DNA of 64,000 nucleotides from Bryoerythrophyllum caledonicum (lineage: Eukaryota > Streptophyta > Bryopsida > Pottiales > Pottiaceae). Shown in pieces: positions 1 through 64,000 of the stretch. The stretch covers positions 37,622,199 to 37,686,198 of the forward strand of contig OZ020516.1 of the NCBI GenBank assembly GCA_963971425.1, read 5' to 3'. Position 1 is the first letter of the stretch. Each line of letters begins with the position of its first letter. Made by a program: the position numbers and the translations under genes. Under the pieces are notes generated by a model. It saw only the letters and a list, made by a program, of their open reading frames with translations. It searched no databases and had not been told where the DNA came from.

Positions 1-666
1 ATTCTTGGAGAGGTGTATTGGGGGCCGGGGGTGATAGGGCAGTGTCGGGTTGGGGGGGTGGGTTAGTTGGAGGGTAGTTCTTGGGGAGATGTTATTGTTG
101 GTAGTGATGAATGGGTCTTTGAGTCTATGGGAATATGGGTGTATGGGGCAAGGGGTATTGCATGTTGTTGGACATGTTGGTTGGCAAAAGAGTTGTTTGG
201 CCATATTTAAGGCGCACTTAATAAGTTTGGATGGGGTAAAGTGGTAGGTTTTGAAGTCCTCATTATTCACGATGTGTATGCCATTTGGAAGAGTAATTTG
301 TTTTAATTCAAAAATATTTTTTGAAATGAGTTTTTGTAGGAGTTTTTTGGAGTGTTGAGGATTGAGTGTATTGTGATTTCGTGTTTCTTGGTGCCATGAT
401 ACTTCTAATGGTGTGGGATCAAGGAGGAAGTTTGGGAGTGTGCTTTCGAGGTGAACTTTAGCTATATGTTTTAATAGGTAGAGTGTACGAGTTATTGGTG
501 ATCTTATGCAATCCGTTTTTTTAATTCTGGGAATATTTTTGGCTCCACCTTGTTGAGCTAGGACATATTGAATTTGTCCTTTGTATATTTTCCCGAGTCG
601 TCTTTTGTATATTTTCCCGAGTCGTCCTTTGTCATTTAGAGCATTTTGTAGTTGTTCACCTATGCA
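1..666 (-). pseudogene. LINE copy 1 ORF2, region after the reverse transcriptase (partial)
   Basis: No long reading frame remains, but the minus strand aligns by eye with 26870-27260 of LINE copy 2, for example around 240-300 and 27035-27110. This is the linker between RT thumb and the downstream unidentified/RNase H region. A direct duplication of about 22 bp (TTTGTATATTTTCCCGAGTC, at about 579-600 and 604-626) breaks the frame. The rest of ORF2 lies outside the window. Confidence 0.6.
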
Positions 667-2197
667 TCAGAGATAAGCATTTTTAAGGGAGAAGGCTTCC
701 AGGCCAATTAAATTTTGTGGGAGTTGGGTTATTGCATTTGACATACATTTTGGTATACCACAAATGGTTTTTTGTATGGCTATAATTTTTTGATCTAGTT
801 TTTTGATGGCTGGCATAGAGTATGGTACAACGTAGAAGCTGTATGCTACGCCTGGGCGTATTGCGATGTCAACCATTTTAATTTTTTGTTTCAAAGTGGC
901 CGGACATGTTGTTAATTCTTTGCATTGTTTAATGAGTTTTGTGGTTGTGGTATGGATTTGGATTTTCCATTTTAGAGAGGGAACAAGATTTGTGCCTAGG
1001 TATACATAAGATTCATTTTGGTGTAGTATGGGGATTGGTTGGCCACGGTAGTTGATGTTAGGAGCTTGCATTAGGGCTTTAAATGTAGTTGGATTCATTT
1101 TGGATTTATTTAGACAACCGGTAGGAGCGCATTTTTGGACTCCTACGTCATACGAGTCCATTTACAATATTTATCGATTTTATCAATTTGTGTTTGTAAT
1201 GATTTTATTTTGTTAGTTATGGTAGCAAGGTCGTCGGTGTAGGTGGCAGAATTGATGGTGATTTGTGATGTTCCAAAAATGTATCCACTATTACCTTGCT
1301 CTAGCCATCTAAGTAATGGTTCTAAAAATATAATGAATAGGTATGGACTAAGGGTGTCTCCTTATATGGTTCCTCTATGAATGGGGATAGGCTTAGTCTT
1401 TTCAAAGTGTTCACCTGTATAGTGAGTAGATGATTGTGAGTAAATATTTCCAACTAGTGCAGTTGCATCGTTTGGGTATCCAATGTCAGTCATTATTGCT
1501 AGTAGTTGAGCGTGATCTATAGATCCAAAGGCGTTTTTGAAGTCAACATGTAGAACGTATATGTCTTGATTTGTGAATCTTGTGTCTTTTAGTGCCGCTA
1601 TTATGGTTTGTATTTGTTTAGAGGTACTTCATTCTGCTCTAAATCCTTCTTGACTATCGTGTAAGATTTTAAACTTTTTACCATATGAAGATAGTATTGA
1701 GGTAAGTGTACTAGTGTATAGTTTATATATTGTGTTAGCTAATGCGATTGGTCTATGATTTGGTAGTATTGAAGGATCTCATTTTTTGTATAGTAAGATT
1801 GTTGCACTTGTTTTCCATGAGGTTGGTATTTGTTTTTGTTTATAGCAGTGAGAGAAGAATAGAGATAGTAATTTATGAAATCTTGGGGCATGTTTTTGAG
1901 CATTGAATTCGGTATACGGTCTGGCCCTCGGGCTTTGTTATTTCCGAGGTTACGGAGACATGTGTCGTATATGGCTCTGTTGAAGTATGTATGTTATGGA
2001 ATTTCACGTTTGCCTCGTTTGTCTAAGGTAAGTCCATCCAGATCATGCCATGGATATTGGTGTATTGTACATGTGCATTCGTTGGGTGTTGTGGTTGGTA
2101 ATTACATGTTGGTACTGTGGGTCTATTGTTTTTTGCCTGTTGGTTGAATATTTCGTTTGCAATGTCTTTGGGACTATTTAGAGTGTTATAGTATTGG
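667..2197 (-). pseudogene. LINE copy 1 reverse transcriptase domain, degenerate
   Basis: Minus-strand translation in pieces shows successive RT blocks: a motif near 1790-1700 resembling PNHRPIALANTIYKLY; motif A DFKNAFGSIDH near 1545-1510; motif B reading RGTI-stop-GDTLSPYLF, where the conserved Gln codon has become TAA (1362-1364); motif C YTDD at 1230-1241, a variant of the usual LINE YADD; and a thumb segment with YLGT in the open frame 1161-667 (164 residues). RT copies the LINE RNA onto nicked target DNA. Several stops and frame changes make this copy dead. Order and spacing of motifs make the call strong although no single ORF spans it. Confidence 0.85.
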
Positions 2198-2209
2198 TCA
2201 ATGATACAA

Positions 2210-2336
2210 GTCTATCCTCGAGAGGGGGAAGTAGCCCCATGCTACTAATTCCTTACCTGGTAGGCACGGTATTAGTGGTGGTGCGAACAGACACTTTATT
2301 CATGTTGGTCCTCGACGTTCTTCTTCTTCTTCTTCT
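2210..2336 (+). mobile_element. SINE with (TTC)n tail and 12-bp target duplication, inserted in LINE ORF2
   Basis: A 127-bp insert flanked by perfect direct repeats TCAATGATACAA at 2198-2209 and 2337-2348. It begins GTCTATCCTCGAGAGGGGG and ends in six TTC units. The right two thirds (about 2255-2325) match the 3' end of a LINE at 55425-55510 (minus strand), sharing blocks such as CTTTATTCA. The left third is SINE-specific and recurs at 30628-30651. A weak A-box-like string (TGGTAGGCACGG) is present, but I cannot show tRNA ancestry. Removing the insert with one repeat leaves the LINE ORF2 frame continuous, so it landed in a coding LINE. On the minus strand its tail reads as a run of Glu codons at the end of an open frame. 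Confidence 0.85.
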
Positions 2337-2348
2337 TCAATGATACAA

Positions 2349-2990
2349 TCTAGTGGTGGAGATTCGGATTTTTTAAAGACTTTTCTATTTATTTTCTTAG
2401 GGCTAGTTTCGTATAATTGTCTATATTTTGAGATGGCTTTTTTAATATTATCTTGGGAGTGTTTTGTAGTTACTTTCCGGGCTTGTATATTGGCCTTTTT
2501 TGCAATTAGTGCAATGTCTTTTATCCATGTGTCATGAGGTAGGTCTGCGGGAGGTCGGGCAAGGATTTGGGTATGCTGCAGGGTTAGTAATTCGTTCAAT
2601 ATGGCATGATTACGCCATTGTGGGTTATTTTTCACGATTCTAAAAGTTTTTCGTATTATATGGTATGTAGCTAGGTGTTGTTTCCATGTTTTAGAAAGTT
2701 TGCGGGATAAGTAACCGCCTTGTTGTGATGTTCGATTTGTCATTTGTGGTATTGGTTGGGCTTTACAAGTTTGTTCCAATGTATCAGAGATGTTATTGAT
2801 AAGTGTATCTAGGATGTGGCATATTTTGTGCCATTGTGTATGAGAGAGTTGGTTATTGATTTCAAGGATGTTTATGAGAGAGTCAATTTGTATGGAGTTT
2901 TTTTCAAAGAACTCTGTATTGAATTTTTCTATATTATCTTTTGGGATGGGGTTTAGTATTTGGATATTATCATTGTTTGTGATTATAGGG
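2349..2990 (-). pseudogene. LINE copy 1 ORF2, segment between endonuclease and RT
   Basis: The open frame 2779-2349 on the minus strand encodes a Lys/Gln-rich linker (motifs such as SRKLSKTWKQHL and KKINRKVFKKSESPP) typical of the region between EEP and RT in LINE ORF2. It runs into the SINE at 2336. Upstream, 2990-2780 continues the C-terminal flank of the endonuclease with frame changes. Confidence 0.6.
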
Positions 2991-3720
2991 GTACAAATGA
3001 TTAGTATGTTATTTGGGATGTGAAGTTGTATAGGCGAGTGATCCGAGTTAAGAATAGTGTCTTTGTTTGTTGTAGAGGTGTATTATGGAGTATTATTTGT
3101 ATTTATATAAAAGCCGTCTATTAGGCTCCAATCACTGTAGTTATATCCGCCTTGTCTGGAATATTGTGTATCAATATTTATGTAGGTGAAGTTTAGGTTT
3201 TCCGTGAAGTGGCGCCATTGGTAGTCTATGTTTTGTGGGGGGTGTTATGGTTATTGTTTTGTCGACCAATTAATGCTATGTCTCTATTGAAGTCTCCACA
3301 TAATATGTAAGTGTAGTTAGGGTTATTATTTATTTGAGATGTAATAGTGTTTTGTATGTCTATAGTAAATGTGGTATCTTCGGGATGGGAGGGCATATAC
3401 ATGTGAAAGATTAACAATGATTGTAGTGGTTGATTAGCGATTTTAATTATTTGGAGGTAGGGAGATATGTGCATTGGGGTAGGATTTTTTTTGATGTTGC
3501 CCGAAAAAGCGTATTTTTTGTGTATCAGTGTAAGGAGGCCACTGCGGCCCGGTGTGTATGGCCTACGTTGTTGGATGCATCTTGTTAGTGCACGTGTGTT
3601 GTTAAAAATAAGTTTGTAGTCTTGAAATATGTTTTGTATGTATTTTGTAGATTTTGTGGCCGATATTTTTGTTTCTTGTATAACTATGACGGCCGGTGGT
3701 GTGTATGTATGTGTGACCAA
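2990..3720 (-). pseudogene. LINE copy 1 EEP (APE-like) endonuclease domain
   Basis: Minus-strand frame 3720-3226 starts near a VIVIQETKIS motif (the metal-binding Glu of EEP nucleases) and reaches YILCGDFNRD (the GDFN motif). After a frame change near 3230 the domain continues, with DWSLIDGFYI and then a final ILNSDHSPI block (SDH motif) near 3050-3020. EEP nicks target DNA to prime reverse transcription. All three hallmark motifs are present, so the fold is clear. The frameshift and a stop near 3080 make it non-functional. Reading starts inside the domain; no start codon can be assigned. Confidence 0.85.
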
Positions 3721-5235
3721 GGTGTGAAGGCTAGGGAGAGCGGTGTTTAGAGATGAAGCATTCCATGTAATTATGTTTGTGTTTTCATTATTTGAACTAA
3801 TATTTTGGTTATGTGGGAGAAGATAAGAGGGTGGGGGGGGTGGATGGGTATATTCTGGTATGGGGTCAAAACATTTTAGTGACTCGTTAATTAGTTTGTT
3901 AGGAAGGTAAGGAAATTTTTGTTTTATTGTGTTGCTTGAAGGAGGTATAGTTTGACTATGTAAAAAATTGTATAATTCTTTGTGTATTGAGTTCCCGTGG
4001 TTTATAATACTTTGATTTTCTTCAAGAAATTTTGTACAAGGGTGTGGGGTACGAATATGTCTTTCGGGTGGGTTTTGTAGATTTGATACGGTTCTTAGTT
4101 GTGTGTTAGTCCATGTAATTATGTTTGGGTTTTGAGAATTTAGAAGACGGTTATATTTGTCTATGTTTGGGTGGATGGTAATTACTAGGGCATATATATG
4201 TGTGTTGATGGGTGTGTATTTTGTTGTTGTATGTATTGGGCAATATTTAGGTGTGTATTGTTGTGTAGTTGATGTAATATATGTGTAGTTTTAAAAAATG
4301 GTGCAAATGTTTGAGCGATGTGTTTGTATTCTGGATGTAGTTTTATGGTATTTGGTATAAAGTATATTTTGGCATTTTTTTAATGTGTAGTGGGATGTCT
4401 TTTTAGTACATTAGGCATGGGTCCCGGATTGGTTTCTATATCTCCACTTAGTAGTAGTAGAATTGTATAGTGTAATGGTTTAATGTGTTGCTTTTGGTTT
4501 ATTGGTTTATGTATATTTTTTAGATTGGTTGTCTTTTTGTTTTTGGTTTAGTATTTTTGTTTATAGGTATGTGTATGTTTTTGTTTGTGGGGTTTGTTGT
4601 GATTGTGTTTTTGCTTGTGATTTTGATGTATGGAGTGGTACTTGAGGTGTAGACAATATTGGGTATTTTTATGGTTGCATTTGTGTGCATGGTTTGATTA
4701 TTCCAAGTATATACATAGTGTCTTTGTATATGTGTTTGTGTGTGTTTGTAGGTTAGGCAAAGGGTGTGGTTTTTTTGTTTTTTTTTGTTTTAATAGTTTT
4801 TTATGAAGTATTTGTATTTGATGTAGTATGAAGTATAGCATTTGGTGCATCTTGGTGTGTATTTTGTACGGTATTTGTGTTGGGTATAGTATATGCAATA
4901 ATTATACTTTGTATGGTATTTGGTATGGTATTTGGTACATTGTGCAATATAATCTTTTGTTTTGTGTTTATATAGGATATGGTATTTGTATTTTGTATGT
5001 TTTTTGAAAGAGTGTTTGTATTGTTGGTAATGGAAAATAGAGTATTGAGTAAGGTGTAAACTATAGTATGTATTTTGGTATTGAGTATATGTTTTAATAG
5101 GATGTACATTGATCGTATTTATGTACTTGTAGACTACTACGTAGTCCATACTAGTTTTGTATAGAGAGTCTATATTGTATTGTATAGTGTGATATATTTA
5201 AGGGTAGATACGTAATACCATGTGGTCTTTGGACG
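3721..5235. repeat. LINE ORF1-ORF2 spacer with low-complexity GT/AT repeats
   Basis: 3721-4540 has no convincing frame, although it may hold the decayed N-terminus of ORF2. 4540-5110 is a degenerate minisatellite on the + strand built from GTATTTG/GGTATG-like words; on the minus strand it reads as Tyr/Thr/Lys-rich frames that I regard as translation of repeats. No other gene seen. Confidence 0.5.
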
Positions 5236-6872
5236 TCACATGTTTGGTTCAAGTCTTGGTTTGTTGACTTTGCCCGCAAAGGCTCTCATGCCTTCAAGTA
5301 TGGCAAGCATGGATTCTTTAATTTCTTCCATTTGTATCTTCAATTCATCATGTAGTTTGTCGGTGTATTCCCTATTCTCTTGCCTCATTTTCTTGTTGTT
5401 CTCTTTCAATAATTCCACCATATCTCTCTTGGTAATGTTGTCACTCTTCTCTTGCATATTGAAGGTGGATATAGTGTTGACGATTGCGGTGTTGACGTCG
5501 TCAAAGCCAAAAGTTTTCACTTGCTCATCGATTGGTGGTTCAATACCTTCCAAGCTCCTTCGGTGGGGTGAGAAATCAACATAGTTTCTACCAAGGACAT
5601 GTGTTTTCTTCACAAAGGTTCTATAGACAATAGCATTAGAACATACAACATTGGCACTACCATTGTGGTTGGTGCCATTGTCCTGGTGGAACCAAATTGA
5701 TCGTACATTAGCTCCACCTATGGCTCTATAGATTTCATGGGTGGTGCTCTCAATACAATGGGAAATGGGAAGTGGTGAGAGATTAAGTGTCAATGCATCT
5801 TTTTTAGCTTTGGTTTTGATAGTACCTTTGGGTCCTTTTGTATCAAGGACTTGTCTTGCTTGCAAGACTTCCCCCCGCAAGGTAATATGGTGCAATAATA
5901 CCTTCTTCACTTGTTGCGGTGTCGTGGCGATGATGAAGGCATGTGAATCATTAATGGGCTTTTGTACTCCCGATATTTCAAACTCATGCCCCCGGTGGAA
6001 GCTATTTCCAAGTACTTTGAAAAGTACTTGTATGGAGATCCTCACCAAAGCTTCGCTTTTGATCTTCACGGATAAGTTAGAGCCATTGGCAATCCCATGA
6101 TAAATTTTACATACTTTGCCCACTACACATTCTCCATTAATTGTTAGAATGAAGGGCTTTAGGCCCTTAAGTAGCATCAAACCATCGGTTTTTGGTTTGA
6201 GGAGGTGCAATTTAATGCACCCCGCCCAAACCCCTTTAGTTTTCCCATTTTTAATGCTTAAACATTGGATTGCAATTGGATCAATGAGTTCTATTCCCTG
6301 AATAATGTTCATCTTTTTTAGTCTTGCCTTCACCATATTCTTAACATCGTCATGCACGAGAGGGGTTTTAGAGGTTTCAAAGAAGATGGCAACATAGAAA
6401 TCAAGGAATAGTCCGAAATTCTTACTTGTTGTGATGTCGAAAGGTACTTGTGTGAGGTTGTAGTGTTGTCCTTCTACTCCAGTTCTTGTCATCGGGTAGA
6501 GCACTTAGGGGATGCAGGGGAAGGCCACTCTTGCTTTGAACGCCTCTATAGCTTCCTCCTCCTTGAATCCTCTCGTGATCATGTCCTCCACCGTTTTTCC
6601 ACTGAACAATTCTTCAGCTCGTTCTTCTACCGCCATGGCCTCTATGATAGGAAATCCTAGCCAAAATTTAAACTTGGAGAGTTCTGGTGTTTGGAGTGAC
6701 TTACCATTTTTAGCTGAAGAGATTTTTTCTTCTTGCTGCTACTAGCTGGTGCTCCTTCCCTCCTTGTTGTCTTTGAGCTGGGTGTCTTGTCGGGGCTCCT
6801 TTCTTGGGACTCCATCTCCATGTCGGTGTCCAGGTTCTCCATGTAGCTTCTGGACATGATATCTGGAGTCAT
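5236..6872 (-). pseudogene. LINE copy 1 ORF1 protein
   Basis: A 422-codon open frame (6504-5236) lies directly 5' of ORF2 on the same strand, where LINE ORF1 belongs. Its last 90 residues form a charged heptad-like coiled coil (KRDMVELLKENNKKMRQEN...), a usual ORF1 multimerisation feature. The same frame continues upstream beyond a single TAA at 6505-6507 to about 6690 (with FPIIEAMAVEERAEELF), and an N-terminal stretch with a basic SSKKKKSLQL patch lies in another frame at 6872-6657. So the original protein was roughly 540 residues, now split by one stop and one frameshift. ORF1 proteins bind the LINE RNA. I recognise no RRM or zinc knuckle. The first ATG inside the long frame is at 6492. 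Confidence 0.65.
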
Positions 6873-9018
6873 TTGTAGATTCTCCTGAGCTTAGGGCAAT
6901 AGAGGTGGTGTCTTGGAGTAGGAAGCGTTGCTGCCGTGCTGGAGGTTAAAGTGGTCGGGCGTAGCAAACCGCGGCCTTTTTTTTCTCAGTGTGTCATTCC
7001 GCAATGTAGGGGTTTGAATGTCATTGGTAACCTAATATGCTTGGATAGCGGTGACATGAGCTGATCGTTGCAGCTTGGCGGCCTTGCGATGTTGCTTCGG
7101 GTGGGTGTGGCGAGGTCAGAGCTTGGTGGTTAGGGCTCTTCCAGCTTCGCTTGTGAGTTTTCTGTGCCTTAGGGTCAGGTTTGTCTTTGTTCCTCGCCTT
7201 CACTTGATGTGTCTTCCCTACATGCAAGTTCGGTGCTCCGTCGCTCGATGCATCTCTCAGTAGATAGGCTCTTTGCTGCATTGCACGATGTTGCTTTGAC
7301 AATGTTCGATGATAGGCCCCTTGCTGCGTTGCACGATGCTGCTTTGGCGATGTTCAATGTTGATTTCTTGGAGACCGGCTTGGTGTTGCCTCGCACTACA
7401 GATGGATTCGGTGATGAGGGGTTGGTGATGCGCCGCTTAGGGCTGGCTTGGTGTGTTTTCTGGGTGTGGCGCCTGATGTCTATTTAGCCTCGCAGGTTCT
7501 CTTCCGGCAACGTGAAGCGGGTAGTGTCTCCGGTGTTCTTGAAGTTTCTTGTATTTGTGCTGGTGCAGTTTGGGGGGCAGTAGTTTCTACGTCTGCGTTG
7601 TGTTGTTGTTGGGGCTCTCGGTGGTCACTTGAGGTGAGGAGCTTAAGGTGGCGTTGTCTTGGTTTGCAATTAGGTGCGTGTCTTTTGACCTTTCCTGCTA
7701 GATGAATACAGTTAGTAATTTTTTGTTTGTGAATACCGTGCTTGGTGTGCATGCATGGTGCAAGTTTTGTGCAAGAAAATGAGTACAAGAAAACAAAGAG
7801 GAATGTATGAGGGAGAGAGGCATGGTATTGGCCTACTTCGTGAGATTTTTATTGAATCTGGGTTATTGTTGTCTTTAGTTTTGGTGCATGTTCTTCTGCT
7901 GGTTCCGGTTTGTTGTCTATCGATGCAGTTGTTGTCCGTTTTTTTGTTGTTGTTGACTAGGTTGTTTATTTCTATCTATGTTGGAGGTGCTATTGTGTTT
8001 TAGGTCTTTTAGATTGTGAGCATCTGTGAGAGAAGATTGAGTCTTTAGATATTGCAAATAAATTGTGAGTCTATTGCAATAAAGGAAAGAATGGTAAGAG
8101 ATTATCTGGATTGGGTGTGATGCCTTGCTGATGTTGAGTTGCTGCAGTTTTGGAGCAGCTCTAGGGTTATCGTCAGTCCGCTTCTGTGTGGATCTTCTCA
8201 GTTTGTTGTTGATCGATCTGTTCTTCGTTGTTGCAGATGTCTGGGGATCTCGTTTGTTGCGGTTATAGGCTTTTGCGTACTGTTGTCCATCGGTACGGAT
8301 TATTCTCCTCTTCAATTTCTGCTCCTGGTCAGATCTGGATCTGTTGCTATTGAGTACTGACTTGTTACTATGCGTGTAATCAGGTTTCTGTAAGAAGATA
8401 AAGGAAGCTAAAACATGAAAGAGATAAGAGGAGGGGCGAGCATGAGATGTAGCTTGTGCTGTTGGTGATGCATTGTTGCCTGCCGGCAGCTCTGGCGAAG
8501 TCTTGCACGCAATCTTGTTTGAGTATCCGGCTTGGGGGGACGGCAACTTGTGGGGGGAGGCTGCAGATCCGGCATTGATCCCTAGATCAAAGTCTAGCTG
8601 TGACTTGACTCTTAGATCTGTGTTAGGAGTTGCCTACAAAGTATGCTTTTGCTACGATCTATGGGCCAACACATGTCGTGGTCGCTTTTAGCATAAACTC
8701 CTCACAGATCGTAACATATGATACTTCCTACAGCTCTGCTACCACAAATCTAAAGTTTGTGAATTCTTTCCAACACTCTCTGCTTCCCAGTCCTATCCTC
8801 AACTCACATCTTACGCATATGGGGAGCTATCAACAAGGTCAGCCATCTCTTGTTGCCCTTCGCGTTTGAGAAATTAGCCTAAGTCCCTCCTCTCCTCACC
8901 GGAATTTGTGGAGCTCACTCAGCCATTTCCACCGTCCCACTATTTGCATTTCAGTATTCTTTCTTTCGTCACCTCATGACTGGAGCATGAGTTATGGCAA
9001 AGAAGATTGCAAATGATT
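6873..9018. other. Unassigned stretch, possibly LINE 5' UTR
   Basis: Several overlapping frames of 60-209 codons exist on both strands but none shows a domain, and their composition (Leu/Ser/Arg-rich, TG-rich DNA) suggests chance frames. The interval lies immediately 5' of LINE ORF1 and could include its 5' UTR. The only clear structure is a short tandem duplication at 7264-7360. Confidence 0.4.
7264..7360. repeat. Tandem duplication, 48-bp unit, two copies
   Basis: Two adjacent units containing TTGCTGCATTGCACGATG and TTGCTGCGTTGCACGATG, each followed by a GATGTTCRAT-like end. About 85-90 percent alike by eye. Confidence 0.7.
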
Positions 9019-9952
9019 TAACCCTTAAATGCAAAAAGTTCCGAGGTGGGCGTTTGCAAATCTAGGGCACGTTACCATATGTGTAGTTTATATTTACAAT
9101 TCATGAAATTTAGTACAGAGATGCAAGACAACAAGAGGTACGGGGAGTATAATTTTTATTCTCATCGGACTTATAAGAAAAAGGTTTTGCCGTCTCAAAA
9201 AAAAAGTTGTTGAGTGTGGGGATATTAGGCAACTTTTAAAATAAATTGCTAGGACACTCTATCAAATGTGAGATTCTCAATATCAGAAAGTTATATTATC
9301 TCCTTTCATACTGTCAAAAAATATTTCTTGTCTTTAGTGAAAATGTGCATTTTATCCCAAGTCAAATATTTTCACACATTGCCATACATTGTCAGGGATG
9401 GTACCAAAAAACTTCCTTTTTTCTACATTAAACTAAGAGATCTTATTTTTCACTTATTAATTTTCTCCATTACAAGGTGTAGGATAAACCTTTTTAATGA
9501 CCATTCTAAGAGATATTAAGCCCACAAAAAAACAAAATGTGTATTGACATTTTTTGAACCTCGAGTCCTTGCACAATATTTTGAATATGCACCCCCCTTT
9601 TCTACCTCTAAAAATTGGTGTACAAGGAACTAATACCATGATCAACATGATGGTTTGAAATTTAGACCTTGTGTAGTGCAAAAATTTGACACCAAGTGAA
9701 GTCAAAGTCTGCTGATCCAGTCAACATAAGGAGAAAAATGAACCACTTTCTCTAATTTGAACATGATAATCTTTCAATCCGTGTTGTCAAAGTTGATGAA
9801 ATTTGGTGAGTATGTTATTTAAAAAGTGTTGATTGAGATCATATGGTTAAAACAAAAAATAATTGTTTTTGTTTCTTTTCTACTTATTGCTCTAGAATTA
9901 CTAGTTTTGAAGTGTTTTTGGTATGAAATTGTCAAAGAAATTTGGGACTGAA
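9019..9952 (+). mobile_element. TTAA-flanked ~930-bp non-autonomous element, copy A
   Basis: Starts TTAACCCTTAAATGC at 9019 and ends near 9952 with a degenerate version of the family end (GAAATTTGGGACTG in place of GAAATTTAGGGGTTAA). It shares internal blocks with the other copies, for example the segment around 9550-9670 with TTTTCTACCTCTAAAAATTG and GACCTTGTGTAGTGCAAAA. No transposase frame. TTAA target duplication and a CCCYTAAA terminus suggest piggyBac-type mobilisation. Confidence 0.75.
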
Positions 9953-9976
9953 GTGAGTTTTGGACACCCTTGAATA

Positions 9977-10612
9977 GTACAGTGGGACAATGCTCAAATT
10001 GGCGTTTTTGCAATTCTAGCGATAGTGTCCACATTGTTGCCAACTTTGACGCTCTCGTGAGAGTTATAAAATTGTTAGTTTATCATGAAATTTTTTGGCA
10101 CAAGATCATCTTTATGTTGACAACATGTTTGCCAAATTTCAAGGCCAGGAGATAAATACCAAAAAAAGATGTTCAAAATCTATCAACAACTATAGTTGTC
10201 AGAAGAGTTTCATAGCTGCCAACTTTGACACCCTCCCAAGGATTGAATTTTTTTTTGCCCATGGAATTTTTGACATGAGACCATCTCTATGTTGATTACA
10301 TGTGTGAAAATTTTCAGGTCCAAAAGATCCATGCAAAAAAATTATTCCAAATCTACCAACATGTGTAGTTCTCAGAAGCAAACAAAGAAACCATTTCACT
10401 ACTTCCAACTTTGACACCCTCTTTAGGGCTGAAAAATTGTTACCAAGCCATGAAATTTTTGGCACATGAGCATCTCTATGTTGATAACACATGTGCAAAT
10501 TTCAAGGCGAAGAGATGAATACAAAAATAAGATATTCAAAATCTACCAGCGCGTGTAACTACGAGAAACAATTTGAAGAACATATTGAAAATGTTGAAAT
10601 ATCTTTGACACC
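9977..10612 (+). mobile_element. Solo terminal-inverted-repeat relic of the long-TIR Tc1 element
   Basis: Begins TACAGTGGGACAATGCTCAA, matching the outer end of the intact element at 45598 (TACAGTAGGGTGACATTCAA). It then carries three to four of the same 180-190-bp subrepeats, recognised by CCAACTTTGACRCCCTC at about 10040, 10219 and 10404 and a weaker one at 10593. The transposase and the second TIR are absent. It directly follows TTAA copy A. Confidence 0.75.
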
Positions 10613-11878
10613 TCATGCTTTGTCAATGAACTTATCCATGTGAACACAATCCCTAAACATTAGAGCTTCTCAAAAATATCACTAACATCTAAAGGGGGTT
10701 TTACATGCGGACCGTGGACTGAATTGTATTGAGGACCAAACTATGTCGAGAGGCCGAGGTTAGGAGTTGGAAAACAATATTAAAATATGTAATTTGCAAA
10801 GTTTGGATCCTTGTAGTGTGGAAGCCTGAGTTGAGAGGCCGAGATCCATACCATTTGGCGGATTTTAAGTCAATTTCTACTTCTTAAGGGTCTTACTTTC
10901 ATGTAATTTTCCTCTCACACATTCTCTAGCCATGGAGTTTACAAGGGTATACATTTTTGGTAAGAAAAATCAAGAAAATGGTCAAAATGCCCATCACACA
11001 AAAAATTCCAGCATAAGCAGCAACTCATCAAAATTCATGTAAAGACATTTAGGTGGAAATTTGAAAAAAAAATTCAGGTGAAAATTTGAATAAAAAATTT
11101 GAGGTGAAAATTTGAATAAAAAATTTGAGGTGAAAGTTTGAGATTATAAAATTGACTTAAAAAACCAAATAAAAAATCTAGGTAAAGAATTTGGATGAAA
11201 TATTTTAGTGTAAAATAAGTTATTGTTTTAATTTAACGCATGAGATCTTGTCAAATGTTAATATTTTAATGAAAAAATGAGGACCTAATATACACTTTTC
11301 CTTTCCAACACTATTTAGAAACCCATGTAATAATTGAGGACCTAATTGGGAGATAACTCAAAGATATTTTGGAGATAATTGGATACTTTACTTTTACTTT
11401 TACTTTTATAATTTTAGTTAACTCACCTAAACTTACATTACCCGTTGGGGGCAACGGGTCAAGTATACTAGTCTACGGTACTTCTACTACATATATTAAA
11501 AGAAGAAGGCCAATACGAGGTGGTGGAAATCGGCAATACCCCCTTCTCCAAGACTAGGGTGGCATTTACTTTAATACTTTTACTTGATATACCCAGGCAA
11601 CCCAGGTATCTAAAGTAAATAACAAGCAAATGTTTACTTAACTTGGGATTGTCCTTGACGCGTCGGAGAAAGGGGGGGGGGCACTAGGAGTATATACATG
11701 TTGGTGGGGCTGGTCAACAGTTGCGGATTTCAGAAACTATAAATTTGGTTCATTCCCAGTCCTGCTCCATACCCTGTCTGTCCTGAGAGAACCTGTCCGG
11801 ACGGGGTTGGAGCACCGGACGCGTATAGGTCGTTTTCTTTTATAATATACGGTACAGTAGAGAGAGAAGAGAAGAGAG
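10613..11878. other. Intergenic region upstream of the HDC1-like gene
   Basis: AT-rich DNA without a credible gene. It holds a short tandem array at 11040-11145 and a small hairpin at about 11440-11460 (CCCGTTGGGGGCAACGGG). From 11640 the base composition rises toward the gene, with a run of ten Gs near 11674-11683. A TATAATATA string at 11841-11849 followed by a GA-rich tract (11858-11878) is a possible core promoter for the gene, but this is only positional evidence. Confidence 0.4.
11040..11145. repeat. Short tandem array, ~29-bp unit
   Basis: Repeated words AGGTGAAAATTTGAATAAAA and close variants, about four units, in AT-rich intergenic DNA. Confidence 0.7.
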
Positions 11879-11977
11879 ATGTCGGGATCCAGTGGATTGC
11901 GCGGGGATTACTTAATGCGATGGTGTGTTGTATGCTGGTGTTTGTTTGCGGGAGTGGTTGCTGCTGCGAGGGTTTAG
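11879..11977 (+). promoter_or_regulatory. Possible upstream ORF in the HDC1-like 5' leader
   Basis: ATG at 11879 follows a GA-rich tract and opens a 32-codon frame ending at TAG 11975-11977, 78 bases before the main ATG. If transcription starts near the TATA-like string at 11841, this would be a uORF. Transcription start is unknown, so confidence is low. Confidence 0.25.
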
Positions 11978-12055
11978 AATTGGTTTAGGTTTGGAGTAAG
12001 GTAATTGAGGGAATGCCGGTCGCGGTTGTGCAATTGTGGTGTGAGAAGTGATGAG

Positions 12056-15000
12056 ATGAGTGTTCCGGAGAAGCGGCAGCACGAGGACGTGGTGGCGACG
12101 GCGGCGGCCGTTCCTCCGGGGAAGGCTGCGGAGGGGAAGCATGGCGGGGTGGTGACACTGATGATGGACGCGTCGGCCTTTGGCGGAGGTGAGGCGCGGC
12201 CTGCGAAAGTAGCGCGCCATAATGAGCATGGGGAGAAGGTGGAGCTCTTCGGGAGTGGTAAGATGGAGGTTGCGGTTGGTGAGGGGACCAGTGTGAAGGA
12301 CGCTTTTCTGGCGCACGGGCTGAAGTTTAAGGTGCGTGACTACGGGCCCCCGGATGGTAAGAGTGATCGGGTGGATTTGGAGCGGAAGGCGAGTGGCGGG
12401 GATGTGGCCAAGGAGAAGGTGGACGATCACGTAGCGCAGCCGCAGCAGCATCATGGAGGAAGCGGTTGGGAGATAGGGCAAGAATTGGTGGATGGCAGGA
12501 AGAGGGAGGAGGTTAGGGCCGTCGTGGATGTTAAGCGGGAGGAGCCGCGGGAGAAGGAGAAGTTTAAAGAGGAGATCAAAGAGGAGAAGCGGATTGACCG
12601 CAAGGAGGATTTGGTTCCGGTAGTGCAGCTCCCGGTGCCGCCGCAGCCGCAACCGCTTCTGGAGGTGAAGAGCGAGAAAGAAAATGAGAAGGATGATAGG
12701 GAGAGGGAGAAGAGCGAAAGGGAGAGGGAGAAGGAGAAGGGTGAGAAGGAGAAAGAGAGAGTGCGTGAGCGGGAAAGAGAGCGTGAGAGGTCGCGTGACA
12801 GAGAAAAGGAGGCTGTGCGCTTGGAGAAACGGGAAAAGAGGGAAAAGGATCGTGATCGTGATTCACATCGGCGAGAGCGAGAGGAACGCGATGAGAGCCG
12901 CGCGGAGAAAGTGGAGAAGGTGGAGAAAGAGGAGGGAAAAGGGCTTAAGTTTGAGGAGCCAGAGGTGGACACGAAGCCCGTGCGCGAGGTTGACGACCGA
13001 AAATTGGCTGAGAAGGAAGGGCGCGAGCGTGTGAGGGAGAGGGAGAGAGACAAGGAGAGAGAAGATGAGGGTGAGGTTGAGAAACGGAAGAAGCGAGTTC
13101 GTGAGCAGGAGAAGGTTGATATAGACACTGAAGTCGCTTCTGGAGAGAAGGACAGAGACGCCGGTCATGGCTATGGAGTGCAGCAGCGGAAGCGGATGTT
13201 GCGTCCCAGAGGCCCGACGCATCCTGCCAATCGAGACTCTCGCTCACGGTTTCGGCCCAAAGACAACGAAGGGTATGCTTTCTGTCCAGCGAAGAAATGC
13301 GCTTTTTCTGAGTAGTTTTGAAACCTATTTCTCTTATTGTCTGCATGTACAGTCTGCTGACAGATTTCTCCGTGTCTGATGCAGGACTCAAGGTTGGTGT
13401 GGTGTGCTCTTCTTTGTATGCTTGCGCTCATTCTAAACGATTCATTGCTACGACGCTGTCTTCTATTGAAGTCGCAAATTTTCAGCAGAAATTTTTATTC
13501 CTGGCAGATTGTTATTTTTCAGACATTTTCTCATCTATTGTTTCTGATACGTTTTGTTCGAGCTTAGCACAACAGTACGTATCATTTTGGTCAATCTCCT
13601 CTGACAATACTAGGCTTGTTTTGTATGCGACAGGTAGACCAGAAAGTTCGTTCATAACTTACAAAGTTGGGAATGGAATGCCGGAACTTGCAAAACTTTG
13701 GAAGGAGTACGATTTCGGTGAAAGAAGTAGTCTATCAAATGGATCGGGTCCTACTGTTGAAATTCGCATTCCTGCTGAACTCGCGACTACCACAAACCGC
13801 CAGGTTTGAAATCAATGTTCTCCTTCTAAAAGCATGCAGAAAACCCTAAATTTTGAAACAGATATAATTCTTTTGGTTTTTTTCAATGCGGAGGTCCTTT
13901 CACGATGAAAGGAATTAGATAACTTAAGTTGATATTATGAGTATTTTTACAAGGCTGGTAGACTTTCTGTGTCTATGGATGTTAAGATTCAAACTGTTAG
14001 ATGTCTAGAGCTGCTTCAAGGTCCTAGTTTTTTCTTTTTCGTTTTTATATCACTTAGTATGATTGTCCTATTGATTGTTAGTGGGAAGCAGATTAAAACA
14101 CTTTTTCGAACCATATGTATGAGTGCCCGAGCTTACAAATTTAAAATATTTCCTTGTATGTCAGATTCGTGGGAGTCAACTGTGGGGAACAGACGTATAT
14201 ACAGACGACTCGGATATTGTTGCAGGTATGTTCAGATCTAAGACATGTGTTCTCTTTCTGTTTTATGTGTTTGGTCTAGTTGGAATTACTGGAAATTGTT
14301 GCATAATTTGGGGTTCTTGATGATTGCAATTGTTGAAGTTATTTCATTGTTATTACTGCAGTTTTACTACACACAGGATACTACTCACCTTCAGCAACTC
14401 CGCCCCCAAATTCAATATCAGAGCTACGGGCCACCATACGAATCCTTGGACCTCAAGAAAGTAAGTACATCTGATCAAGGGGCGTTGGGGGAAATACATT
14501 GCTGCTTGTTTGTTGTCGTTGAAATATTTGTACCACAAATATGTTTCATCGAGGTATTTGATCTGGAACAATAATTTGTTGGAGCGTGTTGGTGCAGTGT
14601 ATACGTCTACATTAAGGAACAGTCTTCGATCGCGTGCCTGGGGCGGCGGAGGCGGGGGTGGAGGTGGCTGCAGCTACAGCGTGGAGCGGTGCAGAATCAT
14701 GAAGGTCAGACTTGCAAGTAGAAGCTTGCCAATATTTTACTTCTTGACAATGTGTTTTGGAGTGTGGAGGCTTGAAGATGTCTTTCTTCTTAAAATTTAG
14801 TGGCCCTGTGTATGTTGCAAGTGATGCTATTATACAGATTATTCTCTTCGTCAAATGCTCAATGCCTGTTCCTTGGTTCACTTGACCTGCAGCAAGGAGG
14901 GGGCACTGTAGAGCTGGAACCATGTTTGAATCGCACCCCGCAAGTTTCTCCGACACTTGCACCTGCTGCGTCCGAGCGAACTGTCACCACAAGAGCTGCA

Positions 15001-16797
15001 TCTTCTGTAAACACCTCACTTCCCACTGCGCTGATATTCTCAGAAATTTCTCTTTAGTTCTTAAGAAGTTGTTTCTGTATAATTTTCTTGGGATTGAGCA
15101 CCTTGCGTAGACGTGATACTGTTTCAGGGAGATTGAGGGTCTTGTAAAATTTTGCAAGCGTCAATTGGTTTGCAGATGGTTTTGTCATTACTTTGATGAG
15201 TTTCAGTCGGATGACTTAATGTCTACAGTTTACAACCAGCAAGTTTCAATGGTTTGTTGGGAACTAATGCTAATGATCACCAGATTGTGTATCATGGCAT
15301 GCAGAGTGCATACCGACAGCAGAGATTTATGCAGGAAGTTACAATACAGTACAATCTCTGTAACGAACCCTGGTGCGTCGTCTTTGAACTTCTTGATAGT
15401 ACTTAAAAGTGTAAAATTGCAGTAAAAGATTATGTCGCATGATGCAACGTGTCTATTCCTATCTCTGACATGCTATTTGGTTCCTTTGGTTCTGTCAAGT
15501 CGCTGCTTTGTACTCAGTGCTCTACAAAAAGGTCACTCTGTCCAAGGCACTGTGCAAGATATACCAATCTTCTATATGGAAGATATAATTGTAATAATGT
15601 AGTGAAACTCCAAGTGGGAACTCTTCTGCCGAAGTAAGTTTGTGTCTTAGTATTGAATCAAACTAATCCAGGTCTTCTTCGTCTTCCTTTGCAGGGCCAA
15701 GTACAGCATGAGTATTGTGGCTGATCGTGGATTAAAGAAATCTCAATTCACGTCTGCCCGACTTAAAAAAGGGGAAGTACTGTATGTGGAGACTCATACT
15801 CATCGGTAAGTTTTTTACGCTATTTATGACGGAGTTAAACTATCTTAGTAGCCTGTGATTGCGCGGACATTGCAGGACCTGAATTTTTGCACGTTCTTGC
15901 TATTCTGTCACATCAAGTTCTAGCTATTCTGTCACATCAAGCTCTAATCATCTCGTGGAACTTTGACCCGATAGCTTACTATGCGTTTCTTGTATTTCTG
16001 CTTCTAGTTCAAATGTCATGAGTTCCCTAGGATAGCTAACAAATGATCTTGGTATTGCTGGTGTATGGTTATAAGTTCATGACCTCTCATGTAATGACTG
16101 CACAGATATGAATTGGCGTATGATGGAGATCGTGCGACGTGCAATGGGGCAACCACCGCTACGTCTTCTTTTCCTCTTGGCTCCTCAGGAGGGGAAAAGG
16201 GTAAAGAAAAATGGGGTTCGTCAGAGCGAGCTTCGGCAGTTAACGAGAAAGAGCAAATTTTGCATAACCATAACGGAGAGAAATCACATGGAAATCATAC
16301 GAGCAATGGACAAACAGCTGGTCACCACGGCCACACTGTGACACACCATCACAGCGAGCCCCATGAGTATTATCGATGGTCCAAGTGCAGACGACCACTG
16401 CCACTATCGTCCATGAAAAAGAAAGGTGTACCCTTGCCTGCAGAGTTTGTTCAGGTGAGTGTCATGTCCTAGCCCTTGTTACTATCTGTTGATTACAGTA
16501 TGCGAATGAGGCATGCACTGTATATATAGGCTTATTTTAATGTGTACAGTTAACTTTGTAATGGGACCTTCATTCGATTCTCAGTCCGAGAGAGCGTGAA
16601 GCTCATTCTCCTGTTGAGTTTCTCAGCATTTTCGTCCTCATATGAGGGTTGTGGCCATTTTTGTGTAGGTTCTCGAAGAAGGTTTGGCATGGGAGGAAGT
16701 CCAATGGTCTCCAACAAGTGTGTGGATTCGGGGGACAGAGTACATGCTCAATAGGGCACAATTTTTTTCCTTCGAGAAGGTTGTTACGGAGGAATAG
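12056..16797 (+). CDS. HDC1: Rxt3-like / HDC1-type histone deacetylase complex subunit
   Basis: Ten exons join in frame into 806 residues: 12056-13272, 13638-13803, 14165-14225, 14362-14460, 14598-14704, 14893-15006, 15305-15372, 15695-15805, 16106-16454, 16669-16797. All introns are GT-AG. The Rxt3 domain covers about residues 444-655, with VEIRIPAELATTTNRQ, GSQLWGTDVYTDDSDIV, TLRNSLRSRAWG, the GGGTVELEPCL block, VTIQYNLCNEPW and KKGEVLYVETH. A C-terminal block RWSKCRRPLP precedes VLEEGLAWEEVQWSP. Residues about 150-390 are a highly charged Glu/Arg/Lys repeat region. In plants this family is a nuclear scaffold of Sin3/HDA-type deacetylase complexes that affects histone acetylation. ATG 12056 is chosen because it starts MSVPEKRQHED, similar to plant homologues as I recall them; an in-frame TTG at 12005 is not needed. 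Nine consecutive Gly (residues 530-538) are unusual. Confidence 0.93.
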
Positions 16798-17629
16798 GGC
16801 CGACTACATTACATCTTTTGTTCAATTACCTTGCAGGATTAGATTGGAATTACGTACTTGATTCGGAGTACATTATATCAGTGGATTTCCAAAGACTTGC
16901 CAATTGATGGCAGGATGTATGCCGGTTGTTGATATTCTGAACCCTTTAGAGATTTAGTTGTCTACTTTGCGAGGTCCTATTTTTCTGTTCATTCCGTACA
17001 AATCTTATCAGGCATTCATAATCAAGGGTGCTATAAGTGCAACAGATATTTCTGGAAATCCGAGATATCCAGTTGTAAAATCTGTGTCATTTGAACCGTT
17101 TTGCAAGGCGTGCATTTCTAGGCTCGTGGAACTGCTGACCGCGTTTCTGTCCTCAATCTGGAGCTGTTTCGACAGCTACTTTAGATACAAATGCAGATAC
17201 GAGAGGGCCGCTCTTCTTACACGGGGTGAGTAAAAGTGAGAGCTCTTAATTTAAATCTCCAGTTGACAGGGGCTAACTAGCAGCAACTTTCGCGTGGTTG
17301 CTTGTCAGGGCTAAAGCAATGCTTTCTCACTAACTGCATCGTTGTATCATGTAGCATGTGGTTGTGGAGGTTTGTGACATGTTACCATACTAAGAACTTA
17401 AATACTTCATACTTTACTTCTACCAAGTATATCAGTTTTTAGAGCTTCATGACTTCCAAGGTTCATATGATAGTCTTTGTGGAAGTCGTAGAAGAAGAAC
17501 GAGAAGGTGAGAGCATGGGCAAGATGTAAATATGGAGATTATTAACATGTATATTGAATGTCATGTTTTTAAAAAATTTGCACCAATAAAATGCTTGAAT
17601 AGTAGTGGCAATCAATATTTTTGGGCATT
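16798..17629. other. 3' flank of the HDC1-like gene
   Basis: Probably includes the 3' UTR. The frames here (for example 16958-17233, 91 codons) have no recognisable domain and no splice logic linking them to the gene. Nothing else seen before the next repeat. Confidence 0.4.
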
Positions 17630-19399
17630 TTAACCCGTAAATGAAAAAAGTCCCAAGGTGGGCTTTTGCAAATCTTGGGTAGGTTTCCATTGTTACAATT
17701 TATATTTGCAATACTTGAAATTTTGTACAGAGGTGCATGAAGATAAGAGGTACGTGGGCAAATAATTTTTATTCTCATTAGACTTATAGATAAAAAGTCA
17801 TGCCATTTTAACCCCTAAAGTTCCTTGGCAATTTCACTCAAATACTAGTCCAAAACTGCCACTGTCAAAAAGAGGCACAAAAATCACATTTTTTAGCAAG
17901 ATTTTGGACTTTTATCTGTAAGATCTTGAAATAGACTCCTAAAATACACTAAAGTGTATTCGGAACCATGATTCATATGATGATAGCTAACTGTGTGCAA
18001 AAAGAGTGAAGCATATTGAAATAAATAGTTTGGTGCATGGGGGTACAAAAACGTGACAATGACTTCAAAAATGGAGTGGAAATGTTTGTTGCATACAACT
18101 TTACATATTTGAGAATCCCAACAATTCAAACTTGTCATTCCATTTTTCACTAATTTAGGGGGGTGGATAAAATAGTAAATTTGCTAATTTTAAACAATTT
18201 ATTGAATTATCCAAGCAATTTTGGTAGGGCAGTCTTTGAAAATGGGTCTTGTTCATCAAATGTTGGGCCACATCATCTCACCCACTTTCCCTAAAAGTCA
18301 GGGTCATTAAAATTTTGTCCACGAAGGGGAGGGAAAAAAAAAACTTAATGTGGCGGACCATTGCTGGTCGCTCTGCAGGTCCTGTGGACAGCTGATGGGC
18401 CCAGTCCAATTCCATTTTTAGTTTGTTTTTCTGAAAGAATTTTCTTGATTTTTATGAGGCATCTTTCAAGGTTCTTCTCCCACCCATGATTTGGGCTGCC
18501 CCACCCTTCCTCCACCCTTTATACCCCTATTTATTGCCGCTCTTCAACACTTATATGTCATTGGTTCACAAGGCTGCCCATGCTACCCAACATCTCCATA
18601 TTTGACTTCAAAGGCCAGTAACTTTCAAACAATGAGTTCAAAAAAAAAAATACCCCCACAAAGCTCTTATCAAGGAAAATCTAGAATAAAAATTTCAGAA
18701 AATAAAGATTTATTTATTTATTTATAAGAACCTACCCAAAATTGAAATCGTCCCCCCAAGGGACATTTGGTCCTTTACGGGTTAAAGAAAAATTTGTTGA
18801 GTGTAGGCATGTCACAACTCCAAAAACTTTTGCTAGGACACTCCAGTAGATTTGAGATTTTCAATACTAGCAAGTAAAATTATTTTCTTTCGTATTGTCA
18901 AAAAAACATTTCTTGTCTTACTAAACAATTGCGTTTTAAAACATATTTTGTTCCCAAAATATTAAAACGTGAATTGACGTTTTTTGAACCTCCACTCCTT
19001 GCACAATTTTTGTGAATATGCTACACCCTTTCTCTACCTCTAAAAAATGGTGTACAAGGATTTGATATCATGATCAACATAATGATATCAAATTTAGACC
19101 TTGTGTAGTGCAAAACCTTGACACCAAGTGAATTCAAAGTCTGCTGATCCACTCAACGTAGGGATGAAAATGAATCATTTTTTCTAGTCAAACACTCTTA
19201 TATGTCAATCTCTAATCTACCAATTCTGTGCGGTTGAAATTGATGAAATTTTGTGAGTTTGTCTTTGAAAATATTTAATAAGATCCTATGGTCAAAACTA
19301 TAAATTTAAGGTTTTTGTTTCCTTTGCTACTTATTACACTAAAGGTAACAACTTCGAAGTGTTTTTGGTGTGAAATTGTTGAGGAAATTTAGGGGATAA
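17630..19399 (+). mobile_element. TTAA-flanked element, copy B, split by copy C
   Basis: Left end TTAACCCGTAAATG at 17630; right end AAATTTAGGGGATAAG at 19386-19400, where the terminal TTAA has decayed to ATAA. Left piece 17630-17807 and right piece 18786-19399 align with copy A (9019-9190 and 9190-9952). The middle is replaced by an inserted element, copy C. Confidence 0.75.
17808..18785 (+). mobile_element. TTAA-flanked element, copy C, nested in copy B
   Basis: A 978-bp insert with TTAA at 17808-17811 and 18782-18785. Termini are TTAACCCCTAAAGTTCC and GGTCCTTTACGGGTTAA, an inverted repeat of about 16 bp. The interior differs from copy B but shares blocks with copies E and H, such as AAAACTGCC near the left end and the palindromic CCCCCCAAGGGACATTTGG near the right end. 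No transposase frame. Confidence 0.8.
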
Positions 19400-19873
19400 G
19401 ATGCAAGCTAAAGCCATAGTACCCCAGGTTACCTAAGAGTTCTTTTGGAGTTCTTCCACGATTATGCCAAAGTGTATTTCCTTCTCCCTGAGCATAAAAA
19501 TAGGGGATGACAATTTTTTATGAAATAATTTTTTATGGAAATGTGACATGACTGAGTGGTCTTGTGCACTTAATATAATGGATGGACCTCTTGAAGTACT
19601 AGTCAAAGTATTATTCTCACCTTTTACATTTTTTCTCTACTTCAGATTCAAATTTGTTATCTGCAAAACTGAAGTCATATAATCTCTATCTTTATATATA
19701 TAAAAGAAAACACGTGAAACCTTGTGAACCCAAAACTTAGGTACCTGGGTATATCACTAATGTATGAAGTATATAACAAGCATATAAAGTATAAGATGGG
19801 TATATTAAGTATAAGGGGTATAAGGGGTAACGGGTATATAATGGGTACATTTGATTATTGCATTTATGTACGT
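19400..19873. other. Spacer between repeats, with short GGGTAT array
   Basis: No gene. A degenerate array of TATAAGGGGTA / GGGTATAT words lies at about 19745-19850. Confidence 0.4.
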
Positions 19874-20809
19874 TTAACCCCAAAATTTCTCTCACAATTT
19901 TACACCTAAAAATTTTACACCAAAAACACTTCAAAAGTGTTGATTCTAATGCAATGAGTAAGGATGAAAACAATTTATTTTTTCCATTTTTAGCCATAGG
20001 ATCATTATTAAGACTTATTGGGTAACATACCTACAAAATTTCATGAACTTTGACCGCTTGGATTGAACGATTATAGTGTTTGAAGTAAAGAAAATGGTTC
20101 ATTTTCTTCCCTATATTGATTGGATCAACAAAATTTGATTGCACTTGTCAAGTTCTTGCACTAATCAAGGTCTAAATTTATTACCATGATGTCAAGCATG
20201 ATAGTAGTTCCTTGTACACCAAGTTTTAGAGGTAGAAAAGGGGTGTAGCATATTCAAAAAAATTGTGCAAGGAGTGGAGGTTCAAAAGTTGCTAAATCAC
20301 GTTTTACTTTTTTGTGAACTTGATATATTTTAGAATGAGAATCCAAATGGTCAATGAGAAGGTTTACACACATCTTGTAATAGAAAAGATATAAACATCT
20401 AGCAAATTTAAAGATGTTTATATTTTTTTATCCTTGCCCAACAATGTGTGACAATTTGTGAAAATGTTTGACTTGGATTAGCATGCTATTTTTCACTACA
20501 GTCAAGAATTGTTTTTTCCAACATGACAGGAAATAATAATACTTGCTAATATTGAAAATCTCACATTTGATAGAGTGTTCTAACAAACATTTTTGGAGTT
20601 GCTCGATGTACGGGCTCCAAGGATGTTTTTCTTTAAGATGGCATAACTTTTTTATGTCGGAGTTAGGAAAAAATTGAACTCATGCAAAGCTTTTAGTAAT
20701 GTCCATCTATAGTTAAATTTTTATGAAGAGTGTTATTATTTGACACCATAGGAATTTGCCCAAACCCACATGAGTCCCCCAAGAGGACTCTTGGAGATTT
20801 AGGGATTAA
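19874..20809 (-). mobile_element. TTAA-flanked element, copy D, inverted
   Basis: 936 bp between TTAA at 19874-19877 and 20806-20809. Ends are TTAACCCCAAAATTTC and GAGATTTAGGGATTAA. The interior is the reverse complement of copies A and B: the CACTTCAAAAGTGTTGATTC block lies near the left end, whereas in A the related sequence is near the right end. Confidence 0.8.
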
Positions 20810-22379
20810 TAATCAAATGATTAAGAACTAAATAATTGGATCTTTAACAACTATAATTGTTTGAATTCTTTTTTGGAAATGCACTATGTCTTGAAATTAT
20901 CATAGAATAGCCAATATTATGTAAAGTACAAAGGATTTGAATATGGAAAAATCCATTAACATATGGTGGTTAAAAGTTTAATTTTTTAAAAAAGTTACAA
21001 AGATATGGATCATTCCAATTCTTTTCAATAATAGATAGAATGAGTTTTCAATAAGCTTCCTCTTTATTTGAAAAAGACATTTTACATCATCAAATCTTCA
21101 TAGAAGTTAACAAGATTTCACTTTCAAACCTGTTTCTATATTGCACACCACTAACATGCTAGTACACTAGTATTAATGTTTTTGTAGAATTCCTTCTCAA
21201 AGAGTAAAGAAAAAAGGTAGGGTGAGATTTAACTCTTAAACATCAAAAGGTGCCACTGGTGACTATAGTATTCTACATTTATGGTGTCGTATTTGAACAT
21301 GATAAGGTTTAGATATTGAAATGACCTCCAATCTTCAACTATTGAAATGACCTCCAAATGAAGAATCTTCAATCCCAAGGGATAAGTCTTGATACATTTT
21401 AATACATTTATTCCTATTGAAAAGAGTAAAATCCGAGCCCTTATACCACTTCCAACTGACGTTGAAGGATTAAATCTCAAAAGAAAACATGAGGAATACC
21501 ATACTCCCTTGCCCACCAATAACATGTATGAATAACTATGACATATAATGTACTTGTGGCCTATCCAATCCAAGCTAAAACTCCCCCATAGTACTACACG
21601 TTCCCAAAGAGTTAAGTGGTACTTTCTCCAAACCTATCACCCACTCCATCTAGTCCCACTCACCAACATAAGACCCTATAATAGGAGGTGACCATGCAAC
21701 AACACCCCTTCAAACTCAGGAAAACTCTAGCATCACAGCATTTGAAAGTAACTCTTTTTACATTCAAAAAGTAAAAAATGTAACATAGTACCTTCTCAAA
21801 TGCAATCCAACAATAAAATATATTCAACACTTTTGTTCTGAGTACTCCAATTGTTCAAGTAGATAGGTAGTTTGCCACATATTTGGTTGATTCGACAAAT
21901 GAATTTATGTTCCCTGCTCCATGAAAAACCCCGAATACTCACTAACTCAAATTAGGTAGCATTCCTACACAAGTTATTATAAAATTATGAGAACTTTAAC
22001 ATAAGATCACATTGTTGCAAGATACATGTAGCACATCATTAAAAATAAAATTGTTAATTGAAAAATTGACCATGAATGAAACACATGATATGGGTGTACG
22101 ACACTTTATGCAATAAATTAATGTTATAGTTTATTTACTATGAAAATTAGAACCATGACTCACAAAATTAATCTCATACCTTGCAATAGGTTTGGAGAGA
22201 TTACAACTGGTCCTCTATGGCTCGTAGAAGGTCTATAAATTAACATAGGGCAATGCTTGAGATGCGTGAAGAGAAAATTCTTTGTATCAAGATTTCAAGA
22301 GTTTTGAGCACTGTTGTAGCACTTGCAAGAATATAGTGTAAAGGTTTGGGGTCAAAGTGATTTGAGAGATATTCATTCA
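20810..22379. other. AT-rich stretch without recognisable features
   Basis: Only short chance frames, such as 21573-21229 on the minus strand (114 codons, no domain). No repeats shared with the rest of the window were noticed. Confidence 0.35.
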
Positions 22380-23262
22380 CATGGTGGACCTCAACTTCTT
22401 GATGAATGTTGTAATCATTAATGTTGTAAGGGTGTTGAATGATCCATCTAATGGTATAGTTGCAACAATGGATAGAGAATTGTATTCTCAAGGCTTGGAT
22501 TTTAGTGATGATATGGTTAGAAAGAGTCTTCAAAGGCAAGAACTACAAGCAAGTGTGAAGACTAAGAAGCCATTATTAATTTTAAAAACATAAGGCCTGT
22601 TGCTATTGATGGGCAAAGAAGTGCAAGCATGCAACTTGGATGGATTGGAGGTATACCATTTTTTTGGATGAGCCAAAGATCAATTTTTTGACTTAGATGG
22701 ACGGCAATATTAAGGGAGTAAAGAATGTCTTTTGGACCAGCATGTACAGTCGTTTGAACCAACATGTACAATCTATTGTCCAATTTGGAGGAAAAAGTAT
22801 TATGGTTTGGGAATGTATGAGCTAGGAGGGAGATAGGCAACCTTTTTTTGCACAAAAGGGATTATGGATAAAAATGAATATTGTAAAATTTTGGAGGTGG
22901 AAATGATAAGCACCAAGTACACATGCATGATCAAGAAGAGGAGAATGTTATTTTCCAACACAAAAACAAATCCAATTATTCATCTTAGTATGTCAAAGAT
23001 TGGTTGTTGGCACAAGAATTTAAATCATTTGGCATCCACCATAATCATTTGACCTCAATCTATAGAACATCTTTAGAATGAAGTAGATTGTTGCATAATA
23101 ATGTCTAAGAATAAACCCACTAACAAAAACATTCCAAATCAAACTACAAGAAATTTGGTATAGCATTGAAGTTTATTATGTAAAGAAGATGATCATGTGT
23201 ATACCTCAAAGAGTTGGTGATGTTTATCAAGTCAAAAGTGGCTATACATAGTGGTAGTCATT
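22380..23262 (+). pseudogene. Decayed Tc1/mariner transposase
   Basis: Plus-strand translation, shifting frame several times, keeps the order of a Tc1-type transposase. A LDFSDDMVRKSLQRQEL helix block (about 22497-22548) is followed by a DEP-K-N...DLDGRQY block (first catalytic region, near 22660-22710). Next come FSNTKTNPIIHLSM (a corrupted QxDNxPxH second-Asp motif near 22950-22990), IEHL-NEVD (the third acidic residue region near 23060-23090), and a C-terminal block resembling the family's final MP-RV segment near 23195-23215. Many stops make it non-functional. I see no terminal inverted repeats. Confidence 0.75.
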
Positions 23263-25009
23263 ATTTATGCTTGGTGGTTGTGCCTCCAAACTACTAAGCT
23301 TTTTTGAAGCTCATGATTTCAGGCGGCCCACTAGCCAGCCAAGCTTGGCACCCATGACGGCATGGAGCAAGCCGAATGCTTGCAGCCCACCATCGAGCTT
23401 CCCCTTAGTGTGGCATGATTGCAATTTGGCGGCCCGCCACCGCCAATGTCCATTGGCCACGTGGCAACGCATTTGTTAAATAATTTTTTTGCAGTGCGGC
23501 TTTAGGGTCTTGATGATTAAGAGGCGCAATGATTCAAGAATTCATTTGCAGCCCTTGGCACGGGCTTTCAGCGGGGATGTTTGCGTTGTTGGCATGCACG
23601 ACATGTTCGAGCACCCGCACATCAATGACCTAGCCTAAATGCAGGCGATGAAGGATGGTGTGTTTGGGCTCAACATCCTAGTCCGACGCTTCTTGAGCCC
23701 AAAGTGGTGCGTTGAGGTGGTCTCATGGACGCTTGAGTGCCAGAGAGCGACGTCATGCTACTTTGCAAGGCAATGCCACATGCGTCTCACGACCTTGGCA
23801 ATTGTGGCAACCGCCAGAAGATGCGCGCAATATGGTCATTGAAAAAATGGTAAACATTTCAGTCTTCAAATCCTAACCTCTCGCAAAAAAATTGCTAATC
23901 ATCGTGACACAATTTGTGCGTATCTAAAGGAAACAAGGAGTTCAGAGGAAATGCAAGCTTATACCTAGAGTTTACACCCTCAAACTTAGAATTTCAAGCC
24001 CTAAAATCTAATCTTGTAAAGTATCCGGGCCGGAATCTATCAGACGAAATCAGTTTGATGAAATCTCAAACTGTGTTGGAAATAGGACATGGTTTTGTTT
24101 TGGACAAGGTATCATACCGGAACATGATATTGCGCCGGGACACGGTATCACGTTGGGGACAAGAAATTGAGGCGGGACATGGAATGAGGTTGGATAGGGT
24201 CTCACGCTAGGACATAAACCCTTCATCAAAGAGCCCTGCCTTGGGGAGGATGACAAATATCTACACTTCTATACTTATGTTGAATAATATCCAAAGGAGG
24301 TATTAAAAAGAAGTCTTAGAGAGTGTTTCACAGATTCACGACCATTCTGAGGCTTCACAAATGCAACGTACATTTGATTTCACGTTTTTGAGTTTGAAAT
24401 GTCCTTCCAAACTTCTATACCATCTCACAGACACAAAAATTCCATAAAACCGTTCAACGGTTTGAGTGGTACAAGTAAATTTGTATACCACCATACCTTG
24501 TCACAATTTCAAATTTGTACAAATACACTTCTTCTAAAAGATTTAGCTTTAATAGTTTAGTAAAAATTTGAATAAACATTCAAAGGATAATGCTAATGAA
24601 TATTCTAGTAAAAAACATTTTATTAGCAACTCCAATTCCCTTGTAATGAAAAGAAAATGGACTATTTTTCAAGGTTCATAAAATCCAAGGTATAAGCTAT
24701 TTCACCTAAATTTTCCATGTAATCTTGTATGCCGTACACAACTGTTGGTGGACATACCATGTGTTGCTCAAAACCTCAAACTACTTTCATTACTTCAAAA
24801 TTAGGTTTAGAGAGCTTTACAAGATACTAAAAAAATACTTGACATACTGTAAAATTACGATATTACTGATAACCGAGAACAGACTTGTCTTTTCACTAGA
24901 CACAATCTTTTGAGAAACACACAAAGGCAGAGATTAGAGCAAACCTCCAAAATCAACACCGACAACTTTGTAAGCGATACAAAATGCAAAAACACTTGAG
25001 GAGACATAC
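23263..25009. other. Spacer with a GC-rich segment and a minisatellite
   Basis: 23320-23835 is clearly GC-richer than its surroundings, with several 60-70-codon frames but no recognisable protein; it may be an old captured coding fragment. A minisatellite lies at 24087-24215. The rest is AT-rich without features. Confidence 0.35.
24087..24215. repeat. Minisatellite, ~18-bp unit
   Basis: About seven degenerate units of GGACAYGGTATCACGYTG type, for example GGGACACGGTATCACGTTG followed by GGGACAAGAAATTGAGGC. Confidence 0.7.
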
Positions 25010-25011
25010 TA

Positions 25012-25538
25012 AGGTAGAGGCACCCAATTCTGATCACTTAAGCCAGTTTGGGACTCAAATGACATTGTATGTCAAAAACATTTATGTAGAAAGATGCAGA
25101 ATTAGAAATGAAACTCAACAAATATGTTTTCAAATTTGATCTCAAAGATTTGCAATTGATATAGAATTTAAAAGCCCAAAAACCACCGGAGCCCATAATC
25201 AAACTCTAGAGTAGGTGAGATTTGGTGCCCTCCTTTGCCTAATGCCAATAAGTGAGAGTGAATAAAAAGAGAGAAGTCATGCCATGGATAACCAACTCAT
25301 GGAGGTACTCAATGTCGATCAGCCTTGTTCAACTTTTGAGGCAAGGCCACCAATGAGAGCTCAATTGAGGTGGAGCAATCCAAAATTGCACACATTATGA
25401 CCCAATGCCGATAATGACTGGTGTTTTCAGATTTTGAGTTATAGGTTTTGGGTCACTTCATGCACCATTTCAAGCATTTGCCATTTTCATGCACCATGCC
25501 ATGCATACTCTTCTTATTGGAATTGGGTGCCCCTACCT
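25012..25538. mobile_element. TA-flanked MITE, copy 1
   Basis: 527 bp with inverted ends AGGTAGAGGCACCCAATTCT and AATTGGGTGCCCCTACCT, flanked by TA at 25010-25011 and 25539-25540. It is nearly identical over most of its length to 30652-31195. TA duplication suggests Tc1/mariner-type mobilisation. No transposase frame. Confidence 0.8.
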
Positions 25539-25540
25539 TA

Positions 25541-25930
25541 AGTACCTAGCTGTTAGATCATGGTGGTTGTCATTAGGAGCGGCAACACATAAATGGGTTG
25601 TTTGTCTTGACTTATGGCTTGCATTGAGGCATTTTTTATACATGCAGTGGAGTGGTTTCATAGAACTTGTAAGTAATTTCTTCATGACTCCATTTCATTT
25701 GGATGTGTATTTAAAACCACTTTGCTCATAACACGACCCAACAATGACAAAAGGAGTGCTAATCAAATCCCCCTTTTGAGGGTGTTGCCCTCTTAAACCT
25801 GTGAAGAGAGTGGACCTTGGAGTTTTCTCTGAGCACTCATCTAGGCACCCCATTTAGAACGGTAGTTGAAGACTACCTTTGAGTTTCATCTTTGCAGAGT
25901 GCGTTTCATAGCACCCTATGAACCTCCTTT
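25541..25930. other. Unassigned spacer
   Basis: No coding signal or repeat recognised. Confidence 0.3.
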
Positions 25931-26552
25931 GTGGAACATCAATACATTTTTTGTATGGTGTTTACCTCAATTTGTATTCCACATGCTCTTTTGGAATGGG
26001 AGTTGGCTGAAATGCCATCATGCAATCATGTAGAAAATGTGCACAACAAAAGGTTGCAAGAGTCCAAGAAAAGGGGCAGCGATCAATACGTGGCAACCAT
26101 TAATGATATGGTCCATGCTTTCATGCAAGTTGTTGCATACTATTAATATTTGAAGTGTGTAAACTTAGGTCCTGAAACGGAGAAAGAAGAACTTATACTT
26201 TGAGTTGCTTAGCAACTTCTCATCGTTCTCAAAACTCAAAGGTCCTTCATGAGGCCCTTGCAAAATGCCTGGAGCTGACAAATTTTGCACAGGGAAACCT
26301 CATTTGAAAGGCAAAGAAGTCTTTGAAAGGAAGGTTGATCTTTCATCAAACTCCGAGTCTGACTCTCACCAATTGGACAAGATTAGCATCTCATGTCGCT
26401 CGGTCCACGCACGCGGATTTGGTCGGATTATCTTGGACCTCACTTCCAATGAAGACATCCTACACGAGGCTCTCACGGCACTTGAAGATGTCCCCCATTC
26501 TTCTAGGACTCTTACAACTATGTTTCGAATGCAACAAGTGAAGGTTGTTTAG
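25931..26552 (+). pseudogene. Unrecognised decayed coding fragment
   Basis: Two consecutive frames read like protein rather than noise. The first, ending at 26146, has SCNHVENVHNKRLQ-like text and ends VHAFMQVVAYY. After a frame change the second, 26265-26552, begins MPGADKFCTGKPHLKGKEV and has a Ser/Asp-rich stretch (SSNSESDSHQ). I do not recognise the family; it could be the C-terminal part of a transposon protein. No start or end can be defined. Confidence 0.35.
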
Positions 26553-26769
26553 GAGATCATATGTGAAGAGAGAGAGAGAGTGGCACATTACTTGACTTCT
26601 AAAGACATCATAATAACATGCTTTGCTTAGTAGGCTATAACAAAAATAAATGTGGGTGGCAAAGATTGTATAGAATGGAAGAACTACTACACAATCTACG
26701 TATACAAAGGATGTCCGGTTTGAGCCGAGATTAATCTACGTACACTAGCTGATTGCACTAGATCACAAA

Positions 26770-26853
26770 TCACGCGGACATTTTTTCTACTAAAAAATGA
26801 AGCAAAAATTTACCTCACGCGGACATTTTTTCTACTAAAAAATGAAGCAAATT
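26770..26853. repeat. Tandem duplication, ~44-bp unit
   Basis: Two adjacent copies of a unit beginning CACGCGGACATTTTTTCTAC, just before LINE copy 2. It could mark the insertion junction. Confidence 0.7.
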
Positions 26854-26859
26854 TTTCCT

Positions 26860-29800
26860 GAAAAGCACATTCACAGACTTCCTCTTAGAACCCTCACCTT
26901 TGGAACAAATGCGGTTACAAGAAACCCAAAACGACACACGAATTAACCAACACCTCTTTCAAAAACTTTTACAAAAACTTTTTCAGCACATACTACCAAC
27001 TTAAACCAAATTACATTACCAAATAGAACAGACATTATGAACCACAATGACTTCAAGACATTTCATACTACACCATCCAAACTAATAAAAAGTGCTCTTA
27101 ATATTGCCCAACAACTATTTTGCTACCCCGAGGCCCTAATACATGGGCCTCACCATGTCTTGCACACCCAAATCCCTACACCCTTAATAGACAAAAATGC
27201 TACCACCTACAATAACACCCACCGCAGAAACAACACCCCACTAATTCACCCCCATTAATCCACCGCACCTATCCCATCCTCCCCTTCCTACACACATTCT
27301 AAAAATACCCATCCACATATCCCATAAATCTCATTATCATAAACCATAAACATACCCAAAAACAAACCCCCTCAAACTCGCACAATAAACATTATCCATG
27401 CCCATTCTAAACTCACTAACTTGTCCTTCAACATCCAACACTCATACTTCTCATCTTCCGTCACACGCTCCATGCAACTCACTATGTTCCACTCACCATT
27501 TGAAAGAGACAAGATCTTTGGTTCATTAGGGAACGCCTTTGACCACAAATGGATTGGAAATGGTATTGCGCACCCCGATAATATAGAAGAAATACAACAA
27601 GGAATACATTGCGCAAGACTAGCAGCCAAAAATGATCCAATAAATACTTCTACTCTCATTATTACACCAGATAATAAGTGGTACCAAAACTTTTAACCTC
27701 ACTTAGGACCATTCCCAGACTCCTACATCATTGCATTATTTGAAGCAGACTTGGTACCATACGAAGAACCCACTATTCCACCCGAACTAAAAAGCAAACT
27801 TAGACTTGAGCCATCCACCATACAAATAATACATATACACCACCAAAATAATAATGTTGATAGCATGGAAAAACTTACCACGCTTACTAACATAACAAAT
27901 AAACTCAACATACACCGAGTATACACAAAAACAACCCCACCCACACCTTCCCATACCCCTCTGAATTGCAACAAAAAATGGTCCGAGCTTAAATATGTAC
28001 AGACAACACCAATCCACCTCACTATCCCACCCCCTCTCCACATATCATGATACTAGCCCCTTGAAATTCTAACCTGCATATGGTTGCTATACATACGGTT
28101 CCTTCTAAGAACTTGCAGAAGCTAGCCCTGGACATTGGCATAGTGAAAAAGCAGGATATGGTATATATAATTTTACGAAAGAAATAAAAATATCCAAAAG
28201 ACTCCATGGACTTCAAAATATCCTCAGAGGAGAGATGATGGTCCTTTACAAAACCCTAAAAGTATCACCACACAATATGCTAAGGAACTCGCACACATCT
28301 TTACAGATTGCATAAACGTCTTATATCTATTAAACACACAAATAACACACCCTACCCTCCACAATAGTCACCTCGAGGAAGCCATACTTACATCTATGGT
28401 CCAAATGCTACAAAACCGCACACAAATTACAACCCTCCATAAAGTTAGAGCACATGTCAATATAGAAGGAAACAAACAAGCGGATAAATTAGCTAAGAAA
28501 GATTAGATAAATCCCATAGAAATGCTAAACACTTATACAAACATGCCCACGCTACTCCATACTATTTCCAAAGAGAAAATTGGTCTTCTATGGAAGACAC
28601 CCCAGACAAAGGCCCCATAAGATTTCTGGACAAATATCTTAAAAAACAAGAGATAATTAACAACCTAGATGTAATCTCGGAAGTTATTCCTAACATAGAC
28701 AAATGGACTGATACCAACAACATTTATAACGAACTCGTACAAATTTTTGGAAAAATCCCACAATTACAAACTCACAAAAAACATACCTCATCAAATTCCA
28801 TACTGGACAAAATATGGGAAATGCCCGCAAACAACTCTTCTTTGGAATAGAAAGATTACCATCTATAACATGCCCATTATGCACCTCCACGGACCCAAAC
28901 ACATGGCTACACGTACTCCTCAAATGCCAAAACCATCACATACACTCCCTAATTGTCAAAAGGTACAATTAAGCCGTCTGGGAAATCCAAAAACTAATCA
29001 TATCCTCTATAAATCTCGATGCTTTATTCTTATCAACGCTGTAACGTTCAACAACAATGCACAAGAAAACATGGTCCCTCAAATGCTACTTCCATGCACA
29101 TGTGGAACCCAAAGATGCCATTATAATGCCATATTTAAACCAGACTACTATGCGTCAAAGGATTACCATATAAAGCCCCCCACTGGACTATATCAATATG
29201 AACCTTACTATCCAATTTATCGGATTCAAATACTGTAATGACGAATTTTCTTCATAAGCAACCAAAAACAAAATAAGTAAATATGAACCACTTATTAATG
29301 ACATTGGTGCTCTTGGATGGAGAGTTGACCCCCTTGTTGCCATTACCGCTAGAGCTAGAGCTACAACCTTTATTCCCTCTATGCAAAGTCTCAAAAAAAC
29401 ATTTAATATCCCCATAAACCCAATTAACCCCTAAAGGACCAGAGTCTCATTCGGGGGGAATTCTGATTTTGGGCAGGTTCCTAAAATTCGAAAAAAAATC
29501 CTTTTTCTTTGAATTTTCTGTTCTAGATTGCATCTGATAAGAGCTTCGTGGACATATTTTTATTTTATTTTTTGGATTTGTGGTTTGAAAGTTAGTACCA
29601 CTTAAAGCCAAAAGTGGGGACACCGGGCACCTCCAAAAAATTTGACAAAAGTTTCTATTGACATTGAGATTTTTCACACATATAAAGAATATTTCCTTTT
29701 GTGGAAATTTTCAAAAAAAAATCTTGTCTTTAGTGTAGAAAGGCATTTTATTCCAAGTCAAACATTTTCACACATTGTCGGGCAACGGGGGAAAAAAACT

Positions 29801-30480
29801 TCATCTTTTCTACATAAAACCTATAGATCTTCATATTTTTCACTTTTTATTTTTTCAACAACAATATGTGGTGAAACCTTCTTATTGACCGTTTGGATTA
29901 TCATTTGAACACATACGTAGTTCACAAAAAAATAAAACGTGAAATGACAATTTTTGAACCTCCACTCCTTGCACACTTGTTTTGAATATGCTACACCCCT
30001 TTTTACCTCTAAAAATTGGTGAGTTGGGAAATAACATCATGCTTAAGACAATGGTAAAAGATTTGGACCTTGTACAATGCAAAAATTTGATACAAAGTGA
30101 AGTCAAAGTCTACTAATCTACTCAACACAAGGAAGAAAATGAACCATTGTTTTGACTTTAAACACTAAAATCTATCAATCTGTGTGGTGATTGCAACCAA
30201 AATTATACGACATGTTTATATAGAAGTCTATTTTAAGATCTTACGGTTGAAAACCCGAAATTCACTTTAAAATGTGATTTTCTTGTCTCTTTTTGGCAGT
30301 GGCAGTTTTGGACTGGTTTTAGAGCAAAAGTGGTTGTGGTCCTCTAGGGGTTAAAAGACTTTCACTAAAATTAATACCATCGCTATCCAACACGCAAATT
30401 CCATACTTCTACACAAAAGTAACCTCAAAAACAACCAACCTCTCCCAGACTTACATGATACCTCTTAAATACCCAAAATT
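26860..30480 (+). pseudogene. LINE copy 2: 3' half of ORF2, split by TTAA element E
   Basis: A 5'-truncated LINE copy on the plus strand. 26870-27260 matches the reverse complement of 480-1. 27421-28050 encodes an unidentified segment with motifs FERDKIFGSLGNAFDHKWIG, AHPDN, STLIITPDNKWYQNF and PYEEPTIPPEL. 28137-28505 is an RNase H domain (YGIYNF-like start, HIFTDCINVLYLLN, NIEGNKQADKLAKK). 28590-29260 is the C-terminal region with the C-x2-C...H...C motif CPLC...HVLLKC, in shifted frames. The C-terminus continues past element E (29424-30354) to about 30450. Frameshifts and stops are frequent. The copy is informative because it supplies the part of ORF2 missing from copy 1. Confidence 0.75.
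29424..30354 (+). mobile_element. TTAA-flanked element, copy E, inside LINE copy 2
   Basis: 931 bp between TTAA at 29424-29427 and 30351-30354. Ends are TTAACCCCTAAAGGACCAG and GGTCCTCTAGGGGTTAA. Very similar along its whole length to copy F at 51868-52799 (same left block TTCGGGGGG, same ACATTGTCGGGCAACGGGGG). LINE C-terminal coding sequence resumes immediately after it. Confidence 0.9.
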
Positions 30481-30627
30481 AAAATAAATTTACACAAAAA
30501 AAAAAACGCACACACAGACATTCAAACTCTACAAATCATTCCTTGGAATGGTGCCTTGTGACTTTAACCGATTTTGGTCATGGTCATTGGTTACCAATTA
30601 CTGGTTAATGGTCATTGGTTATATAGT

Positions 30628-31298
30628 GTCTACCCTCGAGAAGGGGGAGTAAGGTAGAGGCACCCAATTCCGATCACCTAAGCCAGTTGGGGACTCAAAT
30701 GACATTGTATGTCAAAAACATTTATGTAGAAAGATGCAGAATTAGAAATGAAACTCAACAAATATGTTTTCAAATTTGATCTCAAAGATTTGCAATTGAT
30801 ATAGAATTTAAAAGCCCAAAAACCACCGGAGCCCATAATCAAACTCTAGAGTAGGTGAGATTTGGTGCCCTCCTTTGCCTAATGCCAATAAGTGAGAGTG
30901 AATAAAAAGAGAGAAGTCATGCCATGGATAACCAACTCATGGAGGTACTCAATGTCGATCAGCCTTGTTCAACTTTTGAGGCAAGGCCACCAATGAGAGC
31001 TCAATTGAGGTGGAGCAATCCAAAATTGCACACATCATGACCCAGTGCCAATAATGAGTGGAGTTTTCAGATTTGAGTTATTGGTTTTGGATCGATTCAT
31101 GCACCATTTCATGCATTTTTCAATTTCATGCACCATGCCATGCATACTCTACTGATCGGAATTGGATGGCCGATCGGAATTGGGTGCCTCTACCTTAGTT
31201 CTATACTACTAAATCTATGCCAGGTGGACATGGTTTTAGTGGTGGAACAAACATACACTTTATTTACTTCGGCCCTTACTGTTGAGAACCAAAGTTCT
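30628..31298 (+). mobile_element. SINE copy 2, split by a TA MITE
   Basis: Left part 30628-30651 (GTCTACCCTCGAGAAGGGGG) matches the SINE head at 2210. After the MITE the sequence resumes at 31196 with TAGTTCTATACTACTAAATC and AGGTGGACATGGTTTTAGTG, matching 2229-2325 of SINE copy 1. A faint TTCTTCTTTC tail ends near 31298. Target duplications could not be resolved. Confidence 0.7.
30652..31195. mobile_element. TA-flanked MITE, copy 2, nested in SINE copy 2
   Basis: 544 bp with inverted ends AGGTAGAGGCACCCAATTCC and GGAATTGGGTGCCTCTACCT and TA on both sides (30650-30651, 31196-31197). Nearly identical to 25012-25538 apart from a small duplication near its right end, where GATCGGAATTGG occurs twice. 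Confidence 0.85.
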
Positions 31299-31529
31299 TC
31301 TTTCATTTTGAATTATATCACCTACACAAATTTTTTAATTATCATAAAATTTATAGTATACATTGGTGTAGTATGTGGTGAAGTCAACCTTAACCCTTTG
31401 AACACATTTTCCCATTTGTATTTAATTCACCAAAGAAGTCTTAATACACATATCCCATCCTTTAAAAGCTCATTATTTATGAAGGCCAAATCGGAATTTA
31501 CATGTGAATTTAGATTTATTATTCACCAT

Positions 31530-31675
31530 CCACGACTTGTGCGCACCCAATGGACTCGCTCGCGCACTCCTTGATATCTGTTCACACCCCCCTTGAAACT
31601 CGTTTGCCTCCTTCCCCCCCAAGACCCATTTGTGCCCTTCCAATACCCGTTCGCACCCACTAATACCCGTTAACG
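31530..31675. repeat. C-rich minisatellite
   Basis: Degenerate ~20-bp units of the type CGTTCGCACCCACTAATACC. Similar words recur at 32310-32490 on the other side of the palindrome. Confidence 0.55.
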
Positions 31676-31920
31676 TCTTCATGGAGGGAACATGGGGGCG
31701 AGGTAAAAGTTACCAAAAATAGATCAAAATTCATCAAGTTCCTAAAGAAAGAATGCAATTTCAAGCCACTCAAAAGAAGACAACGAAGGACAAAAACTTC
31801 AAGAAAACACGATGCTGAAACATATTTCAATAAATTTGAGCGAACCTAAATAGTTTGAGTTCCTACTGTAATTGTCATAATCAACGGAATATTATTGTTC
31901 ACAAAAGAATGTGTCCAATT

Positions 31921-32122
31921 AGGGCTGACTAAACTACAAATGGCTGCCAATTTTTGGGCCCCATAACTTTCTCAAAAAATATCCAAACCGGGCGTATGAG
32001 ATGTTTTCCGGCATCTACAAAAATGTAGATGCCGGAAAACATCTCACATGCCCCGTTTGGATATTTTTTGAGAAAGTTATGGGGCCCAAAAATTGGCAGC
32101 CATTTGTAGTTTAGCCAGCCCT
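31921..32122. repeat. Near-perfect 202-bp palindrome (long hairpin)
   Basis: Arms of about 99 bp run from AGGGCTGACTAAACTACAAA at 31921 to its complement ending at 32122, centred at 32021-32022 with a short A-rich loop between CATCTACA and TGTAGATG. Only a handful of mismatches are visible. RNA from either strand would form a long hairpin. It could be a foldback element or a small-RNA precursor; no clear target duplication is seen. Confidence 0.9.
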
Positions 32123-32309
32123 CATCGAACAGATTCTTCCGTGAACAGTAATATTTGGTCCGTTACGACAACGGAACTTCCTACACTAATTGGAAAAATT
32201 GGACGTTTTGAGAAAAATGACCCACCTTCTCTAACCGTGCAAAAACAAGGAGAACAAGAACCCCAATATCCAAGAAAATCAAGAGAGCCAACCATAAAAA
32301 GCATGAGAG

Positions 32310-32490
32310 AGCACGCACGCACCCCCTTCTTAGACGCATTTGCACTCCCTCCAGGCGTGCGCGCTCCCCCTCATAGACGCGCGAGCCCCCCTAGCAGCCG
32401 ACGTGCACCCCCCCAAAAGGTCCTCCCTTTGGACTTGCGCCCCCCTACATAGATGCACCCCTAGATGTTCGCGCCCTCTTGCACATGTGG
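32310..32490. repeat. C-rich minisatellite
   Basis: Degenerate units around GCGCCCCCCTACATAGATGC, related in style to 31530-31675. Plus-strand frames across it are repeat translations. Confidence 0.5.
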
Positions 32491-32557
32491 ATTTATTATT
32501 TCCTTGTCATCATATCATTCTTACTTTTGGTAAATCATAAAAATAATTTGAACTCGG

Positions 32558-32839
32558 TCATTTTTTCCGCTCCCCGCTACGTCCGTTATTTCTTTGGGAC
32601 TGACTGGTCCGTCCACTCGCCCGTCCACCTAGTCCGCCGGATTTAGGCCATGTCCGTCCCTTGTGACAACCCTGACCGAAATTGGCGCCACCAAAATCAA
32701 TGTAGGCATTGGCAAAGAATAGTGATTTCTGTGAAGTGTGGGGTTGTGATGAAATGTATCCGTTGTGTAGATGATATTCTGCATACATTCGTAGAGTCCT
32801 AGGCCTCGTGAGCTCGTTAAGTTTTTCAAGTAGAGACAT
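32558..32839 (-). CDS. Small orphan ORF, 93 codons
   Basis: Minus-strand ATG at 32839 opens MSLLEKLNELTRPRTLRMYA and continues with YISSQPHTSQKSLFFANAYI, text that looks protein-like. The second half is Gly/Arg/Ser-rich and ends at TGA. No domain recognised; it could be a first exon or a chance frame. Confidence 0.25.
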   Translation of the reverse strand: MSLLEKLNELTRPRTLRMYAEYHLHNGYISSQPHTSQKSLFFANAYIDFGGANFGQGCHKGRTWPKSGGLGGRASGRTSQSQRNNGRSGERKK

Positions 32840-35800
32840 GTTTAGACGTCCTCCTTTGGTAAATCAGAAGTCGAAGCGCAAGTCAAAGTAACTGTTGGAC
32901 GGTTACAGTAACTCGCCACGGTTCGTCAAGTAGCCGCCACGAATCGGCTCTTCATCTGACCAGTGAAGTACACCCTGCATAGCATCAAGTTGAGGTCCAA
33001 TCTGCCGGAGAATCATCCATCGAGGAGATGAGAACAACGAGTAACACAGCCATCGAGAAGATAGAGGAATGAGATGGAATCAGTCAAGGAAGGGGATGAG
33101 AATAGGGGGAGGAGAAATGGTGGCATGATGGAGAGAAAGAGCAGCACCACTGCTACTGTAGCAAGAGCTAGGGGGCCCGGGTCATGGAGCGATGGTGGGA
33201 CTAGTGATGGCGTTACGGATACGATAAGCGCAGCATTGATGCGGGGATGAAGGAGGTGGGCACGACGACGAGCTGCCATGCATGATGATGATGGCGGGCC
33301 GGAGTTGCTCGTCTCCACTGTAGTCATGTGATGTCACAGATTGGCGTAACAAATGAAGTGAGGCCTTTGCGGTCCAGGGGGAATGGAAGGCACTGTGCCG
33401 TACTCCTCGGGGACTGCGCGCGGATATGGCTCGTGTCGGACGTCCGGAGGTTGCGATATATTTGTCATGGTACAGTAGCGGGTGAGGAACTGCCTCCGAG
33501 ACAGAAGAAGTGTGTAGTTGTGGAGTTGACGATTGGCGACGGAGAGCGCGGGATCTCACGACGATAGTCAGACTGGTTGGGTAACCTTTCCGTCGGTTTC
33601 TGGAGCGAGTGGTAAATGCTCCCGGTTTCTTTTGTTTTGGCGTGGTTTCCAGCTTTTAGAAGCTAGCGCGACGGAGCTGTAAAGCCAGCGCGCGTCGTGT
33701 CGGTGCTCTCTAAATATGTCTTTTTCCCGAGGTTAGCATCTAGACGCGCTGTCAGGGGCCATATGTTTGACACATGTTTTTGGGGGGGAGACTATTTATA
33801 GGCCCCTTGAAAGATACATTGAACACTTTGTGGAGTGTGTATGTTCCACACGAGGTATGAGCAGCGCTCGGAAGCGGTGCTGCCGGGTAGGTTCTTGCTG
33901 TTGGAGGAGCCAGGTTTGTGAAGATGAGGAAGAAGAGGTGGTTGCGCAGCTCACCCGAGCTGCATGCGGAGTGCCGTGTTCGCGAGCTGCATAGGAGTGG
34001 CCGGGTCGTACTGGCCATACGAGAGCTGCGCCTGTAAGTCGAACGTATTCTCTCGTGTCTGTGTGGCTAGGTCACTCGTTTCCATTGCTTTCACGCGATC
34101 GTACGTCGTTATCCTCCCTGTCAGTGAAAGCTAGTTTTCTCCGAAGACACAACTTCAGGGGTGTCCAGAGGAGATGCACCTAGCTCGTGGTGTTTTGCCT
34201 AAGTGCTCAGGCTTAATACTTTTGTGTTCAGATAGTTTAGTTGTTGGTAGAATGTACACAACTGCAATCGTACCATTGTCGTCCGAAGTAAGCTCTTTGG
34301 TGAGCTAGAGGTCAGGGATATATATGTGCATTGCATCTGCTATTGTTAAGCATATTACGCGTCAGTCATACCAAGTGTAGTTCTTTCTTGAGAATCATGC
34401 AGTCTTTCAAGTTCATGTCGCTTGAACTGAATATCGAATTGTGGTTTGGGACGTACGTGTGCAGATTGTTGACTGTGCAGGCTGTGTGACTGCTGTACAA
34501 GAGTGCCCCGACGACTCCAGGTCTGGCTGTTGATGGCGGTGTTAGATCAGCAATTTGAGTTTCAGTATGTTTAATCTGCAGGCCGGAATGTGTTCATTCT
34601 GGGGCCGCGTGCTCACTCGTAAATATCTGTCAATTCCTGATTGTCTAGAATTTGGACGTCAGTATCACACTAGTTCTTAGCGACGATCATAGCTTTCTAA
34701 GTAGTAGGAAGCAGAAGGTACAGGGGTTATTCAAAGCCAGGCAAAGTGGCGAGACTTGTGCTTTGATTGTGGTATGAGCTCGGCTGCAATTAGTTCGATG
34801 ACTCGATCTGTTGTCTCAAGATCTCCGACGCACTTGAAGTAGTAACCTAAGTAGAGTCACGGATCTGTGAGTCAGTCTGAACTACTTCAAGTTCATACCA
34901 TTCACTACACACTTGACTGCTGACCAGATGAAAATGAATGTTAGCACCTCGGATTCATCCAAGCGAGGTATGTTCTCTCAAGTTGATTAATAAAGTTTTC
35001 AGTTTGTGGAAAAAAGCCTCCCGTCTCTCATTTTTAATAATCCAATGCATGCTACTCGAAATAGTACTGTTACGGATCATGTTTCTTCTCAAATACTGTA
35101 GATCATTCATTCGGGAACTCTCAGCCTTCGGACATTTATTCTCTACAGAACTGAGCAGTTACAACTTCATCTGTCTTCATGTCTCAGAAGCTCAGCGTTA
35201 TGGTTACAGAGGGAATCATATCATGGTCGAGGTTACCACACCGTACTAGTGTGTGTAATCAATACATGTACATGGTTGTAACTTAATCAGAGACTTTTTT
35301 GCTGAATCAAGGAGAGATATTCTGGTTGGAATTTATGTTCGTAACTGAATCCGTTCCAAGCGTGTCTTCATCAATTTAATGAAGGGAACAGTATTCACGC
35401 CTCGGTTTAGAATAGTGAACAGATTTCAGTCCAATCATCAAACAAACATATCTGTATTGTAGAGCAGTACGCATAGCAATGTCTACTGCTACTTCAATGC
35501 TCATCGCATCCAGTTGAAGCAGCAGAGTAGAAATTCTAGTGTCGGATGAACCAGTCACTCCTGCAAACTTCCAAACATCATCACAGACTACACAACCATA
35601 TTCTGCATTGATCCAAGCTACCATAACATTCGGTACTTGGTTAAACCTGATCGTTTCAAAGCCGAGTACAAAAAAGAGGGGATGATCTGATCCTCCCAGA
35701 CTCCTTGTCAGCTGGTACATAATGATATCATGACTAGATATCACCGTAACAGCTGAAATGGAAAAGATTTTTCTGTAAGGAAATGTTGAAGGTTTGCTGA

Positions 35801-36389
35801 CCAAAGACACAGTCAAGTCTCACACAGATTTCAGGAAGTTTTGATCTCGATTGCGCAGAGTGTTAGACGAAGTTCCATGTGAAGAAATAGGAAACCGCGC
35901 AAAGGTGTGTAGCAATCAAGCTGGGACACTGTTGGCGCATGGGCTTGTTTGAAAAGTCATCAAGTACGCTGGAGATTATTGGTCTTAACAACAAGAATGT
36001 TGCTGAGGACATGCTCGTTGCCTGGCGTTTAGTGACTTTGTGACTAATTCAAGGTCTACTATGGCCTCCAAAAGTTCAGAACATTCCGACAGACGTTTCT
36101 CGATATGATACTCTGAGATTATCGGTTGAATAAAATAAAATAAAAACTCGCTTAACGTGTGTGCGATTTTGTTGGTTGGAAAATTTCTGGTGTTTACTTC
36201 AAGATATAAATGCATTAAATTAATGATGGGTGGATTTCATCATTCAGCTTAAAGAAAATATAGTGATGAATATTCTTTGTATGTAAGTTGAGTTGTAAGT
36301 ATTATTTTTAGCGTTTGAATGGTCACACATACAGTCGACTCCGAGGCCGTTTTATGTAAACTGTACAAATTGAATATAGATTGTATAAA
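32840..36389. other. Low-repeat region without a recognised gene
   Basis: The composition resembles the HDC1 locus more than the repeats, so a host transcription unit is possible. Around 33788-33800 there is a TATTTATAG string. A frame starting at ATG 33924 runs to GAGCTGCGCCT followed by a consensus donor GTAAGT at 34034, and could be a first coding exon. I could not chain further exons. Many frames on both strands (for example 33559-33182 minus) are low-complexity. Confidence 0.3.
35376..35816 (-). CDS. Unrecognised 146-codon ORF, possible exon
   Basis: The longest frame in the low-repeat region, with mixed, non-repetitive composition (segments such as SSHDIIMYQLTRSLGGSDHP and VMVAWINAEYGCVVCDDVW). 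No domain is recognised. It may be an exon of a host gene on the minus strand or a chance frame. Confidence 0.3.
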   Translation of the reverse strand: MTVSLVSKPSTFPYRKIFSISAVTVISSHDIIMYQLTRSLGGSDHPLFFVLGFETIRFNQVPNVMVAWINAEYGCVVCDDVWKFAGVTGSSDTRISTLLLQLDAMSIEVAVDIAMRTALQYRYVCLMIGLKSVHYSKPRREYCSLH

Positions 36390-38420
36390 TTAACCCTTTA
36401 ACCCCTAAAAGCCCAGGCATTTTCCCTCATGAAACACTCCAAAACTGCCATTATCAACAAGTGGCAACGAAATTTAACATTAAAGTCTAATTTTAGACTT
36501 TTAACCGTACAATCTTAAAATAGACACGTATATGAACTTGCAGTACAAATTTGGTTGCAATCCACCACACGGATGTGAAGATTATAGCGTTTGAAGTGCA
36601 AAGAAAAGTATTTTTCCCCCCTTGCCCGGCAAGGTCAGCCTACTTTGACTAGGTATATCTTCTAATTTTTACATTGAAATGTGATCAAATCTTTTACTAA
36701 TATGACTTATATGTTGTTAGCTATTTGTGTGAAAAATTTGAGGTCAATTTGAGGGGTAATAGATGTAGAAATATACACTTTAGTGAAAGGGGGTACAAAA
36801 TGTTGACAATTACTACGTAAGTGATATGAAATTGTTTGTATCATACAAGTTGTTGCATTTGAGAATCCCAATGGTGGAAACTTTCAAAAAAAAAATCTAA
36901 TTTTAGAAAAAGAAACGACTAAAAATAGTAACATCCATAATTTTCATGAATATATGGAATAAATAAAGCATTATGGGAAAGGGCAGTGCTTGAAATTGGG
37001 TGGCCAATTTGTCCCGTTGTTGACCGCCCCCGCAGCTAGACAGGGCCGCTTCTGGCGCAGCTGGATAGGGCCCGCTTTTTTTTTTTTTTTTTGGCGGGCT
37101 CGCTTCTGGCGCGGGATGCTGGCAAGCCAGCTAACGGCTGATTGTTTGTTGTTTTTTTAAAAATTATTTCAACAACTCTTATAATAATTTTCAATGTTTT
37201 TTCTACTTGGACTTCGTGCATAGAAGTCTGGATTCCTTTCCTTGCCCTTTTTATCCCAAAATTCTGCCCCTTTTTTCTCCTCAAATTGCATTGGTTGACA
37301 TGGCTGCCCCTATAGTCCAGAGTCCCCATTTTGACCTTTGAAGGCTAATAACTTTTGAACCAAAAGTCCAAAATCATATTTGAAAAATTCCCCATATAGA
37401 TTTCTTAAAGGACAATGCAATATAAAATTTTCATAAGAATCGGAGTATTTTTTCAACTCAAAGTTACATGCCCAAAATCCAAAACGTACAAGATTGGTAC
37501 ACTTGGGCTTTTAGGGGTTAAGGCCAAAGACACTTCAAAATTGTTGATTCTAGTGCAATGAGTAAGGAAGGAAATAAAATCTTATATTGATCCTATTGGC
37601 CGTAGGATCTCCATTAAGACTTACTAAGTAACATACTCACAAAATTTCATACACTTTGACAACACGAATTGAAAGATTATAGTGTTTGAAGTCACGAAAA
37701 TGGTTCATTTTCTTCCGTGTGCCCAGTGGATCAACAGACTTTGACTTCACTTGGTATTAAATTTTTGCACTACACAAGGTCTAAATCTTTTACCATTGTG
37801 TTAAGCATGATGTTAGTTCCCTACACACCAATTTTTAGAGGTAGAGAAGGGATGTAGCATATTCAAAACAAGTATGCAAGGAGTGGAGGTTCAAAAGTTG
37901 TCAATTCACGATTAATTCTTTTGAGAATTTAATATGTTTTAGATTGATAATCTAAACGGTCAATAAGAAGGTTTACACCACATATTGTTGTAGAAAAAAT
38001 AAAAAGTGAAAAATATGAAGATCTCTAGGTTTTATGTAGAAAAGATGAAGTTTTTTCCTTGATTGCCCAAAATGTGTAAAAATGTTTGATTTGAGTTAAA
38101 AATGTTTTTTTACACTAAAGATAAGAATTTTTTTGACATTTTCAAAGAAGGTCATATTCTCTACATGTATGGAAAATATCAATGTTGATAGAGACTTCTA
38201 ACAAAATTTTGGAGGTGCCCGGAGTCCCCATTTCTAACTTTGAGTGATACTAACTTTCAAACCATGAATCCAAAAATAATAATAAAAATATCTCCATGGA
38301 GCTCTTATCAAGGAAAATCTAGTATAAAAGTTTCCCCAAAAAAGATTTTTTTCGAATTTTAGGAGCCTGCCTAAAATCATAATCGTCCCCTCAAGGGACA
38401 CTTGGGCCTTTAGGGGTTGT
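36390..38420. mobile_element. TTAA-flanked element, copy I, split near its left end by copy H
   Basis: The left terminus TTAACCC (36390-36397) is separated from the body 37522-38420 by copy H. The body starts with CCAAAGACACTTCAAAATTG, as in copy D, and ends GGCCTTTAGGGGTTGT, where TTAA has decayed to TTGT. Orientation as in copy D. Confidence 0.6.
36398..37521 (+). mobile_element. TTAA-flanked element, copy H, nested in copy I
   Basis: 1124 bp between TTAA at 36398-36401 and 37518-37521. Termini TTAACCCCTAAAAGCCCAG and CTTGGGCTTTTAGGGGTTAA form an inverted repeat of about 19 bp. Longest complete copy. Contains a GC-rich segment near 37030-37130 with a run of fifteen Ts. No transposase. Confidence 0.85.
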
Positions 38421-39440
38421 CTACAAATTATACAAACATTGGTATCTCAAATATTCATGGGTAGCTTAGAGCAACACACCGTCCCTACTTCCCCCAAATC
38501 CCTCCAAGTCCCCAAATATCTTCAAGTTCCCACTTCCCTCAAGTTCTCCAAGTCCCTATTTTCTTTAAGCCCCTCAAGTCCCTTAAGTCTCTAATTCCCT
38601 CACATCCCCCACGTCCCACTTCCCTGAAGTTCCTTAAGCCCCACTACCTTCAAGCCCCCCTAAGTCCCCCAAGCCCCTACTTTCCTCAAGTCCCTCAAGT
38701 CCCTACTTCCCTCACATCCCCAGGTCCCCACTTCCCTGAAGTCCCTTAAGTACCCACTTCAAGCCCCCCTAAGCCCCAACTACCTTTCAGGTCCCCCAAA
38801 ATCCTCACTACCCTCAATTTCCTCAAGTCCTCAATTCCCTTTAATCCCCTCAATCACTCTAACAAGTTCCAAAACATGGATCCATTGGGTATTAAGATTT
38901 AAAGGAGTAATTGGGTGCCTTACCCACACCCCCATTTGCACGATTTCATTAGCAATCATGAACCAACCAACCATGAGGCATGTTATGAAGCATGTCATAC
39001 ATGCTTCATGACATGCCAAATATCACTGAGGTTTTGGCTTCACCAATATCCTATTACGTATAGGAATGAATAGTTTCTTCATTGAACATACCTTGTTGCA
39101 TGTCAAAAGGACATATATACTGAAGAGCATTTCCACTTCTAAACCCCTATTTATATGCTAGTAATATTAAAATTATCCATAATATAAGAATGTAGGAAGC
39201 AAAGAACTCTAAGAGATCCACCATTGACCCCCTAAAGTGTAAATTAGACTATCAAAATCCACCTTAATTGGATATATTAGTGCTTGTCCTTTTCCCAAAT
39301 ATTACTTCATTTGAAGGTGAGAAGTGGCCTCTTGAAAACTTCATCTAATGAAAAGGATAGGGGTCCACTAGTGGATCATCTTTCTCTCCAAAAGGAAATG
39401 GAATTCATCCATTAAGGAATAAGGGCCTCATTAGCCGAGT
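38421..39440. repeat. Polypyrimidine minisatellite (38470-38850) and plain spacer
   Basis: About 380 bp of degenerate CCCTCAAGTCCCTACTTCC-type units on the plus strand, strongly C/T-biased. 38851-39440 has no feature beyond the inverted pair CATGAAGCATG near 38985-39010. Confidence 0.7.
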
Positions 39441-40000
39441 TGTCAAAATGGGTGGAATAGGGTCATTAGACAAGAAGAACCGACGGGCAAATCGGACCGG
39501 ACAGGCGGACAATCCGGACGAATTGCCAGAAGTACGCCCAATAAATTTTTCCAAGTAAGAAATTTGACTGTAAAAAAACACGTCACATTGTTACGTGTCA
39601 TGCCACGTTGGGACTGGGGCATGGACGTCCATGTTCGAGCAAAGATGTCCCCGAACAGGGGCGGAGACGTCCCCGCCGCTTTCCGTCCAGGCAGTGACAT
39701 CTCCGCCCTTGCCTGGAGGACCTCCCCGCCCGGACACACAGGGGCAGAGACATCCCCGGGCAAAGGCGGGGACATCCCTACCATAACATCTCCGCCCTCA
39801 CGTCCCCGGCTAGAAGGTAGTCTCTTGCTTAACGCTTGCAAAACTTGGCTTGGGCCTTGCCAAGGCCATTCCTCTCTCCCAAGGATTGGGGGAGCCATTA
39901 ATGACAGTTGGCTATTATTTTTAGGCCGGACAAGATCTTGACATTCCCGAACAATGTCAACGATTATGTCTTTGCCAATATGTGGGGAAAAAACTCTATA
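39441..40000. repeat. GC-rich block with repeated GACRTCCCCG words
   Basis: 39600-39830 repeats GACGTCCCCG / GACATCCCCG / GACATCTCCGCCC in both orientations. Frames of 125-151 codons on both strands are Pro/Gly/Arg repeat translations, not genes. Confidence 0.5.
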
Positions 40001-40017
40001 TTAGAGGTATGACTTTG

Positions 40018-40128
40018 TTTTTTTTTTTGTTTTTTTTTGTTTTTTTGTTTTTTTTTTGAAACAAATCAAAACGAAGTTGATTGCAAAAAAGGTACCAGAA
40101 CAGACAGGTGTGCCAGCTCCGGTCACAC
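40018..40128 (-). mobile_element. Small retroposon (SINE-like) with 17-bp target duplication
   Basis: A 111-bp insert flanked by identical TTAGAGGTATGACTTTG at 40001-40017 and 40129-40145. On the minus strand it begins TGTGACCGGAGCTGGCACAC and ends in GTTTCAAAAAA and an A-rich tail, the hallmark of target-primed reverse transcription. Perfect target repeats imply a recent event. Different from the (TTC)n SINE. No pol III boxes could be assigned with confidence. Confidence 0.85.
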
Positions 40129-40164
40129 TTAGAGGTATGACTTTGGAGGTCGTACTCCCTCCCC

Positions 40165-40435
40165 CTCCCCATTAGATTTGATTATTTGCTTGTCCTCCAC
40201 TATCACTTCCCCCTTCCCTTTACCTCCATACCTTGATCATTTAATTAAATGTCTTTCATTCCCATCTCTTACTCTCATCACCATTAGATTTTATAGTTTT
40301 GTTGTCTTTTTCTACCACTTCCCCCTTCATTCTATCTCCATACCATGCATATTTAATTAAATGTCTTTCATTCCCATTCCTTACACCCTCTAACCTCCAC
40401 CAGATTCAATTATTTGACTGTCTCCCACTAGATTG
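40165..40435. repeat. Tandem array, ~112-bp unit, about 2.5 copies
   Basis: TTAATTAAATGTCTTTCATT recurs at 40241 and 40353, with CACTTCCCCCTTC upstream in each unit. Confidence 0.7.
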
Positions 40436-40961
40436 AAACACATCTCTCCTAACGCCCAATTGGTCCTATTACCTTGCACTTACTGAATGTTAACAAATCA
40501 ATACAAATATTACAACATGCAGACAGACATGTGTCACTCACAAACTGTCAATACTTCCTAAGCTTTGCTTTGGATCACAATTTCTTGCAACAGAAGCCAA
40601 GCCGTCCAAACTGATTATTGCTGCCTTACACCATCCCGCGATTATGTTGATTTTACAACATCTGGAGAGATCAGCACATGCACCTTCATAATGCATGTCT
40701 GTCTTCTTGCTTCTCAAGCATCTCTTATCAGAAGTTAACTTACAAATATTATTTTAAGCTAACGTGGAGGAAACTATTTCTGGGTGGGGCCTCCTGTACA
40801 TGCACGCTGTGTCTGACTCCTAAGTTCCTGATCCGATGAGCCTGTCCTTGATTATGGATTGAAACATTACAGGTGTTCAAAGCATCTCCGAGGGTCACTT
40901 GATGAGAAACTAGTGGTCATGTGGAGGATGCTTCATGGTTTTAGTGGTTTGAAGGAAGTAA
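40436..40961. other. Unassigned spacer
   Basis: No gene or shared repeat recognised. Confidence 0.3.
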
Positions 40962-41478
40962 GGGCCGCTTCACACCTAACACCCGAGTCGAGAGTCCGTC
41001 GGTTTCCACCGATGAGATTGCTTAATGGCCAAATTCCGGCCTCTGGGCCTTCACACCGAAGGCCGTCGTCTTCCAATGTGCCTACATGGCAGTACTTTTG
41101 GAGAGTTTTGGCGCCAAGGCGACAGACTCTCGAGCAAATCTTGGGTCGCCGTTTTTAGTCGACCCAAACTTCCTCTAAGAGTCCGTCGGTTTTTTCAATA
41201 AAATAATCAAAATCTGACAAGATCTGGACCATTAGATGAAAGAAGCCAAATTTTTGGCTGATTTTTATTGGCTGATTTGTTTGGACTGATTTTTTTTGGC
41301 CTAATGATATGGGGCTTGGACTTTGGACTTGGGCTTTGGGGCTTCACACCACAACCGCCCAAAGGCTTCAATATATATATTTTAATGTTTTTTTAATCCA
41401 AAAGTTTCGACTCTTGCCATAGTTTGAGTAGAAATTTCGACAGACGGACTCTCGACTCGGCGTGGTGTGAAGCCGCCC
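40962..41478. mobile_element. Harbinger-type MITE
   Basis: 517 bp with ends GGGCCGCTTCACACC and GGTGTGAAGCCGCCC, and TAA on both sides (40959-40961, 41479-41481). The inverted repeat continues inward with CGAGTCGAGAGTCCGTC on both arms. A 3-bp TWA-type duplication with GGGCC-like ends fits PIF/Harbinger. No transposase; the interior holds more CTTCACACC words near both ends. Confidence 0.75.
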
Positions 41479-42112
41479 TAAGGTACTTGAAACTCATTAG
41501 AGGCCTAAAAGTGAAAGAGTGTCACCCTCCATGTCATACCTTACTTTATAGTCTCGTGTTAGTAACTGGGACCACATGGACTTCGGCTTGGGAAAGGTGT
41601 GGGGAACTATTGGTCAACTCTTTGAGAACTTAGGGTACAGTAGGGGAGCTTTAGCTTGCATTGAGTAGGGCTCAAGAGCATTGATTGCTATGCATTTCAG
41701 TGGTGCACAAAAATGGAGGATGAAATTCCTTATCCTCTCTTTATTTCCATATTTTCACCTTGTCTTTTTCATTTATAAACCCCTAAAGGCCCAAGAGTCC
41801 CGGGAGGGAACTCTTGGACCTTTCGGGGTTAATAGAGATTGATACACACAACTGATTGAGTGCCATTACCAACATCAAGTAAGTGATATACATACACAAA
41901 TGTGCGCATGCAGTACAACCTCAAATCCCCATAAATATTGTAAAAATCCCATGGCACGCTTGCACTCACCAGTAAAAGGCTCAGCACAAGACTTCGTATG
42001 AGAATCACATACCATACCTTTTCCCAGGCCTTGATTGCAAAAAATTTAAAACAAATGACTTGGGAAAAGTCATGAACGTGACATATGCTTTGCCGAATAT
42101 TCCCACCTTGTT
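41479..42112. other. Unassigned spacer containing a 57-bp mini-element
   Basis: Apart from 41776-41832 nothing is recognised; short frames only. Confidence 0.3.
41776..41832. mobile_element. 57-bp TTAA-family mini-element (copy M), inverted repeats only
   Basis: CCCCTAAAGGCCCAAGAGTC is followed almost at once by its complement, ending GGACCTTTCGGGGTTAA at 41832. The left target site reads TAAA, a decayed TTAA. The two terminal repeats of the TTAA family are joined with almost no interior. Confidence 0.75.
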
Positions 42113-42397
42113 CACCACACTAAAGATCTCATTTAGTGTAGTGGCACAATAGTGTATTTACCTTAGTACACTATTTGTAAATTAGTTAATAATTAGTGTA
42201 AGCAGTCAATGCTATTAACAATACTCCCAATCAACCACCTACATTAGTACACTATTTGCAAATAAGTGGCAAATTTTGGTTAGTGCCCAATCAACCGCCT
42301 ATTCTAGGACACTATTTGTAAGAAGTGGACAATTAGCCCCCAATCAAACACCTACCGGTTGCCATGCCATTAATCATCCGCGTTGCCCTTTCAATTC

Positions 42398-42597
42398 CAC
42401 ATTCACTTATCTTTCCATTTCCATTCTTGCATTCCCACTTTCAGTTCCACATTCCCTTATCTTCCGATTCCCATCCTTGCATTCCCACTTTCTATTCTAC
42501 ATTCCCTTATCTTCCCATTCCCATTCTTGCTATCCCACATTCAGTTCCACATTCCCATATCTTCCCATTCCCATTCTTGCATTCCCGCTTCCAGTTC
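42398..42597. repeat. Tandem array, four 50-bp units
   Basis: Units begin CACATTCCCTTATCTTCC and end near TTTCAGTTC. It lies in the 5' part of the pogo-type element; three staggered Phe/Pro/Ser-rich frames across it are repeat translations. Confidence 0.85.
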
Positions 42598-43429
42598 CAC
42601 TTGATTACAATTCCAAATTTTTGTGCCCACAGCCCCACCATGCTCTGCTCTTCCTAGCCCCACCTAGTTTTTGGCCCTCAGCCCCATATCACGCGATTCT
42701 AGTTTTTGCTGGATTTTTTTTTTGGACTCAAGTTTGGGCTTTGCTAGACGGGGGGAAGGGGTTGGCTTATACTCTTGGGTCGGGGCCGTGGACCAGTCCA
42801 TATAATATAGGACAAGGTCGTCCTTTCTTGAGCCAGTATTGTGTCGACCCCTCAACTCGTGTTGCGTTGTATTGTGCCTGTGTTGTACTCTAAAGTCTTG
42901 TGTCATGAACCCGTCTCCGAGTGCCTGCGTCACTTTTGGCACCTGTCAGCCCAAACTTCATCAGCCCAAGCGCCTACGTCAATCCAACCTCAATGTATGA
43001 AATTCATCCACCAATTTCATCGTTGTTGCAAAGTCGAGTGGAAACCCCTGACATTAAAACCATATATCATCCTTGTAGATGGAGTCCGTCCCCTTTGACC
43101 ACTGACCACGTGCCGTTCAGCAAGTTGCCACCATCCATACCCATCACGTCGTAGACTATAGTTGCTTGGATGGTAGAAGACAAAGCCGTCTGTAGCAGTC
43201 GTGGGCTATCCAACTGCAAAGTCCAGGCCTTCACTGAGCATTTTTGTGCGCAACGTACAACTAATCTTGTTCAAGCCACTCGTTGGTGGGCTATGCAAGA
43301 AACTCTTTGCCGACTGAAGCCCTTGCAATTGCTCCAGCAATAACGTTGACTTGCAGCACAATGGGCACAAGGGAATGCGTTTTCATCAAGACTGCCAGCG
43401 AACGGGGGCCAAAACAATTAGACTAGATT

Positions 43430-44600
43430 CAATATATTTACCCAAGGCTACTCCACTTGTTTGAAATTTATAAGAGCTTGGAGGTAAAATTCTCCCCTTC
43501 CCTTCTCATTGAACTCACTTTCTCTATACTTTTAGATTTATACCCCTCCTATCACGCACAATCTAGAGACCCTAAGGATGACAAATTCCTCACTGGAAAT
43601 ATCACGTACTCATGGATCCGACATTTTATGGATGCCAACAACATTGTTTTATTATTGCAAAAGGGCTGAATAACTTGTAGTACAGAGAAAGAAATAAAAA
43701 TTGAGAGAAACACCGCATACCATTTAGGATTGTTGCAACCGGGGATTTAATCATGTGGTTTTGATGAAAACCTCATTAAAAACTTAGATGAGACTCATTT
43801 CACAATTAATATAGGCAATGAAAGGACTTTGGATTTTTATGGGGATGTCATGGTTAAGTATGGCGATGTAATTACCGGGGGAATCAATGACCATGGTTGT
43901 GAGGATTATGACGGGAGGGCGTAGAGCCACAATAGAAGCGCCGTTGCTCATTTTTAGTAATAACAATAGTAATACCCTATTTAGGGATTAGATGATTTTA
44001 TCCCCGAAGTATGTTACCGTATGGGCCCAAAAGGATGGATGAACCAATCCATCTTTTCTTTATATTTTGAGGAACCATGCGCATATTGAGCGGATATTCA
44101 CAACGGTATAAAGTTTGTGTGGGTTGGTAATCGTTTGGAGCACAGTATGACCCCTAGATTAGCGGCCGTGTTAGCTAAAAAAAAACCATATTCAAATATT
44201 TACCCGCGTGTGCCATTCACCTTTGCCAACCGGCAAATATTTTTGTTATGTCAAAAATCAAGGATGCATGGACTAGGCGATGGGAGACAAAGAAATCTGA
44301 GCTTATTCCAAATAATGCTTGGCAAAATAACCCGCACAGCTATGGTCAATGGTTTGGTAAGCTAACGAATCCAGGTAAGCGGTTCTTTCTTGAATTAGCG
44401 GCGGATGGGGTTGAAGATGTTAACAACAAAGTTGATTGTGATCTCATGTCCAATGCTCCTAAATCTATAATTGAATGTGGTTTAGCATTAGGATTAGATG
44501 GCACATAGAATACTAACCAATTACTTCCACAACTTCAAGAGATTATTACAAAACCCCGTCCATACTTTGAAAGATTAGAAGTGCCAAATTTGCCCACGGC
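43430..44600 (+). pseudogene. DDE_1 (pogo-like) transposase remnant
   Basis: In order and in shifting frames: a DNA-binding tail WIRHFMDANNIVLL (43616-43660); the first catalytic region DETHFTINI followed by VMVKYGDVITGG (43785-43885); MTGGRRATIEAPLLIF in another frame (43908-43960); WVGNRLEHSMTPRLAAVLA (44117-44175), a corrupted form of the WVDN-x2-GH second-Asp motif; and then a good frame 44248-44508 with KIKDAWTRRWETKKSELI, GKLTNPGKRFFLELAAD and CGLALGLDGT. The order fits DDE_1 transposases of the pogo/Jerky group. Loss of the second Asp and multiple stops show it is dead. Confidence 0.7.
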
Positions 44601-45040
44601 AAATTCATGTATGCTTGTGTTTCTTTCTAATAATAAACTTGGAATTTCCTTTTCCTACCATGTTAAATTTTTTTTTTCCAATCTTGTACTGCAAATGTTT
44701 CTTTACTTATTAAGTTGCAAATTCATATCCCTTGCAAATCTAAAATTCTATTTTTCCAATGTTCTTATTTCAAATGTTTCTTTTTATTTTAAAAGTTTCA
44801 TTTTGCAAAAGTGTCATGAATGATACCTCCAATCAACAGCCTAACTATGATTTCATATTGTCCAGCCCATGCTTCTTCTCATTTGCAACTTTCAAGTGGC
44901 CATAATCACTTAAATTTTGTCCAAATTAGTAGTTGACATGTAGTGTACTATTTTGTCACTACACTAATTGCCTAGTTCAAAATTAATATACAAGCTCGTA
45001 TTTAGTGTTCACTACACTAAATGAAATCTTTAGTGTAGTG

Positions 45041-45599
45041 CCAATGGAGGTAAATCATCTTGGGCAACTGGTACAAATGTCCTATGTGCATCCAAGATGT
45101 CATCCACTTTTCAATAAAAAGGAAGAGAAATAGTAGAAAAGGCTACATCAAAGGTGGATGATGGTGCAAGGTTGGTCCACACTCAGTAGGCTGACCCACA
45201 TGGCCCCGTACAGGGGGCCATCAACTACCGTGTGGGCAGTGGCGGGTCCCACCCGACGGGGCCCAAATTATCAGCCATGCACGCATATGGATGAGCCAGT
45301 GGACCAATTTTTTTTTACTTTTCGTTGTGGTTTTTTCACTTTCGATTGTCGCCTCCTTCCTTAAGTAACAACAGGCTAATTTTACTTTCGGTTGTCGCCC
45401 CCTTATTTATTATTCATTTTTTAGAAAAAAACTCTTTCTCTACATGCTTTTCTCCTCTCGAGGTTGCTCTTGTGCAAGGCAAAAATTATATTCTACACGA
45501 TATTTTGTACAACTTCTTTTCTAGTTTTTTTCCAGAGCACACATGAGAATATCATAATTTAGACTATGCTTTAGTGAATATCCATTAAAAATAGTTGTA
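45041..45599. other. Unassigned spacer
   Basis: No gene recognised. Contains two copies of a TTTTACTTTCGGTTGTCGCC-like word near 45315-45400. Confidence 0.3.
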
Positions 45600-46541
45600 C
45601 AGTAGGGTGACATTCAAATTGGTGTTTGGGCAATTCCAGGGATGGTGTCCCACACTGCTGCCAACTTTGACGCCCTCCACAGGGCTGAAAAATTGTTCTT
45701 TTACCCTAAAATTTTGGGAACAGCATCACCTCTATGTTAAAAACATGCATACCAAATTTCAAGTCCAGAGGACTTATAAAACAAAAGATATTAAAAATTA
45801 ACCACCATGGGGTAGCTGTGAGAAAAGTTTCTCAACCGCCAACTTTGACACCATCCCAAGGATTGAGGAAATTTTTTTTGCCCATGAAATTTTTGGAGTG
45901 AGAACACCTTTATGTTGATTACATGTGTGGAAATTTTCAAGTCCAAAAAATGCACCAAAAAAAATCACATCCCAAATCTACCAACATGTGTAATTGTGAG
46001 AAAAAAAGGGAAAAACCATTTTACTACTTCCAACTTTGACACCCTCCCTAGGATTGAGGGTTTGTTATTTCAACATGAAATTTTTGACACATGGTAACCT
46101 TTATGTTGATAACATGTGGGAAAATTTTCAAGGCCAAAAAATGTATTCAAAAGAAGATATTCAAAATCTACTAACATGGGGGTTAGTTGTGAGAAAAGTT
46201 TCATAGCTGCCCACTTTGACACCCTCCCAAGAATTCAAAAAAATTGATTTGTCCATGAAATTTTGGGTATGAAGTCTCCTTCACGTCAAATACAAGTGTG
46301 GAAAATTTCAAAATCCAAAAGATTTACACAAAAAACATATACCAAGTCTACCAACATGTATTGTTGTGACAAACAAAGGGGAAAGTTTACCACTACTTCC
46401 AACTTCAACACCCTTCCTAGGATTGAGTTTTTGTTGATACATAATGAAATTTTGGCCACAAGATCATCTCTATATTGATAACATATGAGATAGATTTCAA
46501 AGCTAAAAGATGTATATACAAAAAAAAATTATTCCATATCT
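45600..46541 (+). repeat. Left 942-bp TIR with five internal subrepeats
   Basis: Five units of about 180-190 bp, marked by CCAACTTTGACRCCCTC-like words at 45661, 45839, 46030, 46210 and 46399. Each unit carries a poly-A stretch and a GTTGATAACATGTG-like word. The inner end ATTCCATATCT overlaps the transposase stop codon. Confidence 0.88.
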
Positions 46542-47547
46542 ACCAACGTGTATGTCCTCCATTAGCATCAATCACCGCTTGTAACCTTGAGGGCATAGAA
46601 TGACATAGTTGAAGGAGCTTTGTACCACTAACCAAATTCCACTCTTTTTCAAGAACTACCTTCATCACTTCTAAGTTTCTAGGGCATTCCTTGCCATGTT
46701 GCACAACATCTTTTAGCATCCTCCAGACATTCTCGATTGGATTGAGATCGGGAGAGTTTGCAGGCCAATTGAGCTTTTCGAGTTGGTGGGTTTGTCTCCA
46801 TTCTTCACATGTTTTGCTACGATGAACACGTGCACCATCTTCCATTAGCACTCCTTCTGGAAGTCTATTCAAGAAATGAATCAATTCGCCATCGTAGACC
46901 ACTTCAACTAAATCTTTAGCAGAACGTTGAGTTTTTGGCATAAAGATAAGTTGTGGCTTTTGTCCTCCAGCAAATGCACTCCAAATCATCAAAGATGTCC
47001 GTCCACTTTTAAAAGTAGGAACTATACAACTTGATGAATAACGCTCATATGCACTTCTCCAAACATGAATTTGCCGAAAACTTTTTCCAATCACAAAAGT
47101 AGATTCATCTGTCTAAACAATACGCTCCCACTCTTTTGGACTCCATCCATGGTACTTCTGAGCAAAAGCTAACCGTTGAGACATGTGATGGGATGTCAAG
47201 AAAGGTTTTTTGACTGCAATTCGACTAAAAATATCACTTTTATGTAATACCCTTTGAATAGTACGACTACACACTTGAGTATGGCACATATTAGTAATAT
47301 CTGAGACCGAGGAACGACGATGAGTTTTTGCATAACGCACAATATTATTCACATCTCTCTCACTAAGTTTTTTAGCGTGTCTTCCACCGCAAGGTTTGCG
47401 CTTATAAGTTCCATCTTCTTTAAACGTTTTTAGTAACCTCTGAACTGTTCTAACAGAAACTCCAGTAATGGCTGCAATTTGAACTCCTGTATTTCCTCCC
47501 TCACTCAAACCTATAATGCGAGCACGGATTTCATCTGAAATTGCCAT
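46540..47547 (-). pseudogene. Tc1 (DD34E) transposase with one in-frame stop
   Basis: Reads from ATG 47547 to a TAG at 46540-46542. N-terminal helix-turn-helix: MAISDEIRARIIGLSEGGNT, then GVSVRTVQRLLK; a second HTH follows with SVSDITNM and CSRTIQRVL. Catalytic residues: Asp in TDES, Asp in MEDGARVH, Glu in SPDLNPIENVW, with 34 residues between the last two (DD34E). About 335 codons, the normal length for Tc1. The only defect is a TAG at 47110-47112, just before TDES, where a Trp is usual in the family (a one-base TGG to TAG change). It cuts and pastes the element at TA sites. Its stop codon lies on the edge of the left TIR. Confidence 0.92.
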
Positions 47548-48361
47548 TATAGACTATTTTTTATGATGTTGATACAATACTAAATGCTCTTCAATAAGTA
47601 ATCAATATAACACTCAACCTATGGCAATTGGATTATATAATTCAGTAAACACAAAGGACTGAGCTTATGGCATGTGCACTAAATAAATCAATCAACAACA
47701 TAACACTCACATTGGCATGTGCATTAGGTGATAACCATGGCATGTGCATTAGATGATAACCATGGCATGTGCATCAATTGAGTGAACCAAAAAATACTCT
47801 TGGACATACTCATGCCACATGTGATTCGTCAACACTCAGTAAACTAGTCAACAACACTCAACCAAAAAAATATATATATCCACTCAATAAATCAGCCCAT
47901 ATGTGATATGCCCACTCAATGGATCAGCCCATATGTGATTGTCTACTCAATCAGTCAACAACACGCAGCCCATATCTAATATGTCCACTCAATACCATCT
48001 CAACATTCACTCTCAATACCATCTCAACATTCACTCTCAATACCATCTCAACATTCACTCTATTACAAATCACATGACAAAATACACACAACATTTCCTT
48101 TACATAGTGCTCAACAGATATTTGGAGGAGAAAACTCGTCATACGTGCATAATGCACACCAAACCTTATGACAAGTGGATTCTTCTACACAAAACAACTC
48201 TGCAATTCTACATGTAGATTTCATTGATCTTTTCAAGATGCATTTATGTTTGGTAGCTTAGTCACATGAATAAAATCAATGAAGAGTACGAGGTGTCAAA
48301 GATAATTTGACATTCTCAATATGCCCCTTCAATATAGTTTCTCATTGTTACAAACATTAGG
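47548..48361. repeat. Tc1 element spacer with short tandem arrays
   Basis: Contains GGCATGTGCATTAGATGATAACC units (about 47715-47775), paired CAGCCCATATGTGAT words (47893-47940) and three exact 24-bp units CTCAATACCATCTCAACATTC (about 47988-48062). The frames here are repeat translations. It lies upstream of the transposase start and could hold its promoter. Confidence 0.7.
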
Positions 48362-49303
48362 AGATATGGAATAATTTTTTTTTGTATATACATCTTTTAG
48401 CTTTGAAATCTATCTCATATGTTATCAATATAGAGATGATCTTGTGGCCAAAATTTCATTATGTATCAACAAAAACTCAATCCTAGGAAGGGTGTTGAAG
48501 TTGGAAGTAGTGGTAAACTTTCCCCTTTGTTTGTCACAACAATACATGTTGGTAGACTTGGTATATGTTTTTTTGTGTAAATCTTTTGGATTTTGAAATT
48601 TTCCACACTTGTATTTGACGTGAAGGTGACTTCATACCCAAAATTTCATGGACAAATCAATTTTTTTGAGTTCTTGGGAGGGTGTCAAAGTGGGCAGCTG
48701 TGAAACTTTTCTCACAACTAACCCCCATGTTAGTAGATTTTGAATATCTTCTTTTGAATACATTTTTTGGCCTTGAAAATTTTCCCACATGTTATCAACA
48801 TAAAGGTTACCATGTGTCAAAAATTTCATGTTGAAATAACAAACCCTCAATCCTAGGGAGGGTGTCAAAGTTGGAAGTAGTAAAATGGTTTTTCCCTTTT
48901 TTTCTCACAATTACACATGTTGGTAGATTTAGGATGTGATTTTTTTTGTGCATTTTTTGGACTTGAAAATTTCCACACATGTAATCAACATAAAGTTGTT
49001 CTCAATCCAAAAATTTCATGGGCAAAAAAAATTTCCTCAATCCTTGGGATGGTGTCAAAGTTGGCGGTTGAGAAACTTTTCTCACAGCTACCCCATGGTG
49101 GTTAATTTTTAATATCTTTTGTTTTATAAGTCCTCTGGACTTGAAATTTGGTATGCATGTTTTTAACATAGAGGTGATGCTGTTCCCAAAATTTTAGGGT
49201 AAAAGAACAATTTTTCAGCCCTGTGGAGGGCGTCAAAGTTGGCAGCAGTGTGGGACACCGTCCCTGGAATTGCCCAAACGCCAATTTGAATGTCACCCTA
49301 CTG
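48362..49303 (-). repeat. Right 942-bp TIR
   Basis: Inverted copy of 45600-46541 with only scattered substitutions, for example a GTCCC to GACCC-type difference near 49258. It ends at the TA target site. Confidence 0.88.
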
Positions 49304-49534
49304 TACATGCTTAGATATCAAGGATGTAAAATACTATTTCACAACCTCTATTAATATTGAGAGGGGCATTTTGGATGTACTTCTTTTGTTCACAATTTTC
49401 TCATCATTGGGATTCATACCCACCACTTGTATAATATGCAGTGATGTAGAGAAATTATTAGGTTTAGAAAAATTATTACTAAAATAACTCTTATTTAAGT
49501 TAATCAGAGTACGTGAATTTGAATAAGTGAATGT

Positions 49535-49790
49535 TTAACCCCTAAGGGACCAAGTGTCATGAAATGGCAATTTCAAGGTTTGGTCATCTTTGTATGTTCC
49601 ACTCAATGCAAGGAAGAAATGAATGGTTTTCTCTACTTCAAACAATATAATCTTTCAATCTGTGCGATCAAATTTTCTAAAATTTCAACAGAACCTCACT
49701 TAATAAGTCTTAATTGAGATCCTACAGTTATTGGTAGAAATACTAGTTTTTGTTTTCTTCCTTAGTCATTGCAGTAAAACAAGGAGTTTG
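49535..49790 (+). mobile_element. TTAA-family fragment, copy J
   Basis: Starts TTAACCCCTAAGGGACCAAG at 49535, then jumps to sequence like the right part of other copies (TTTCAATCTGTGCG near 49655). The right terminus is missing. Internally deleted and truncated. Confidence 0.6.
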
Positions 49791-50351
49791 AAAAATAGTA
49801 ATGCAAGGTGTGAAAATGCCTTGGGCCAACTTAGATTAAGAAATTAAAAATTAAAAATAGTAATGCATTAATTACGTACTCTTCATTAACTTAATATTTG
49901 ATAGAACAATTCTAGTTCATTATGCATGTTTAAGGTCGACCACAAGCGCGAAACTCAAATAGAGTAATAGAAAATTGGAGAACCCGAATGGTAAAATTGG
50001 GGAAAAAAATGGGATAGAACAACCCCAAAAATTACCCAACCAGGCTGTGGAGCCTGCTTCCACTTCGAGTTGAGCGGTCCACCTGAACTGGGTCGAACCA
50101 GCCCAACCCCGGCCCGACGCTCCCGCATCTGGGAGCTGATGCTTCTAGACGGCACCCATGTGCGTCTGCCTAGTGAGGATGGTGTGTACACAAACCAACT
50201 CCAGTTAAGTTAAGTTACATCGACAAAGATGGACTCTCCAAGGTGTTGACAATTCTATTGCTTTCCCACCAGTACCTCGGCTCAAGAATCAGCCAATGAG
50301 GAGGGTACATTCTTAAAAATGTACGCTACTGGAGAGGGTTGGTGGGCAAAT
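49791..50351. other. Unassigned spacer
   Basis: No gene or RNA recognised. A moderately GC-rich patch at 50040-50165 contains GGGTCGAACCAGCCC but does not fold as a tRNA by eye. Confidence 0.3.
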
Positions 50352-50996
50352 CACTACACCAATAATGTTCATTAGTGTTCGCAACACTATTTACGAACTT
50401 AAACGCTAAATGTCAATTACCCTACTAATGTAATTACATTAAATGTCAACTTAAACACTAATTGCCAATTTCTGTAACTTTTGCCCTTGTTACATTTTAA
50501 CATATTGACATTTAGTGTTGGTTATGTAACAATTCATTGCAAGTCACCCAAATCTTGCCACATGCCAAATGATGATTTCGGAGGCAATTTTTGTCCAATT
50601 TGAGATTTTTCTGTGCCTATCTCAACTGATTTGAAAAGACGCTTCCAATGGCACCTTACCCATCTTCAAATTCGTCTTAAATAAAAAGTTATAGCGAATA
50701 TTTCCGGGCAGATTTCTTGAGTTTTGGTTGAAAGTTTGAGGAGGCATATCTTTATCAATTTCGCACCAATTCTATCGATTGAGGTGACCATCATGTGTGT
50801 TTTTTCAAGGAGATTCCATCGGTATAAGGTACATCTTCAAATTTTCTGTGATGCAAAAGTTATGAGCAATTTCGTTAGGCTGATTTTTTTGACATTAAAC
50901 ACTAAATGTAAACAAATTGGCATTTGGTGAAAGTCAAGTCATAGGGGTAGTTACACTATTGGTGCCATAACACTAATGAACATTATGAGTGTACTA
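50352..50996. mobile_element. MITE with ATAATGTTCATTAGTGTT inverted ends
   Basis: About 645 bp. The left end CACTACACCAATAATGTTCA and the complement of the right end (TAGTACACTCATAATGTTCA) share ATAATGTTCATTAGTGTT. The TTAGTGT motif resembles the ends of the pogo-type element at 42113-45040, so it may be a distant non-autonomous relative. The target duplication is unclear. Confidence 0.6.
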
Positions 50997-51244
50997 CATA
51001 AGCTACATGAGGTTCCAATATAAACTGGATCTTGGATCCTCTAGTCAACGCTTTTTTTTTCGTTCCCCAAATTCCCTTTTGGCCAGTGACATGTCTTCCT
51101 TCCAAAATTTTATCCAACCCATGTTTGGCAACAAAGTGAATCTGTGAGAGTGTCGCCAAAAAAAAAAAAGCCCGGCCTCTAGTCCATGGCCTATGCCAGC
51201 TCATAAATGACCTTAGCATGGCCAACCATCAATCACCAAGTCCT

Positions 51245-51511
51245 TGTTAGGGACATGACCTCTAGAACTTTCTAGTTCCTTTTACTTTAGATTAGCCTTT
51301 TACTTTGGAGACCCTTTTACTTCAAATTAAATTATATATAAGGGTGGAGGCTGAAGAGCTTTTAGTCTCAATAATGCATCTCCTGGAGCCATTGATCACC
51401 CCTCTTGTTGTTCCAAGTTCATATCAGTTCAAGTTTATTTCGGTTTTTCCTCTACTAGTTCTTCAGGGTTCTAGTTCTTGTCAAGTATTCTTGTATCTTG
51501 TGTCCCTAACA
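51245..51511 (+). repeat. LTR of a Ty3-type retrotransposon
   Basis: 267 bp starting TGTTAGGGACA and ending TGTCCCTAACA (an 11-bp inverted repeat, TG...CA ends). A TATATATAAGG box lies near 51333. It is followed by a leader and gag on the plus strand. No recognisable tRNA primer-binding site after it. A second LTR is not in the window. Confidence 0.8.
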
Positions 51512-51767
51512 GTTTGTTGAGACTGACGCCACTTAAGTATCAAAGTTAGGACCCTTCTAGAGGTTGCGGCTTACCCCTTCTTTTTTTGAAGGTGTGCTAA
51601 CGATTTTAGAGGTTGCGGTTCATCCCTTCTAATCTGATACCTCATTTTGTCACAACATTTGAGTCTTGTTCTTCTTGTGAGAGCAGCAGGCAACCCTTCT
51701 CCCTATAGGTTCCAATTTATCCTCCACTAAGCCAAGATTTTATTTCTGATTATTCTCGTATTTTAGT

Positions 51768-53328
51768 ATGGATAGGACTCAGGACTTTATTATGCAAGAA
51801 TCAGCCAAGGCTAAGTTAGAAGCTATCCTCAATGCTATCAACACGTTATCGGTCCTAACCACAACAATTAACCACTAAAAGACCAAAGTCTCCTTCGGGG
51901 GGATTTATGATTTTGGGCAGGTTCCTAAAATTCGAAAAAAAATCCTTTTTCTCTGAAATTATTATTCTAGATTCCCTCTAATAAGAGCTATGTGGATATG
52001 CTTTTATTTTATTTTTTGGATTTGTGGTTTGAAAGTTAGTACCACTTAAAGCCAAAAGTGGGGACACCGGGCACCTCCAAATTTTTTGACAAAAGTTTCT
52101 ATTGACATTGAGATTTTTAACACATATCAAGAATATTTCCTTTTTTGGAAATTTTCAAAAAAAATCTTGTCTTTAGTGTAAAAAGGCATTTTATTCCAAG
52201 TCAAACATTTTCACACATTGTCGGGCAACGGGGGAAAAAAACTTCATCTTTCCTACATAAAACCTATAGATCTTTATATTTTTCACTTTTTATTTTTTCA
52301 ACAACAATATGTAGTGAAAACCTTCTTATTAATTGTTTGGGTTATCATTTGAATACATACGTAGTTCACAAAAAAATAAAACGTGAAATGGCAATTTTTG
52401 ATCTTCTACTCCTTGCACACTTGTTTTGAATATGCTACACCCCTTTTTTACCTCTAAAAATTTGTGTATTGGGAAATAACATCATGCTTAAGACAATGGT
52501 AAAAGATTTAGACCTTGTACAATGCAAAAATTTGATACAAAGTGAAGTCAAAGTCTCTTGATCTACTCAACGCAGGGAAGAAAATGAACCATTGTTTTGA
52601 CTTTAAACACTAAAATCTATCAATCCGTGCGGTGGATTGCAACCAAAATTGGTGGCATGTTGATATAGAAGTCTATTTTAAGATATTATGGTTGAAAATC
52701 CAAAATTCACTTTCAAATGTGATTTTCTTGTCTCTTTTTGGCAGTGGTAGTTTTGGACTGGTTTTAGAGCGAAAGTGGTCGTGGTCCTTTAGGGGTTAAA
52801 GGAGTCATTGGTGGCTTTCAACAACATCAATCTCCCACCAACCTAGAGGGAGGAGCTCTGCCTGTGATTCAACAAGATCCACCACCACAACGGAAGGAGC
52901 CTCGTATAAGCCTGCCTAAGAAATTCGACGACAGGCACTCTAAGTTTCGAGGGTTTGTCAATTAAATTCAATTGATAATTGTCTTACAGTCGGAGCACTA
53001 CCCAAGAGAAGAGTCACGAGCTGGATTAATTGGAACGTTGCTTACGGGACAAGCTTTATCATGGTCTGCTCTTTTGTTTAAGAAAGGTTCACCCATCTTG
53101 AACAACTTTGACACTTTTTTGGAGACCTTTGCGAAAGCATTTGGAGAGCATGACAAGGCTCATTGGGCAACAACAAAGATTCGGTCCGTACAGCAAGGGA
53201 CACTTTCAGCATCGGCTTACGCCTAAGATTTTAGAGAACTTGCGTGCGACATCAACTAGGATGAAGCAACACTTATGAGCCAATTCTATTGGGGCTTGAA
53301 GGATACTGTGAAGGATTTGTTGTTGTGA
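51768..53328 (+). pseudogene. gag: Ty3/sushi-like Gag (capsid) gene interrupted by TTAA element F
   Basis: ATG 51768 (MDRTQDFIMQES) opens 33 codons up to the TTAA element at 51868. The frame resumes without shift at 52800 and includes a basic/proline linker and the capsid segment with LPKKFDDRHSKFRGFVN, LIGTLLTGQALSWSALL and LSASAYA-DFRELACDI-WDEA. These are hallmarks of sushi/Tf1-type Gag. Three further stops (52963, 53224, 53326) show decay after or before insertion. The capsid protein would package the element's RNA. Everything downstream is lost in the N gap or deleted. Confidence 0.82.
51868..52799 (+). mobile_element. TTAA-flanked element, copy F, inside gag
   Basis: 932 bp between TTAA at 51868-51871 and 52796-52799. 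Ends are TTAACCACTAAAAGACC and GGTCCTTTAGGGGTTAA. Very similar to copy E. Removing it with one TTAA keeps the gag frame, proving the TTAA is a target duplication. Confidence 0.93.
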
Positions 53329-53349
53329 CTCCGTGACCCGCAAATGCTC

Positions 53350-53549
53350 NNNNNNNNNNNNNNNNNNNNNNNNNNNNNNNNNNNNNNNNNNNNNNNNNNN
53401 NNNNNNNNNNNNNNNNNNNNNNNNNNNNNNNNNNNNNNNNNNNNNNNNNNNNNNNNNNNNNNNNNNNNNNNNNNNNNNNNNNNNNNNNNNNNNNNNNNNN
53501 NNNNNNNNNNNNNNNNNNNNNNNNNNNNNNNNNNNNNNNNNNNNNNNNN
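53350..53549. other. Assembly gap (200 N)
   Basis: Exactly 200 undetermined bases between the gag remnant and a TTAA-family fragment. Confidence 0.99.
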
Positions 53550-53769
53550 CCCCTAAACGAGTAGAGTCTCCTTCGGGGGGATTCCTTGATTTTTGGGCAG
53601 GTTCCTAAAATTCGTAAAACAATTCAATTTTCTCTGAAATTTTTATTCTACATTGCCTTTGATAAGAGCTTCGTGGACATATTTTTAATTTCTTTTTTGG
53701 ATTTCTGGTTTGAAAATTAGTATCACTTATAGTTTTTGAGGGAAATTGTCAAGGAACTTTAGGGGTTAA
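53550..53769 (+). mobile_element. TTAA-family element, copy G, short form at a gap edge
   Basis: Starts CCCCTAAACGAGTAGAGTC directly after the gap and ends AACTTTAGGGGTTAA at 53769. It keeps the left block (TTCGGGGGGATTC...GGGCAGG) and the right end, but lacks most of the interior. The left TTAA falls in the gap. Its right end lies 41 bp before the ATG at 53811. Confidence 0.7.
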
Positions 53770-53810
53770 TTCCCATTCATTCATTTCATTGTTTGTTCTA
53801 GTTAGGGAAG

Positions 53811-55043
53811 ATGCCAAGGTCCAACCGGCCCGTTGCTCCAAAGGGGAAAGCCCCCGAGATGGATTGGGATGCAACGGACGATCCAGATGTCGTTGCGGAG
53901 TACGGATGGCAGGATGAGGAAGAGAGGTTGTGGACTTGCACCATGTGCAAGAGGTACGTGAAGATGAAGCACCTCATGAAGTTGTGGCCCAGGGCACAAG
54001 CGAGGATATCGGGGCCGCGGCGCGAAGGTCTAGCGAGCAATTGTCTGAGCGACCATTTCCGCCATCGATATCATGAGGTCACTGCTGCGGTGGATGTGCG
54101 TAACTCGAGGCCGGAGATCATGTTGTATTCGAACATGGCGATGGTTTGGGCGGAAATCGTCCTACACAAAAATGTGGACTGGCGCACCGTGGCGGGCCGC
54201 AATGTCAGTCTGATGGATCGAACTGCCCATTTTATACCAACCACCTGGAATCAACCGAGTGATTGTTGGCCACGTTGGTCAAACCGAAGATCCGGGGACG
54301 ATTCCGATGCCCACCAACAACGGCGAACACCTCCAGAAGAGTACGGGGGACATAACTAAAACGACTACAACCGTGGCAATGATATGGGTTCCGCACCTGT
54401 ATCATTTGGTGGGGGGAGTGGCAGCCATTACCACGAAGGCGGCCAATGTGGTACAGGGACCAACACCCCTCAAAGCTATACGCCAACGCATCCAAGGGGT
54501 ACGTACGAGTCTGGTCGAAATTCCCCCGGAAAAGAGGAAGAACACAACATCCAACACTCAACACCCGTCTATTACGACGGATATGGCGGTTCTTACCATG
54601 GATATGGCCGTTCTTTGGATGGCGGCCAATGTGGTACATGAACAAACACCCCTCAGAGCTATACGCGAACGCATCCAAGGGATACGTACGAGTCTGGACG
54701 TAATTTCCCCGGAAATGAGGAAGAACACAACACTCCAAACCCTGGACCCGTCTGTTACGACGGATATGGCTATGCTTACGATGGATATGGCCGGAGATTA
54801 GATGGGAGAGACAACACGCCTCCATCAACGTTTCCACCTCGTCAGAACGAAGATGCCGAGTTTGAAAGACAAATGCATGAAGCCACAATACAAAGCCACA
54901 ACGAGTACATCCGCAGGCCCGAAGATGAATCTCGCTACATGAACAGACAATACAATAACTTGTATGATGTTTATTCAAGCGGGCCGTACTCAAGTGGCGC
55001 TGGGCCAAGTCAAAGACGTGATACTGACTCAGATTCCGATTAA
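53811..55043 (+). pseudogene. Unrecognised Gly/Tyr-rich protein gene with two in-frame stops
   Basis: One frame runs from ATG 53811 to TAA 55041-55043 (410 codons), broken only by TAA at 54357-54359 and TGA at 54639-54641. Residues 1-150: an acidic start (DWDATDDPDVVAEYGWQDEE), C43-T-M-C46, then a conserved-looking SNCLSDHFRHRYHEV and VWAEIVLHKNVDWRTVAG; a small zinc-binding or SANT-like module is possible but not shown. Then a Pro/Gly/Tyr-rich region with two 61-codon repeats, and a C-terminal acidic tail ending SQRRDTDSDSD. Even codon use and an intact frame outside the stops indicate a once functional gene or a recent pseudogene of a family unknown to me. Confidence 0.55.
54438..54803 (+). 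repeat. In-frame tandem duplication, 183-bp unit, two copies
   Basis: GGCGGCCAATGTGGTAC starts units at 54438 and 54621. Each encodes QCGT-TNTPQSYT-THPR-TYESGRN followed by a YDGYG-Y-GYGR stretch. The unit is a multiple of three. The second unit carries the TGA at 54639, where the first has GGG. Confidence 0.88.
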
Positions 55044-55419
55044 TCATACATGGTCTTTGTGTAATGTAATCCATGTGGATAATGTCTTCATGCGAGAATA
55101 ATGTTGACTATTTTGTAAATTTAGAAGGTCATTCTTTAAGATCTTCAAATCGATGTTTATTAAATATTTCTACGTTGCGGCCATGTCAATGTGGATGATG
55201 AATGTACAATGCATGCTACATGTTTCCAAATGAATTTTATTGATAAGTTTTTAGTATAAGTGGATGTGTGGAATGAGAAATTTTTATACATTCCAACTTT
55301 TCATTCACCTCATAAAAGTTATAGAGTATTTCATATCATTACATGTTAAATAAATTTTTTTTACAACATGTACCTCTAAAGTTCCTTGAGTATTTCTGAC
55401 CCAAAAGTTAAAGCAAGCA
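55044..55419. other. 3' flank of the Gly/Tyr-rich gene
   Basis: No additional feature recognised; may include its 3' UTR. Confidence 0.3.
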
Positions 55420-56795
55420 GAGAAACGTCGGTCCGCAAAGGGGCCGGCGTGAATAAAGAATTTGTTCGTTCCATCACTAAGACCATGTCCACCAGACACC
55501 ATGTCGGGGAGGGCTTGGTTTCTTTTCCATTTTGCGTTGGTGTAGTAGAATGGACATGGCCTGTTCAATAGCAACAGTGTTAATAATATTGAAAGTGTGT
55601 GAAATTGTTTCGATGGAGATTTTAAAGGTATCTGAAAAGGAAATTTATAGATGGGATAAAGGTGGTGGCACGAGCATCGGCAGTGATTACAATAAGCGGG
55701 TCCATTTTCCATCCGAGGGCAATGATGTCATTAATAAGGGGTTCGGTTGGTATTCATTTATTTTGTTTTCAATTGTTTCCAGGGAGAATCTATCATTACA
55801 ATATGTGAATTCGATGAATTGAATGGTATACTCTTGGTTAATGTGGTCGGGTGCAGGGTCGTTGTATGGTAGGCCCCGAATGCAAAGTATGTCGGCTTTA
55901 AGTCTAGCGTTACAAAGACAGCGCTAAGTTGCGCATGTGCATGGGAGTCGGGAGTAGCCAAGGGGGGACCGTATTTCCTTTTGGGTTGTAACTTGTTATT
56001 AAAGGTGCCGGCATTCATGAGGATAAATCATCGTGATTTGTTATGCGAGGTAAATAGTTATCGAATTTCCCGTACTGCTTTGTTATGTCTTGTGACAATT
56101 AAGGAGTGTATGTGATGGTTTTGGCATTCTCAGTAGAATATGGAGTGATTTGTTGGGGTCTGAGGAAGTGCATATGGGGCATGTTACATATGGGAATTTT
56201 TCTATTCCAAATAAGAGTTGTTTTTGGGCGTTTCCCACATGTCGACTATTACGGAATTTGGTGACGCGTGTTATTTGTGAGTTCTTGATGATTGTATTTT
56301 TCCAAGAATTCGTAGAGAGTTCATAGTCTATTTTGTTGTTGCCAACCCATTATTCTATATTAGGGAAGTTTTCTTTGATTGTGTCAAGGTTGTTATAGAG
56401 GTCTTGTTTCTTGAGATATTTGTTCAAGAATAAAACCGGAACCTTAACGGGGGTATCCTCTTTAGGAGGCCAATCTTCTTTTTGGAAGTAGTATGGGGTA
56501 GCATGTGGATGTTCGTATGAGTCTTTGGCATTTTCATGCGTTTTTTTGCGGACCTCTTTTCCAAGTTTATTTGCTTGTTCGTTTCCATCGATATTTGCTT
56601 GAGCAGAACTTTGTGAAGGGTTGTTATATGTGTTCAGTTTTCTAACATGTGGACCAACAACATTAAAATAGTTTGGTCGAGATGGCTATTGTAGAGGATA
56701 GGGTTTGTTATTTGGATGTTTAGTAGATAAAGTGCATTGATACAGTCAATGAATATGTGTGCGGGTTTGTTGTTGTATTTTGTATGGCGAAGAGA
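55420..56795 (-). pseudogene. LINE copy 3, 3' part of ORF2 plus 3' end, inverted arm
   Basis: The minus strand from 56795 encodes part of RNase H (HIFIDCINALYLLNIQ), the C-terminal region, a MNAGTFNN block (56018) also present in the right arm, and the last ORF2 segment. It then enters the 3' UTR with CTGGTGGACATGGTCTTAG (about 55495-55475) and ends near 55420 at GACGTTTCTCTGC. This 3' UTR matches the SINE tail. Many frameshifts. Confidence 0.75.
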
Positions 56796-56796
56796 A

Positions 56797-57939
56797 AAAG
56801 CCGGATATGGAATATACAACGCTACGAAAGAAATCAGACTAGCCAAAAGACTACATGGACTGCAAAATATCCTTAGAGCAAAAATAGGGGCCATCCATAA
56901 AACACTAGAAATCGTCTCAACAAAATACAACAATGAACCGGTGCACATATTTACAGATTGCATTAACGCACTATATTTACTAAACACCCAAATAACACAT
57001 CGTACCCTCCATATTAGTCACCCCGACCAAATCATACAAGAATCAATGGTCCAAATGATACTAAAACGAGGACAAATCACAACCCTCCACAAGGTCCGAG
57101 CCCATGCTAATATCGATGGCAATGATCAAGCGGATAAACTTGCAAAAGAAGGAAGAGAAAAACCACATAAAAATGCCAAAGACCCACATGAACACGCCCA
57201 AGCCAGTCCTTCCTATTTCCAAAAAGAAGATTGGCCCTCCAAAGAAGACACCCCCGATAAAGGCCCGGTTAGATTCCTGAGTAAATATCTCAGAAACCAA
57301 GACCTACACAACAATCTTGACACAATCGCAGACAATTTTCCTAACGTAGAAAAGTGGATTATCAATAATGACATAGACAATGAACTCTCTACAAATTTTT
57401 GGAAAAACCCCATCATCACCGATTCACAAATAACATGCCTTATCAAATTCCGTACCGGTCAATACATGGGAAACACCCGCAAACAACTCTTCTTTGGAAT
57501 AGAAAGATTTCCATCCATAACATGCCCCATATGCCCCTCAACGGACCCGGACACATGGCTACATGTTCTACTCAAATGCCAAAACCACCACATACACTCC
57601 CTAATTGTCAAAAGACATAACAAATCGGTATGGGAAGTCCGAAAACTACTCACCTCTCACAATAAATCGAGATGTTTTATACTAATGAACGCCGGCACTT
57701 TTAACAACAATCCACAAGAAAATACGGTCCCCCCTTGGCTACTCCCATGCTCATGTATGACCCAAAGATGTCATTGCAACGCTAGGCTCAAACAGGACAT
57801 CGTTTGTGTTAAAGGTTTACCATATAATGATCCACCACCCGATAACATCAACCAAGACTACACCATTCAATTCATTGAATTCACATATTGTAACGTCGCT
57901 AAAGCATGCATGAACCCTAAACATGCAAAGTTTGAATGA
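56797..57939 (+). pseudogene. LINE copy 4, RNase H and C-terminal region of ORF2
   Basis: The best-preserved ORF2 3' region in the window: an open frame to TGA at 57937-57939. Codons from about 56797 give RNase H from its second strand (GYGIYNATKEIRLAKRL) through HIFTDCINALYLLN (catalytic Asp) to KVRAHANIDGNDQADKLAKE (last His/Asp). Next is a linker, then CPICPSTDPDTWLHVLLKC (C-x2-C...H...C) near 57525-57580 and the C-terminus with CSCMTQRCHCNARL. The first catalytic Asp of RNase H lies upstream of the truncation. RNase H removes LINE RNA from the RNA-DNA hybrid. Codons before 56797 belong to the antisense of the left arm. Confidence 0.8.
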
Positions 57940-57989
57940 AAGTTTTAACTTTTCTATGCACCTGATTCATGTGTAAATATTTAGAAGAA

Positions 57990-58710
57990 TGTATATGACA
58001 ATGTCATGGAAAACCTCATGAGAAACGATGTTTTTCAACGTTCCCTTGAAAAAACAAGTCTTCTCTTTATTGCATTTTAAAAAAATAGCATACCAACCCA
58101 AGTCAAACATTTTCACACATTGTCACTCATTGTCGGGCGAGGTACCAAAAGATCTTATTAATTTTCACATAAAACCTACATATCTTTGTATTTCTTACAT
58201 TTTATTTTCTCTACATTAATATGTGGTGTAAACCTTCTTATTGACCATTCGGATTAGTAATTCAAAACACATGAAGTTCACAAGAAGAAGAAGTTTGAAT
58301 TGGCAAAGTTTGAACCTCCACTACTTCCATAGTTGTTTAGAATACGCTACACCTGTCCTGTACCTCAAGAAATTGTTCTCTAAGGAACTACCATCATGCT
58401 AACGGTAGTGGATTTAGACCTTGTGTAGTTCAAAATTTTGACGCCAGGGAAAGTCAAAGTCTGCGGATCCACTAAACGCAGTGAAGACCCTGTACCATTT
58501 GCTTCACTTCACACACTATAATCTTTCAATCTGTGCGGTCAAAGTTTTTGAAATTTTGTAAACATATTTTTCAATAAGTCTTAATTGAGATCCAACGGTC
58601 AAAACTAGAAATCAGACTTTTGGTTTCCTTCTATGGTCATTGCACTAGAATCCAACAACTTTGAAGTGTTTTCGGTTCAAAACTGTCACAATATTTTTGG
58701 GGATATGGGA
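57990..58710 (+). mobile_element. TTAA-family fragment, copy K
   Basis: Matches the interior and right part of other copies (AAGTCAAACATTTTCACACA near 58095; TCAATCTGTGCGGTCAAAG near 58527), ending with a decayed terminus near 58705. The left terminus is missing. Confidence 0.65.
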
Positions 58711-59436
58711 GACATGTTGTATGAGTAGGGAGTCGGGCATGAGGAGGCGTTTCAAATGGGGGTAATTTCTATAAATGCTAAATTGTATTCAAGAAACATA
58801 AAATGGTTGAGGTTATGTATGATTTAGTGCCATGGGCACTATGATCTATCCCAAAAATTCGAACCCGAACTCGTTAAATTTGATAAACGTCTTCTCTACA
58901 TAAAACCTAGAGATCATCATATTTTACACATTTTTCTTTTTCAACAACATGTAGTGAACATTGAAAACCTTCCTAAACCTGGGTTTGGATTATCATTTGA
59001 AATCTTATTCAGTTTACAAATAAATTAAACATGGAATGGCAATTTTTAAACTCCAGTATTTGCGCACTTGATTTGAATATGCTACAGTTATTTTCTACTT
59101 GTAAAAATTGATGTGTAGGGAAATCTCATCATAAGGTTGGATTTGGATATTTTGAGGTAATTTTAACAAAAATTCTGAAATACAAGAATTTTAAAATAGA
59201 ACACATTGATAAGTTAAAAAATCGGAACTATGCCACAACTTAAACCATATAAAATTAACAAAATGTCGGTCTTTGCACGGCTATGTGAAATAAGGTTTTT
59301 TTACTTCTTGTGCCCAAAATTTAAAGGCATGCAATACATATTAATCTAAGACTATTGCTATAGTCACTTCAAAATGTGCATGCTATCTAGTATAGTCTAA
59401 TAATGCCGAAAGGAATAAAATAAAACCTATGTATTA
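58711..59436 (+). mobile_element. Spacer with TTAA-family fragment, copy L (58875-59135)
   Basis: 58875-59135 contains CTACATAAAACCTAGAGATC and TTGAATATGCTACA blocks of the family in the right order but no termini. The remaining sequence shows nothing recognisable. Confidence 0.5.
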
Positions 59437-60921
59437 CTAATACGTTGACCTATAATGCTCATGAGGCGTGGGCCAGTTGTATGTGTCGCTGAAGCGTGTA
59501 ATGATATGAAACAACCCTCCAGCGCTTTCTCGGTTTTCGTTGCAGACTCTCTCCATGTACATATGAAATGTATCCGCAAATTCTTGATTTGAGAATACTA
59601 CGGAACTCCGAGATTCCCATTGCAGATTCTCGTAGTCGATGGACATTGTCCGCGCGTTGATTCGTTGCGCTATTCGGGCCGTAGCGAACTCCTCCGAAGC
59701 CATCGATAACTTCGGAATCATTTGCACATCCGCATCTGGTTTGTGCAAGTATGCAACCCGCGGATCGACCCACCATCGCTTTCGCAGAGTCTCGGCCATG
59801 TCTTCACGCTTTGTGAACGTATAAAGAGACTGCATTGGTTCGTTAACCTTCGTGGTCATGCCCCAATCGCATACTCCAATATACACTCGCGATTCATCTG
59901 GCGGGAAGTGGAGGAGGATATTGTCCGGAGACAAGTCATTGTGGAGATTGTTGCTCTTGTGGCCCTCGTTCATGATGCGCAACAACGCCCATGCAAGCTC
60001 GATCCATTTTTTGCGAAAACGAACCAACTGTTGAACTCGAATAATCTCATCATCGGGAAATCTCCCATAGTTCAAATGTGTGATGACATCGTCACCAAAC
60101 TGGATATCCCGGTTCAACATCCCTCGAATTGTCCGGCCATTCCACCAATACGCATAGCCTTCGTACTTGTCCGGATGAATGGCCACGAAACGGATGACAC
60201 CCGGATGTCGAATCCTCACCGCCATCGACTCGTTCTGATGCTCCACTTTTGCCAAATCCGGCCGTGTCTCCGATTGGTTGGACAATTTGGCGGCAAATTC
60301 CCAGAATGGTTCAATGCCCGGAGCACCCTCAATGCGGACTTTGCGAATGGTGGTGTATCCACCTCTCCTGTTCGCACTATCCATTCGTATAACCGCGGCT
60401 GTTAGCGGAATGGCAATAAGATGGGCTTTATGCAGCAGGTCTTCTTGGTGCCCCTCTATCGAATTCCACCATCCCACGGAGCCACGCCGGTTTCGATTCT
60501 TGGCGAATGGCTTCATCTGGGTCACGAACAAGTCCGCCTTCAATAGCACGTCGTTAAAAACTTCATCCGCCGCGCGATTGAACCTTCCAAACTTGGTCAA
60601 CAAGTTCTTGGCATTCCAGAGTGAATCGTGCACTCTGGCATCCAAGAACTTCAAAAATCCGCACTGCTGGGTCTCCGTATTCCACATCGGGGCTTGAAGC
60701 GAGTCCATCATGTGCTGCCGCATGTCCGTTCGGAACTTCTCGGGGCCTTCATCTCAATATCTGACGTACTTGCTCTCCAATGATCGAATAGAATTTTCCT
60801 CATAGAATCTGACGGTCAGTTCTATAGGGAAATTCTTGCAAGCCTCAGATGGAACGTCGTGGATTGGATGAAGCTTCACTCCGAAGTCCGCAACCTTCTG
60901 CTTCTTCTTGTTCTTCGGCAT
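59437..60921 (-). pseudogene. Protein-kinase-like protein, HNDLSPDN / DWG type, one in-frame stop
   Basis: The frame from ATG 60921 (MPKNKKKQKVADFGVK) to a stop at 59437 covers 494 codons, with a single TGA at 60754-60756; 428 codons from 60723 are open. A C-terminal kinase domain is visible: a strand region RHPGVIRFVAIHPDKYEGYA, a helical block ELAWALLRIMNEGHKSNNL, the catalytic loop HNDLSPDNILL (residues 327-337) and YIGVCDWGM in place of the DFG motif (residues 349-357). Catalytic Asp, Asn and metal-binding Asp are all present, so activity is conceivable; SP replaces the usual KP. A candidate ATP lysine lies in EFAAKLS. The N-terminal 150 residues are unrecognised. Single exon. Possibly a member of a lineage-specific expanded family; I cannot name it. 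Confidence 0.65.
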
Positions 60922-60949
60922 CTTCTTAAACCCGCCGCCATTCGAAGTT

Positions 60950-61165
60950 TTTAAAAAAAACTTTTTGGAACAAGTTTTAAAAAAAACCTAAAGTAAAAAA
61001 CTAGTTTGGAACAAGTTCTAAAAAAAACTATGAGAAAAAACTTCTTAGAACAAGTTTTAAAAAAAACTTGAAGAAAAAACTAGTTTGGAACAAGTTCTAA
61101 AAAAAAACTACGAGAAAAACTATGTTTCAAAGAAGTTTTTAAAAAAAACTTTAAAAAAACCGCAA
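60950..61165. repeat. Tandem array with AAAACTT/GGAACAAGTT words
   Basis: Repeats of GTTTGGAACAAGTTCTAAAA and CTTAGAACAAGTTTTAAAA alternating with poly-A runs, just upstream of the kinase-like start codon. Confidence 0.8.
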
Positions 61166-61780
61166 AAACTCCCCCCCAATGTGAATAACTTTTTCCCTCC
61201 CAAAGATGAGGAGCCAATGGATGGAAAAATGCCAGCCAAAGCCACTCCGCATCCACTCGAAAATATATTTCGAGAGGGGAACGAAAAAGTGAGAGGCTTT
61301 GGTTGGCGGACGGCCTTTTATAGGGTGGCGGACGGCCATGAGGCCGACCGCCACCACGGCCGTCGGATTGGAGGACGGCCGATCGGGCGGCCGTCCGCGG
61401 ATCGGGTGGCCGTCCGCCCGTTCGGCCGTCCGCCCGCTCGGTCGGCCTAATCGGACGGCCGTCGTGCGCCCCCGCAATCAAATCGGGGCCGTACGATCGG
61501 TCCTTCGGCCGTCCGATCAGGCGGACGGCCGAGGTGCCGTCCGATCTCTCCGACGGTAGGGACCGATTGGACGACCTGTCGCATTTCGACGGCTGAGATC
61601 TCGCCGCGTGGCACTTCGTCGAATCTGACGGTCCAAAACTTACGAGGGCCTTTCGTAAATGCATTTTACCCCCCCCGGACGTTGCGTCCGACGTGACGTC
61701 AGGACATCCTCGTCCTGGGACGTCCTAGGACGCTCTCTGACCGCCAAGGTCGTCGGATTGGTATCCCTGACCTCATCTAT
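61166..61780. repeat. GC-rich block of CGGACGGCCG-type repeats (61310-61560) and flanks
   Basis: Dense GGCCGTCCG / CGGACGGCC words in both orientations, giving frames on both strands rich in Arg/Gly/Pro. These frames (up to 194 codons) are repeat translations. 61670-61745 has further GGACGTC words. Confidence 0.7.
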
Positions 61781-62345
61781 GTCAACGAGCGGTCCGAGTT
61801 CTCATGTGGAGTTTGCAGATATGCAAATCGGCGCAATATGTGTTAAACATCTTACTTTGGAAGAGAAAAAGTGTTGTATGGACGAAGGACTATGCTTGTA
61901 TTACGGCAAAGGAGGTCATTGAATCCTCAATTTCTCGAAGAAGCCGAATCAATGTATTGTCAGACCAGAGGTGCGAGAGTCGAAGAAAACAAAGATGCCC
62001 AGCCACAATAGGAACGGTGCGGCTGGACGGTTCAATTTCACAACAACATTTTGGTTCCTCTCTTTCCGCTCAACTCGCACCTTGTTTTACAATTCCCTTG
62101 TCTGTAGGTCCTCAAAAATTTAAAACCACTCCTTTGTTAGATTCATGAGCATATGTTTTTTTCTAGATGAAGAATTTGTCAAGAGCCACAAATTTACTTT
62201 AGTTCAGAAATCTCAGCCCGTTTGTGTAGAAGTGATAGATGGACAACTTTTGTCCTCAAACAGTGTTACCGATGAAACAATGCCTTTAGAGGTGACATTT
62301 GAAGGCCATAATAGCAAAATTATCTTCAATGTTATTAGAACTCTA
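61781..62345 (+). pseudogene. Ty3-type retrotransposon remnant: zinc knuckle and protease start
   Basis: 61860-61920 encodes LTLEEKKCCMDEGLCLYYGK followed by GGH, a Gag zinc knuckle in which the second Cys of CxxC is Tyr. 62145-62336 encodes SICFFLDEEFVKSHKF...VEVIDGQLLS...TDETMPLEVTF, typical of a Ty3 aspartic protease region just after its catalytic motif. Frameshifts separate the parts. It may come from the same family as the gag at 51768. The remnant stops where a Tc1 element begins near 62340. Confidence 0.65.
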
Positions 62346-63280
62346 CACGCTCCCATAATTGAAGAAGAGCGGTAGGACGAGTTGAATAGGAATTTAAACA
62401 GCGTTTGAGAGTAGCCCAAACATGTTCAATAGAATTGAGGTCTGGAGATTGTGTTGGCCACTTTAAAGTACTAAATGGTTGGCCACTCTAAAGTACTAAA
62501 TGGATGCTTCAAAAGCCATTTCTAAACTATCTTTGCTTTATTCATAGGAGCATTATCATGTTGGAAAATGACTTTGTCAGGATTGAAGTATCCTAATCTC
62601 TCCAAACTCAAGTACAAATTCCTATGTAAGAGTGCAATATGGTCTCTAGCATTCATACACCCTTTCACCCTTTGTAAATCACCTAGACCTCTTACTGCCA
62701 TGTAACTCCACAACATTACAAATCCTCCACCATGCTTCGCAGTTTGCTTTACAGCACGATCAAGGGCACTTTCCTTGTCATTGATCCAACACCAAGACCT
62801 CCCATCAGCATTGAAGATATTGATCTTTGTCTCCTCATTAAACACCACTCTTTTTCAATCCTCTACAGTCCAATATTTGTGAATCATTGCAAAACAAAGT
62901 CTCTCTTGTACATTCTTTTGTGACAAACAAGACTTTGAAATCTTCTCACAAGCCTTCAATCCCACATCTCTCAAAGCATTTTACACTGTGTTGTCACAGA
63001 ATCCTACTTCTTTGTCCAATCTCAATGTCACCTTTGTTGTCTCAGTTGTTGTTTCCAGCCCTCCAACAGTGACCAAAGACACTGCAAGTCGTTTATCTGA
63101 AGGAGTAAGAATCTCTCGGCGACCTCCTTGTGGCAATTCTAGGCTACAATAATGTTTCCTCCTGACTGTATTCATTGTGGATTGTGAGAAACCCAAAGAC
63201 TTTGCAACTTCTCTTGTACTTTTGCCTTTGATCAACAGTTCAACAATGTCTATGTCAGCCTCTCTTGAAATTGGCTTCAT
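62340..63280 (-). pseudogene. Second Tc1-type transposase, degenerate
   Basis: The minus strand from ATG 63280 shows an HTH (STREVAKSLGFSQSTMNTVR) and continues in one frame through stops at 62978-62980 and near 62857 (a Trp position now TGA) to KRVVFNEETKINIF, where the first catalytic Asp is replaced by Glu. Then DGRSWCWI and FQHDNAPMNK (second Asp). A 25-bp tandem duplication (62454-62503) shifts the frame before [14 protein letters not shown] (third acidic residue), and the tail ends near 62340. The family differs from the element at 45600. TIRs were not found. Confidence 0.8.
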
Positions 63281-64000
63281 CTTGCCAATACTACCTCTAC
63301 AACTTCACTAGATGTCCTATAAGAATGTAGGAAAGAGAATCCACAATAAATTTCAACAAAAACAAGAATTCGCTAGCTCAATGTGCTCATTAGAAGTTAC
63401 TTGAACCTTGCCTCAACAAATGAGTCTATGAGGGTGCACTCACTCTTTTAATCCCAACTCAAATTCTACATGTTTTTTGAGAAAAACTCCCAGGTCATGT
63501 GAATCTATGTATCCACGTCATGTGAATCTGTACAAAACCCAGTTCATTGGGTTTAATACATGATCCTTATTTTTTTAAATGGTCCATTCTTCTTCCATAC
63601 GTGTCTCTCCGAAATTGACAAATACATGCATCTATGATCACTTTCAGCACCTCTATGTTGAAAGAATCATTATTATGTGATGCTCTCATTGGGACTCAAT
63701 GGGTATCACCAAAGTATTACATGGGGTATCACTCAGGCATTGTAAGGGTAGCTCCTTGACATTATATGGGTAATCATCTAGACAAAAAAATCATATTTTC
63801 CAAAATTGAAGGCAACTCTCCATTTTGAATTAATTATGCACAAAAGCGATTACGGCGTAGGGCACTCTAGGGAACGGTGGTCTCAATTCTGTTGCGTGAA
63901 GAAATCAACATTCAATGTACAGTTGAACATGGAGCCAGGTGTCCACAATGGAATATGAATCACATGAACTGGAACAATGAGGGGTTGCCAGAACGTTTCT
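63281..64000. other. Unassigned right edge
   Basis: No gene recognised. A few imperfect ATGGGTATCACC words lie near 63700-63770. Confidence 0.3.

Follow-up and report, generated by a model that had tools for sequence, protein, structure and literature searches.

Near the start of the window (the whole 64,000 nt stretch of DNA analysed here) lies a short insertion that raises the question of what kind of element it is: a SINE with a head of its own, sharing only its tail with a LINE, as was initially annotated, or a piece of the LINE itself. It is 127 bp long and, as had been recognised from the beginning, it is bounded by perfect 12 bp target repeats and ends in a (TTC)n tail; the tail has around six units. 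Its sequence continues, in longer copies, into the 3' untranslated region (UTR) of a LINE, and it combines a target duplication with the LINE 3' tail; it is thus very probably a 5'-truncated copy of a LINE 3' end, sitting inside another LINE (Table 1). As an event this is ordinary, a truncated LINE copy within a LINE, and the interest lies in the family that gave rise to it.

LINE ends in the window

Table 1. Coordinates of the insertion, its target-site duplications and the repeats discussed in the text
Feature	Position in window	Strand	Remarks
Insertion, very probable 5'-truncated LINE 3' end	2210..2336	+	3' UTR terminal domain; terminal hairpin decayed; (TTC)n tail
Left target-site duplication	2198..2209	+	TCAATGATACAA
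Right target-site duplication	2337..2348	+	TCAATGATACAA
LINE A, element hit by the insertion	1..4490 (approximate limits)	-	3' end outside window
LINE B	26752..31310 (approximate limits)	+	Begins downstream of reverse transcriptase; two nested insertions
LINE B 3' terminal domain, first part	30628..30651	+	With the MITE's left TA
LINE B 3' terminal domain, remainder, and degraded TTC tail	31196..31310	+	With the MITE's right TA
MITE in LINE B tail	30652..31195	+	TA duplication, inverted ends AGGTAGAGGC...
Repeat inside LINE B	29428..30350	+	TTAA flanks, ends CCCCTAAAGGACC / GGTCCTCTAGGGG
LINE C	55424..56844 (5' limit approximate)	-	Shared tail 55495-55424
LINE D	56844..57893 (approximate limits)	+	RNase H domain; inverted neighbour of LINE C

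Three copies of the tail were compared: the insertion (A), the sequence at 30628 joined to that at 31196 (B) and the LINE end at 55424 (C). The insertion matches 31196-31276 with 73% identity over 81 bp (E value 1.2e-10) and the LINE end at 55495-55441 with 74.5% identity over 55 bp (E value 2.4e-6), and its left 24 bp agree with 30628-30651 at 21 of 24 bases (87.5%). When each comparison was repeated with 500 dinucleotide shuffles, none of these reached the observed score: A and B scored 48.5 (shuffle maximum 15), A and C 27 (maximum 16.5), B and C 39 (maximum 16) and the heads of A and B alone 21.5 (maximum 12). The resemblances on which the SINE reading had been built, between the 3' part and a LINE 3' end and between the left third and 30628-30651, are thus real and not the product of chance. 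The tail at 55424 belongs to LINE C, whose end it forms, and is no independent SINE.

The sequence at 30628-31310, previously taken for a second SINE copy, was found to be the 3' end of LINE B itself, split by a MITE of which there is a second copy at around 25012-25538. The ORF2 stop codon of LINE B lies around 160 bp before the tail at 30628, and both the end of ORF2 and the tail align to a genomic LINE copy, the 3' UTR between them being poorly conserved; a target duplication that had been guessed by eye for a SINE at 30628 was withdrawn once LINE 3' UTR was found upstream. The TTAA-flanked repeat nested in the same element is one that we take to be piggyBac-like. In LINE C hardly any sequence separates the end of ORF2 from the later portion of the tail, an arrangement consistent with most of the 3' UTR having been deleted. 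Two LINE pieces at 55796-57893 form a 2.1 kb palindrome with arms 74% identical, possibly an inverted double insertion. Elsewhere in the window, inverted repeat arms of around 955 bp (45596-46549 and 48354-49307) are 98.6% identical to one another, and a DDE_3 transposase ORF lies beside the left arm at 46540-47112; together these probably represent a recent DNA transposon.

The insertion interrupts LINE A, which is on the minus strand, and a comparison by eye shows that the genomic copy L041 is uninterrupted at this point (SPPLDCITDQYNN). Neither ARAGORN nor Rfam at gathering scores found a tRNA or small RNA in the window, and the head of the insertion is LINE 3' UTR instead of a pol III head derived from tRNA, 5S, 7SL or snRNA. 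A partial, B-box-like match seen by eye, GGTGCGAACAG, is present in the LINEs too. Other readings of this sequence were tried and rejected. A coding reading of the shared tail, based on a GGHGxSGGTN-like frame picked out by eye, meets an in-frame stop upstream in both A and B, and in the genome copies this sequence is 3' UTR; the head read as the 5' end of an internally deleted LINE had its best match at 6764 on the minus strand, with a score of 13 against a background of 11, and this reading has no match in copy B.

L041 contains a nearly open copy of the LINE, with an upstream ORF that has no Pfam match, and an endonuclease (PF03372, 7.7e-5, just below the cut-off), a reverse transcriptase (PF00078, 3e-28) and an RNase H (1.4e-11); the endonuclease match of LINE A (PF03372, E value 1.4e-4) also falls below the Pfam cut-off. 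Near the N-terminus of ORF2 there is a 2A-like motif in L041 (LILIGGDIETNPGP, near 1957), and a 2A-like ribosome-skipping motif is found near the ORF2 N-terminus of LINE A too (LLLLSGDIETNPGP, window position around 4442, minus strand); the account in PMC4981915, citing Odon 2013, indicates that 2A sequences in non-LTR elements are already known. Between the reverse transcriptase and RNase H of the L041 ORF2 is a match to PF12237 (PCIF1_WW; L041:6439-9000, plus strand, residues 98-192), which at 42.4 bits and 7.1e-11 is above the cut-off, whilst solved PCIF1 chains gave weak matches (E values 0.012 and 0.026). The catalytic motif of PCIF1, NPPF, is not kept in the alignment, and hence any PCIF1-like activity of this putative domain is doubtful.

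The tail domain, its 5' ends and its folding

When the window's own genome (437 Mb) was searched with the insertion, the best 40 of 1700 first-look candidates comprised the insertion itself and 39 matches, 83-88% identical over nearly the full length. Of 30 loci extracted, 19 have the C-terminus of a LINE ORF2 upstream, and at those with a full 3' UTR the pyrimidine-rich stretch following ORF2 runs into the supposed SINE head. A pattern for the left part of the insertion was present at 266 places in the genome with at most two mismatches, as against none for the reversed-pattern control. A set of 109 copies was then made up of the first 40 loci and 69 further pattern loci, read as 371 bp stretches (100 of the 266 were listed, of which 31 overlapped); this sample is biased toward insert-like copies and, as the pattern requires bases +10 to +45, truncations inside the domain are hardly seen in it and starts beyond around +12 are unsampled.

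LINE 3' UTR, scored as present when 16 or more of the last 20 bases matched, lies directly upstream in 84 of the 109 copies, including one (L002) that is also headed by 5S rRNA. The remaining 25 consist of 12 short copies starting near GTCTACC, 12 sharing one satellite-like flank and the 5S-headed L005. The domain of around 127 nt with its (TTC)n is the end of the 3' UTR of a LINE family. Hence a SINE with a head of its own is not supported, and the left third of the insertion, which had been thought specific to a SINE, is LINE sequence.

The copies with a common flank (L016, L050, L052-L055, L060, L090, L091, L093, L094 and L096) lie in a TGTATATAT-rich repeat, and the LINE tail in this group seems to have been multiplied as a passenger of another repeat. 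A U1 snRNA match (L022:401-559, minus strand, 108.9 bits) was found around 1 kb from a LINE tail; no tail was seen beside the match itself in the stretch read. An IMG/VR search with the LINE protein returned two stretches that matched a pattern, neither of which is a relative.

To locate the 5' ends, start positions were counted relative to GTCTACC, using only starts with an accepted target duplication. The 17 such starts are at -149, -145, -87, -87, -83, -26, -19, -4, -2, -1, -1, 0, 0, 0, 0, 8 and 8. Ten of them fall within 13 nt (-4 to +8; P = 1.2e-7 under a uniform model, with the bin picked post hoc), and six are at 0 or -1. Among the copies that start there, L001, L003, L012, L021 and L034 have exact duplications; the duplication of L034 accounts for 13 of 15 script-aligned bases, the two mismatched ones being at its outer end. 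Some starts are weaker, those of L106 and L057 (a -1) having been judged by eye and those of L033, L086 and L107 depending on duplications of 9 bp, 10 bp and 12 bp with one mismatch, respectively. If three doubtful starts are taken away, 8 of 14 lie in the bin (P = 3e-6), and if five script matches judged spurious are added, 10 of 22 do so (P = 3e-6). The matches judged spurious were L008 at +1, L058 at -52, L069 at -120, L081 at -22, L092 at -136 and L095 at -50. The test left out the 12 satellite-embedded copies, owing to their common flank, L087 and L092, in which the duplication is imperfect or unclear, L008 and L115, which have no accepted duplication, and the 5S-headed L002 and L005. Target duplications are also found at copies truncated elsewhere (L006, L028, L032 and L118). 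5' truncations therefore recur at the 5' edge of the domain of around 127 nt.

On a tree of 97 copies, from which the satellite group was excluded, placing the 12 short copies takes 12 changes, as many as possible, although 76 of the 94 inner branches are open and random labels would also be expected to give around 12. L062 and L063 fall in a different subfamily from most other short copies on this poorly resolved tree. The sequences thus indicate, short of proof, that the short copies may derive from several LINE subfamilies.

The RNA structure of the tail was examined in 110 aligned copies. Changes on both sides of a pair were found at 8 of the 11 pairs of a terminal hairpin, in one to four copies each, these being raw, uncontrolled counts; in the same raw counts they also occur at pairs 48/54 (13 copies) and 26/74 (four copies). 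Each terminal hairpin pair is broken in between 6 and 45 cells of the alignment. At least 7 bp are formed in 74 of the 81 hairpins that a script could delimit among 109 copies. RNAalifold, run on a gappy alignment of 41 copies, gave a covariation term of only 0.07 and left the terminal hairpin unpaired, and neither the insertion (z = -0.51) nor the LINE C tail (z = +1.06) folds better than its shuffles. The terminal 3' hairpin is, on balance, fairly supported.

Folded alone, L010 forms a closed unit with a GAGA-capped hairpin, a long branched hairpin and, before the (TTC)n, a separate terminal hairpin; the start point coincides with the beginning of the helix that closes the unit, GUCU/AGAC. 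Including 60 upstream bases makes the 5' part fold differently and abolishes the closing helix. This helix, which has no compensatory changes and has one pair broken in 25 of the 110 copies, is only a prediction. A 3' hairpin with compensatory changes, as judged by the raw counts and unseen by RNAalifold, thus precedes a tandem-repeat tail, and this combination would be compatible with stringent recognition of the 3' end by the LINE reverse transcriptase.

Fusions to 5S rRNA

In L002 and L005, Rfam detected a complete 5S rRNA immediately before the tail. A search for chimeras found L002 and L119-L122 to span both 5S and tail (5 of 41 rows, from the best 40 of 3136 candidates scored), so that, with L005, six 5S-headed insertions have been identified, which is a lower bound. 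In all six, the 5S sequence is in the sense orientation and complete at its 5' end, starting at GTGATGCGG as do the genomic 5S copies L125 and L126, and is followed by an ATT(TT) trailer; L120 keeps the 3' flank of another 5S copy (L123) up to a second T-run, like a pol III transcript. With junctions placed by eye, the start of the LINE part precedes GTCTACC by around 17-26 nt, except in L005, where it is near 0. In five of the six, 5S and LINE tail form a single insertion with target duplications of 12-13 bp, the TTC run of L122 extending to the end of the stretch. Rfam found no more matches in 39 further sources, L008 having been covered by the first scan and L041-L049 being longer stretches around nine of the first 30 loci, and no 5S end was seen by eye in the 60-base flanks of L050-L118.

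Compared with the genomic 5S gene, the 5S heads show 1-5 differences in 119 nt, and pairwise identity among the tail domains is 79-95%. The six junctions differ among the fusions found, with no one 5S-tail junction shared. As both tails and junctions differ, the fusions look like independent events rather than members of one amplified family. Such a pattern would be expected if 5S had been joined repeatedly, in the course of reverse transcription, to LINE RNAs ending near the domain edge. Fusions between 5S and LINE tails are the kind of event thought to found 5S-headed SINEs.

At the 5S-headed tail of L005 the TTC run reaches around 228 units (1617-2299 in the match orientation), and there is a long run in L122 too; tail repeats can therefore expand strongly. 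A further 5S copy, L124, matches the 5S gene at all of 119 bases and lies inside a LINE, with no LINE tail at this copy in the stretch read. Spacings of 17.3 kb and 17.5 kb between 5S copies, on the small contigs C829 and C410 respectively, suggest that 5S is linked to the large rDNA unit. Together with the plant-like character of the 5S, this arrangement would point to a bryophyte or a streptophyte alga.

Origin of the short copies and known systems

These observations can be brought together in a model in which the LINE 3' UTR closes with a domain of around 127 nt that carries a terminal hairpin and the (TTC)n tail, and this end is most likely recognised by the LINE protein and used to start target-primed reverse transcription. 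The vicinity of the domain's 5' edge would be the preferred point at which copying, or the RNA template itself, comes to an end, the clustering arising from drop-off of the reverse transcriptase or from RNA fragments that end at this edge. Recurrent SINE-like insertions of around 120-135 bp would result, and the fusions may come from template jumps to 5S rRNA. The insertion was most likely moved by the machinery of that LINE, so the original suggestion of mobilisation by a LINE survives, whereas the status of the insertion as a SINE finds no support. The closing helix would explain the position of the edge, yet it is without compensatory change and has that one pair broken in 25 of 110 copies. 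More speculatively, and with the balance leaning against it, the 3' UTR domain could leave a discrete RNA of around 127-150 nt, as a stop to 5'-to-3' decay or a processing product, which would still be recognised by the LINE protein and retrotransposed as SINE-like copies; end-to-end template jumping onto pol III transcripts would join whole 5S to it, making the LINE a standing proto-SINE factory from which none has yet amplified.

The short copies might instead represent a true headless SINE, the domain of around 127 nt being itself transcribed and, as a non-autonomous element, mobilised in trans by the LINE. A SINE with a fixed 5' end would likewise be expected to give the four starts at 0 and the two at -1, five copies with starts at these positions have exact duplications, and the 12-copy satellite-flank group also begins at or near GTCTACC. 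However, the starts in the cluster range from -4 to +8, the whole unit is LINE 3' UTR in those 84 of 109 copies, and the window holds no tRNA or Rfam small RNA, the B-box-like match being present in the LINEs too. Nor do the short copies group together on the tree, L062 and L063 lying in another subfamily, although with few tree columns, so many inner branches open and a number of changes close to that of random labels, there is room for a small SINE lineage. Overall, we consider a headless SINE unlikely. It is still less likely, to the point of being very improbable, that there is a 5S-headed family of the SINE3 type of which the short copies are 5'-truncated members. At least six 5S-headed copies with a complete 5S 5' end do exist, five of them from the best 40 of 3136 candidates scored, but their tails have diverged to 79-95% identity while their heads are only 1-5 of 119 nt from the 5S gene, their junctions differ, and 5S heads only L002 and L005 among the 109 tail copies, most of which have LINE 3' UTR upstream.

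Truncation of the LINE itself, which we favour, has many precedents, as 5'-truncated LINE copies are familiar from L1, CR1, L2 and others. The copies described here share with these the LINE 3' end, the target duplication and the loss of the 5' part, but differ in that truncation is concentrated at the margin of a 3' UTR domain, leaving several copies SINE-sized. Correcting the SINE call shows that a LINE with a structured tail can yield SINE-sized copies without a SINE; given that the break recurs close to the tail domain's edge, an RNA ending at a specific point is predicted.

Stringent LINE/SINE pairs described in PMC3747384 include maize ZmSINE2 and ZmSINE3 with LINE1-1_ZM, tobacco TS with an RTE element ((TTG)n), Chlamydomonas SINEX and eel UnaL2/UnaSINE. 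As in the pairs presented there, the LINE 3' end closes in short tandem repeats or poly(A), and as in its maize and sorghum group there is a 3' hairpin with compensatory changes; in contrast to those pairs, the tail here is (TTC)n and no amplified SINE partner was found. In the literature searched we found neither a 5S-headed element nor a (TTC)n SINE/LINE pair from a plant-like genome, which does not prove their absence.

The fusions likewise resemble chimeras of small RNAs and LINEs, such as those of U6, 5S and others with LINE-1 (PMC13174262) and the WEIRD/MGL chimeras of Magnaporthe, for which switching at specific template sites is described (PMC2104539): as in the examples given in these sources, a small RNA lies 5' of a LINE 3' part within one insertion flanked by a target duplication. 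In the mammalian 5S/L1 chimeras of PMC13174262, however, the 5S is typically antisense and truncated, whereas here it is sense and complete in six of six. The joining of a 5S head to a LINE tail is also seen in 5S-headed SINEs of the SINE3 type, the DeuSINEs of vertebrates (PMC3747384, Table 1); unlike the elements tabulated there, the fusions found here give no evidence of amplification from one founder. With 5S fused to tails from several LINE subfamilies, a single genome would allow one to count how often a pol III RNA becomes joined to a LINE tail, the initial step in SINE birth.
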